This document shows positions 1 to 41,071 of a DNA stretch of 41,071 nt, piece after piece; position 1 is the stretch's first letter, and every line of letters starts with the position of its first letter. The notes beneath the pieces were generated by a model. That model searched no databases and was not told the DNA's origin. It worked only from the letters and a program-made list of their open reading frames with translations. The translations under genes were made by a program, and so were the position numbers. The stretch is from Pseudoxanthomonas sp. GTDB lineage: Bacteria > Pseudomonadota > Gammaproteobacteria > Xanthomonadales > Xanthomonadaceae. The stretch covers positions 14,866 through 55,936 of the forward strand of contig JAGHZW010000122.1 in the NCBI GenBank assembly GCA_017745195.1, in the 5' to 3' direction.

Positions 1-2472
1 TGGGCGTGGTCGATGCGCGAGAGTTTCGGCGTGGCGCTCCTGCAGGCGACCGCGGATGTGCCGGCCAAGCTGGCGCAGGCGCATCAGGTAGGCCAGCCAC
101 AGGCTTCCGGCGACGACCAGCACGCACAGCAGCATGAACCACCAGGTCTGGTAGAACTTCGGCATCACCGTGAACGCCAGGGTCGCGCCGGCCTCGTTCC
201 AGATCCCGTCCTCGTTGGCCGCGGCGACGCGGAACACGTAGCGACCCGGGCCGACGTCGTTGTAGAACGCCACGCGCCGCGTGCCCGCGTCCTGCCAGGC
301 CGAATCGTGGCCGTCGAGCCGGTAGCGGAAGCGCACCCGCTCCGGCATCGACAGGCTCGGCGCGGTGTAGGCGAAGCTGAGGTTGGACGATCCCGGCGGC
401 AACTCCAGAGGCGCTTCGGTCCCGCGGTAGCGTCGTTCGCCGACCTGCAGCGACAGGATGTGCACCGGCGGCGGCAGCGGGTTGCGCCGGATCGAAGCCG
501 GATCCACCGAGACCACGGCATTCGTCGTGCTGAACCACAGGCGACCGTCGTCGGCCTGTACCGCAGTGGGGATAGGGCGCAGCTGCGCGGCCACGCCGGG
601 CAGCCCGTCGAGATGGTCGAACAGGCGGTGGACCGGCTCGCCGGCACCGGCATCGAACAGCCGCGCCACCTCGCCGGCAGCGATCCGGACCACGCCGCGC
701 GCGCCATTGAGCCAGAGCGTGCCATCTGCGGCGCGCACGATCCCGGAGACACCGCGCAAAGCGCTGCCTTCCGGCGCAACCCGGCTGCGGATTCCGTCGC
801 GCGCCGCCAGCGCGATCCCGCGCTCGCCGCCGATCCAGATGCCGGCCGCGTCCTCGTACAGCGCGGTCACGTTGCCGACCCGCAGGCCGTCGGCCGCATC
901 GATGCTGCGCACTATCCCCGCGTCCGCGCCGGCGCCGACCACCAGGATCCGGCCGCGGACGAAGCCCATCCACAGCGTGCCGTCCGCGGCCGGGAGCAGG
1001 ACCAGCGGCGAGAGGTCGCCGCGGAAACCGGGCAGGTCGCCCGGGCCCAGGTGCTGCCAGTGGCCGTCTCGAAGGCGGTAGATCCCCGGCGTGTTGAGCG
1101 ACGCCCACAGCGATCCGCCGTGGTCCATGGCGATGGCCTGCACGCCCGACCAGCGTCCGACCGGCAGCGGCGCCACCCGCGACACGGCGCCGTCCTGCAG
1201 GCGCCACAGTCCGTCGGGCCCGCCGAGCCAGACCACGCCGGTACGGTCGCGGTACGCGGCGTTGATCGGCGGCGGCACCTCCAGCCAGTCGATCCCGGAC
1301 CCGCGCAACGCCATCAGCGGATGGTTGCGGCTGCCGGCGAGGACGCGCCCTTCGGTGCCCGGCACCAGCGCGAAATCCTGCGCGCCGTCGGGCACCATCG
1401 CCGGCACCAGGTTGGAATGGCGGAAGCGGTCCAGGCCGCGGCTGCCGCCGACCCAGACGTTGCCCTCGCGATCCTCGATGACCGGCAGCAGGTTCTCCGA
1501 GCTCAGGCCCATCGACTGCTCGAAGTGCTGCACCGGGTCGCCGTCGCCGGCGCCTTCGCCGACGCTGGCCTGCGCCGCGTGCGGATGCGGCAGCCGGAAC
1601 AGGCCATCGCCGAGCGTGGTCGCCCACAGGCTGCCGTCGCGATCGAACAGCAGGCCGGCCGAGGATTCGCCCAGCACCGGTTCGCGCCGCCCGGCAGCGG
1701 AAGTAACCAGCGGATGCACGCCGCCATCCAGGGTCGCCACCCAGAAGGTGCCGTCGGCGGCCTGCGCGATCTGCACCACGCGACCGGCGTGGGTCGCCGC
1801 GGTCTCGAACCGGTCGCTGCCCCGGCGCCGGAAGTGCACCGCATCGTCGCTCGCCACCCACAACGTTCCTTCCGCGTCCACGAACACGGTCCGCGCAACG
1901 CCGTCGGGCAGGCCCGCTTCCTCCGCCACCGGCTGCCAGTGCCCGTGGTCCAGCCGGAACAGGCCGGAGAAGGTCGCTGCCCACAAGGTGTCGTCGCGGT
2001 CCTGCGCGATCCGGTAGACGCTGCTGACCGGCAGGCCCTCGGCCTGGCCGTAATGCTGCATGTGCCCGTCGCGGAGGAAGCAGGCCGAACCGTAGCGGTA
2101 GCCGATCCACAGGCCGCCCCCAGGCGGGGCGTAGAGCGTGGAAATGTTCGTGGCCGGGAATTCCTGCCCGGCTTCAGGCTCCGCGCGCTCGAACTCCACG
2201 CCGTCGAATCGGAACAGCCCGACCTGGGTGGCCAGCCACAGGTAGCCGTCGGCGCTCTGCGCCAGTGCGGTGATGCCGCCGGGCGCGCCTTCGGTGACCG
2301 TCCAGGCGGTGTGGTGGAACTGGGCGATGTGGCGCGCCGGATCCAGCGCGCGTGCGCCGGGAATCGCCAGCAGCAGGGCCAGCGTCGCCAGCGCGCGGCG
2401 CACGCGGCGCCACGTCGCCGGCGACGCCGGGGGCGGTGGTGGCACAGGCACGGTCGGGGTGGGGGGTGTCAT
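1..2472 (-). CDS. Two-component regulator propeller sensor kinase (3' part cut by window edge)
   Basis: 824 codons are open from an ATG to the window edge. The N-terminus is Pro-rich, followed by a basic stretch and a Leu/Ala core ending near AIPGARA, which looks like a signal peptide; a GTG within it would also give a normal one. The body has repeated Reg_prop units (for example DGYLWLATQVGLFRFDG and GTLWVASDD) forming a periplasmic beta-propeller. A Y_Y_Y domain follows (RFRYRLDGHDSAW, PGRYVFRVAAANEDG), then one membrane helix (WWFMLLCVLVVAGSLWLAY), then the start of a cytoplasmic linker (RLQERHAETL). In this family a HisKA_3 histidine kinase usually comes next; it lies outside the window. 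In the last ~25 bases the frame reads LAHRPRP, whereas dropping one base gives RIDHA, closer to the DHp start (RIAxxLHDTLLQ), so a sequence error at the edge is likely. It probably senses an extracytoplasmic ligand. The family is sure; the ligand is unknown. Confidence 0.85.
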   Translation of the reverse strand, partial: MTPPTPTVPVPPPPPASPATWRRVRRALATLALLLAIPGARALDPARHIAQFHHTAWTVTEGAPGGITALAQSADGYLWLATQVGLFRFDGVEFERAEPEAGQEFPATNISTLYAPPGGGLWIGYRYGSACFLRDGHMQHYGQAEGLPVSSVYRIAQDRDDTLWAATFSGLFRLDHGHWQPVAEEAGLPDGVARTVFVDAEGTLWVASDDAVHFRRRGSDRFETAATHAGRVVQIAQAADGTFWVATLDGGVHPLVTSAAGRREPVLGESSAGLLFDRDGSLWATTLGDGLFRLPHPHAAQASVGEGAGDGDPVQHFEQSMGLSSENLLPVIEDREGNVWVGGSRGLDRFRHSNLVPAMVPDGAQDFALVPGTEGRVLAGSRNHPLMALRGSGIDWLEVPPPINAAYRDRTGVVWLGGPDGLWRLQDGAVSRVAPLPVGRWSGVQAIAMDHGGSLWASLNTPGIYRLRDGHWQHLGPGDLPGFRGDLSPLVLLPAADGTLWMGFVRGRILVVGAGADAGIVRSIDAADGLRVGNVTALYEDAAGIWIGGERGIALAARDGIRSRVAPEGSALRGVSGIVRAADGTLWLNGARGVVRIAAGEVARLFDAGAGEPVHRLFDHLDGLPGVAAQLRPIPTAVQADDGRLWFSTTNAVVSVDPASIRRNPLPPPVHILSLQVGERRYRGTEAPLELPPGSSNLSFAYTAPSLSMPERVRFRYRLDGHDSAWQDAGTRRVAFYNDVGPGRYVFRVAAANEDGIWNEAGATLAFTVMPKFYQTWWFMLLCVLVVAGSLWLAYLMRLRQLGRHIRGRLQERHAETLAHRPRP

Positions 2473-2729
2473 CCACGTATTCCAGCGTTGGGAGGACATC
2501 CGGTCCAGGCATTCCGGGGCCACCGCGGCTCGTGCGCACGGCGGTCGGGGAGCATAACCGTTCGGTCCACGCAGGGAAGCGCCGGCGGCGCGCAGCCTAC
2601 GCAAGACAGCGCCTGGCCGCGCTCCCCCGAATGGGGCATCGGCCCGTTCCCCGGAATGGCGTTACGCCGGAGGCCACCGCGAACCGATCCTGTCGGCTCG
2701 CAGTTCCTCCCTCCCCCGGAGCCGGTGTC

Positions 2730-3164
2730 ATGTCTTCCTGTTCCCCCGCATCGCCACGGCCGCGGCCGCCGGAGAAGCGGCAACCCATGCTGGACGAGCG
2801 CGCGTTCGCGCGGGCCACCGCCTTCGTCGCCAGCCACCTCGGCGAACCGCTGTGCCTGGCCGACATCGCCGCGGCCGCCTGCATCAGCCGCTTCCATTTC
2901 GCCCGCCTGTTCCGCGCGCGCACCGGTTCCAGCCCGATGGCGTACGTGATGCGCCTGCGCCTGGAACGGGCCCGCGAAATGCTCGCCCGCGAGGACGGCT
3001 GCATCGCCGATACCGCCGCCGCGCTCGGCTTCTACGACCAGAGCCACTTCACCCGCACGTTCCGCCGCATCCACGGCATCCCGCCGCGCGTGTTCCGGAT
3101 CCGTTCGCGCTGCGCGACGGCCTCCATCGCCCACCCGCAGCCGCTGCCCGACGCCCACCCCTGA
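2730..3164 (+). CDS. AraC-family regulator, DNA-binding domain only
   Basis: 144 residues, almost entirely an AraC/XylS double helix-turn-helix. The first HTH is [19 protein letters not shown] and the second is [18 protein letters not shown], with the family signature ending [13 protein letters not shown]. There is no room for a ligand-binding N-terminal domain, so it either works as a stand-alone SoxS/MarA-type activator or is controlled by its own abundance. ATG 2730 is chosen because GGAG lies 8 bases upstream; ATG 2787 (125 aa, GGAG 12 bases upstream) is the alternative. It sits directly upstream of wrbA on the same strand (14 bases), so regulation of the quinone reductase/hydrolase cluster that follows is a reasonable inference. 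Confidence 0.85.
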
Positions 3165-3178
3165 CAGAGGATTCCACC

Positions 3179-3778
3179 ATGGCCAAGGTCCTGGTCCTGT
3201 ACTACTCCGCCTACGGGCACATCGAAACCATGGCCCGCGCGATCGCCGAAGGCGCCGCCGGCGCCGGCGCGCAGGTCGACATCAAGCGCGTGCCCGAGCT
3301 GGTCCCGGCCGAGGTGGCCAAGGCCTCGCACTACAAGCTCGACCAGGCCGCGCCGGTGGCCACCGTCGCCGAGCTGGCCGACTACGACGCGATCGTCGTC
3401 GGCACCGGCACCCGCTTCGGCCGGATGGGCTCGCAGATGGCCAACTTCCTCGACCAGGCCGGCGGGCTGTGGGCGCGTGGCGCCCTGCACGGCAAGGTCG
3501 GTTCGGCGTTCACCTCCACCGCCACCCAGCACGGCGGCCAGGAAACGACGCTGTTCTCGGTCATCACCAACCTGCTGCACTTCGGCATGGTGATCGTCGG
3601 CCTCGACTACGGCCACGCCGGGCAGATGACCTTGGACGAGATCACCGGCGGCTCGCCGTACGGCTCGACCACGATCGCCGGCGGCGACGGCTCGCGCCAG
3701 CCCACCGACAACGAACTGCAGGGCGCCCGCTACCAGGGCCGCGTGGTCGCCGAGACCGCGATCCGCCTGCACGGCTGA
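3179..3778 (+). CDS. wrbA: NAD(P)H:quinone oxidoreductase type IV (WrbA)
   Basis: 199 residues, the usual WrbA length. It is a flavodoxin-like cytosolic enzyme that uses FMN to carry out two-electron reduction of quinones with NAD(P)H, avoiding semiquinones. Visible motifs are the N-terminal phosphate-binding loop ([12 protein letters not shown]), [25 protein letters not shown] and the WrbA hallmark [22 protein letters not shown] lies 8 bases before the ATG. It follows the AraC gene closely and precedes a YcaC-type hydrolase by 45 bases, which suggests a stress or detoxification operon. Confidence 0.95.
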
Positions 3779-3823
3779 CCCACTCCAACTCCCGTCCAAC
3801 TCCCAACCAAGGAACCCCCGACC

Positions 3824-4477
3824 ATGGCCAAGGCCATCGCCGCCGCTGCAAAGAGCCTGCTCACCCCGGACGACCACCTGCTGGTCCTGATCGACCACCA
3901 GTCGCAGATGGCGTTCCCGGTGCGTTCGATCGACGTCGCCCTGCTGCGCACCAACACCGGCCTGGTCAGCAAGGCCGCCGCCGGTTTCGCCGTGCCGACG
4001 CTGCTGACTTCGGTGGCGATGGCCAGCTTCTCCGGCCCGTTGTTCCCGGAGATCACCGAGGTGTTCGCCGATGCGCAGGTGACCGACCGCACCACGATGA
4101 ACGCCTGGGAAGACGCCAACGTGATCGCGCGCGTCAACCAGGCCGGCAGGCAGAAGCTGGTGATCGCCGGACTGTGGACCAGCGTGTGCATCGTCGGCCC
4201 GGTGCTGTCGGCGCTTGAACAGGGCTTCCAGGTCTACGTGATCACCGATGCCTGCGGCGACGTCAGCGACGAGGCGCACGAGCGCGCGGTGCAGCGCATG
4301 CTGCAGGCCGGCGCGCAGCCGCTGACCAGCCTGCAGTACCTGCTCGAGCTGCAGCGCGACTGGGCGCGCGGGGCCACCTACGACATGGTCACCGGCATCG
4401 CCCGCAGCAACGCCGGCGGCTACGGCATCGGCATCCAGTACGCCAAGTCGATGTTCGGCGCGCAGGAAGGCCACTGA
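3824..4477 (+). CDS. Isochorismatase-family hydrolase, YcaC type
   Basis: 217 residues of the cysteine hydrolase (isochorismatase-like) superfamily. The conserved Asp is in LVLIDHQSQMAF, the nucleophile Cys in AGLWTSVCIVGP after a cis-peptide-type turn, and the C-terminal ELQRDWARG is typical of the YcaC branch. Related proteins hydrolyse small amides or are of unknown substrate and form octamers; none of this can be read from the sequence. AAGGA lies 9 bases upstream of the ATG. It is the third gene of the AraC-wrbA run. True isochorismate cleavage is unlikely because no siderophore genes are nearby. Confidence 0.85.
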   Translation: MAKAIAAAAKSLLTPDDHLLVLIDHQSQMAFPVRSIDVALLRTNTGLVSKAAAGFAVPTLLTSVAMASFSGPLFPEITEVFADAQVTDRTTMNAWEDANVIARVNQAGRQKLVIAGLWTSVCIVGPVLSALEQGFQVYVITDACGDVSDEAHERAVQRMLQAGAQPLTSLQYLLELQRDWARGATYDMVTGIARSNAGGYGIGIQYAKSMFGAQEGH

Positions 4478-4594
4478 GCGTGCGGTCCGGACCTGCCGGC
4501 TGCCGCACGCGCCGTCGCTCCCTCCCCGACGTGGAAGCAGCGGCAGCCGCGCAGGTCCCTCTTCCCCGTCGCACCCGCCGCGCGGAATCCCCCC

Positions 4595-6538
4595 ATGCAT
4601 GACCCTGCACGACGGCGCGTGGTGCAGGGCCTGGCCGCCGCCGCGGCCGCGCCCTTCACCGGCTTCGCCCGGAACCGGAACACTTCGATGGCCGACGCCG
4701 ACCTGATCGTACGCAACGCACGCATCACCACCCTCGCCGCGCCTTCCGCGGCGACCCGCGCGCAGGCACGTGCGCTGGCCGTGCGCGACGGCCGCGTGCT
4801 CGCGGTCGGCGACGAGGCCGCGGTCATGGCCCACGCCGGGCCGAACACGCGGGTGATCGATGGCGGCGGACGCCGCCTCGTCCCCGGCCTCAACGACAGC
4901 CACACCCACCTGATCCGCGGCGGCCTCAACTACAACCTCGAACTGCGCTGGGATGGCGTGCGCAGCCTGGCCGACGCGATGGCCATGCTCAAGGCGCAGG
5001 TCGACCGCACCCCGGCGCCGCAATGGGTGCGCGTGGTCGGCGGCTTCAGCGAACACCAGTTCGTCGAGAAGCGGCTGCCGACCCTGGCCGAGCTCAACGC
5101 GGTCGCGCCGGACACGCCGGTGTTCCTGCTGCACCTGTACGACCGCGCCCTGCTCAACCGCGCCGCGTTGCGCGCGGTCGGCTACGACCGCGACACGCCG
5201 GACCCGCCCGGCGGCCGCATCGAGCGCGACAAGGCCGGCAACCCGACCGGCCTGCTGCTGGCGCGGCCCAACGCGCTGATCCTGTACGCGACCCTGGCCA
5301 AGGGCCCGCGCCTGCCGGAGGAATACCAGCTCAACTCGACCCGCCAGTTCATGCGCGAACTGAACCGGCTCGGCATCACCTCGGTGATCGATGCCGGCGG
5401 CGGCTTCCAGAACTACCCGGAAGACTACGAGGTCATCCAGGCGCTGCACGCGGCCGACCAGCTGACCGTGCGCATCGCCTACAACCTGTTCACCCAGAAC
5501 CGCGGCGGCGAGCGCGCCGACTTCGAGCGCTGGAGCGCACTGCTGCAGCCGCGCCAGGGCGACGCCCTGCTGCGCCACAACGGCGCCGGCGAGATGCTGG
5601 TGTTCTCCGCGGCCGATTTCGAGGACTTCCGCGAGCCGCGCCCGGAACTGGCGCCGGGCATGGAAGCGGAGCTGGAAAGCGTGGTCCGCCTGCTGCTGGA
5701 GAAGCGCTGGCCGTTCCGCATCCACGCCACCTACGACGAGAGCATCGGCCGCATCCTCGACGTGTACGAGAAGGTCGCGCACGAGATTCCGTTCGACGGC
5801 CTGCGCTGGACCATCGACCATGCCGAGACCATCTCGCCGCGCAACATCGACCGCGTGCGCGCGCTCGGCGGCGGCATCGCGATCCAGCACCGGATGGCCT
5901 ACCAGGGCGAGTATTTCGCCGAGCGCTACGGCATGCAGGCGCTGGCGCACACGCCGCCGGTGCGGCGCATGCTCGATGCCGGCGTACCGGTCGGCGCCGG
6001 CACCGACGCCACCCGCGTGGCCAGCTACAACCCGTGGGTGGCGCTGCACTGGCTGGTCAGCGGCCGCACGGTCGGCGGCCTGTACATGTACGGCGACGAC
6101 AACGTGCTCGGCCGCGAGCAGGCGCTGCGCCTGTGGACCGGCGGCAGCGCCTGGTTCTCCGGCGAGGAGGCCGACAAGGGCAGCCTGGAACCCGGCCGTC
6201 ATGCGGACTTCGCCGTGCTGTCGGCCGACTACTTCGCCGTGGCCGAGGAGGACATCGCCGACATCCACAGCGAGCTGACCGTGGTCGGCGGCCGCATCGT
6301 GCATGGCAGCGGCGGATTCGCCGGGCTCGCCCCGCCGTTGCCGCAGGCGATGCCGGACTGGTCGCCGGCCAACCTGGTGCGCGCGACGGTCGTTCCGGTT
6401 CCCGCCCATGCGCACGCGCATTCGCACCACGGCGCGGCCTGCCGCGCGCACGGCCACGGCCACGCCCCGGCCACACCGCCGGTCGCCGACGCGCACGCCT
6501 TCTGGGGCGCGCTGGGCTGCAGCTGCTTCGCCTTCTGA
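4595..6538 (+). CDS. YtcJ-type metal-dependent amidohydrolase with Tat-like leader and His-rich tail
   Basis: 647 residues. The N-terminus (PARRRVVQGLAAAAAAPF) looks like a twin-arginine export leader, supporting the first ATG over the internal ATG at 4688. The Amidohydrolase_3 core has the metal-binding H103-T-H105 in NDSHTHLIRGG, later His positions (RIHATYDES, TIDHAETIS) and the terminal Asp motif GAGTDATRVASYNPW. The family hydrolyses amide or cyclic C-N bonds with bound metal; the substrate is unknown. The last ~50 residues are unusual: a run of His-Ala pairs (AHAHAHSHHGAACRAHGHGH) ending GCSCFAF, which may hold metal. The gene ends one base before the MFS gene, so they are probably cotranscribed. 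Confidence 0.85.
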   Translation: MHDPARRRVVQGLAAAAAAPFTGFARNRNTSMADADLIVRNARITTLAAPSAATRAQARALAVRDGRVLAVGDEAAVMAHAGPNTRVIDGGGRRLVPGLNDSHTHLIRGGLNYNLELRWDGVRSLADAMAMLKAQVDRTPAPQWVRVVGGFSEHQFVEKRLPTLAELNAVAPDTPVFLLHLYDRALLNRAALRAVGYDRDTPDPPGGRIERDKAGNPTGLLLARPNALILYATLAKGPRLPEEYQLNSTRQFMRELNRLGITSVIDAGGGFQNYPEDYEVIQALHAADQLTVRIAYNLFTQNRGGERADFERWSALLQPRQGDALLRHNGAGEMLVFSAADFEDFREPRPELAPGMEAELESVVRLLLEKRWPFRIHATYDESIGRILDVYEKVAHEIPFDGLRWTIDHAETISPRNIDRVRALGGGIAIQHRMAYQGEYFAERYGMQALAHTPPVRRMLDAGVPVGAGTDATRVASYNPWVALHWLVSGRTVGGLYMYGDDNVLGREQALRLWTGGSAWFSGEEADKGSLEPGRHADFAVLSADYFAVAEEDIADIHSELTVVGGRIVHGSGGFAGLAPPLPQAMPDWSPANLVRATVVPVPAHAHAHSHHGAACRAHGHGHAPATPPVADAHAFWGALGCSCFAF

Positions 6539-6539
6539 G

Positions 6540-8228
6540 ATGGCTGCGACCGACTCCGTTTCCACGCTGCCCCCCGGCCCGTGGTCGCCATTGCGCCAGC
6601 CGGTGTTCCGCGGGCTGTGGCTGGCGATCCTGGTCGGCAACATCGGCACCTGGATGCACGACGTCGCCGCGGCCTGGGTAATGGCCGAACGCACCGCCTC
6701 GCCGCTGTGGGTGTCGGCGGTGCAGGCGGCGACGACACTGCCGGTGGTGCTGCTGGTGCTTGTCGCCGGCACCCTCGCCGACATCGTCGACCGCCGTCGC
6801 TACCTGCTGCTGGCGCAATGCTGGATGTTCGCGGTGGCCACCGTGCTGGCGCTGCTGGCCGGCAGCGGCCAGCTGACGCCGCCTGCGCTGCTGGCGCTGA
6901 CCTTCGCCCTGGGCTGCGGCACGGCGATGGCGATGCCGGCGCAGGCGGCGATCGTGCCCGAACTGGTGCCGCGGCCGATGCTTTCGCCGGCCGTCGCGCT
7001 CAATTCGCTGGGCATGAACATCGCCCGCTCGCTAGGCCCGGCGCTCGGTGGCGTGGTGGTGGCGCACTTCGGCGCGGGCTGGGCATTCGCGGCCAATGCC
7101 GTCACCTTCCTCGGCGTGGCCCTGGTGCTGCTGCGCTGGAAACGCCAGGCCGCGGTCGCCGCGCTGCCGCCGGAGCACTTCTTCGGCGGCTTGCGCGCAG
7201 GCGTGCGCTATGCCGCGCACGCACCGGCGTTCCGCGCGGTGCTGGGCAAGGCGGCGTGCTTCTTCGTCTTCGCCGGCGCGCTGCCGGCGCTGTTGCCGAT
7301 CGTGGTGCGCAGCGAAGTCGGCGGCGGCGCGGGCACGTTCGGCCTGCTGCTCGGCTGCATTGGCATCGGCGCGATCGCCGGCGCGCTGCTGCTGCCGAAG
7401 CTGCGCGCGCGCCTGGATGCGGACGCGCTGGTGCTGGGCGGCGCACTGCTGTGTGCGGCGACCCTGCTCGCGCTGGCCTGGATCCGCGAGGTGGCCGCGC
7501 TGGTGCCGGTGATGCTGGTCAATGGCTTGGCCTGGATCTGCGTGCTGTCCTCGCTGCAGGTCGGTGCGCAGACCTCCGTGCCGGCCTGGGTCCGTGCGCG
7601 CGCGCTGTCGCTGTACATCCTGGTGTTCGCCTCTGGCATGGCCGGCGGCGGCCTGCTTTGGGGCGCGGTCGCCCAGCATGGCGGCACCGCGACGGCGCTG
7701 TCGCTGGCCGCGTCGTGCCTGGTCGCGGCGACGCTGCTGGCCACGCGCTTCCGCATCGGCGCCGGCGAGCGGCTTGACCTGATGCCGTCGGCGCACTGGC
7801 CGCAGCCGGTGGTGGCCGGCACGCCCGCGGTCGACCGCGGCCCGGTGCTGGTCACGGTCGAATACCGGATCGACGAAGCCGACCGCGACGCGTTCCAGGA
7901 ATGCGTGCAGCTGCTCGGCCGCAGCCGCCGGCGCGACGGCGCGCTGCAGTGGGGCGTGATGGAAGACGCCGCGCAGCCGGGCGTGCACCTGGAGTACTTC
8001 GTCGTTGCCTCGTGGCTGGAGCACCTGCACCAGCACGCGCGCGTGACCGGCGAGGAGCGTGCGCTGCAGGACCGCCTGCGGCGCCTGCATCGCGGCGAGG
8101 ACCTGCCGCGGGTGCGGCATTTCATCGGCGGCAGTGCCGCTGCAGCGGAATCGAGCGTCGGCGGCGGTGCCGCCGCAGCGGAGTCGCTGCACGCCGGCGG
8201 TGCCGCCTCAATGGAGTCGAAAGCATGA
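6540..8228 (+). CDS. MFS exporter (MFS_3/EntS-like) fused to an ABM-like domain
   Basis: 562 residues. Residues 1 to ~410 form a 12-helix major facilitator with LWLAILVGNIGTWMHDVAAAW and the loop-2/3 motif GTLADIVDRRR, as in the TMEffluxs/enterobactin-exporter-like MFS_3 group. From about residue 430 a soluble segment begins (GPVLVTVEYRIDEADRDAF...YFVVASWLEHLHQHARVT) that resembles an antibiotic-biosynthesis-monooxygenase (ABM) ferredoxin-like domain. The C-terminus carries three imperfect repeats of GG-x-AAAAES. The ATG is one base after the amidohydrolase stop, and its own stop overlaps the ATG of the next gene (ATGA), so translation is coupled. It probably exports a small aromatic or amide compound linked to the cluster; the substrate is not known. 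Confidence 0.85.
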   Translation: MAATDSVSTLPPGPWSPLRQPVFRGLWLAILVGNIGTWMHDVAAAWVMAERTASPLWVSAVQAATTLPVVLLVLVAGTLADIVDRRRYLLLAQCWMFAVATVLALLAGSGQLTPPALLALTFALGCGTAMAMPAQAAIVPELVPRPMLSPAVALNSLGMNIARSLGPALGGVVVAHFGAGWAFAANAVTFLGVALVLLRWKRQAAVAALPPEHFFGGLRAGVRYAAHAPAFRAVLGKAACFFVFAGALPALLPIVVRSEVGGGAGTFGLLLGCIGIGAIAGALLLPKLRARLDADALVLGGALLCAATLLALAWIREVAALVPVMLVNGLAWICVLSSLQVGAQTSVPAWVRARALSLYILVFASGMAGGGLLWGAVAQHGGTATALSLAASCLVAATLLATRFRIGAGERLDLMPSAHWPQPVVAGTPAVDRGPVLVTVEYRIDEADRDAFQECVQLLGRSRRRDGALQWGVMEDAAQPGVHLEYFVVASWLEHLHQHARVTGEERALQDRLRRLHRGEDLPRVRHFIGGSAAAAESSVGGGAAAAESLHAGGAASMESKA

Positions 8229-8464
8229 ACTGGCGGTTGCTGTGCGCCATCGTCCTTGGACTGGGCATCGGTTTCGCCTGCGGGCTCACCGGCATCCCCG
8301 CGCCATCGCCACCGGTGATGGCCGGCGCGCTGCTGGTGGTGGCGATGACCCTGGGCTACCAGGGCGCCGACGCCTGGCTGGCGCGCCGCGACAGCCGGCG
8401 TGAAGCGGCCCAGCGCGCGCACTGCGGAGGACCGAGCGGCGAAAGCCGGCGGAGGTCGGCATGA
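8225..8464 (+). CDS. XapX-domain (DUF1427) small membrane protein 1
   Basis: 79 residues. Two hydrophobic helices (LLCAIVLGLGIGFACGLTGI and MAGALLVVAMTLGYQGADAWL) flank the Pro-rich turn PAPSPP, the pattern of the XapX/DUF1427 family of tiny inner-membrane proteins. Its start overlaps the MFS stop and its stop overlaps the next ATG. The charged C-terminal tail after residue 55 is longer than in typical XapX proteins. Function is unknown; co-translation with the exporter suggests an accessory role. Confidence 0.8.
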   Translation: MNWRLLCAIVLGLGIGFACGLTGIPAPSPPVMAGALLVVAMTLGYQGADAWLARRDSRREAAQRAHCGGPSGESRRRSA

Positions 8465-8622
8465 TCCTGTTCCTCGCCGGCCTGGCCACCGCGCTGCTGA
8501 TCGGCGTCGGCTGCCGCCTGCTCGACCTGCCGCTGCCGGCGCCACCGCGCTGGCAGGGTGCGTTGCTGGTGGTGGCGATGACCGCCGGCTTTCTCGCCTC
8601 CAGCCAGGTAATGGCGTGCTGA
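8461..8622 (+). CDS. XapX-like small membrane protein 2
   Basis: A 53-residue gene, easily missed by size cut-offs. It begins in the ATGA overlap with the previous gene and encodes MILFLAGLATALLIGVGC, the turn LPLPAPPRW, and a second helix QGALLVVAMTAGFLASS. The two-helix layout and the shared GALLVVAMT with the preceding protein show that the pair arose by duplication of one XapX unit. It is the last gene of the amidohydrolase-MFS-XapX run. Function unknown; a heteromeric membrane accessory is possible. Confidence 0.75.
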   Translation: MILFLAGLATALLIGVGCRLLDLPLPAPPRWQGALLVVAMTAGFLASSQVMAC

Positions 8623-8640
8623 GGCCGCGTCGGCTGCGAC

Positions 8641-8660
8641 GATGCCTGCTGTCAGGCAGG
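8641..8660 (+). terminator. Short hairpin after the XapX operon
   Basis: A perfect 6-bp stem TGCCTG/CAGGCA with loop CTGT lies 20 bases after the last XapX stop, without a T-tract. It may act as a weak terminator or mRNA-end structure; function is not demonstrated. Confidence 0.3.
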
Positions 8661-8689
8661 CACGGCGCGGCCATCCATCATCGATGTCG

Positions 8690-8893
8690 TCGCGCGGCCG
8701 AAGCGGGAACCCGCCCAGCATCGCCTCGGAGTGGCCGAACTGGTACGGGCCGGCGGTGTGGATGGAGTTGCCGCCGGTCTCGCGGTAGCCGCAGATCCGG
8801 CGACTCCTCCTCCTCGCCGGCGCCGAAATTGCCGGTGCCCAGCGCCAGCGCGGATACGCGCAGGCCGGTGTTGCCGAAGCTCCTGCAGCGCAT
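8690..8893 (-). pseudogene. Aldo/keto reductase remnant (frameshifted, truncated)
   Basis: Reading leftwards from an ATG preceded by GGAGAAAGG, the first ~28 residues are a clear aldo/keto reductase N-terminus (MRCRSFGNTGLRVSALALG, then TGNFGAG). The frame then reads a GEEEES stretch, and the family sequence resumes in another frame as GYRETGGNSIHTAGPYQFG followed by HSEAMLGGF and RDDI. The region holding the catalytic Asp/Tyr and the rest of the barrel (about 280 residues) is missing, and the family's D-T-A is changed to H-T-A. So this is a decayed fragment with an internal deletion plus frameshift. It lies opposite the amidohydrolase/MFS run and may be the relic of a former cluster member. 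The rest of 8623-9063 shows no gene. Confidence 0.75.
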
Positions 8894-9063
8894 CGCCTTT
8901 CTCCATGCGGTGGCAAGACGGCCGGCGCTGTCGCGGTCGCGTCGCCTCGCTCCTGGATGCGCGTGCGCTACCGCCGCCGCAGCGCTCCCCCATCCGGAGG
9001 ATTCGACCGGCGCGGGTCCGTGCTAATCAGGTTCCAGCGAATCCACCTGCCCGGGACGCCCCC

Positions 9064-9597
9064 ATGATCGTCGACCTGCCGGTGGTCGATTCGGTGCTCG
9101 AACGCCATGCCGAACGCATCGCTGCCGACCTGCCCGCCTACCGCAACCACGTCTACCGCCTCATCAACCTGATGGACGCGATGGCGCCGATCGGAGCCAA
9201 CGAATACCCGGCCGTCGCCACCGCGGCCGTGTTCCACGACATCGGCCTGTGGACCGCGGGCACCTGGGACTACCTCCCACCTTCGGTCGCCGCCGCCGAA
9301 CAGTGGCTGCGCGAAGCGGGACAGGCCGCGCTCGTCCCGCTCGTGCGCGCCATGATCGAAAACCACCACAAGCTGCTGCCCTGCCCGGCCGGCACCGACC
9401 CGCGGGTCGAGAACTTCCGCCGCGCCGACTGGTGCGACGTCAGCCTCGGGCTGCGCCGGGGCGGCGTGCCGGCGGCGCGCTACCGCCAGATCCTGGGCCA
9501 CTTCCCGGCCCACGGCTTCCACCGCCGGCTGCTGGCCCTGGGCGTCCAGCTCGGCTGGCGGCGGCCGTGGCGGCCCCTGCCGATGTTCCGGCTGTAG
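9064..9597 (+). CDS. HD-domain phosphohydrolase-like protein
   Basis: 177 residues. The HD metal site is visible as H29 (NHVYRL), H58-D59 (AAVFHDIGLW) and a later His pair (IENHHK) plus an Asp in RRADWCDVS. Such stand-alone HD proteins hydrolyse phosphate esters, often nucleotides, in the cytosol; the substrate cannot be read here. The upstream region has no strong ribosome site, but the ATG gives the whole domain. It lies 124 bases upstream of the NO reductase gene, whose own promoter box falls between them, so it is probably not part of that unit. Confidence 0.7.
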   Translation: MIVDLPVVDSVLERHAERIAADLPAYRNHVYRLINLMDAMAPIGANEYPAVATAAVFHDIGLWTAGTWDYLPPSVAAAEQWLREAGQAALVPLVRAMIENHHKLLPCPAGTDPRVENFRRADWCDVSLGLRRGGVPAARYRQILGHFPAHGFHRRLLALGVQLGWRRPWRPLPMFRL

Positions 9598-9646
9598 CGC
9601 GCCGGCCACGGCCCGGACCGGGGAAACCGGATCGATCCGCCACCGC

Positions 9647-9688
9647 TTGACCTGCGTCATGGAGGCACCGGACGCGCGCAACCAAGAT
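9647..9688 (+). promoter_or_regulatory. FNR/DNR-type promoter of norB
   Basis: The box TTGACCTGCGTCAT (9647-9660) matches TTGAY-N4-RTCAA except for the last base. A -10-like CAAGAT (9683-9688) is centred 32 bases after the box centre, the class II Crp/Fnr spacing. The box centre is 68.5 bases before the norB ATG. It probably responds to NO or low oxygen. Confidence 0.65.
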
Positions 9689-9721
9689 TCCCTCCGGTTC
9701 CCCCAGGAGAGAGTCCGAGCC

Positions 9722-12019
9722 ATGAATTCCACCCGCAAGCTTTGGGCAGGCCTGGCGGTCCTGCTCATCGCCTCGTTCGCCGTCCTGCTATGGGTCGGCG
9801 GCGAGATCAACCGCCAGGCGCCACCGATGCCCGAACAGGTGGTCAGCACCGACGGCACCGTGGTCTATACCCGCCAGGACATCGAGACCGGACGCCAGGT
9901 CTGGCAGTCGATCGGCGGCCAGCAGCTGGGCTCGATCTGGGGCCACGGCGGCTACGTCGCCCCGGACTGGGGCGCGGACTGGCTGCACCGCGAGGCCGAA
10001 GCCATCCTCGACCTGTGGGCCAAGCGCGAACACGGCGTCGACGGCTACAAGCAGCTCGATGCCGCCACCCAGGCCGCCTACGGCCAGCGCGTGCGCGACC
10101 TGCTGCGCCCGAACACGTATGACGCGGCCACCGGCACGATCCGCATCGACGCCGACCGCGCCAGCGCGATCCAGGCGGTCGCCGCGCACTACGAAAGCCT
10201 GTTCAGCAACGACCCGGCCACCGCCGACCTGCGCGAGGCCTATGCCATGCGCAACGACACCGTGCCCGATGCCGAACACCGCCGCGAGCTGACCGCGTTC
10301 TACTGGTGGGCCGCCTGGTCCTCGGTCACCGAGCGTCCCGGCGCGAAGATCACCTACACCGCCAACTGGCCGCACGACGAACTGGTCGGCAACACGCCGC
10401 CGTCGAACCTGCTGATCTGGACGGTGTTCAGCGTGCTGTTCCTGATCGCCGGCATCGGCCTGCTCGGCTGGCACTACGCGGTCAGCCACGGCGAGGAAAT
10501 GGCGCCGGTACTGCCCAAGAGCGACCCGCTGGCCGCGATCAAGGTCACCCCGTCGATGCGCGCCACCGCCAAGTACTTCTGGGTGGTGATCGCGCTGTTC
10601 CTGACCCAGATCCTGCTCGGCGCGATGACCGCGCACTACCAGGTCGAAGGCCAGCAGGCCTACGGCTTCGCCCTGTCCGACGTCCTGCCGTATGCACTGA
10701 CCCGCACCTGGCACACCCAGCTGGCGGTGCTGTGGATCGCCACCGCATGGCTGGGCATGGGCCTGTACATCGCCCCGGCGATCTCCGGGCATGAGCCGAA
10801 GTTCCAGCGGCTGGGGGTCAACTTCCTCTGGGTCTGCCTGTTGATCATCGTAATCGGCGCCTTTGCCGGGCAGTGGTTCGCGGTGATGCAGAAGCTCGGC
10901 CTGGACAAGAACTTCTGGTTCGGCCACCAGGGTTGGGAATACGTCGACCTCGGCCGCTTCTGGCAGTGGTTCCTGTTCGTCGGCCTGGTCCTGTGGCTGA
11001 CCCTGGTCGGCCGCGCGCTGTGGCCGGCGATCCGCAACGGCGGCGAGTCCAAGTCGATCGTCAGCCTGCTGTTCATGTCGGTGGTCGCGATCGGCGTGTT
11101 CTACGCGGCCGGCCTGATGTGGGGCGAGCACACCTCGCTGTCGATGGTCGAGTACTGGCGCTGGTGGGTCGTGCACCTGTGGGTCGAAGGCTTCTTCGAG
11201 GTGTTCGCGGTGGCGGTGATCGCCTTCCTGTTCACCCGCCTGGGCCTGCTGCAGACCCGCAGTGCGACCATCGCGGTGTTGTTCGCCACCATCGTGTTCA
11301 TGGCTGGCGGCGTGCTCGGCACCCTGCACCACCTGTACTTCACCGGCACGCCGACGGCGGTGGTCGCCCTGGGCGCGAGCTTCTCGGCGCTGGAAGTGGT
11401 GCCGCTGGCCTACGTCGGCTTCGAGGCCTACCACAACTACAAGCTGGGCAGGGCCACGCCGTGGATGGTCAAGTACAAGTGGCCGATCATGTTCTTCCTG
11501 GCGGTCTCGTTCTGGAACCTGGTGGGCGCCGGCCTGTTCGGCTTCCTGGTCAACCCGCCGCTGTCGCTGTACTACATGCAGGGCCTGAACCTGACCGCGA
11601 CCCACGGCCACACCGCGCTGTTCGGCGTGTACGGCATGCTCGGCATCGGCCTGATGCTGTTCTGCCTGCGCGGCCTCAAGCCCGACCTGAAGTGGAGCGA
11701 CAAGCTGCTGGGCACCGCGTTCTGGGCGCTCAACATCGGCCTGACCGGCATGGCCGCGTTCACCCTGCTGCCGCTGGGCATCCTCCAGCTCAAGGCCGCG
11801 ATCGAGCACGGCTACTGGTATGCGCGCTCGGCCGAGTTCATGCAGCAGCCGCTGATCGACCTGCTGGTGTGGATGCGCGTCCCGGCCGACACGCTGTTCG
11901 CGGTCGGCGCGCTGACCCTGGCCTGGTTCGTGTTCCGCCTGTGGGTCGCGCCCAAGCGCGAGAACCCGGTGCCCTCGGCCACCGCGGTCGCGGCCGCGGC
12001 GATCACCGCCAAGCACTGA
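9722..12019 (+). CDS. norB: Quinol-dependent nitric oxide reductase (qNor)
   Basis: 765 residues, the single-subunit qNor length. It reduces two NO to N2O with electrons from quinol at the inner membrane. The N-terminal extension replacing the cytochrome c subunit is present (RQVWQSIGGQQLGSIWGHGG, EAEAILDLWAKREHG). The 12 to 14 helix heme-copper-oxidase-like core follows, with His ligands in RTWHTQLAVLW, the motif VVHLWVEGFFEVFAV (His plus Glu of the non-heme iron site), GTLHHLYFTG (paired His) and TATHGHTALFGVYG. A strong AGGAGA site precedes the ATG, and an FNR/DNR-type box lies 62 bases upstream. It stands alone, without norC/D/Q, and may serve NO detoxification or denitrification; nitrite reductase genes are not in the window. 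Confidence 0.97.
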   Translation: MNSTRKLWAGLAVLLIASFAVLLWVGGEINRQAPPMPEQVVSTDGTVVYTRQDIETGRQVWQSIGGQQLGSIWGHGGYVAPDWGADWLHREAEAILDLWAKREHGVDGYKQLDAATQAAYGQRVRDLLRPNTYDAATGTIRIDADRASAIQAVAAHYESLFSNDPATADLREAYAMRNDTVPDAEHRRELTAFYWWAAWSSVTERPGAKITYTANWPHDELVGNTPPSNLLIWTVFSVLFLIAGIGLLGWHYAVSHGEEMAPVLPKSDPLAAIKVTPSMRATAKYFWVVIALFLTQILLGAMTAHYQVEGQQAYGFALSDVLPYALTRTWHTQLAVLWIATAWLGMGLYIAPAISGHEPKFQRLGVNFLWVCLLIIVIGAFAGQWFAVMQKLGLDKNFWFGHQGWEYVDLGRFWQWFLFVGLVLWLTLVGRALWPAIRNGGESKSIVSLLFMSVVAIGVFYAAGLMWGEHTSLSMVEYWRWWVVHLWVEGFFEVFAVAVIAFLFTRLGLLQTRSATIAVLFATIVFMAGGVLGTLHHLYFTGTPTAVVALGASFSALEVVPLAYVGFEAYHNYKLGRATPWMVKYKWPIMFFLAVSFWNLVGAGLFGFLVNPPLSLYYMQGLNLTATHGHTALFGVYGMLGIGLMLFCLRGLKPDLKWSDKLLGTAFWALNIGLTGMAAFTLLPLGILQLKAAIEHGYWYARSAEFMQQPLIDLLVWMRVPADTLFAVGALTLAWFVFRLWVAPKRENPVPSATAVAAAAITAKH

Positions 12020-12042
12020 TCGACCTGCAACTGCAGTACCTT

Positions 12043-12180
12043 GGGGCCGCCTTGCGCGGCCCCTTTTTTTTTGTTGGTTCGACGGCGGCCTTGCGCGGCC
12101 CTTTTTTTTTATCGGTACGACGGCCGCCCTGCGCGGCCCTTTCTTTCTGGCACGACGGCACCTGTGCGGCCGTCCTTTTC
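12043..12180 (+). terminator. Array of four tandem terminator-like repeats
   Basis: Immediately after norB come four diverged copies (about 33 to 39 bases apart) of a unit GCGGCC-YTGCGC-GGCC followed by a T-tract. The first is a textbook intrinsic terminator: stem GGGGCCGC/GCGGCCCC (12043-12063) with nine or more T. The second has a T10 run, the third TTTCTTTC, the fourth TTTT with stem ACGGC/GCCGT. The T-tract order gives termination for plus-strand transcripts from norB and shields the convergent alcohol dehydrogenase gene. Confidence 0.8.
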
Positions 12181-12208
12181 CCGGCGGCGCGACGGCCGCC
12201 CGCGCCGG

Positions 12209-13372
12209 CTACGGCGTCAGCACCACCTTGCGGCATTCGTCCTCGCGCGCATTGAACATCGCATAGCCGCGTGCGGCATCGGCCAGCTTCATGCGATGGG
12301 AGATGATCGCCTCCGGTGCCAGGCGGCCGTCGCCGATCGCCTCCAGCAGTTCCGGCATGAAGGCCTGGACGTGGGTCTGGCCCATCCTGAAGGTCAGGCC
12401 CTTGTCGAAGGCGTCGCCGAACAGGAAACCGTGGATGAAGCCGGCATACACGCCCGGCACGCTGACCGTGCCGCCGCGCCGGGTGGCGGCGATGCACTGG
12501 CGCAGCGCGTGGCCGCTGGAGCCCTCGAGCTTGAGCGTGGTCAGCATGGTCTCGGTGGTGCTGCCCTTGGCCTCGAACCCGACCGCCTCGATCGCCGCGT
12601 CCACGCCGCGGCCGGCGGTGGCCTCGACGATCGCGCCGGCCGGGTCGTCCTGCTCGTCGAAGTTGATCGGCACGACCTGGTAGGCGCGCCTGGCGAACGC
12701 CAGGCGGTAGTCGTTGTGGTCGATCATGAAGATCGTCTCCACGCCGAGCATGCGAGCACAGGCCGCGGCCATGCATCCGACCGGGCCGGCGCCGAAGATC
12801 GCCAGCGTCGAGCCCTCGCCGACCCCGGCATTGAGCACCGCCTGGTAGCCGGTCGGCAGGATGTCGGACAGGAACAGCACCTGTTCGTCGGCCAGCACGT
12901 CGGGCACCGGCAACGGGCCGACGTTGGCGTTGGGCACGCGCACCAGTTCGGCCTGTCCGCCGGGGACGCCGCCATACAGGTGGCTGTAGCCGAACAGCGC
13001 CGCCGGCGGCCGGATCTTCTTCGCGTTGAGGATCGCGCCGCGACCGGTGTTGGTGGTCTCGCAGGCGGCGAATTCCTCCAGCAGGCAATGGAAGCACTTG
13101 CCGCAGGCGATCACGAACGGGATCACCACCCGGTCGCCGACCTTGACCCGGGTCACCTCGGGGCCGGCATCTTCCACCACGCCCATGAACTCGTGGCCGA
13201 GGATGTCGCCGTGCTCCATTGCCGGGATCTTGCCGCGGTAGATGTGCAGGTCCGAACCGCAGATCGCGGTCGCGGTGACCCGAAGCAGGATGTCGTCGGC
13301 CGCGACCAGCGACGGATCCGGAACGGTTTCGACCCGGACGTCGCCGGAGCCGTGGTAGGTGAGTGCCCGCAT
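12209..13372 (-). CDS. Zinc-dependent alcohol dehydrogenase (MDR family)
   Basis: 387 residues of the medium-chain dehydrogenase family, close to the glutathione-independent formaldehyde dehydrogenase-like group. Catalytic zinc ligands are Cys38 ([13 protein letters not shown]) and the GHEFMG motif; the structural zinc site is C-x2-C-x2-C-x7-C ([16 protein letters not shown]). The Rossmann NAD(P) loop is [12 protein letters not shown] followed by an acidic residue (IDHND), suggesting NAD. The start ATG is at the beginning of family homology ([15 protein letters not shown]) with GGAG 6 bases upstream. It converges on norB across the terminator array. The substrate is not certain. Confidence 0.88.
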
Positions 13373-13482
13373 CGGATGCTCCCGGGGATCTGATCCGTGC
13401 CGCGGAGGGAAGCGCCCATGACGGACGCATCCTCCGCTCCACGATGACGCCGGTGCGCAGCCGGCAGGACGTGGCGCGCCGC

Positions 13483-13656
13483 TCAGGACCGGCCGGAACG
13501 GCCGCTGCTGCCGGACTTGCCGTGGCTGCCGCCCGTGTTGCGCCCGGATGCGCTCTTGCTGGCGCTGCTGCTGCCGTTGGACTTGTGCGAACCGGAAGAC
13601 GGGCTGCGCTTCTTGGTGGTGTGCTGGTTGTGGCCTTCGGGATTGTTGCTGGGCAT
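13483..13656 (-). CDS. Ser/Gly/Lys-rich small basic protein
   Basis: 57 residues starting [19 protein letters not shown], with a low-complexity, probably unstructured Ser/Gly/Lys/Asn-rich tail containing no hydrophobic core. A good AGGAG site lies 9 bases before the ATG, which supports real translation. I do not recognise a named family; stress-related low-complexity peptides of this sort are common in this order. It shares its strand with the BON gene upstream but is 580 bases away. Confidence 0.55.
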
Positions 13657-14237
13657 GACTGCTGCTCCTGGTGGGACGGGGTCCAGGCCCCGTGGGGACG
13701 TCGCCTGCGGCGACGCAACGCGGCCCGGCTCGGGGCCGGCCGGCTGCCGTGCGGCACCGATCGCCCGCGCGCGCTGGCGCAGGGAATGCCAGCCCGGCCC
13801 GTGACCGGGTCGCAGGCAACACGGCGGCGCGCACGTGATCGGGTTCAATCGATCCGTGGCCCCTGGCCATGAATGCCGGCCGGGCGATGTCGTGGTCGGC
13901 GCCGCGGGTGGACCTGGCCGCGTCCGCTCGCACCCGGTCCCGGGTGCTGGAGGCGGCGGCGCGGCCGGGCCCGAAGCGGGGGCGGGTCGTGCGTCCGGCA
14001 TGCCACGTTCGTCGGCCGGCTGGCCGGCGCTGCCGCGCACGTCCGCGCATAACACGGTGAGCACCAGCGGAGGGAACGCCAGCGCCGGGCCAGCCGTGGC
14101 CCGGATGGGCACGGGCTGGCCCGGTCTGGCCTGCGCCTGCGCGACCGGGTGCGGCGCAGGGCCCGGTGCCGCGATCGGAGAAAACGATGCGGCAGCCGGT
14201 GCGCGGGAAACCAGTGTGCGCAGAGACCTCATCGCCA
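13657..14237. other. Gene-poor interval
   Basis: About 580 bases between the small basic protein and the BON gene. Long open frames exist on both strands but read as Pro/Arg/Ala-rich sequence with no domain, typical of very GC-rich DNA. A minus-strand frame beginning [16 protein letters not shown] near 14240 has no ribosome site and no recognisable family. I see no RNA gene or repeat. Confidence 0.5.
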
Positions 14238-15326
14238 TCAGGCCGTGCGGCCTTGCGGGCCGACGGTGCGCGCGGTGTCGGTATCGGTGGTGCCGGCGGC
14301 TCCGCCGTCGCCGACGTTCGTGCCGGTGCCCCGGCCTGACGAGCCCCACAGGCCCGCCCCACCGCCGGAAGAAGAAACCCGGATCCTGTTGTCGACGTCC
14401 TTGACCCCGCTGCAGGCTTCGGCGATGTCTTCGGCGCGGTGCTTCATCCAGCGGCTGTCGACGCTGCCGCTGAGGGTGGCCACGCCGTCCTTCACCGACA
14501 CCTCGATCCCGCCGGCATCGAACGACGGGTCGTCGGTGAGGCGTTCGTTGAGGTCCTCGGTGATGCGCGCGTCGGAACGGGTGTAGTTCCTCGGGCCGTG
14601 GCCACGGAAGGACGCACCCTGTCGCTCGCCGCCGCCGGTACCGCGCGCGTCCTGGGCGTAGGCCTCGCGCGCCGCGCCGTAGCTGCCGCCGCCAGCGCCG
14701 ATATCCTGGCCCATGTCGCGGTGGCTGCCGTAACTCCCTCCGTATTCGCGACCGCGGTCGTAGTCGCGCTGACCGCGCCAGCCGGCATCCTGGCCACCGT
14801 AGCGCGGCGCGGCGCGGCGCAGGTCGCCGCGCATGTAGCGCTGGCCGCGTCCGTAGTCGCCGCTGTCGAGCCCGTAGTCGCCTTCGGCTCCGCCCTGCCC
14901 GGTCCAGCGCTGCTCGTCGGCCGCGTACTCGCCGCGCGCATAACCGGCGTCGCCGTACTCGTCGCGCTCGGGGCCTCCGCGGCCGTAGCCGAACTGCGGC
15001 GGGCGATGGCCGCGCGATTCCGCGGAGGTCGCGTCCCCGTCGCCGAAACCTTGCCGCGCGTAACCGCCACGGCCCTGCCGGTAGTCGTCGCCGGAATCGC
15101 CGCGGTAGCTGCCGCCGTCCTCGCTGGAACGCGCGCCGTATCCCTGCTGCATGTTCCACGCGGTGGACGTGCCGTATCCGCCGCGCTCCTCGGATCCGCG
15201 TCCACCGAAGTCCTGGCGCTCCTCGTCCCAGTCGCGGCCGCTCGTGCCTGCGGGATGGCGGCCCTGCTCGCGGTTGCCGCGCGGGGCGCGGGTTCCGTTG
15301 CGTTCGCTTTCGCTGCGATAGCTCAT
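14238..15326 (-). CDS. BON-domain protein with long Gly/Tyr/Arg/Asp-rich region
   Basis: 362 residues. Residues 1 to ~230 are low complexity, rich in Gly, Arg, Asp, Tyr and Gln ([24 protein letters not shown]), and likely disordered. A single BON domain follows at about 255-317 ([46 protein letters not shown]), then a Gly/Ser/Thr tail. BON domains bind phospholipid or other envelope surfaces and are often osmotic-stress proteins; there is no clear signal peptide, so location is uncertain. AGGAG sits 7 bases before this ATG. An in-frame ATG at 15443 would add 39 residues and cannot be excluded. Confidence 0.75.
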
Positions 15327-15685
15327 GTCGTTACTCCTGGAGTTCGGGTCCCGTCGTGACGCACGGCCCTCCGGATGTGGCCGGAACAGCTCGCGCGCCC
15401 AGGCCTTCAGCTCGGCGATTCCGGTGCTCGGGTCATCACGCATGGCGGCTCCGGCGGGTGGATGTGACGGTGGGCGAGGACGGTGCGTCACGCCGCGGGA
15501 TCGAATCCGCCGTGGCGTGTGGCCATGCTTGCGAGCCCGTCGGGCCGGAGCCGTGAAAGGCCGGCTTCAATACTTTCAATCCGTGCACATCTTTCGCACG
15601 CAGTCCTGGCGCGATGCCGTCGCCCTCGCTGCCGATGCGTGGATGCCGGAACGAAGTCCGCTCGCGGACGCAGGCGCTGCGCGTT
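15327..15685. other. Upstream region of the BON gene, no clear gene
   Basis: About 360 bases between the NtrC-like regulator's stop and the BON start. It contains an in-frame upstream extension of the BON frame (MRDDPSTGIAELKAWAREL) and a relatively AT-rich patch around 15565-15600 that may be the BON promoter. No convincing sigma-factor match or terminator was found. Confidence 0.4.
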
Positions 15686-17014
15686 TCAGGCCGCGGTTTC
15701 GCGCGTGCCGCTAGAACCGTCATCGCCACCGGCGTCGCCGCGGGCGATGTGGTTGTAGATCGTGCGCACGCTGATGCCCAGGGCGCGGGCCGCCGCCGGC
15801 TTGTCGTTGCCGTAATGGCTGAGCGTGGCCCTGACCGCGCGCTGCTCGAGTTCGGCCAGCGGCGTGCCGACGGCGAAGCTGATCGCGCCTTCGTGCCCGG
15901 GATCCGGCGCCGGGCGCGCCACCAGCGGAACCACCCGCAGCTGGTCGCTGCGCTGCATGGCATAGGCCCGCTCGACCGCGCCGCGCAGTTCGCGCAGGTT
16001 GCCTGGCCAGGCATGGCGCAGCAGTTCGCGGTCGGCGCCCGGGGCCAGCCGCCGCCGCTGGTGGTGGCGTGCGTTGAGCTGGTCGATGAACAGTTCGGCC
16101 AGCAGGACCACGTCTTCGCCGCGGTCGCGCAGCGGTGGCACCGGCAGCGACAGGCCGCTGATGGCGTAGTACAGCGCCGTGCACAGGCGGCCATCGGCGA
16201 TGGCGGTGGCCGGGTCCTCACGCAGCGAGAACAGCAGGCGCGGGCCGTGCATGCCGTCGCCCTCGCGACGCGCCTCGAGCACGGCGCACAACCGCGCCTG
16301 GACCCGCGGATGCAGCGCCGACACCTGCTGCAGAAGCAGCGTGCCGTCGCCGGCGCGGCCGAGGGTGCCTGCGCTCCCGTCATCGCCCCCGAACAATCGC
16401 GATGACTGCTCGTGCTCCGCCATCGCCGCGGCGTCCAGCACGATGAACGGGCCGTCGCGCGCGCCGGTCTCGTGGATCGCCCGGGCCACGCTGCGCTTGC
16501 CGGTGCCGGTCTCGCCGAGCAACAGCACCGGCACGTCGTTCGCGGCCACGCGCAGGATCGAATCGCGCAAAGCGCCGACGGCCGGCGAGTTGCCCGGCAG
16601 GTAGCGGTCGACCACGTCCGCATCGCCGCGACCGTCGGCATCGTCGGGGCCATACAGGCGCATCGCACGCCGCAGCAGGCGCTGCAGGCGCTCGGAGCGG
16701 AACGGTTTGACCAGGTAATCGACAGCCGGCCAGCCCAGCGCCCGCACGGCGGTATCGACCGTCGGATCGCCGGTGACCACCGCGACCTGGCCGTGGCAGG
16801 CCGGATCCAGGTCGTCCATCAGGTCCAGGCCGCTGCCGTCAGGCAGGTTGAGATCGAGCAGGATCAGGTCGGTGCGATGCGCTCGGGTGAACGCGCGCGC
16901 CTCGCGCAGGGTATGCGCGAACTCGACCTTGCAGCCCTCCTGGAACGCCAGTTTGCCGGCCGCACGGGCGAACACGGGATCGTCGTCCAGGATCAGGACG
17001 GTGGCCTGGTTCAC
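15686..17014 (-). CDS. NtrC-like response regulator with degenerate AAA+ domain
   Basis: 442 residues: receiver (1 to ~120), AAA+ domain (~150-365) and a Fis-type HTH at the C-terminus (KPAAARALGISVRTIYNHI). The receiver has the acidic pair (LILDDDP) and the phospho-acceptor in LILLDLNLPDGSG, with the later KPF lysine. In the AAA+ domain Walker A is present (LLLGETGTGKRS) and the Arg-finger region is intact (PPLRDRGEDVV). However, the sigma-54 contact motif GAFTGA is absent (LFGGDDGSAGTLGRAGDG) and Walker B reads GTLLLQQ instead of GTLFLDE. It therefore probably cannot open sigma-54 promoters and may work at sigma-70 promoters. The GTG start has GAGGAGG 8 bases upstream. It follows a receiver protein by 13 bases. 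Confidence 0.88.
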   Translation of the reverse strand: MNQATVLILDDDPVFARAAGKLAFQEGCKVEFAHTLREARAFTRAHRTDLILLDLNLPDGSGLDLMDDLDPACHGQVAVVTGDPTVDTAVRALGWPAVDYLVKPFRSERLQRLLRRAMRLYGPDDADGRGDADVVDRYLPGNSPAVGALRDSILRVAANDVPVLLLGETGTGKRSVARAIHETGARDGPFIVLDAAAMAEHEQSSRLFGGDDGSAGTLGRAGDGTLLLQQVSALHPRVQARLCAVLEARREGDGMHGPRLLFSLREDPATAIADGRLCTALYYAISGLSLPVPPLRDRGEDVVLLAELFIDQLNARHHQRRRLAPGADRELLRHAWPGNLRELRGAVERAYAMQRSDQLRVVPLVARPAPDPGHEGAISFAVGTPLAELEQRAVRATLSHYGNDKPAAARALGISVRTIYNHIARGDAGGDDGSSGTRETAA

Positions 17015-17027
17015 GCGCGCATCCTCC

Positions 17028-17438
17028 TCACCCGGACGAACCCGCCCGGCCGGTCGCGTCGGCATGCTCTCCCTGCGGGATGCCCTGCAACGCGTCCACC
17101 AGCGTCCTGGTATCGAACGGCTTGGTGCAGCGGGGCAGTCCCTGCAGCGAAGCCGGCAGCATCCCTTCGTCGAAGCCGGTCATCAGGAGCACCGGGATCC
17201 CGTCCTCCCGCACCCTGGCCGCGATCGGCTCGGAGGTTTCGCACTCCAGCCGCACGTCGAGCACGGCCGCGTCTACCCGTCCCGCGTTTTCCAGCAGTGC
17301 CAGCGTGGTGGCCACCGACGGGCACGGACCGATCACCTCGGCACCGGCGTTCTCCAGGCACTCGGCCAGCGCGGTGGCGAGGATGTAGTTGTCTTCCACC
17401 ACCAGGACCCGTTGGCCCGCCAGCTCTCCCGCCATCAT
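17028..17438 (-). CDS. Single-domain response regulator
   Basis: 136 residues consisting of one CheY-like receiver: acidic pair in VLVVEDNYILATAL, phospho-acceptor Asp in AAVLDVRLECET, Thr in VLLMTGFDE and the conserved Lys in CTKPFDTRTL. There is no output domain, so it acts by protein contact or as a phosphate shuttle. Two adjacent ATG codons are possible (17438, 17435), with GGAG just upstream. It lies 13 bases before the NtrC-like regulator and is almost certainly cotranscribed; a shared or competing kinase is likely but is not encoded here. Confidence 0.88.
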   Translation of the reverse strand: MMAGELAGQRVLVVEDNYILATALAECLENAGAEVIGPCPSVATTLALLENAGRVDAAVLDVRLECETSEPIAARVREDGIPVLLMTGFDEGMLPASLQGLPRCTKPFDTRTLVDALQGIPQGEHADATGRAGSSG

Positions 17439-17574
17439 CGTCTCCACACGCCCTCCGAACACGACGACCGTAGGCGCGCAGACGTTAAGGACGAAGCAAG
17501 CGCAGCGCATCGGCTGCATCGGCGATCGCCGCGGACGTCGGCGGAGTGAATGATTCAGACGGTCCATCCGCCGG

Positions 17575-17952
17575 ATGCGGTCACGGTCCCTAGATCGCCG
17601 GGCGGGTATACGACGGAACGCGGTCGCGCCGACCGCACCGGTGAGACGTGACGTGCCCGAACCATCCCGCAGCGGACGATCCATCCAGGTACCCGACCCG
17701 CCACGCGCAGGGATCCACGAGCTGCGCAACGCGCTGGGTTCGACGCTGCTCTCGCTGACCGCGGCCAGGCACGCGCTGGGAATGGACGACCGCCAGCACG
17801 CATCGGTGTGCCTGGATGACGCACAGGCCGCGTGCGAGGAGTGCCGCCGGCTGCTCGTCCTCATCGATCCGGCGCAGGCGTCGACCGGCACGGAGGTGCA
17901 CGACGAAGGGGCCAGCGTCCCCGATCCGCAGGCCGGCCGTCCGATTCCCTGA
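17575..17952 (+). CDS. Small DHp-like peptide
   Basis: 125 residues if the ATG is used, shorter from the in-frame GTG at 17641; there is no strong ribosome site for either. Residues 46-102 (IHELRNALGSTLLSLTAARH...LDDAQAACEECRRLLVLI) resemble the two-helix dimerisation/phospho-acceptor (DHp) hairpin of histidine kinases: an H-box-like HELRNAL motif with a second helix, but no ATPase domain. It is divergent from the two-regulator operon. A role as a phosphotransfer or dimerisation partner is an inference; it may also be a decayed kinase. Confidence 0.5.
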   Translation: MRSRSLDRRAGIRRNAVAPTAPVRRDVPEPSRSGRSIQVPDPPRAGIHELRNALGSTLLSLTAARHALGMDDRQHASVCLDDAQAACEECRRLLVLIDPAQASTGTEVHDEGASVPDPQAGRPIP

Positions 17953-17983
17953 GGCGAGGCCGCACGCCGCGCGCGGTGCCGCG

Positions 17984-18394
17984 CTATTTCCTCTTCCCAC
18001 CGCTCCTGGAAGCCGCGTCGGCCTTGTGCCGGGCCGCGCGGTCGGCCAGCTCTTCGTAGCGGCGGCGCAAGGCTTCCAGTTCGATTTCGTCCAGCTCCTC
18101 CATGTTGAGCAACTGGTTGTCCGCCTCGCGGGTGGCGCGGATCAGTTCGTCCAGCTTCAGGTGCAGCGCGATGGTGTCCGCGTTCTGCGTGTGCTGGATC
18201 AGGAACACCATCAGGAAGGTGACGATGGTGGTGCTGGTGTTGATGACCAGCTGCCAGCTGTCATTGAAGCCGAACAGCGGGCCGGTGAACGCCCACAGGA
18301 TCACCGCGCCGAGGGCGATGCAGAACACCCAGGGCGTACCGGCCGCGTGCGCGGCCTTCCTGGCGATGACGTTGAAGATCGACCGGTTTTTCAT
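17984..18394 (-). CDS. Low-affinity iron permease family protein
   Basis: 136 residues with two membrane helices (WVFCIALGAVILWAFTGPLF and LVINTSTTIVTFLMVFLIQ) and the family-typical NTSTTIVTFLMVFLIQHTQN, followed by a charged cytosolic helix (LKLDELIRATREADNQL, MEELDEIELEALRRRYEEL) and a basic tail. The family is named after yeast Fet4, but bacterial members of this short form have no proven iron transport. The gene overlaps the 3' hairpin of the convergent DHp-like gene. The ribosome site is weak. Confidence 0.88.
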   Translation of the reverse strand: MKNRSIFNVIARKAAHAAGTPWVFCIALGAVILWAFTGPLFGFNDSWQLVINTSTTIVTFLMVFLIQHTQNADTIALHLKLDELIRATREADNQLLNMEELDEIELEALRRRYEELADRAARHKADAASRSGGKRK

Positions 18395-18640
18395 GGCGGG
18401 GAGCCGGGCTGGAGCGGGCGGCGACAGCGTCGTCCGCGATCCGTGGAACGTGGGTGAAGGCGTTGCTTCCACGTCGCTTCGACGCCGCTGGCACGGGGGA
18501 TTCACGCCCGCGGGCGGAGGCTGGCGGCGCGCGATCATGCATCGCGCCTCGCTTCCGCGGCGGCATGCGGCACAGGACGACCACGACTCCGGGACCCGGC
18601 CGCAAGCGCATGCAACGCCGCCACCACCAGGACAGCGTCC

Positions 18641-20170
18641 ATGAGCACCGCGCGCACCATTCCGGTCTGGCCCCCCATCGACGACAGCACCCGCGAGTGG
18701 TTCGACGTGGGCGCACCGCACGGCGACCAGGACGTCGTGGTCGTGGGCGCCGGTATCGCCGGCCTGAGCACCGCCCTGTGCCTGCTGCGCGAAGGCCGCG
18801 ACGTGCTCGTGGTGGACAAGGCCGGCATCGGCGCCGGCGAGACCATGCGCACCTCGGCGCACCTGGCCTCCGCGCTCGACGACCGCTTCGCCCTCCTCGC
18901 CCGCATGCATGGCGATGACGGTGCGCGGCTGGCCGCGGCCAGCCATGCCGCGGCCATCGACTGGATCGAGGACCTGGCCGCGGGTGCGGCCGATTGCGGG
19001 TTCCGCCGCCTGCCCGGCTACCTGTTCCCGCACGACGGCGACACGGCCTGCATCGAGCGCGAGCTGCAGGCGGCCGCCGACGCGGGCCTGGAGGTGGCAT
19101 GGGCCGAGGCAGGCACCTGGGGCTTTCCGGCCAGTGCCGGCCCTGCGTTGCGCTTCGCCGCGCAGGCCCGCATCGAGATCGGCGGCTACCTGCTGGCGCT
19201 GGCGCGCGAAGTGCGCGACGCCGGCGGCCGCTTCCTGCGCGCCGGGGTTGCGGAGATCAAAGGCGGCGCCAAACCGCGACTCGACCTGGTCGACGGCACG
19301 ACGCTGCAGGCGCGCACCGTGGTCGCCGCCGGCAACGTGCCATTCCACGAAACCGGCGCGACCTACATGAAACAGGCGCCGTACCGGACCTACGTGGTCG
19401 CCGGCACGATCGCGACCGGCGCGCTGCCCGACGCCCTGTTCTGGGACGACGGCGATCCCTACCACTACGTGCGCCTGCGCGAGACCACCGACCCGGCGCG
19501 GATGCAGGTGCTGGTCGGCGGCGAAGACCACAAGACCGGCCAGGACGACGATCCGGAAGCCTACGTGCGGCTGCAGGCGTGGACCCGCGAACACCTGCCG
19601 ATGGTCGGGGACTTCCGCGAGGCGTGGTCCGGCCAGGTGATCGAGCCGGTCGACGGCCTGGGCTACATCGGCGCCGACCCGGACAACGAGAACGTGTGGC
19701 TGGTCACCGGCGATTCCGGCAATGGCCTGACCCACGGCACGCTGGGCGCGCTGCTGGTCACCGACCTGGTCCAGGGCCGCGACAATCCCTGGCGCGAACT
19801 CTACGACCCGGCGCGCAAGCCGCTGCGCGCCGGCGGGCAATGGCTGCGCGAGAACGCCAATGCCGCGCTGCAGTTCCGCGAATGGATCAAGCCGGCGGAG
19901 GTGAAGGACGCGGCGGAGATCGCGCCGGGCACCGGCGCGGTACTGCGCCGTGGCATGCACCGGGTCGCGGTCTATCGCGCCGGCGACGGCACGCTGCATG
20001 CGCACAACGCGCGCTGTCCGCACCTGGGCTGCGTGGTGCGCTGGAGCCGCGAGGAGAAATCGTGGGACTGCCCCTGCCACGGCTCGCGCTTCGAAGCGCG
20101 CACCGGCGCGATCCTCAACGGCCCGACCAGCGAACCGCTGGCGCCGTTCGAACTGCGGGACGACGGATGA
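18641..20170 (+). CDS. FAD-dependent oxidoreductase with C-terminal Rieske domain
   Basis: 509 residues. The N-terminal DAO-type FAD fold begins with VVVVGAGIAGLSTALCLLREG and a covalent-flavin-like region (GETMRTSAHLASAL), and ends near GDSGNGLTHGTLGALL. From about residue 430 a Rieske [2Fe-2S] domain follows: first ligand pair C-x-H in ARCPHLGCVV and second pair in WDCPCHGSRFEA. Electrons probably pass between the flavin and the cluster; the substrate of this widespread fusion is unknown. It sits divergently from the iron permease and overlaps the next gene's ATG (ATGA), so the two are coupled. Confidence 0.9.
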   Translation: MSTARTIPVWPPIDDSTREWFDVGAPHGDQDVVVVGAGIAGLSTALCLLREGRDVLVVDKAGIGAGETMRTSAHLASALDDRFALLARMHGDDGARLAAASHAAAIDWIEDLAAGAADCGFRRLPGYLFPHDGDTACIERELQAAADAGLEVAWAEAGTWGFPASAGPALRFAAQARIEIGGYLLALAREVRDAGGRFLRAGVAEIKGGAKPRLDLVDGTTLQARTVVAAGNVPFHETGATYMKQAPYRTYVVAGTIATGALPDALFWDDGDPYHYVRLRETTDPARMQVLVGGEDHKTGQDDDPEAYVRLQAWTREHLPMVGDFREAWSGQVIEPVDGLGYIGADPDNENVWLVTGDSGNGLTHGTLGALLVTDLVQGRDNPWRELYDPARKPLRAGGQWLRENANAALQFREWIKPAEVKDAAEIAPGTGAVLRRGMHRVAVYRAGDGTLHAHNARCPHLGCVVRWSREEKSWDCPCHGSRFEARTGAILNGPTSEPLAPFELRDDG

Positions 20171-20676
20171 ACACGGCCGAAGGTTGGGCCTACGCCGGCT
20201 ACCTGGTCTGGCTGCTGGCCGGCTGCCTGGATTTCGCCCGCCACCGGCGCACCGACCTGGCGCATACGTCGGGGCTGGCCGAATCGCGGCTGCACGGCGT
20301 GCAGCTGGGGCTGCTCGGCGGCGGAGTGCTGGCCTGGCTGGCGCTGGCGCCCAGCCTGCTGCTCGGTGCGCTGCTGCTCGCGCTGGTGATCGCGCATGCG
20401 TTCGCCGGCTACGCCGACACACGCTCGGCCTATGGCCGGCGTCCCATCGATCCACGCGAACAGCACCTGCACAGCATCCTCGACATGGCGCCGTGGGCCG
20501 CGCTGTGTTTCGTGGTCGTCACCGACGGCGCGCAGGCGCGCAGCGCCGGCTGGACGCTCGCCTGGCAGGCCGCGCCCGCGGCAGCATGGCTGGCCCTGCT
20601 GCTTCCTGCATTGCCGTTGTGCGTGCTGCCTTGGCTGGTCGAGTACCAGGCGGTCCTGCGTGCGCGCAGGATCTGA
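20167..20676 (+). CDS. Small multi-pass membrane protein
   Basis: 169 residues with four to five hydrophobic segments (YLVWLLAGCLDFA, GVQLGLLGGGVLAWLALA, LLLGALLLALVIAHAFAGY, APAAAWLALLLPALPLCVL) and a conserved-looking cytosolic loop RRPIDPREQHLHSILDMAPW with two His. The start overlaps the stop of the FAD/Rieske gene, so it may be its membrane partner. I do not recognise a named family. Confidence 0.7.
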   Translation: MNTAEGWAYAGYLVWLLAGCLDFARHRRTDLAHTSGLAESRLHGVQLGLLGGGVLAWLALAPSLLLGALLLALVIAHAFAGYADTRSAYGRRPIDPREQHLHSILDMAPWAALCFVVVTDGAQARSAGWTLAWQAAPAAAWLALLLPALPLCVLPWLVEYQAVLRARRI

Positions 20677-20854
20677 GCGCGCGCATCGCCATCCCCCGTC
20701 GCGATGCTGCGGCCGCGACGTACGCCGGTGCGACGGTGCAGGCATGGCGCCGCGCCGCCTACCGCCGGCACGACGTGCGCTTCACGCCGCGCCACTGCGG
20801 CCCTGCAGCCACTGGACCGGACGGAATCGATGCGGAGCCTGCATCACGCGCCCG

Positions 20855-21514
20855 TCAGCCACCGGTCTGGCGGTGCGGCGCCGCGACGGGCTTGGACTCC
20901 GGCGACTTGTCCTGGCGCAGCCAGATCGACAGGACCACGATCGACAGCACCGCGACGAATTCGCTCTGCCAGTTCTGGAACGATTCGAACCAGAACTGCG
21001 GCCCGCGCATGTGCTCGACCAGGGTCACCGGCGGTTCGCCGTCGTCGGCGCGGGTCTCGTTCTCGTGCATCCAGCTGCCGCGCGCGTGCAGCGCGAACGA
21101 ACCCAGGAACAGCAGCATGAACGCCAGCGCGAGCGAATGCGCGTACAGCCGGCGCGCCACGCCGCCGGCGCGCACCGGCCACGGTGTCGGCCCCGGCTCG
21201 ATCTTCTCCTCCTCCTGCGCAGGGTCCAGCGGCCGCGACTCGGCCGAGCCGAGCTGCCGCAGCCAGACCGTGAGCAGCACGTACATGCCCATCTGCAGGA
21301 ACTCGCTTTCCCAGTTCTCGAAGGTGGCCGAAAGGAAGTGCCCCGAATGCAGGTAGGCGGCCAGCGCCAGCGGCGCGTGCCCGGCCCGCAGCCGTTCCTC
21401 GTTGTCCACCGACCAGCCGGTCAGCACCTGGCCAAGCAGGAACACCAGGAACAGGCCGGTCAGCACCAGCGACAGGCCATTGCGTTTCCAGAACGAGTAG
21501 GTAGCAGAGGACAT
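20855..21514 (-). CDS. DUF6766 family membrane protein
   Basis: 219 residues with internal duplication: each half has a long hydrophobic helix, then a W-x(2)-N/E segment (ATFENWESEFLQMGMYVLLTVWLRQ and ESFQNWQSEFVAVLSIVVLSIWLRQ) followed by a S-x-ES-K/R-P element (GSAESRPL, SPESKPV). The first half starts with RNGLSLVLTGLFLVFLLGQ. This repeat pattern is that of DUF6766, an inner-membrane family of unknown function. It converges on the preceding membrane gene. The start is at family homology; the ribosome site is weak. Confidence 0.82.
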   Translation of the reverse strand: MSSATYSFWKRNGLSLVLTGLFLVFLLGQVLTGWSVDNEERLRAGHAPLALAAYLHSGHFLSATFENWESEFLQMGMYVLLTVWLRQLGSAESRPLDPAQEEEKIEPGPTPWPVRAGGVARRLYAHSLALAFMLLFLGSFALHARGSWMHENETRADDGEPPVTLVEHMRGPQFWFESFQNWQSEFVAVLSIVVLSIWLRQDKSPESKPVAAPHRQTGG

Positions 21515-21677
21515 CGATCCGGCCCGAGGGAGAAGCGGAACGTCGACGACCCGGCCTTCCATCCGCGCAGATCGCAATGCGCCGGACAGGGCCTGCCGTC
21601 CTGGTCCCAACCTTGGCCCCGACAACGTCGAACGGACGTGAACCGGCACGCGACCGCGCGCGCACGCGCATGCTTCT

Positions 21678-22478
21678 TCAGCGTGCAGGCGGCGCCTGCA
21701 CCTTCACCCAGGCCGGCGCGTGATCGCTCGCCTTGTCCTGCAGGCGGACCCAGCGGTCGACGCCGGCGTCCCTCAAGCTGCCCGCGAGCACCGGATTGAG
21801 CAGCAGATGGTCGATGCGCAGGCCACGGTCGCGTTCGGCATGCTGGCGGAAGTAATCCCAGAACGTGTAGATCCGCGCTTGTCCGTGCACCTGGCGCAGC
21901 GCATCGGTCCAGCCCTGGGCGAGCAGGTCGCCGTATGCATCGCGTGCCTGCGGCTGCAGCAGGGCGTCGCGGCGCCAGCCCTTCGGATCGTAGATGTCGC
22001 CGTCGGTGGGCACCACGTTGAAGTCGCCGATGATCGCCACCGGATGCGGCTGCGCGACCAGGATCTTCGCGCGTCGCGCCAGGCGCTGCATCCAGCGCAG
22101 CTTGTAGTCGAATTTCGGGCCGGGCTGCGGGTTGCCGTTGGGCGCGTAGATCGCGGCGACCAGCACGCCGTGCACGGCCGCTTCGAGATAGCGGCTCTGC
22201 GTATCGCCGGGATCGCCGGGCAATCCGCGCCGGCTTTCGACCGGCACCACGTCGCGCCCGAGCAGGGCCACGCCGTTCCAGGAGCGCTGGCCGTGCCAGA
22301 GCGCGCCGTAACCGGCCGCCTCCAGGGGTCCGGCGGGGAATGCGGCATCCAGCGCCTTGAGCTCCTGCAGGGCGACGACGTCGGGCTTCTCCTCCGCCAG
22401 CCATGCCAGCAGGTGCGGCAGGCGTGCGGCGATGCCGTTGACGTTGAACGTGGCCAGCTTCAGCAACCTGCGCGCCAT
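21678..22478 (-). CDS. xth: Exodeoxyribonuclease III
   Basis: 266 residues, a complete exonuclease III/AP endonuclease of the EEP fold, which cleaves at abasic sites and digests 3' ends in base-excision repair. The metal and catalytic residues appear in order: LATFNVNGI (Asn), VVALQELK (Glu), YAPNG, IIGDFNVVP (Asp/Asn), LRIDHLLLNP and the C-terminal SDHAP (Asp/His). It starts 19 bases after the stop of the cysteine hydrolase gene on the same strand, which suggests cotranscription, although the functions are not obviously linked. Confidence 0.93.
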   Translation of the reverse strand: MARRLLKLATFNVNGIAARLPHLLAWLAEEKPDVVALQELKALDAAFPAGPLEAAGYGALWHGQRSWNGVALLGRDVVPVESRRGLPGDPGDTQSRYLEAAVHGVLVAAIYAPNGNPQPGPKFDYKLRWMQRLARRAKILVAQPHPVAIIGDFNVVPTDGDIYDPKGWRRDALLQPQARDAYGDLLAQGWTDALRQVHGQARIYTFWDYFRQHAERDRGLRIDHLLLNPVLAGSLRDAGVDRWVRLQDKASDHAPAWVKVQAPPAR

Positions 22479-22497
22479 CGGATGTGGCCTGCCCGCG

Positions 22498-23061
22498 CTA
22501 GTCCGGGAACAGCGCGGCGACGCGCGTGCTCGCGCCGGTCCGTGCGTTCGCCGAGGTCCGCAGCAGGGCCAGGCTGCCGCTCCTGCGCGCGGCGGTCTGT
22601 GCAGCCACGCAGTCGCCCGGCACCCACACCTCGTACTCGCGCATGTTGGCGTCCAGCGCGGTGGCGAGGATGCAGGAATCGGCCGCCAGGCCGGTGAGGA
22701 CCAGTCGGCCGACACCGAGCTTGGCCAGCAGCACCGGCAGCGCGGTGGCCAGGAACGCCGAATGCTTGGGCTTGAGGATGTAGTAGTGCTGCTGCGCCGG
22801 ACGCAGGCGCGCCGCGATCGCCGCCGGCACGCCACCAGCGGCGATGCAGCGTTCGACCAGGTCGTGGAACTCGCCCTGCCAGCGGGTGAAGTTGTCGTTG
22901 ACGTACACCACCGGCGCCCCGGCCCGGTCGAAGCGCGCACGCAGCGCGGCGATCGCCGGCGTGATCCGGGCGGCATCGCGCGCCAGGCGCCGCCCGCCCT
23001 CGAAGTCGAACAGGTTGACCATGTCCAGGACCAGGAGCGCGGTGGCGTTCGGGCGACGCAT
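22498..23061 (-). CDS. Isochorismatase-like cysteine hydrolase
   Basis: 187 residues with the full catalytic triad pattern of the superfamily: Asp in LLVLDMVNLFDFEGG, Lys in YILKPKHSAF and nucleophile Cys in GLAADSCILATALDA. The nearest styles are nicotinamidase-like hydrolases and peroxyureidoacrylate amidohydrolases; the substrate is unclear. It differs strongly from the YcaC-type hydrolase at 3824, so the two are not recent duplicates. It lies directly upstream of exonuclease III and is divergent from the small acidic gene at 23209. Confidence 0.85.
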   Translation of the reverse strand: MRRPNATALLVLDMVNLFDFEGGRRLARDAARITPAIAALRARFDRAGAPVVYVNDNFTRWQGEFHDLVERCIAAGGVPAAIAARLRPAQQHYYILKPKHSAFLATALPVLLAKLGVGRLVLTGLAADSCILATALDANMREYEVWVPGDCVAAQTAARRSGSLALLRTSANARTGASTRVAALFPD

Positions 23062-23208
23062 GTCGTTCGGAGGATGGGGGGCGATCCGCAGAGGGTTCGC
23101 GCCGGCGCGTCGGCATCGGGTGAAGCAGCGCGGCGGCGGCATCGGTGGATGCATGCGCAAGTTCAGTCGCTGACACCATCGTGACGGCCAGCGGAGGACG
23201 ATGCGGCC

Positions 23209-23472
23209 ATGCAGGACAAAACCGACATCGATGCCGAACTCGGTCGCCTGGAATCGCTGTTGCCCGGACTGGTCGCCGAACTGCCCACGGAAGATGTACT
23301 CAAGGCCTTCGCCGCCGAGGCCGAGTCGCTCAATGCGCACGCGCCGGCCGAACACGAGGCCTACATCGCCCGGCGCATCAACTGCATGCTCGCCGCCGCG
23401 GGGCTGGTGCCCGGCGAAACCGAAGGCGAGCCCTGCCCCACCGGGATTCCGCCGCGCGCCGCCGACCGTTGA
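23209..23472 (+). CDS. Small acidic hypothetical protein
   Basis: 87 residues, helical and acidic (DAELGRLESLLPGLVAELP, EDVLKAFAAEAESLNAHA), with a segment YIARRINCMLAAAGLV and a Pro/Cys tail. A strong GGAGG site lies 9 to 13 bases before the ATG. No membrane segment or named domain; coding is supported by the ribosome site and codon pattern. Confidence 0.65.
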   Translation: MQDKTDIDAELGRLESLLPGLVAELPTEDVLKAFAAEAESLNAHAPAEHEAYIARRINCMLAAAGLVPGETEGEPCPTGIPPRAADR

Positions 23473-23537
23473 TGGCAGGTCGACACGAGGGCGGCGGCGA
23501 CGGCATCCCATCCACGGACCAGAGCAAGGGCCAGGCC

Positions 23538-23732
23538 ATGAACAATCCGCCCCGCACCCGACCCAACCGGCACAGCGACGAGGCCAAGGCACGTACCGCC
23601 GATACGCTGCGCAACGACCACGCCCGCTGGAAGGACCACGACCAGCCCGACGAACCCCGCGGCGGCCGTCCCGATCCCGAGCGCGACTATCCGGACGCGC
23701 AGGCGGGATCACCCGGCAAGCGCGGACGCTGA
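23538..23732 (+). CDS. Small charged hypothetical protein
   Basis: 64 residues, highly hydrophilic (NNPPRTRPNRHSDEAKARTA, HARWKDHDQPDEPRGG), rich in Arg, Asp, Pro and His, likely disordered. AAGG precedes this ATG. An in-frame ATG at 23472, overlapping the previous stop, would add 22 residues and keep translational coupling. No family recognised. Confidence 0.5.
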   Translation: MNNPPRTRPNRHSDEAKARTADTLRNDHARWKDHDQPDEPRGGRPDPERDYPDAQAGSPGKRGR

Positions 23733-23750
23733 GCGGCGGATACCCGCCGC
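23733..23750 (+). terminator. Hairpin between convergent small genes
   Basis: Perfect 7-bp stem GCGGCGG/CCGCCGC with loop ATAC begins right after the stop at 23732 and ends 8 bases before the stop of the convergent gene. There is no T-tract, so it may work on both strands only weakly. Confidence 0.45.
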
Positions 23751-23757
23751 GCGGGCG

Positions 23758-23997
23758 CTACTGCACGATCTCCAGGTGCGGCCGGCCGATGCGCCGCGGC
23801 GCGTCGTCCGATGCGTGCGCCGATGCGCCTATCTCCGCGTGATCGTCGTAGATCTCGTTGCGCTGCCGGACCGCTTCCAGCGCATAGCGCATCGCATCGT
23901 CACGACGCACGTAGATGGCCAGCGGCTCCAGGCGTCCTTCGGCGCAGACGTGCCAGACCTTCCGGCGCCTGACGATCGAATAGACGATTCGCTTCAT
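23758..23997 (-). CDS. Small hypothetical protein with basic N-terminus
   Basis: 79 residues: MKRIVYSIVRRRKVWHVCAE, then a short sheet/helix pattern (PLAIYVRRDDAMRYALEAVR) resembling the small DUF2188-like beta-alpha fold, then a hydrophilic tail. GAGG lies 8 bases before this ATG; the GTG just before (24000) is also possible. The pattern of hydrophobic residues supports a folded domain in the first 50 residues. The function is unknown. Confidence 0.55.
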   Translation of the reverse strand: MKRIVYSIVRRRKVWHVCAEGRLEPLAIYVRRDDAMRYALEAVRQRNEIYDDHAEIGASAHASDDAPRRIGRPHLEIVQ

Positions 23998-24167
23998 CAC
24001 GGTTCCCTCGTCGCGCGGTCCTGGATCGACCGTGCTGTCCGAGCCGTTGTGATCGCGTCAACGGAACGGAAGGATTCCGCAAAATTGTGACCCAGGTCCG
24101 CTGTATGCGCGGATCGCGCGGCCCGTGCCGTCACCCGGCCGTCATCTGCGGAAACCGCGGAGTCGCC

Positions 24168-24437
24168 TCAGCGCCGGTTGCTGCTGCAGCCGCAGCCACA
24201 GCCGCCCGCCGGGGCCGCCTCGGCCTCCTCGGCGGAGAGCTCCACCGCCTCGCCCAGTGCCTGCATCAACCGCACCACCTCTTCCGGCGGCAGCACGGTC
24301 AGCACCCGCATCTTCCCGCCGTCCGGATCCAGCGCGACCTGCGCATCGGGATCGTGTTCGCGCAACGCGACCTGGATGGTCGCCAGGCGCGACAGCTCGG
24401 CAGTGGAATCGGGCAGGGAGACCGGGGCAATGGACAT
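24168..24437 (-). CDS. HMA-like small protein with Cys-rich tail
   Basis: 89 residues. Residues ~12-70 follow the beta-alpha-beta-beta-alpha-beta pattern of heavy-metal-associated domains (ELSRLATIQVALREHDPDAQ, ...MRVLTVLPPEEVVRLMQALG) but lack the CxxC metal loop. Instead the C-terminus ends AGGCGCGCSSNRR, with three Cys at alternate positions, an obvious metal or thiol site. AAGAGA precedes the ATG. It is divergent from nnrS and has its own perfect FNR/DNR-type box with a TACAGT -10 hexamer. I infer a metal or NO/redox-related role in the anaerobic regulon; no named family. Confidence 0.65.
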   Translation of the reverse strand: MSIAPVSLPDSTAELSRLATIQVALREHDPDAQVALDPDGGKMRVLTVLPPEEVVRLMQALGEAVELSAEEAEAAPAGGCGCGCSSNRR

Positions 24438-24491
24438 GGCGTTCTCTTGGGGTCGGGAAGACGGTGCGCACGCGGCAAAGGCGCGGGAAGG

Positions 24492-24533
24492 ACTGTAGGC
24501 AGCCGCGCGGCGGCCGGCCTTGACCGCGGTCAA
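24492..24533 (-). promoter_or_regulatory. FNR/DNR-type promoter of the HMA-like gene
   Basis: TTGACCGCGGTCAA (24520-24533) is a perfect palindrome, extending to 16 bp with the flanking C/G. On the minus strand a -10-like TACAGT (plus coordinates 24492-24497) is centred 32 bases from the box centre, as expected for class II activation. Confidence 0.7.
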
Positions 24534-24563
24534 GCCGCTGGCAACGACCCGATCGCGGCCGGT

Positions 24564-24605
24564 CTGACGTGGATCAAGGCGCCGCCACCGGCACCGCCGC
24601 AGACT
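24564..24605 (+). promoter_or_regulatory. FNR/DNR-type promoter of nnrS, possibly leaderless
   Basis: CTGACGTGGATCAA (24564-24577) fits YTGAY-N4-RTCAR. A weak -10-like CAGACT (24600-24605) lies at the 32-base spacing. That would start transcription at about 24612, one base before the nnrS ATG, and the gene has no ribosome site, so a leaderless message is possible. The perfect box at 24520 could also serve this gene. Confidence 0.5.
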
Positions 24606-24612
24606 GCGGCCC

Positions 24613-25857
24613 ATGCAGATAGAACTCGCTCCGCTGCCGTCCGCCCGGCGCCCGTCCGCCTCGCCGCGCTGGCTGGCGCACGCCCCGCACCGGCTGATGT
24701 TCTTCATCGGTGCGTCCAACGTGCTGCTGGCGATGCTGTGGTGGGCGCTGTGGCTGCTGTCGGTGCGCTTCGGCCTGTGGACCCTGCCGGCGATGGCGAT
24801 CCCGCCGGGCTGGCTGCACGCGTTCCTGATGCAGTACCTGGTCCTGCCCAGCTTCGTGTTCGGCTTCCTGCTGACCGTGTTCCCGCGCTGGATGGGCCTG
24901 CCCGACCTGCAGCGCTGGCATTACGTACCGGTCGGCCTGGGGGTGATGGGCGGGCAGCTGGCGATCCTGCTCGGCGCCGCCGGCTGGGAAGTCGGCCTGA
25001 CCGTGGGCCTGTGGATGGCGCTGGCCGGCTGGACCGCGGCGCTGTGCATCCTCGGCCGGCTGCTGGCCGACGAGAAGGGCAAGACCTGGCATGCACGCTC
25101 ATGCTTCGCCGGGCTGGTGCTGGGCTGGCTGGGGGTGGCGATGTTCCTGGCCTTCGTCCTCGGCGCACCGGCGGGCTGGGCCTACGCGAGCATCAAGCTC
25201 GGCGGCTTCGGCCTGTTGTTGCCGGTGTACGTGACCGTGGCCCATCGCATGTTCCCGTTCTTCGCCGGCAATGCGGTGCCGGGCTACAAGGCGTGGCGCC
25301 CGCTGTGGTGGCTGGCCGCGGTGTGGGCGCTGGGCGTGGTGCACGTCGGCCTGGAACTTGTCCATGGCCAGGCCTGGCTGTGGCTGGCCGACCTGCCGCT
25401 GCTGGTGCTGGCCTGCCTCGCGGTATGGCGCTGGTGGCCGCGTGGCCGCATGCCGGGGCTGCTGGCGGTGCTGTTCATCGGCACCGCGTGGCTGCCGGTG
25501 ACCTTCGCCCTGTTTGCCACCCAGAGCCTGGCCTACGCGACCACCGGTGAGTTCATCCTCGGCCGCGCGCCGATGCATGCGCTGTTCATCGGCTTCTTCG
25601 GCAGCCTGCTGGTGGCGATGGTCACCCGCGTCACCCAGGGCCACTCGGGCCGGCCGCTGCAGATGTATCCGATCGCCTGGTTCGCCTTCGTCGCGATCCA
25701 GCTCGTGGCCACGCTGCGCATCCTCGCCGACGTGCTGCCCGACCCGGGCCTGTGGCAGGCGCTGGCCGCGGTCGGCTGGTTGCTGGCGCTGTCGCCGTGG
25801 GTGGCGCGGATCGGCCACATCTACCTGACCCCGCGCCGCGACGGACGTCCCGGCTGA
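24613..25857 (+). CDS. nnrS: NnrS family membrane protein
   Basis: 414 residues with about 12 membrane helices. NnrS-type signatures are LAHAPHRLMFFIGASNVLL, GWLHAFLMQYLVLPSFVFG, LTVFPRWMG, the central VAHRMFPFFAGNA and GRAPMHALFIGFFGSLLVAM with conserved His. NnrS is a heme- and copper-containing inner-membrane protein found in NO-producing bacteria that relieves NO damage to iron metabolism. The gene is preceded by two FNR/DNR-type boxes, and sirB2 follows after 12 bases. Its presence with norB supports an NO-exposed lifestyle. Confidence 0.93.
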   Translation: MQIELAPLPSARRPSASPRWLAHAPHRLMFFIGASNVLLAMLWWALWLLSVRFGLWTLPAMAIPPGWLHAFLMQYLVLPSFVFGFLLTVFPRWMGLPDLQRWHYVPVGLGVMGGQLAILLGAAGWEVGLTVGLWMALAGWTAALCILGRLLADEKGKTWHARSCFAGLVLGWLGVAMFLAFVLGAPAGWAYASIKLGGFGLLLPVYVTVAHRMFPFFAGNAVPGYKAWRPLWWLAAVWALGVVHVGLELVHGQAWLWLADLPLLVLACLAVWRWWPRGRMPGLLAVLFIGTAWLPVTFALFATQSLAYATTGEFILGRAPMHALFIGFFGSLLVAMVTRVTQGHSGRPLQMYPIAWFAFVAIQLVATLRILADVLPDPGLWQALAAVGWLLALSPWVARIGHIYLTPRRDGRPG

Positions 25858-25869
25858 GCGTCCATCGCC

Positions 25870-26271
25870 ATGATCACCTTCTATCCCGACATCAAGCTGG
25901 TCCACATGAGCGCCGCGCTCGGCAGCGGCGCGTTCTTCGCGCTGCGTGCGCTGGCCCTGCTGGCCGGCATGGGCTGGCCGCGCTGGGCGCCGGTGCGCTA
26001 CTTCAGCTACACCATCGACACGGTGTTGCTGACCGCGGCCTTCATGCTGCTGACCATCCTGCCGAAGGGCATGTACGCCAACGGCTGGCTGCTGGTGAAG
26101 CTGTGCTTCGTCACCAGCTACGTGGTGCTCGGCATCCTCGCCTTCCGCCCGCAGCGGCGCACCGCCGCGCGCGCCGCGCTGGTGGTGGCCGCCGGGTTGT
26201 GCTTCCTGCAGGTGTACTGCATCGCCCGCGCCCACCATCCGCTGGGTGCGTTCTATCTCCTGATGGGCTGA
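25870..26271 (+). CDS. SirB2 family membrane protein
   Basis: 133 residues with four membrane helices. It shows the SirB2 pattern: YPDIKLVHMSAALGSGAFFA, the helix-2 RYFSYTIDTVLLTAAFML and KLCFVTSYVVLGILAF, ending near YCIARAHHPLG. Bacterial SirB2 proteins are heme/quinone-like membrane proteins of unknown function often found near denitrification or NnrS genes. It starts 12 bases after nnrS and is probably cotranscribed. Confidence 0.88.
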   Translation: MITFYPDIKLVHMSAALGSGAFFALRALALLAGMGWPRWAPVRYFSYTIDTVLLTAAFMLLTILPKGMYANGWLLVKLCFVTSYVVLGILAFRPQRRTAARAALVVAAGLCFLQVYCIARAHHPLGAFYLLMG

Positions 26272-26288
26272 GCCGCCGGAGCGACGTC

Positions 26289-26429
26289 ATGGACCTAAGC
26301 GAACTGGAACTTCCCGAACCCGGCATGCCGGCCTGCCCGCTGCTGCAGGAATCGTGGGAAGCGGCAGGAATCTCGACCGGCACCGGCGATGCGCACGGAG
26401 CAGCAGCCGACTCCTCCGGCTTCGACTGA
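26289..26429 (+). CDS. Very small acidic protein after sirB2
   Basis: 46 residues (MDLSELELPEPGMPACPLLQ, ESWEAAGISTGTGD...), acidic with one Cys. GGAG lies 7 bases before the ATG and the gene is 17 bases after sirB2, so it is likely the third gene of the nnrS operon. No family recognised; the short length limits confidence. Confidence 0.45.
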   Translation: MDLSELELPEPGMPACPLLQESWEAAGISTGTGDAHGAAADSSGFD

Positions 26430-26453
26430 CCGCGGTCAGCCAGACGCGTCGCG

Positions 26454-26813
26454 TCAGGGCATCCCCGCACCGACCGTGCGCCGGACCGGAATCCCGTCCG
26501 GGTCGAATCCTTCCAGGCAGAAGACATTGATGCCCAGGTAGTCGGGGGTGACCCGCTTGCGGTGGAACGGATAGATCCCGCAGACCTTGCAGAAGAAGTG
26601 CCGCGCGGTACCGGTGTGGAACCGGTACTCGGTCAGCGCCTGCGCGCCGGACAGCAGGCGGAAGGCGTTCTCGTGCACCTTCACCATCAGCGCGTTCTTG
26701 CGCAGGCAGATCGAGCAGTCGCAGGTGGTCAGCTCGGGAAAGTCGGTTTCGATCTCGAACCGCACCTCGCCGCAATGGCAGCTGCCCGCGTACGTCCGCA
26801 ACGCTCGACTCAT
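26454..26813 (-). CDS. GFA/CENP-V family zinc protein
   Basis: 119 residues with the three Cys motifs of the GFA fold: SCHCGEVRF (C-x-C), TCDCSICLR (C-x2-C plus C) and FFCKVCGIYPFHRK (C-x2-C). The family includes glutathione-dependent formaldehyde-activating enzyme and many zinc proteins of unknown substrate. GGAG lies 8 bases before the ATG. It converges with the nnrS operon and lies downstream of the motor-like operon on the same strand. Confidence 0.88.
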   Translation of the reverse strand: MSRALRTYAGSCHCGEVRFEIETDFPELTTCDCSICLRKNALMVKVHENAFRLLSGAQALTEYRFHTGTARHFFCKVCGIYPFHRKRVTPDYLGINVFCLEGFDPDGIPVRRTVGAGMP

Positions 26814-26934
26814 CGCTCGATCTCCAGGAACGGAAGCGACCACGCAGGCGCGGGGACGGCTGCCGCGTGCGCTATACACCGGTGACCCCACGATACGACA
26901 GGACCGTGCCGCGATGGAGTGCGGCCAGCGGCGC

Positions 26935-27615
26935 TCAGCCGGCGCGCTTGCGCGTGCGCGTGCGTGCCGGCTTGCGCCCGGCCGGCGCCGCGGCCGCCTC
27001 GCCCGCACCGCCTTCGCGCAGCTGCTGCAGCGAGGACAGCGCATCGGCGTAGGCGATGAAATGCTGCAGGTAACCGGGCGCGGTCGCCTGCATCAGCTGG
27101 AGCGCGCGGTGCACCAGCATGTCCGAGTTGAGCGGGCCGGCATCGGCCGGCACCTGGTCCAGCGACTCGCGCAGCTGGCGGTCATTGCGCATGCGCGACC
27201 AGACCGTGCGCAGTTCGTCCAGCACCGGCAGCGGCGCGAACGCCGGCGCCGGCACGGCCTGCGCTCCGGCGGCCACGTCGACGCCGGTTCCATCGGCATC
27301 ATTGCCAGCCGCGACCGCGGCAACGGAGGAGGTGCCGGTGAGCGGTCGCCCCATGCCGGCGAGCAGCTCGCCCAGCGGACCGGCCGCAACCGCGGCGCGA
27401 ACCATCGGCTCCCTGGCCGGCGTGCGCACCAGGTCCTTCGCATAGGCCTGCAGCAGCACCGCCAGGCGCTGTTCCAGCAGCTCGCGCGCCTGGCCCGCGT
27501 GCCGCGGCACGCGCGTGGCCAGTGCTTCGAGGAAACCGAAGCGCAACGGATCGAAGCGGTCGGCGCCCGCGGCGCGCCACGCCTGCAGCTGCGCGTGGAC
27601 GGCGTCAGCGGCCAT
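26935..27615 (-). CDS. DUF2894 domain protein
   Basis: 226 residues. The N-terminal ~60 residues (ADAVHAQLQAWRAAGADRFD, PLRFGFLEALATRVPRHAGQ, ARELLEQRLAVLLQAYAKDL) and the C-terminal helical part (PVLDELRTVWSRMRNDRQLR, QVPADAGPLNSDMLVHRALQ, LMQATAPGYLQHFIAYADAL) match the DUF2894 pattern, separated by a Pro/Ala linker and ending in a basic Arg/Lys tail. It appears soluble. Its ATG overlaps the OmpA-like gene's end by 11 bases, so it is the last gene of the four-gene operon. Its function is unknown; a cytosolic partner of the motor-like complex is inferred. Confidence 0.82.
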   Translation of the reverse strand: MAADAVHAQLQAWRAAGADRFDPLRFGFLEALATRVPRHAGQARELLEQRLAVLLQAYAKDLVRTPAREPMVRAAVAAGPLGELLAGMGRPLTGTSSVAAVAAGNDADGTGVDVAAGAQAVPAPAFAPLPVLDELRTVWSRMRNDRQLRESLDQVPADAGPLNSDMLVHRALQLMQATAPGYLQHFIAYADALSSLQQLREGGAGEAAAAPAGRKPARTRTRKRAG

Positions 27616-28264
27616 CGTTCGCCTGTGCGGCCCGCGGCCGCGGCATCGGCGCGATCTCGACGCGGCGGTTGCGGGCACGGCCTTCCTCGTCGGAGTTCGG
27701 GCTGACCGGCTGGTTCGAACCGAACGCGGCGGCGAACACGGATGCGGACGGCACGCCCTCGGCGACCAGGGTGCGGGTCACGGTCAGCGCGCGCTGCGCG
27801 GACAGTTCCCAGTTGTCGTCAAAGCGCGCGTTGCCGTCGCGCACCTGGCGGTCGTCGGTGAAGCCACTGACCATCAGGATCTCGTCGCGCGCGTGCAGGT
27901 AGCCGGCCAGCGGCGCGGCCAGGCTCTTCAGCAGCTCGCGCCCTTCCGGCTGCAGCTGGTCGGAATTGAGCGCGAACAGCACGTTGCCGCGGATGCCGAT
28001 GCGGCCGTCGACCAGGGTCACCCGGCCGGTAGCCAGCGGCACCGCCAGCGCCTGCTCCAGCGCCTGGCGCTGCTGTGCCTCGGCCTGGCTGCGGCGCATT
28101 TCCTTGTCGAGCCGGTCGGCCAGCTGCGCCTGCACCGCGATCACGCCGACCAGGACCAGCACGAACGCACCCAGCAGCACCGACATCAGGTCGGCGAAGC
28201 TGGCCCAGACCGGCGTGCCGAGGTCGGCCCCGCCGGTGTCGTCGGCGTCGGATTCCAGGCTCAT
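27605..28264 (-). CDS. MotB/ZorB-like OmpA-domain protein
   Basis: 219 residues. One membrane helix follows a short acidic N-terminus: PVWASFADLMSVLLGAFVLV, with Asp25 placed like the proton-carrying Asp of MotB and ZorB. A short coiled coil (RLDKEMRRSQAEAQQRQALE) leads to an OmpA-family peptidoglycan-binding domain (LFALNSDQLQPEGRELL, MVSGFTDDRQV, WELSAQRALTVTRTLV, FGSNQPVSPNSDEEGRARNR, RRVEI). Such proteins anchor to the cell wall and form the proton channel with a MotA/ZorA partner. The start overlaps the stop of the upstream MotA-like gene (ATGA). Confidence 0.9.
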   Translation of the reverse strand: MSLESDADDTGGADLGTPVWASFADLMSVLLGAFVLVLVGVIAVQAQLADRLDKEMRRSQAEAQQRQALEQALAVPLATGRVTLVDGRIGIRGNVLFALNSDQLQPEGRELLKSLAAPLAGYLHARDEILMVSGFTDDRQVRDGNARFDDNWELSAQRALTVTRTLVAEGVPSASVFAAAFGSNQPVSPNSDEEGRARNRRVEIAPMPRPRAAQANDGR

Positions 28265-30354
28265 GCGGCCTCTTCGGCCACGGCCGCGCGCGCGCCGCCG
28301 AGCTGCTGCAGGTCGGCCATGATCTGCCGCTGCGCGAGCATGCTCAGGTCGACCACTTCGCGCGCCTGCGCCACGTAATAGGCCAGCTGCTCGTCGCTGC
28401 GCGCCAGCGAGCGGTCCAGCGCGCCCTCGATCGCCTGCAGGCGATCGAGCAGCTCGGCATTGCCCTGGCCGAACAGCTGCACGGCCGAGGCGAAGGCCTC
28501 GCCCAGGCTCGCCACTTCGGTCGCCGCCACGGCCACCTGCGCGGCCACCGCCTCGATCTTGCCGGTCTCGCCGGCGACCTGTTCGCCAAAACGCGTACCG
28601 ACCCGGTCGAGCAGGTCGGCCGAGGTGGCGACCAGCGCATCGATCGCGGCGCGCTGCTCGGTGGAGGCGTGGTTGACCGCGACCAGCAGGGTGTCGAGCG
28701 TGGCCATCATCTGGTTGCGCTCCTCCAGCAGGGCTGTGTCTCGGACCATGCTGTCGGACAGCTTCTGGCGCAGCTCGGCGATGACCTCGGCGGCGGCCTT
28801 CGGCGCTTCGGAGGCGGCCTGCACCAGCTGCCCGATCGCGGCGATGGTCTCGCGCGCGTGCGCCTGCGCCTGGGTGGTGATCGCCTGCGCACTGGCGGCG
28901 AGCGCGTCGCAGATGTCCTGCTGGCGCGCGGCGGTATGCGTGCCGGCGCGCTCCCAGTCCTCACGCAGCGCGGCGCCGGTAGCGGCGAGCTGTCCGGACC
29001 ACGCTTCCAGCCGTTGCGCGTCCTGCGCGGCCAACTGCTGCTGCAGCTGCGCGTGCGAGCGGTCCGCCGCCTCGACCAGCGAGGCAGCCTGCTGTTCGAA
29101 GCCGGATGTCACCGCGGCCAGCGCCTGCGCGCTGCGTTCGGCAAGCACGGCGCTTGCGGCTTCCTGGCGCGCCTGCGCCTGTTCCCAGGCCTGCGCAATG
29201 CGCGCCGCGTCGCCGTCCAGGCGCGCGGACACGCCATCGAGCAGCGTGGCCGAGCGCTGTTCGAAGGTGCTGGCGAAACGCTCCAGCGCACCGTGCAGGT
29301 CGCCGGCCAGCTGGGTATTGGCCTCGCGTTGCGCGGCCAGCGCCGCATCCCAGCGCTCGGCCGCCGCGGCGCTGGCGCCGGCGAAACCGTTCGACAGGCC
29401 GTCGAGCTGGTCGCGCACTGCCTGGGCCACGCTGTCCTGCAGGCGGGTGGCATTGCGCGCCAGGCCGGCCAGCGTGGCTTCCATCGCCGGCTGCAGCGCA
29501 TCGCCAACCGCACGCGCGCTGGCGGCCACGCCCGCCTGCAACGACTGATCGAGCGAGGCGGCCAGCTTCGCGTAGGCCGCCTCGGTGCGTGCATGCGAGG
29601 CCTCGATGCTGGCCAACTGGCGCTCGCCGTTGGCGACATCGCGCTGCTCGAGCGCGGCCATCATCGCCTGCAGGCGGTCGACCAGCGCCGGCATCAGCCC
29701 GGCCTGCTGCTGCAGCAGGCGGAAGGATTCCTCGCGCTGGTGCGCGCGCGAATGCACGCGCAGCGAAGTGGCGATCGCCGCATCCAGCCGCTGCACCGCC
29801 TGCATCCGCTCGCGCCGGCACAGCGCCGAGAGCAGGCCGAGCATCGCCGAACTGGCCACGCCGGCGATCGAGGTGCCGAAGGCGAAGGCGAGGCCCTTGA
29901 CCGGCGCGGCGAGCGAGCCGCGGATCGCGTCGAGGTCGGCCGCACCTTCCATCGCCAGGCCGGTGCCGCGCAGCGTGGCCATCATGCCCAGCAGCGTGCC
30001 GAGCATGCCCAGCAGCACCAGCAGGCCGACCAGGTACGGGGTCAGCGCCGGAGCCGGCAGGGCGACGCGCTCGCCTTCCACGCGCAGGCGCACCGCCTCG
30101 CGCAGGCACGGGTGCAGGCGTTCGAGCCAGCCGGCAAGTCCGTCGTCCGCATCCGTGTCATCGAGCGCGCGCGCCAGCGTGGCCGTGGCCTGCCGGTAGC
30201 GCCGCAGTTCGAGCCCGCCGGTGACGTAACAGGCGCCGATCACCAGGGTCACGACCACGCCGATCGCATTGCTGCCGACGTAACCGGCGCCGATCCAGCA
30301 GATCACTGCGAGGCCGGCGAGGAACAGGAGGGAGTGGAAGGGATGTCGGGTCAT
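28261..30354 (-). CDS. MotA/ZorA-like membrane protein with long coiled-coil tail (DUF802-like)
   Basis: 697 residues. Helices 1 and 2 are in residues ~7-45 (LLFLAGLAVICWIGAGYVGS, GVVVTLVIGACYVTGGLEL), helix 3 is PYLVGLLVLLGMLGTLLGMM, and helix 4 covers GLAFAFGTSIAGVASSAMLG. GTLLGMM and the following FGTSIAGV are the MotA/TolQ/ExbB signature. From ~190 to 680 comes a very long Ala/Gln/Glu-rich helical tail, much longer than in flagellar MotA and reminiscent of the ZorA tail. It is probably a five-fold inner-membrane stator powered by protons with the MotB-like partner. Its start overlaps the DUF3348 stop by 4 bases. Confidence 0.85.
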   Translation of the reverse strand: MTRHPFHSLLFLAGLAVICWIGAGYVGSNAIGVVVTLVIGACYVTGGLELRRYRQATATLARALDDTDADDGLAGWLERLHPCLREAVRLRVEGERVALPAPALTPYLVGLLVLLGMLGTLLGMMATLRGTGLAMEGAADLDAIRGSLAAPVKGLAFAFGTSIAGVASSAMLGLLSALCRRERMQAVQRLDAAIATSLRVHSRAHQREESFRLLQQQAGLMPALVDRLQAMMAALEQRDVANGERQLASIEASHARTEAAYAKLAASLDQSLQAGVAASARAVGDALQPAMEATLAGLARNATRLQDSVAQAVRDQLDGLSNGFAGASAAAAERWDAALAAQREANTQLAGDLHGALERFASTFEQRSATLLDGVSARLDGDAARIAQAWEQAQARQEAASAVLAERSAQALAAVTSGFEQQAASLVEAADRSHAQLQQQLAAQDAQRLEAWSGQLAATGAALREDWERAGTHTAARQQDICDALAASAQAITTQAQAHARETIAAIGQLVQAASEAPKAAAEVIAELRQKLSDSMVRDTALLEERNQMMATLDTLLVAVNHASTEQRAAIDALVATSADLLDRVGTRFGEQVAGETGKIEAVAAQVAVAATEVASLGEAFASAVQLFGQGNAELLDRLQAIEGALDRSLARSDEQLAYYVAQAREVVDLSMLAQRQIMADLQQLGGARAAVAEEAA

Positions 30355-31043
30355 GGTGTTCCGGAATCAGTGCGAAGGGCCGCGAGCAGGCCGTCGATCG
30401 GGTGGAAGCGCACGCCGAGCTCGGCGCGCAGCACGCTCTGGATGTCGTGGTGGAAGCGCGGCAGCCAGTCGCCGCGCACGCTGTCGGGTGAGCTTTCGGC
30501 GGCGGCGCGCAGGCGCTCGAAGTGCTCGCCGAGCAGGGCCGGCACGCCCCCCAGCAGGGCCTGTTCGCGTGGGCTCAACGCCTGCTCCATCACCGCGTCG
30601 ACCTCGGCCAGGCGCGCGGCCGCGGGCGAATGGCGGGCGAGCATGTCGCGCAGGCGGCCGCGCAGCTGGCCGGTGCTGGCCTGCATCGAGCGCTGCAGGT
30701 TGAGGTACTGCTGCCGGTAGGGGGCGTAGTCGGACGCCACGTCGGCGGCCGGCGCGCGGGCGCCGGGACCGCGTTCGGCGATCGCCTCTTCCAGGGTGCG
30801 GCGGGCGTGGGCGCAGGCCGCGCCGGTGTCGGTTTCGTCGAAGAACGGAGTGTCGTCAACAGGCGCGGGCAGACGGCCGTCCAGCGCCGCCGACAGGGCG
30901 ACGGCCCGGTTCCAGTCGATCCATTGGCCCAGCCGCGCCGATACGGGCTGGCCTGGGGCGGAGACGTCGACGCCGGTGACGCGGGCCAGCAGGCGGATGA
31001 ACGCCGGCCCCGGGACCGGTGTCCGCTGGTGCGCTTTTGCCAC
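30351..31043 (-). CDS. DUF3348 domain protein
   Basis: 230 residues from a GTG start; a TTG at 31055 (234 aa) is the alternative. The GTG is preferred because homologues of this family typically begin shortly before RTPVPGPAFIRLLARV, and GAG lies 7 bases upstream. The family pattern continues with LGQWIDWNRAVALSAALDG, YAPYRQQYLNLQRSMQAS, a helical C-terminus (LLGEHFERLRAA) and LPRFHHDIQSVLRAELGVRF. It is soluble and helical. It is the first gene of the motor-like operon; a TAAAAT hexamer at 31065-31070 (minus) could be its -10. Function unknown. Confidence 0.82.
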   Translation of the reverse strand: MAKAHQRTPVPGPAFIRLLARVTGVDVSAPGQPVSARLGQWIDWNRAVALSAALDGRLPAPVDDTPFFDETDTGAACAHARRTLEEAIAERGPGARAPAADVASDYAPYRQQYLNLQRSMQASTGQLRGRLRDMLARHSPAAARLAEVDAVMEQALSPREQALLGGVPALLGEHFERLRAAAESSPDSVRGDWLPRFHHDIQSVLRAELGVRFHPIDGLLAALRTDSGTP

Positions 31044-31233
31044 GATGCCGCTCAAAAGACGGCGATTTTACATGATTGGCCCGGGACACCCGGGCGGGGC
31101 TGGACTCCCGGTCCGGATGCGCTGATCCCCGGCGTATCACGGCGATGGAGTTGCTCCAAGTCGTTGAAACAGAATGTTCCTCACCCAGGAGCAGCGGGAG
31201 GCAGGAGCCGGGGCGGCCGGATGCGCTGCGGCG

Positions 31234-31342
31234 GCGCTATGGCGTATGGCCTGCTGCCGTCCGTGTCCCCCGGTCCTGACCCGCTAGGCCAGGCCAGGAC
31301 CTCCTCCTTTACCTCCCGGCAGCAGGCCACACGCCATAGCGC
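31234..31342 (+). repeat. Palindromic element copy A (109 bp)
   Basis: Outer arms of 26 bp (left arm begins GCGCTATGGCG and ends CTGCTGCCG) pair with one mismatch across the element. Inside are the shared block TCCGTGTCCCCCGG, an inner hairpin with stem GGTCCTG/CAGGACC, and the shared block CCTCCTCCTTTACCTCCCGG. It reads as a large cruciform or a folded RNA and has the same layout as copy B, inverted. Confidence 0.85.
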
Positions 31343-31445
31343 TCCAGACGTAGCGGGCGGCTTCACGGGCAGCCCGATCCGCGTGTCGGAACAGCATCTA
31401 GCGTCTTGGCCTTCGCTTGAGCTTCGGCGCGGCGCCGAGGACCGT

Positions 31446-31553
31446 GCGGCGGTGTGGTGCGATGCCTGCTGACGGGAAGTAAAGGAGGAGGCTGCGGCCG
31501 CAGGCCGCAGCCGGAGGACATGGACGGCAGCGGGCATCGCACCACACCGCCGC
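31446..31553 (-). repeat. Palindromic element copy B (108 bp)
   Basis: Read on the minus strand it has the same order as copy A: outer arm beginning GCGGCGGTGTGGTGCGATGC, then TGCCG-TCCATGTCCTCCGG, a perfect inner hairpin CTGCGGCC-TGC-GGCCGCAG, then CCTCCTCCTTTACTTCCCG and the closing arm. The outer 29-bp arms pair with one wobble and one mismatch. The arm and inner-hairpin sequences differ from copy A yet remain paired. Confidence 0.85.
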
Positions 31554-31642
31554 GACCATGCGTCCCGCCGCCCTGCTTTCCGCGGGGCAGCCCAGCGTGC
31601 GGCCGCTCCTCAAACGCGATGGCCCCGCCGCTCTGCGCGACC

Positions 31643-32878
31643 TCAGTAGGTGTACTGCAGCTGCACCCAGACCTTGTCGGTATCGACGGTGCGGGCCGGG
31701 TCGTCGCTGCGGTAGCGGGCCAGCTTGAGCAGGCCGGCCAGGCCCTTCACCCCGGGGATCGGGTGGGCGTAGGACATGTCGATCTCGTCGCCGTAGCTGC
31801 CGCCGCCGCGCTCGGGCGAGAAGTCGTGGTACCAGGCCTGCAGGCTGCCGCCGGCCAGCGGCACGGTGGCGCCGACGTAGGCGTCGTCGATGCCCTGCGC
31901 CGGCGTGGTCAGGAACACGTCGGCCCAGCCCTGGAAGATGTGCTTGGTCGCCAGCGGGGTCTGGAACGCGCGGTTGCCGCTGCCTTCGCCGCCGCCGAGC
32001 GACTCGTAGCCGGCCTTCAGCGCGACGCCGTGGACCTTGTAACCGAACTCGGCCAGCAGGTAGCGGCTGTCCAGCTGCCACGGGTTGCTGTCCAGCTCGT
32101 GCTGGCGTGCGTACTCGGCGGCGTAGCTCCATGCGCCCTGCGCGCCTTCCAGGCGCAAGCCGGTGGTGCGGCTGGACAGCGTGCCGAGCGGCGCGGTCGC
32201 GGTCACCGCGATCCGGTCGAGGTCGAGCTCGTAGTAGTACGCGCTGGCGGCCAGCGCCGGCGCGATCTTCCAGCCGATGTTGAGCAGATGGCTGTGGCCG
32301 CCGATGTCCGACGGATTGGCGGCGGTAGTCGCGGCACTGTCGTCCGGGCCGAACACGGTATTGATGTTGTCGATGAAGCTGTAGTCGATGGCCAACTGCT
32401 CGACCGGCGCGAACTGCAGGCGCACGCCGTCGTAGGTCTGCTCGTTCTGGCGCCAGGCGCTGCCGCCGACGAAGCGCTGGTTGCCCAGGTTGATCCGCTG
32501 CCGGCCGAGCGTGGCCGAGTTTTTCCCGGACGTGTAGCGCAGCAGCGCCTGGTTGATCTCCGCGCCGGCGCGGTCGGCGATCACCGGGTACTGGCGCTCG
32601 CCGTTGCGGGTGTCGTTGTAGCGGCCTTCGCCCAGGCCGAGCACCCCGTCGGCCTCGGCCAGCGCCGACCAGCCGTGCCAGGCGGATGTGACATAGCCGG
32701 CGCGCACGCGCAGCGTGTCGGCGTTGGCGTTGTTCGCGAACCCGTCCTGGTCGACGGTTTCGTGGCGGTAGCGCAGGTCGAGGATCGGCGTGCCGGTGTC
32801 GGCGGCGAACGCGCTGCCGGCACCGAGCGAGAGGAGGACGAAAGTGGCCAGGGTCGAACGTACGGCGTGACGTGACAT
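31643..32878 (-). CDS. Outer-membrane porin (alginate-export type beta-barrel)
   Basis: 411 residues. A clear signal peptide (RSTLATFVLLSLGAGSAFA) is followed by amphipathic beta strands such as TPILDLRYRHETVDQD, NANADTLRVRAGYVTSAWHG, EINQALLRYTSGKNSATLGR and ALAASAYYYELDLDRIAV. It ends VQLQYTY, an aromatic C-terminus for barrel assembly. The QALLRYT...LGRQRINLGNQRFVG pattern is that of alginate_exp-type porins. Substrate unknown. An AGGA site precedes the ATG. It is divergent from the DUF2249 operon, with an FNR/DNR-type box between, but no -10 motif is found on this side. Confidence 0.85.
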   Translation of the reverse strand: MSRHAVRSTLATFVLLSLGAGSAFAADTGTPILDLRYRHETVDQDGFANNANADTLRVRAGYVTSAWHGWSALAEADGVLGLGEGRYNDTRNGERQYPVIADRAGAEINQALLRYTSGKNSATLGRQRINLGNQRFVGGSAWRQNEQTYDGVRLQFAPVEQLAIDYSFIDNINTVFGPDDSAATTAANPSDIGGHSHLLNIGWKIAPALAASAYYYELDLDRIAVTATAPLGTLSSRTTGLRLEGAQGAWSYAAEYARQHELDSNPWQLDSRYLLAEFGYKVHGVALKAGYESLGGGEGSGNRAFQTPLATKHIFQGWADVFLTTPAQGIDDAYVGATVPLAGGSLQAWYHDFSPERGGGSYGDEIDMSYAHPIPGVKGLAGLLKLARYRSDDPARTVDTDKVWVQLQYTY

Positions 32879-32987
32879 CGTGGTTTTTTCCTGCGGGTGA
32901 AGTGCGCGCAACGTAGGACCGCGGCCATCGCCCCCTCCATGATCGAAATCAATCCGGCCGCCCCGGGCGGACCAAAGCCGCTCCGAC

Positions 32988-33029
32988 CTGATGCAGGTCA
33001 AGGCGCGTGCGTGTCGCGATTGCGAAGGT
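32988..33029 (+). promoter_or_regulatory. FNR/DNR-type promoter of the DUF2249 operon
   Basis: CTGATGCAGGTCAA (32988-33001) fits the window's box consensus. The hexamer at the 32-base spacing (GAAGGT, 33024-33029) is a poor -10 match, but the box centre is 64.5 bases from the ATG, the same distance as in the norB, ubiT and ubiU promoters. Confidence 0.5.
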
Positions 33030-33058
33030 GGTGCCATCGCGACCTTCCAGTCGAAGCC

Positions 33059-33313
33059 ATGCACGCCTTGCTCGACCTGCGCCACCTGCCACCGCCCGAA
33101 CCGATGCAGCGCATCCTCGATGCGCTTGATGAACTGCCGCCAGGCGCGTGCCTGCACGCGCTGACCCCGCACCGCCCCGGACCGCTGCTGCCCATGCTCG
33201 AACAGCAGGGTTACGCCTGGCGGCTGGACGACCTGGACGAAGGCGGCGCGCGCATCGCCGTGTGCTGGCTGCAGGACGCCGCGGTGCTGCCGGCCGAGCC
33301 GCCGCGATCCTGA
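33059..33313 (+). CDS. DUF2249 domain protein
   Basis: 84 residues with the DUF2249 pattern LDLRHLPPPEPMQRILDALD, LPPGACLHALTPHRPGPLL and PMLEQQGYAWRL. This small TusA-like fold often accompanies NO, hemerythrin or denitrification genes in proteobacteria. The start is at family homology; the ribosome site is weak. It is the first gene of an operon with the membrane protein at 33326 (12-base gap) and the DGC protein, downstream of an FNR/DNR-type box. Confidence 0.8.
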   Translation: MHALLDLRHLPPPEPMQRILDALDELPPGACLHALTPHRPGPLLPMLEQQGYAWRLDDLDEGGARIAVCWLQDAAVLPAEPPRS

Positions 33314-33325
33314 GGGGATGACGCG

Positions 33326-34591
33326 ATGACCGGACTGGCGCTCGCCCACGCGCCGCCCGCGCCGCGGCCGTTGCGCTTCCTGCTGACCGTGCCGTTGTGG
33401 GGCGTAGTCGCCGGCCTGCTGCTGGCCGCCTCTCCCGATGCGCTCGCCAGCGGACGCTGGGCGCCGCCCGCGGTGGCGCTGGTGCACGTGTTCACCTTGG
33501 GCGTGCTCGGCAACGCGATGCTCGGCAGCCTGCTGCAGTTCCTGCCGGTGGCCGCGCGCACGCCCGTCCCGGACATGCGCCTGGCGCCGCTGGCGCATGC
33601 CGCGCTCAACCTCGGCCTGGGCCTGTTCGTGGTGGCGCTGTACCGCGACCACGCGCTGCTGCTGCATGCCTCGTGCCTGCTGGTCTTGGCGCTGCTGTGC
33701 GTGGTCCTGCCGCCGTTGCCGGGACTGCTGCGCAGCGGTGCGCTGCGCCTGCTGCGCGGCGGCATCGGCGCCGCGCTGGCGGCGCTGCTGGGCACGGTGC
33801 TGCTGGGCCTGCTCGCCGCCGCGGTGCTCGGCGGACGCGTGGTCCTGCCGCTGGACCGGCTGGTCGATGCGCACGCCACGCTCGGCCTCGGTGGCTGGAT
33901 GCTGGGCCTGCTCGCCGCGGTCGGCAGCGTGACCGTGCCGATGTTCCAGGGCACCTCGGCAATCCCGCCGCGCGCGCTCGCCACGTGGTTGGCCTGCGCC
34001 CTGCCGCTGCCGTTTATCGCCGCCGGCGCGCGCCTGCTCGGTGCGCCGGCGCTGGTCCCGGCACTGGCGCTGGCGTTGCCGGCGCTCGCCTTCGCCGGCG
34101 CGCTGTGGTGGCTGCACCGGCATGCGCCGCACCAGCGCAATCCGTCGCTGGTCCGCTTCTGGCGCGCCGGCAGCCTCGCCCTCGCCCTCGCCGGCATCGC
34201 CGCGACCGCCGCCGCGCTGGGCGCGCCGGGGGCGATCCTCGCCGGCGTGCTGGCGCTCGGCATCGGCGTGCCGCTGCTGGTCAACGGCATGCTGCTGGAG
34301 ATCGTCGCCTTCATCACCTGGATCGCGCTGCGCGGCCAGTGCCCGCGCGGCGTGCGGATTCCCGCGGTCGGCAGGCTGGTCACCGACGCGGAGAAGCACG
34401 CGGCGCTGTGCGCGCACCTGGCGGCCGCCGCGCTGCTGCTGGCTGCGCTCGCCTGGCCGGTACTCGCGCGCCTGGCGGGCATCGCGCTGGCGCTCGCCTA
34501 TGCCACCAGCGGCGGTTGCCTGCTGCGCTGCCTGCAGCGCGCGCGCGACTTCCGCCTCGAACACGGACACCCGCAGGGAGCCACCGCATGA
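33326..34591 (+). CDS. Multi-pass membrane protein, NnrS/heme-copper-like
   Basis: 421 residues with about 11 to 12 helices. Notable motifs are VALVHVFTLGVLGNAMLGSL followed by QFLPVAA, then AHAALNLGLGLFVVALY, DAHATLGLGGWMLGLLAAVG and GSVTVPMFQGT, with His residues positioned like heme or metal ligands. It resembles the diverse NnrS and oxidase-subunit-like membrane proteins of denitrifiers, but I cannot assign a family with certainty. GAGGGG lies before the ATG. It overlaps the next gene by 4 bases and shares the operon's FNR/DNR-type box. A role in NO or redox handling is inferred. Confidence 0.7.
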   Translation: MTGLALAHAPPAPRPLRFLLTVPLWGVVAGLLLAASPDALASGRWAPPAVALVHVFTLGVLGNAMLGSLLQFLPVAARTPVPDMRLAPLAHAALNLGLGLFVVALYRDHALLLHASCLLVLALLCVVLPPLPGLLRSGALRLLRGGIGAALAALLGTVLLGLLAAAVLGGRVVLPLDRLVDAHATLGLGGWMLGLLAAVGSVTVPMFQGTSAIPPRALATWLACALPLPFIAAGARLLGAPALVPALALALPALAFAGALWWLHRHAPHQRNPSLVRFWRAGSLALALAGIAATAAALGAPGAILAGVLALGIGVPLLVNGMLLEIVAFITWIALRGQCPRGVRIPAVGRLVTDAEKHAALCAHLAAAALLLAALAWPVLARLAGIALALAYATSGGCLLRCLQRARDFRLEHGHPQGATA

Positions 34592-35016
34592 GCGCCAGGC
34601 CGCCACTCGTCTACAGCTGCTCGGGCTGCTCCAGCGCCGCGCAGATGGCCAACCAGATGGCGCTGTGGCTGGACCGCGCCGGTGCGGCGGAGATGTCGTG
34701 CATTGCCGGCGTCGGTGGCGGCGTGGCCGGACTGGTACGCACGGCGCAGTCGGGCCGGCCGATCCTGGCCCTGGACGGCTGCGTGCTGCATTGCGTGCGC
34801 GCCTGCCTGGAGCGCGCGGGCGTGCAACCCGATGCGCACCTGACCCTGTCGGACCACGGCGTGCGCAAGCGCAAGCACGCTGATTTCGACCAGGCGCAGG
34901 CACAGGCGGTGTATCGCGAAGCCGTGCTGCCGGCGGCCCTGGCGCTGGGCGTGGCCGGCGCGGCGACCGTCGTCGAAGCGGAAGCCGAGGACGAAGACGA
35001 TCCACAGTCCGGCTGA
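34588..35016 (+). CDS. DGC-type putative zinc-binding protein
   Basis: 142 residues of the DGC family (PF08859-like), named after the Asp-Gly-Cys motif, here ALDGCVLHCVRACLERAG. The N-terminal cysteines are in YSCSGCSSAAQMANQMALWL and SCIAGVGGGVAGL; the C-terminal part has GVRKRKHADFD. The cysteines are expected to hold zinc; function is unknown. Start overlaps the membrane protein's stop (ATGA) with AGGGAG upstream. Third gene of the DUF2249 operon. Confidence 0.85.
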   Translation: MSARPPLVYSCSGCSSAAQMANQMALWLDRAGAAEMSCIAGVGGGVAGLVRTAQSGRPILALDGCVLHCVRACLERAGVQPDAHLTLSDHGVRKRKHADFDQAQAQAVYREAVLPAALALGVAGAATVVEAEAEDEDDPQSG

Positions 35017-35052
35017 GCCGGCACCGTGGCGCCGCGGCCGATCGGCGCGCAC

Positions 35053-35094
35053 TTGATCTGGATCAGGAGCAGCAGCATGTGCCGTCGCTAGCAT
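35053..35094 (+). promoter_or_regulatory. FNR-type promoter of chorismate mutase-ubiT
   Basis: TTGATCTGGATCAG (35053-35066) differs from the ideal FNR box only in the last base. TAGCAT (35089-35094), a 4/6 match to TATAAT, is centred 32 bases from the box centre. The ubiU promoter has the identical hexamer at the identical distance. The box centre is 66.5 bases before the ATG. Confidence 0.75.
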
Positions 35095-35125
35095 CGACGG
35101 CGCTCGCCACTTGCCGCGGATCCGC

Positions 35126-36013
35126 ATGCACACGCTTCGAGGTTTGCCGCCGTCGTCCGTGTCCCGGGAGGGAGCGGCGCGCCGTATCGCCGCCGGGACG
35201 CTGGCCGGCGCACGCCACGCGATCGATCGGGTCGACGATGCGGTCGTGGCCCTGGCCGGGCTGCGCCGCCGACTTGTCGGCGCGGTCCACCGGAGCAAGC
35301 GCCTGGCCGGCATGCCGGTCCGCGATGGCGAGCGCGAGGCGGGGGTGCTGTCACGCGCGCGGCGGGTGGCTGCGCGCGTGGCAGTACCCGGTGACACCGC
35401 CGACGCGCTGATGCGCGTGCTGATGTCCGATGCCTGCCGGCAGCAGGCCCAGGCCGGCGATGCCGGCCCTCCATTCACGATCGCCATGCCTTCGTTCCCG
35501 CCCTCACCCCTGTCCCCGGATGCAAACCACCGGCTGCTGCGCCTGCTGCCGCCGCCGCGGCGGTTGAAACCGCTGCTGCGCCGCCTGCCGCGCGCCGTGC
35601 ACACGCCCCTGGCCGAACGCGTGCTGGCGCGCGCGGTGCGCCGGATCGATCCGGGCACGCTCGACATCGTGCGCGGACGCCGGCTCGGCATCGAGGTGCA
35701 GGACCTGGGCCTGGCCTGGGTGTTCGCCTGGGACGGCCAGCAGCTGCGCGCGTGCGACGCGCCGGCCGAGTCGACCGTGCGCGGCAGCGCCACCGACCTG
35801 CTCGGCCTGGCCAGCCGCCAGGAGGATGCCGACACCCTGTTCTTCCAGCGCCGCCTGGTCCTGACCGGCGACGTCGAACTCGGCCTGACCGTGCGCAACC
35901 TGCTCGACCGCCTGCCGTGGGAAGACCTGCCGCTGGGGCTGCGCATCGTCCTGCGCCGCGGCAGCCAGCTGCTGCGCGCGGCGCGCGACGCGCACGCGAA
36001 CCGCGCCTCGTGA
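35126..36013 (+). CDS. ubiT: Chorismate mutase (AroQ)-UbiT fusion protein
   Basis: 295 residues. Residues ~25-107 are an AroQ-type chorismate mutase: RHAIDRVDDAVVALAGLRRR, SKRLAGMPVRDGEREAGVL, ACRQQ. Aligned without gaps to the E. coli P-protein mutase domain, all key residues are kept: Arg30, Arg47, Lys58, Asp67, Arg70, Glu71 and Gln107. After a Pro-rich linker comes an SCP2-fold UbiT domain from ~130 (LLRLLPPPRRLKPLLRRLPR, GTLDIVRGRRLGIEVQDLGL, ATDLLGLASRQEDADTLFFQ, LTGDVELGLTVRNLLDRLPW). UbiT binds quinone lipids in oxygen-independent ubiquinone synthesis with UbiU/UbiV. The ATG is weakly placed; a TTG at 35111 is an alternative. ATG 35486 would give UbiT alone but has no ribosome site. 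The stop overlaps the nadA GTG. Confidence 0.88.
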   Translation: MHTLRGLPPSSVSREGAARRIAAGTLAGARHAIDRVDDAVVALAGLRRRLVGAVHRSKRLAGMPVRDGEREAGVLSRARRVAARVAVPGDTADALMRVLMSDACRQQAQAGDAGPPFTIAMPSFPPSPLSPDANHRLLRLLPPPRRLKPLLRRLPRAVHTPLAERVLARAVRRIDPGTLDIVRGRRLGIEVQDLGLAWVFAWDGQQLRACDAPAESTVRGSATDLLGLASRQEDADTLFFQRRLVLTGDVELGLTVRNLLDRLPWEDLPLGLRIVLRRGSQLLRAARDAHANRAS

Positions 36014-37047
36014 GCGGCGCCGTATCCGCGGCCCGGCCGCGCTGGGATCCGGCGCTCGAAGAGCGCTACGCCGAACTGGGCGCGACCCTCGAACCGCTGC
36101 TGCCGTGCCTGGAATGGCCGCTGCACCTGCCGTGGATCGACGCGATCCGCACGCTCAAGCGCGAGCGTGGCGCGGTGATCATGGCCCACAGCTACCAGTC
36201 GCCGGAGATCTTCCACGGCGTGGCCGACGTGACCGGCGACTCGCTGGCGCTGGCCCGTGCCGCCGCCGACTGCCACGCGCAGCTGATCGTGCTGGCCGGC
36301 GTCCACTTCATGGCCGAGAGCGCCAAGATCCTGGCCCCGGACAAGACCGTGCTGATCCCGGACCTGGAAGCCGGCTGCTCGCTGGCCTCCTCGATCACCG
36401 CCGCCGACGTGCGCGCGCTGCGTGCGTTGCATCCGGGCGTGCCGGTGGTCAGCTACGTCAACACCAGCGCCGAGGTGAAAGCCGAATCGGACGCCTGCTG
36501 CACCTCGGCCAATGCCGTGCAGGTGGTCGAGGCGATGGCCACCGAATTCGCCTCCAGCAAGGTGATCTTCCTGCCCGACCGCTTCCTCGGCCACCACGTC
36601 GCCCAGCACACCGGCATCGAACTGGTGCTGTGGGACGGCCGCTGCGAGGTCCACGAACAGTTCACCGCGCAGCAGGCGCGGCATGCCCGCGAACGCTTCG
36701 ACGCGCGCCTGGTCGCCCATCCCGAATGTCCGCCCGAAGTGCAGGAGGAAGCCGACTTCGTCGGCTCGACCACCGCGATGGGCGCATGGCTCGAACGCGA
36801 AAAGCCGCAGCGCGTGGCGCTGATCACCGAATGCTCGATGGCCGACAACCTGCGCGCGCGCTTCCCGCGGGTGGAGTTCATCAAGCCCTGCAACCTGTGC
36901 CCGCACATGCAGCGGATCACCTTGCCGAACATCCACGCCTGCCTGCAGGAACTGCGCCACGAAGTGGTGGTGCCGGAGGCGATCGCCGCACGCGCGCGCA
37001 CCGCGCTTGAGCGGATGCTGGCGGTGGGGCGGCACGACCGCGCGTGA
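36010..37047 (+). CDS. nadA: Quinolinate synthase A
   Basis: 345 residues. It condenses iminoaspartate with dihydroxyacetone phosphate to quinolinate, using a [4Fe-4S] cluster. Visible motifs are AVIMAHSYQSPEIFHGVADV, GDSLALAR, VHFMAESAKILAPDKTVLIP and the cluster cysteines in ESDACCTSANA, LITECSMADN and KPCNLCPHM. The GTG start lies in a GTGA overlap with ubiT, and the stop overlaps the nadB GTG, so the three are translationally coupled. Oxygen-labile NadA sitting behind an FNR-type box fits an anaerobic programme. Confidence 0.95.
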   Translation: MSGAVSAARPRWDPALEERYAELGATLEPLLPCLEWPLHLPWIDAIRTLKRERGAVIMAHSYQSPEIFHGVADVTGDSLALARAAADCHAQLIVLAGVHFMAESAKILAPDKTVLIPDLEAGCSLASSITAADVRALRALHPGVPVVSYVNTSAEVKAESDACCTSANAVQVVEAMATEFASSKVIFLPDRFLGHHVAQHTGIELVLWDGRCEVHEQFTAQQARHARERFDARLVAHPECPPEVQEEADFVGSTTAMGAWLEREKPQRVALITECSMADNLRARFPRVEFIKPCNLCPHMQRITLPNIHACLQELRHEVVVPEAIAARARTALERMLAVGRHDRA

Positions 37048-38501
37048 GCGCCGGCCGCACCCCCCTGGTGGTGGTCGGCGGCGGCGTGGCCGGGCTTTCG
37101 GTGGCGTTGGCCGCGGCGCCGCGACCGGTCCTGCTGCTGGCCCGCGGTGCCGATGGCGAGGGCAGCGCCAGTGCGCTGGCCCAGGGCGGGATCGCCGCCG
37201 CGGTCGGCGCGGGCGACACGGCGGCGGCGCACGTACGCGACACCATCGTCGCTGGAGCCGGCCACAACGAGACCTTCGCCGTACGCTACCTGGCCACGCA
37301 GGCGCCGCGCGCGATCGCCCGCCTGCAGGCACTGGGCCTGCAGTTCGACCACGACGGCGGCCGCCTGCGCCTGGGTCGCGAAGGCGGCCACCACGCCGAC
37401 CGCATCGTCCACGCCGGCGGCGACGCCAGCGGCGCGCGGCTGGTCGCGGCGCTGGCCAAAGCGGTGCGCGATGCCGGCCATGTCGAGGTCCGCAGCGGGG
37501 TGGCGGTCGATGCGCTGCTGTTGCGCGGCAGCGGCGTCGCCGGCGTGCGCGTGCGCGACGGGCGGGGCGATGCGGCGCTGGTCGAAGCGGCCAACGTGGT
37601 CCTCGCCACGGGCGGGATCGGCGGGCTGTTCGCGGCCAGCACCAATCCGGCCGGCGCCACTGGCAGCGGCCTGGCCTTGGGCCTGGCGGCCGGTGCGCGT
37701 GGACGCGACCTGGAATTCATGCAGTTCCATCCGACCGCGCTGGCGCTGGATCGTGCGAACGACGCCGGCCCGCTGCCGCTGGTCACCGAAGCCCTGCGCG
37801 GCGCCGGCGCGCGCCTGCTCGACGGCCAGGGCCGGCCGCTGATGGCCGGCCTGCATCCATTGGGCGACCTGGCACCGCGCGACCTGGTCGCACGCCGGGT
37901 ATGGCAGGTGCTGCAGCAGGGCGACCGGGTCTGGCTGGACGCGACCCACCTGGGCGATGCGTGGCCGACACACTTCCCCACCGTGCATGCGGCCTGCCGC
38001 GCACACGGCATCGACCCGGCGCGCGAACCGATCCCGGTGACGCCGGCCGCGCATTTCCACATGGGCGGGCTGGCCACCGACCGCGATGGCCGCACCGGCG
38101 TGCACGGCCTGCATGCGGTCGGCGAGGTCGCCTGCAACGGCGTGCACGGTGCCAACCGGCTGGCCAGCAATTCGCTGCTGGAAGGACTCGTGTACGGCCA
38201 TCGGCTGGGCCGGCGCATGGCCACCCGTTCGCTGCCGCGCGCGAGCCGCGGTGCGCATGCCTGGACCAGCCTCGGCCCTGCGGCCGACGGCCACGCCCGG
38301 CAACGGCTGCGCACGCTGCTGTGGAGCGCGCTCGGCCCGGTCCGCAACGGTCGCGACCTGCGCGCCGCGCGGCAGCACCTGCACGACGACGCCGCGGCCT
38401 ACGGCTGGCACGGGCGCCTGGCCATGCAGCTGCTCGACGCGGCACTGGCGCGCGGCGCCAGCCTCGGTGCGCACTACCGCAGCGACGCGTCGGGATCGTA
38501 G
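37044..38501 (+). CDS. nadB: L-aspartate oxidase
   Basis: 485 residues, an FAD flavoprotein of the succinate dehydrogenase/fumarate reductase flavoprotein group that oxidises L-aspartate to iminoaspartate for NadA. Motifs: LVVVGGGVAGLSVALAAAP (FAD), ASALAQGGIAAAVGAGD, VLATGGIGGLFAASTNPAGA, FMQFHPTAL, the catalytic-region TPAAHFHMGGLATD and GANRLASNSLLEGLVYG. The C-terminal helical part is slightly shorter than in E. coli. NadB can pass electrons to oxygen, fumarate or quinones, so it also works without oxygen. The GTG start overlaps nadA's stop. NadC is not in the window. Confidence 0.95.
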   Translation: MSAGRTPLVVVGGGVAGLSVALAAAPRPVLLLARGADGEGSASALAQGGIAAAVGAGDTAAAHVRDTIVAGAGHNETFAVRYLATQAPRAIARLQALGLQFDHDGGRLRLGREGGHHADRIVHAGGDASGARLVAALAKAVRDAGHVEVRSGVAVDALLLRGSGVAGVRVRDGRGDAALVEAANVVLATGGIGGLFAASTNPAGATGSGLALGLAAGARGRDLEFMQFHPTALALDRANDAGPLPLVTEALRGAGARLLDGQGRPLMAGLHPLGDLAPRDLVARRVWQVLQQGDRVWLDATHLGDAWPTHFPTVHAACRAHGIDPAREPIPVTPAAHFHMGGLATDRDGRTGVHGLHAVGEVACNGVHGANRLASNSLLEGLVYGHRLGRRMATRSLPRASRGAHAWTSLGPAADGHARQRLRTLLWSALGPVRNGRDLRAARQHLHDDAAAYGWHGRLAMQLLDAALARGASLGAHYRSDASGS

Positions 38502-38582
38502 CGACGCTCACGCCGGCGCCGGCTCGCGCGGCGATGCATTGCTCCTGCCGCGACGGTCCACGGTCCACGGTGCGCGGTGCGC

Positions 38583-38650
38583 GGCTCAGCCGGCACCAAC
38601 CGGCGCCAACTGACTCCGGCCGCGTGGCTCAGCCGGCGCCGACCGGTTCC
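38583..38650. repeat. Direct repeat spanning the ubiV 3' end
   Basis: GGCTCAGCCGGCRCCRACCGG occurs twice, 43 bases apart (from 38583 and from 38626). The second copy encodes the last residues and stop of ubiV on the minus strand; the first lies just beyond it. Upstream, CGGTCCA and CGGTGCG units are each doubled (around 38554-38583). The interval 38502-38628 between convergent nadB and ubiV holds nothing else. Confidence 0.65.
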
Positions 38651-39540
38651 GGCGCGGTCGCCAGCGAGGCCTTGCCCGGTTGTCCGTGCCAGTAGCCGTT
38701 GCGCGCGCCCAGCCGTTCCGGAGTTCCCGGCACATCCAGGACGCGGCGGAAGCGGGCGACCACCTCGGCGGTGCCCTCGGCCTGCGGCGAGATCCGCATC
38801 ACCCCCACGCCGCAGGCAGCCAGCGCATCGCGCTCCGGCGCCATGTCGACCACCTCGGTGCCCTGCACCTGGATCCCGTTGATGGTGAGGAACGGCTCGC
38901 CCTCGCGCGTGGCCAGCGGCAGGCCATCGGGATGCTCGATGCAGCGGAAGCCGCACTGGTCCTTGGGCAGGTCGAGGGCGCGCGCGGTGAAGCAGCGCGC
39001 CGAATACGCCAGCGGCAGCCGGCCCCAGGCCAGCATCTCCATTTCCGGCATGTGGCCACCATCGGCCTCGAGCGCGGCGCGCAGTTCCTCCAGCAGCACG
39101 CGGCCGATCTCGGTGCCCGGCACCCAGCGGCGCAGGCCGTCCTCGACCAGCATGGCCAGCGCGCGGTGGTTGTAGACGTTGAGCGTGGGCCCGCCGACGA
39201 ACGGCAGGCCGCGCTCGCGGCACAGCTGCACCGCCGACAGGTCGTTGGCCTCGACCATGTACGCCCCCTGCTCGACCTGGCGCCGGACCACGCCCAGTTC
39301 GGATTCGGCCTCGACCAGGGCGAGAGTCGAGAGCACCACGTCCTTGCCGGCGGCGGACAGTTCCTCGGCCAGCGCCAGCCAGTCGCGGAAGCCCAGCTCG
39401 CGGCGCTTGCTGCACACCGTCTCGCCCAGGTAGACGATGTCGACCGGCCAGTCGGCGACGGCGCGGTAGAACGCCAGCGTGGTCGCGCGCGGCCAGAAGT
39501 ACTGCAGCGGCCCCAGGCTCAGTTTCATCGTGTTCTGCAT
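38629..39540 (-). CDS. ubiV: O2-independent ubiquinone hydroxylation protein UbiV (U32 family)
   Basis: 303 residues of the peptidase U32 family, YhbV/UbiV branch. With UbiU and UbiT it allows ubiquinone ring hydroxylation without oxygen, using prephenate as hydroxyl donor in E. coli. The [4Fe-4S] cysteines are visible: ETVCSKRRELG (Cys43, equal to E. coli Cys39), SARCFTARAL, and KDQCGFRC (two Cys). N-terminus reads MKLSLGPLQYFWPR after a four-residue extension; the first ATG is chosen because AGGAG lies 8 bases upstream. It is 25 bases downstream of ubiU on the same strand. Confidence 0.95.
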   Translation of the reverse strand: MQNTMKLSLGPLQYFWPRATTLAFYRAVADWPVDIVYLGETVCSKRRELGFRDWLALAEELSAAGKDVVLSTLALVEAESELGVVRRQVEQGAYMVEANDLSAVQLCRERGLPFVGGPTLNVYNHRALAMLVEDGLRRWVPGTEIGRVLLEELRAALEADGGHMPEMEMLAWGRLPLAYSARCFTARALDLPKDQCGFRCIEHPDGLPLATREGEPFLTINGIQVQGTEVVDMAPERDALAACGVGVMRISPQAEGTAEVVARFRRVLDVPGTPERLGARNGYWHGQPGKASLATAPEPVGAG

Positions 39541-39565
39541 CGGCAGGCTCCTCATGAGCGGGTCC

Positions 39566-40564
39566 TCAATGCCAGGCGCGGTGGTACGGGCCGAGCGTGG
39601 TCTGCTGGCCTTCGGCATGGGCCGACAGCGCGCGTTGCCATTCGGCGTCGGTGCTCCAGCGCTGCGGGTCGTCGCGGTAGCGGTCGAGCGCCTGGCGCCA
39701 GGTGGAGGCCACCGCGCGCACGTAGGCCACGCCGCGCTGGCGGCCTTCGATCTTCAGCGCAGTCACGCCGGCCTGGGCCAGCCGCGGCAGCAGTTCGATC
39801 GTGTTGAGGCTGGTCGGCTCCTCCAGCGCGTGGAAGATCTCGCCGCGCACGTCGTAACGGCCCTTGCACACGGTCGGGTAGCCGGCCGGCTCGCCCTCGG
39901 CGAAGCGGTCGATCAGCATGCCGTTGACGCGCACGCTGCGGCTCTGGTCGTCGTGCTCGTCCCAGCGCACGAAGCTGGCCGGCGAGCACACGCCGTGCCG
40001 GTTGGGCGACTGGCCGGTGACATAGCTCGACAGCTGGCAACGGCCCTCGACCATGATGCACAGGCTGCCGAAGGCGAACACTTCCAGCGGCACCGGCGAG
40101 GCTTCGCACAGGCGTTCGACCTGCTGCACCGACAGCACCCGCGGCAGCACCGCGCGGGCGATGCCGAAGCGCTCGAATGCGTACTTCAGCGCCGGCGCGG
40201 TGGTCGCCGAGCCCTGCACCGACAGGTGCCGGGCCATCTGCGGATGGGCCTTGCAGGCGTAGTCGAGCACGGCCATCTCGGCGGCGATGATCGCGTCCAC
40301 GCCCAGTTCGGCGGCACGGTCGACCGCGGCCTGCCAGTGCGGCAGGCGCACGCTGTCGGGGTAGGTGTTCAGTGCGACGTAGACCTGCCGGTCCATCGCG
40401 TGCGCGTAGGCGATGCCCTGGCGCAGTTCACGCTCGTCGAAGTTCAGCCCGGGGAACGCGCGCGCATTGGTCTGGTCGCGGAAGCCGGTATAGACCGCGT
40501 CGGCGCCGGCATCGATCGCGGCGCGCAATGCCGGCAGGTTGCCGGCCGGACAGACCAGTTGCAT
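39566..40564 (-). CDS. ubiU: O2-independent ubiquinone hydroxylation protein UbiU (U32 family)
   Basis: 332 residues, YhbU/UbiU branch of U32 proteins. The N-terminus is MQLVCPAGNLPALRAAIDAG, GADAVYTGFRDQTNARAFPG. Cluster cysteines: SLCIMVEGRCQLSSY, RHGVCSPA and YPTVCKGRYD; LKIEGRQRG is the U32 motif. UbiU forms a dimer with UbiV in which each holds a [4Fe-4S] cluster. GAGGAG lies 6 to 7 bases before the ATG. Transcribed toward ubiV from an FNR-type promoter whose -10 equals that of ubiT. ubiD lies upstream on the same strand. Confidence 0.95.
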   Translation of the reverse strand: MQLVCPAGNLPALRAAIDAGADAVYTGFRDQTNARAFPGLNFDERELRQGIAYAHAMDRQVYVALNTYPDSVRLPHWQAAVDRAAELGVDAIIAAEMAVLDYACKAHPQMARHLSVQGSATTAPALKYAFERFGIARAVLPRVLSVQQVERLCEASPVPLEVFAFGSLCIMVEGRCQLSSYVTGQSPNRHGVCSPASFVRWDEHDDQSRSVRVNGMLIDRFAEGEPAGYPTVCKGRYDVRGEIFHALEEPTSLNTIELLPRLAQAGVTALKIEGRQRGVAYVRAVASTWRQALDRYRDDPQRWSTDAEWQRALSAHAEGQQTTLGPYHRAWH

Positions 40565-40592
40565 GGGCGTCTCCTCGTCGAAGTGAGCGGCC

Positions 40593-40634
40593 ATGCTAGG
40601 CGCCGTCGTCGTGGCGCTCATTGATCCATGTCAG
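40593..40634 (-). promoter_or_regulatory. FNR-type promoter of ubiUV
   Basis: On the minus strand the box is CTGACATGGATCAA (plus 40621-40634), one base different from the nnrS box. TAGCAT (plus 40593-40598) is centred 32 bases from the box centre, exactly as before ubiT. The box centre is 63.5 bases from the ubiU ATG. Three imperfect 15-bp repeats around CAGGTCGCCGG (40632-40676) lie just upstream. Confidence 0.75.
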
Positions 40635-40677
40635 GTCGCCGGGGTTCAGGTCACCGGCTCACGGTCGCCGGGCCGGC

Positions 40678-41071
40678 TCATTCGGGTTCCGGCGTGCGCA
40701 GTAGCGAGGACCACAGCGTGTCCATGCGCTTTTCGACCGCGGGATCCAGCGCGATCGGCCGGCCCCACTCGCGCGCCGATTCGGCGGGCCACTTGCGGGT
40801 CGCGTCCAGGCCGAGCTTGGAGCCCAGTCCCGATACCGGCGTGGCGAAATCGAGGTAATCGATCGGGGTGTTCTCCACCAGCATGCTGTCGCGCGCCGGA
40901 TCGACCCGGGTGGAGAGCGCCCAGATCACCTGGCTCCAGTCGCGCACGTCGACGTCCTCGTCGGTGACGATCACGAACTTGGTGTAGGTGAACTGGCGCA
41001 GGTAGGACCAGATCGCCATCATGATCCGCCGCGCGTGGCCCGGGACGGGGCGAAAACGACGAAGCCTCGGC
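40678..41071 (-). CDS. ubiD: UbiD decarboxylase, C-terminal part (5' end outside window)
   Basis: About 115 C-terminal residues of 4-hydroxy-3-polyprenylbenzoate decarboxylase, the prenyl-FMN enzyme that removes the carboxyl group in ubiquinone synthesis. The match is extensive: [82 protein letters not shown]. The frame extends to the edge as [12 protein letters not shown], but the last ~30 bases no longer resemble UbiD in this frame (RLRRFRPV), suggesting a frame error at the contig end. It ends 113 bases before the ubiU start on the same strand, with the ubiU promoter between. Confidence 0.93.

Follow-up and report, generated by a model that had tools for sequence, protein, structure and literature searches.

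A chorismate mutase domain fused to UbiT in Pseudoxanthomonas and its relatives: a candidate prephenate source for oxygen-independent ubiquinone synthesis

Introduction

Pseudoxanthomonas sp. carries a gene in which a chorismate mutase (CM) of the AroQ type is followed, without interruption, by the ubiquinone biosynthesis factor UbiT. Judged from sequence, the combination of an intact AroQ site, a linker and a UbiT domain is found in one frame across several families, beside ubiUV and behind an FNR-like box. It is probable (about 0.62) that this UbiT-tethered mutase belongs, as a bifunctional protein, to the O2-independent ubiquinone pathway and supplies prephenate to UbiUV. The gene lies in a stretch of 41,071 nucleotides which was analysed as a whole and is called the window here.

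RNA hydroxylation by the U32 proteins RlhA and TrhP depends on prephenate, according to the accessible part of PMC6599085. For anaerobic ubiquinone synthesis, prephenate is reported as the oxygen donor in the available text of PMC11574389 (citing PNAS 2024 e2321242121), in agreement with what the first-pass annotation of this DNA had stated; the same text adds that the exact transformation and direct evidence for prephenate use by U32 hydroxylases are still to be demonstrated. UbiUV-mediated synthesis requires UbiT, which is proposed to bind lipid intermediates (PMC10470549, in the portion available). Considering the need of U32 proteins for prephenate together with the role of UbiT, a UbiT-tethered prephenate source is the most economical explanation of the fusion, although we infer the step from co-location to local prephenate delivery.

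Domain composition and predicted structure

The fusion gene consists of the following parts:

35126..36013, + strand: CM-UbiT fusion gene (single ORF, 295 aa, domain profiles)
35213..35446, + strand: AroQ-type chorismate mutase domain, residues 30-107 (Pfam CM_2, 1ecm match, column conservation)
35456..35515, + strand: linker, residues 111-130 (AlphaFold2 pLDDT about 50-60)
35576..35923, + strand: UbiT SCP2-type lipid-binding domain, residues 151-266 (NF047962, Foldseek match to 6h6p)

The first-pass annotation had read an AroQ mutase and then UbiT in this frame, which is borne out by an open reading frame of 295 residues without a stop and by domain profiles. The mutase profile, on which that reading hinged, is present, with residues 30-107 matching Pfam CM_2 at 47.3 bits (cut-off 27, E 2.4e-12), while residues 176-261 match Pfam SCP2 at 53.3 bits (cut-off 21.3) and the protein reaches 122.3 bits with the NCBIfam UbiT equivalog NF047962 (cut-off 46.9). 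Many NCBIfam CM equivalogs match the mutase half, none of them over its own cut-off (the best, PRK11199, at 39.3 against 273 bits), and the half is therefore classed under the CM_2 superfamily only. The model of the PchB-type isochorismate-pyruvate lyases, NF005475, gives 18.8 bits against a cut-off of 126. As to the translation start, inspection by eye found no clear Shine-Dalgarno sequence before 35126, a TTG at 35111 is an alternative start, and relatives of the same genus have a Met at or near 35126.

Structure prediction, which had been proposed as a check of the fusion, recovered both folds. The AlphaFold2 model (60 sequences, mean pLDDT 88.5, pTM 0.65) contains the three helices of an AroQ domain, the first long and the other two shorter, a linker of low confidence and then an SCP2 fold. 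In this predicted model the mutase half superposes on E. coli CM (1ecm_A) with an rmsd of 1.1 Å over 91 residues and a Z of 11.7; for helical domains a Z of about 12 does not settle the fold by itself, and the structural match agrees with the sequence match. The first Foldseek match of the modelled UbiT half is the UbiJ-SCP2 structure 6h6p (Z 11.1, rmsd 3.0 Å, 112 residues). Among seven sequences of the genus, with the frameshifted locus L039 left out, ratios of mean NG86 values give a dN/dS of 0.25 for the mutase half (21 pairs), 0.43 for the UbiT half (21 pairs) and about 1.0 for linker residues 109-137 (19 pairs). The mutase half is therefore constrained at least as strongly as UbiT.

Distribution and evolution of the fusion

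When 297 genomes of the family were searched with the fusion protein, 75 had a match, in some cases to CM or UbiT alone, and besides the window 64 regions were fetched from 63 matching genomes. CM and UbiT share a single frame at 60 family loci, the window counted. The other five fetched regions show no confirmed fusion: in L092 a run of N precedes UbiT, L093 contains UbiT without CM, L094 and L095 stop at contig edges, and L096 holds a CM fragment only. A scan of named relatives, which was restricted to the best 80 of 282 and is thereby biased towards this group, found the fusion at 79 of 80 loci, the sole unfused one (L249) being the likely counterpart of the gapped L092. A frameshift between the domains had been a concern; both halves are in frame at the 60 family loci and at these 79 of 80 named loci, which also rules out an artefact or a chance fusion. 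Among the same best 80 of 282, the hosts include Pseudoxanthomonas, Stenotrophomonas, Lysobacter, Luteimonas, Thermomonas, Arenimonas, Dyella, Rhodanobacter, Frateuria and Dokdonella, and the closest relatives are Pseudoxanthomonas species with 71-79% identity over the best segment.

Three loci are unusual. In Pseudoxanthomonas sp. NC8 (L039/L231, genome G282) the UbiT half is out of frame from about residue 161 to 230; this genome is estimated to be only 57% complete, so that a sequencing error is likely. Dyella jiangningensis SBZ 3-12 has two fusion copies on one chromosome record (L245 and L247) with equal identity to the query, which may reflect a duplication or an assembly effect. A metagenome-assembled genome labelled Erythrobacter (L293) has a fusion of xanthomonad type in an alphaproteobacterial bin, and its contig is probably misbinned.

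The occurrence of the fusion follows that of UbiU. Taking the 297 genomes of the fusion search and of the UbiU tally as the same set, 65 have a UbiU match above the cut-off and 59 of these a confirmed fusion; the fusion is present in one of the 232 without a UbiU match (G014, 82% complete). A survey of UbiT homologues for co-occurrence with ubiUV had been suggested by the first-pass annotation. Long-term conservation of the fusion is supported as well. A fully general link is not exact, as six UbiU-positive genomes are without a confirmed fusion. These show a run of N (G272), contig edges (G151 and G168, the latter with a CM fragment at another contig end), UbiT without CM (G104) or no UbiT match (G056 and G110).

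In the wider order, 80 of 299 genomes are over the UbiT cut-off. The 31 loci that were fetched from outside the family, partly picked for long frames, inform on presence and not on frequency. Three further families of the order carry the fusion, at 12 of 15 loci in f186, 4 of 4 in f177 and 1 of 1 in f176, and among the examined order loci it is found at none of the 11 from f181, f182, f183 and f185. Outside the order, no fusion was found in the 56 other gammaproteobacterial UbiT loci examined, with 85 non-family genomes over the cut-off. These 56 comprise 14 loci that were picked for long frames and cover only about 2.5 kb per side, three more (L142-L144) and 39, with G443 counted once; in one further locus set the scan covered 30 listed loci, with the alphaproteobacterial ones outside it.

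In a quick tree of the UbiT domain (84 rows) all 58 fused rows fall into one group with an SH-aLRT of 92, together with seven unfused rows, of which one is the gapped assembly L092. The tree needs seven changes of fusion state, five of them forced by strongly supported branches. The pattern fits a single gain of the fusion followed by several losses, a history compatible with the tree without proving a single origin. Two of the unfused UbiT genes look like remnants of the fusion when inspected by eye, as L124 retains the CM tail and the linker and L120 the linker alone. Six UbiT genes in which no CM was detected lie within the fused group of the tree, so the mutase half is dispensable in places.

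The active site of the mutase half

The mutase half aligns with E. coli CM (1ecm) without gaps. Arg30, Arg47, Lys58, Asp67, Arg70, Glu71 and Gln107 correspond to E. coli Arg11, Arg28, Lys39, Asp48, Arg51, Glu52 and Gln88, which we take to be the active-site residues of the enzyme, with Arg11 coming from the partner chain. The alignment confirms the seven residues for which an intact site had been claimed; at an eighth pocket position, Ser84 in E. coli, the window protein has Ala and nearly all relatives have Ala or Gly.

All seven residues are present in 57 of the 60 family fusion loci, the window protein included. The three exceptions (L089-L091) come from a single genus, g33, in which Gln88 is lost in all three and Lys39 also in one. 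Over the 60 family loci, E71, R70, D67, R47, D37 and R30 are conserved in 60, K58, D34 and I33 in 59, and Q107 and L43 in 57, so that every one of the seven catalytic residues ranks within the first eleven of the 82 CM columns. At the named loci the R, R, K, R, E and Q are retained in 79 of 79, with the Asp48 position being Asp in 75 and Asn in four. When the window was combined with 59 sequences of the named scan (n = 60), the catalytic residues were invariant except for Asp67. All seven columns are also invariant in an alignment of 30 sequences, which was hand-picked and leaves out the g33 loci lacking Gln88.

Free-standing chorismate mutase genes beside ubiT

An association of CM with ubiT is also found in unfused form. 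A free-standing CM_2 gene (Pfam 60-67 bits) adjoins ubiT in 4 of the 56 other gammaproteobacterial loci, divergently in L159, L166 and L178, and downstream on the same strand in L184. By a rough estimate, two or three CM genes per genome would lead by chance to well under one such adjacency in 56. In family f40, 7 of 12 genomes match the free-standing CM, which lies beside ubiT in 7 of 7 (L215-L221), while in family f165 one of two genomes matched, namely the query's own. The CM gene of L178 also adjoins a gene for a large membrane protein, presumably nitric oxide reductase.

The free-standing proteins (families f40, f165, f148 and f175) keep R11, R28, K39, R51 and E52, and in the alignment they have Gly, Asp, Ala or Val in place of Gln88. 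Asp48 is altered as well, with the exception of L178. With Gln88 lost and Asp48 mostly changed, these proteins are unlikely to be ordinary mutases. This implies that catalysis may not be the common denominator of the association outside the order.

Genomic neighbourhood

The fusion gene stands between a gene for a DGC protein and nadA and nadB, with ubiV, ubiU and ubiD following on the opposite strand:

34588..35016, + strand: DGC-domain protein (PF08859, 118 bits on the longer frame 34498-35016)
36010..37047, + strand: nadA, quinolinate synthase, overlapping the stop of the fusion gene (NF006878 352 bits and TIGR00550 312 bits, both over cut-off)
37044..38501, + strand: nadB-like L-aspartate oxidase (TIGR00551, 440 bits, just below the cut-off of 453)
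38629..39618, - strand: ubiV (NF047965, 353 bits, cut-off 275; model starts at residue 32)
39566..40621, - strand: ubiU (NF047963, 528 bits, cut-off 440; model starts at residue 20)
40678..41022, - strand: ubiD, 3' part, running off the window (NF008175, positions 382-488 of 497)

Both UbiU and UbiV are over their cut-offs inside the window, which supports the co-localisation of the hydroxylase genes with the fusion. Some fetched stretches are cut by contig ends, and with this limit ubiU and ubiV lie within the stretch at 51 of the 60 family loci, nadA directly downstream of the fusion at 46 and the DGC gene nearby at 21. As the ubiU model begins at residue 20, the real start is probably a Met near 40564 and the listed start would be 19 codons too early.

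A membrane-protein-like frame at 33326-34591 (+) is retained close to the fusion at 33 of the 60 family loci. It has no Pfam or NCBIfam match, and the label nnrS was a guess that no profile match supports. Elsewhere in the window, 28261-30354 (-) encodes a DUF802 protein (79.5 bits).

The genome contains a second CM_2 gene in a frame of 483 aa, which by eye looks like the P-protein of phenylalanine synthesis. No match to Chor_lyase (UbiC) was found in the genome, which is 88% complete.

Promoter elements and the internal start

The first-pass annotation had placed the gene under an anaerobic promoter, and a sequence match to the FNR consensus upstream of it agrees with this. The elements are:

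35053..35066, + strand: FNR/ANR-like box TTGATCTGGATCAG, 1 mismatch, upstream of the fusion gene
35089..35094, + strand: possible -10 element TAGCAT, read from the sequence
35486..35488, + strand: internal in-frame ATG, residue 121, poorly conserved in the genus
40621..40634, - strand: FNR-like box CTGACATGGATCAA, 2 mismatches, directly upstream of the likely ubiU start

With the consensus TTGATN4ATCAA, the whole 41-kb window contains two sites at up to one mismatch, compared with a mean of 0.11 in shuffled sequences, of which 1 in 100 had two. In the genus, 6 of 8 loci have a box at up to two mismatches at a similar position with respect to the CM domain. Class II FNR promoters follow a spacing rule, and the distance from the box to the possible -10 element would possibly suit such a promoter with a transcription start near 35101. 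The box before ubiU, CTGACATGGATCAA, is weaker than TTGATCTGGATCAG and overlaps the first ATG of the listed ubiU frame.

Across the 60 family loci, a box at up to two mismatches lies within 450 nt upstream in 26, in the linker in 24, in either place in 46 and in neither in 14, and 0.88 sites per region are seen against 0.06 expected from first-order random sequences. At the 79 named loci (from the best 80 of 282), for which 250 nt upstream were searched, 18 have a box upstream only, 35 in the linker only, seven in both places and 19 in neither. The linker box lies within coding sequence and mostly reads Asp-Leu-Asp-Gln, yet it is written with GAT and CAA, two codons otherwise avoided in these GC-rich genes (GAT:GAC 36:8 in the box vs 118:252 elsewhere, p 2e-10; CAA:CAG 21:3 vs 37:177, p 6e-12). 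These p-values are too small, since the genomes are related to one another and the boxes had been picked for their match to the consensus. Downstream of the linker box, an in-frame ATG lies at +46 from the box centre in 19 of 24 loci and at +43 in 4 of 24. Anaerobic induction from a linker box should therefore yield UbiT alone. In lineages with such a box (e.g. L042), FNR probably activates a short UbiT transcript in addition, which would give two proteoforms per gene, while in the window's genus it probably drives the whole fusion.

UbiT translated only from the ATG at 35486 is rejected as the main product: the box lies upstream of the mutase half, no FNR-like box at up to three mismatches starts in 35067-35520 of the window, Met121 is kept in only 3-4 of 8 loci of the genus (depending on the alignment), and the mutase half is under purifying selection. 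Some Met is found in the linker at 7 of 8 loci of the genus, and an additional short product from 35486 may be made in the window genome.

Discussion

The mutase half is like E. coli CM, the AroQ domain of the N-terminal part of the P-protein (1ecm), in its fold, gap-free alignment and seven catalytic residues, and unlike it in sharing only 25-27% identity, in the Ala at Ser84 and in having UbiT rather than prephenate dehydratase as its partner. The UbiT half resembles E. coli UbiT (YhbT) in its SCP2-type domain, in the adjacency to ubiUV and in the FNR-like box. In contrast to the fusion, E. coli UbiT has 174 aa, is mostly SCP2 and carries no mutase, and a UbiT-UbiU gene fusion is described for Zymomonas mobilis (both from the available part of PMC6747719). 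The Zymomonas protein is a UbiT fusion too, but its partner is a hydroxylase subunit and not a donor-making enzyme. In CM-TyrA, CM-PheA and DAHP synthase-CM an AroQ domain is likewise attached to a partner enzyme from its own pathway; these fusions serve aromatic amino acid synthesis, unlike CM-UbiT. To our knowledge, no CM fusion carries a lipid-binding quinone factor.

The U32 hydroxylases TrhP and RlhA, going by the accessible text of PMC6599085, are comparable in that prephenate-dependent hydroxylation occurs in the UbiUV superfamily. They act on RNA, unlike the UbiUV system. We know of no dedicated tethered mutase for TrhP or RlhA. The first-pass annotation knew of no description of the CM-UbiT fusion; none is among the papers listed in searches of an open-licence library either, and the available parts of PMC6747719 and PMC11707229 do not mention it. 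The fusion joins a known enzyme fold to a known pathway factor, a conserved pairing which seems to be undescribed.

The proposed mechanism would begin with oxygen depletion, upon which FNR would turn on the fusion gene. The mutase half would dimerise as AroQ enzymes do, with its pocket taking an arginine from the partner chain, and convert chorismate to prephenate, while the UbiT half would hold the polyprenyl-phenol intermediate and dock UbiU-UbiV. Prephenate would then arise beside the Fe-S hydroxylases that take its oxygen, and the pathway would have a donor supply of its own, apart from the P-protein-like mutase of the genome. In lineages with a linker box, a second, UbiT-only form would probably be made as well. 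The linker boxes of 24 of 60 family loci and the absence of Gln88 from the free-standing neighbours complicate this mechanism. Nor does the pathway strictly require tethering, since prephenate can diffuse and there are other mutases; E. coli uses an unfused UbiT.

AroQ proteins are dimers, and the mutase half could mainly be a dimerisation or docking scaffold for UbiT in the anaerobic Ubi complex, its activity being incidental. The persistence of the domain despite the loss of Gln88 in genus g33 and in the free-standing neighbours is in line with this, but a scaffold would have no need of Lys58, Glu71 and Gln107, and the rank of the catalytic residues among the most conserved columns, together with their retention in 57 of 60 loci, makes it an unlikely explanation. 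Slightly less likely still is a donor carrier of CM fold which binds prephenate or chorismate and hands it to UbiUV, the mutase step being kept in this order only. The free-standing neighbours of four families would suit such a role, as they keep five of the pocket residues without Q88 and, all but that of L178, have lost D48; the fused proteins, however, almost always retain both Q88 and D48.

The remaining explanations concern other uses of the mutase. It could serve aromatic amino acids in general or further prephenate users such as TrhP and CmoA, with the fusion to UbiT as a by-product of gene order, and several users of prephenate do exist (PMC6599085, in the part available). This is improbable considering the second CM gene in the genome, the tie of the fusion to UbiU (59 of 65 genomes with, 1 of 232 without) and the recurrence of the CM-ubiT association in unfused form elsewhere. 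Least probable, and by a wide measure doubtful, is a lyase that helps to supply the ring precursor 4-hydroxybenzoate. The missing UbiC match and the fold shared with PchB, an isochorismate-pyruvate lyase, would speak for it; yet PchB-type lyases make salicylate and not 4-hydroxybenzoate, and the missing UbiC has to be weighed against a genome that is only 88% complete. In addition, XanB2-type enzymes give 3- and 4-hydroxybenzoate from chorismate, as stated in the available text of PMC3949708. A UbiT-tethered mutase supplying prephenate to UbiUV is the preferred reading.

A wider model goes beyond the fusion and is put forward tentatively, at somewhat less than even odds. Gammaproteobacteria would have repeatedly recruited CM-fold proteins as oxygen-donor modules of the anaerobic ubiquinone machine, as an active UbiT-tethered prephenate synthase in the Xanthomonadales/Lysobacterales and elsewhere as altered CM-like neighbours of ubiT that bind or hand over prephenate. 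The FNR switch would have moved between the front of the fusion and the linker, tuning the ratio of tethered mutase to free UbiT.

For the chemistry in which prephenate donates the oxygen, evidence at the level of genomes comes from this conserved protein, in which the lipid-binding partner of UbiUV is physically linked to a prephenate-forming domain. It also offers a single polypeptide with which donor supply, lipid binding and hydroxylation could be tested together and perhaps reconstituted. For the biology of these bacteria, it means that an apparent chorismate mutase gene in their genomes may be a respiration gene.
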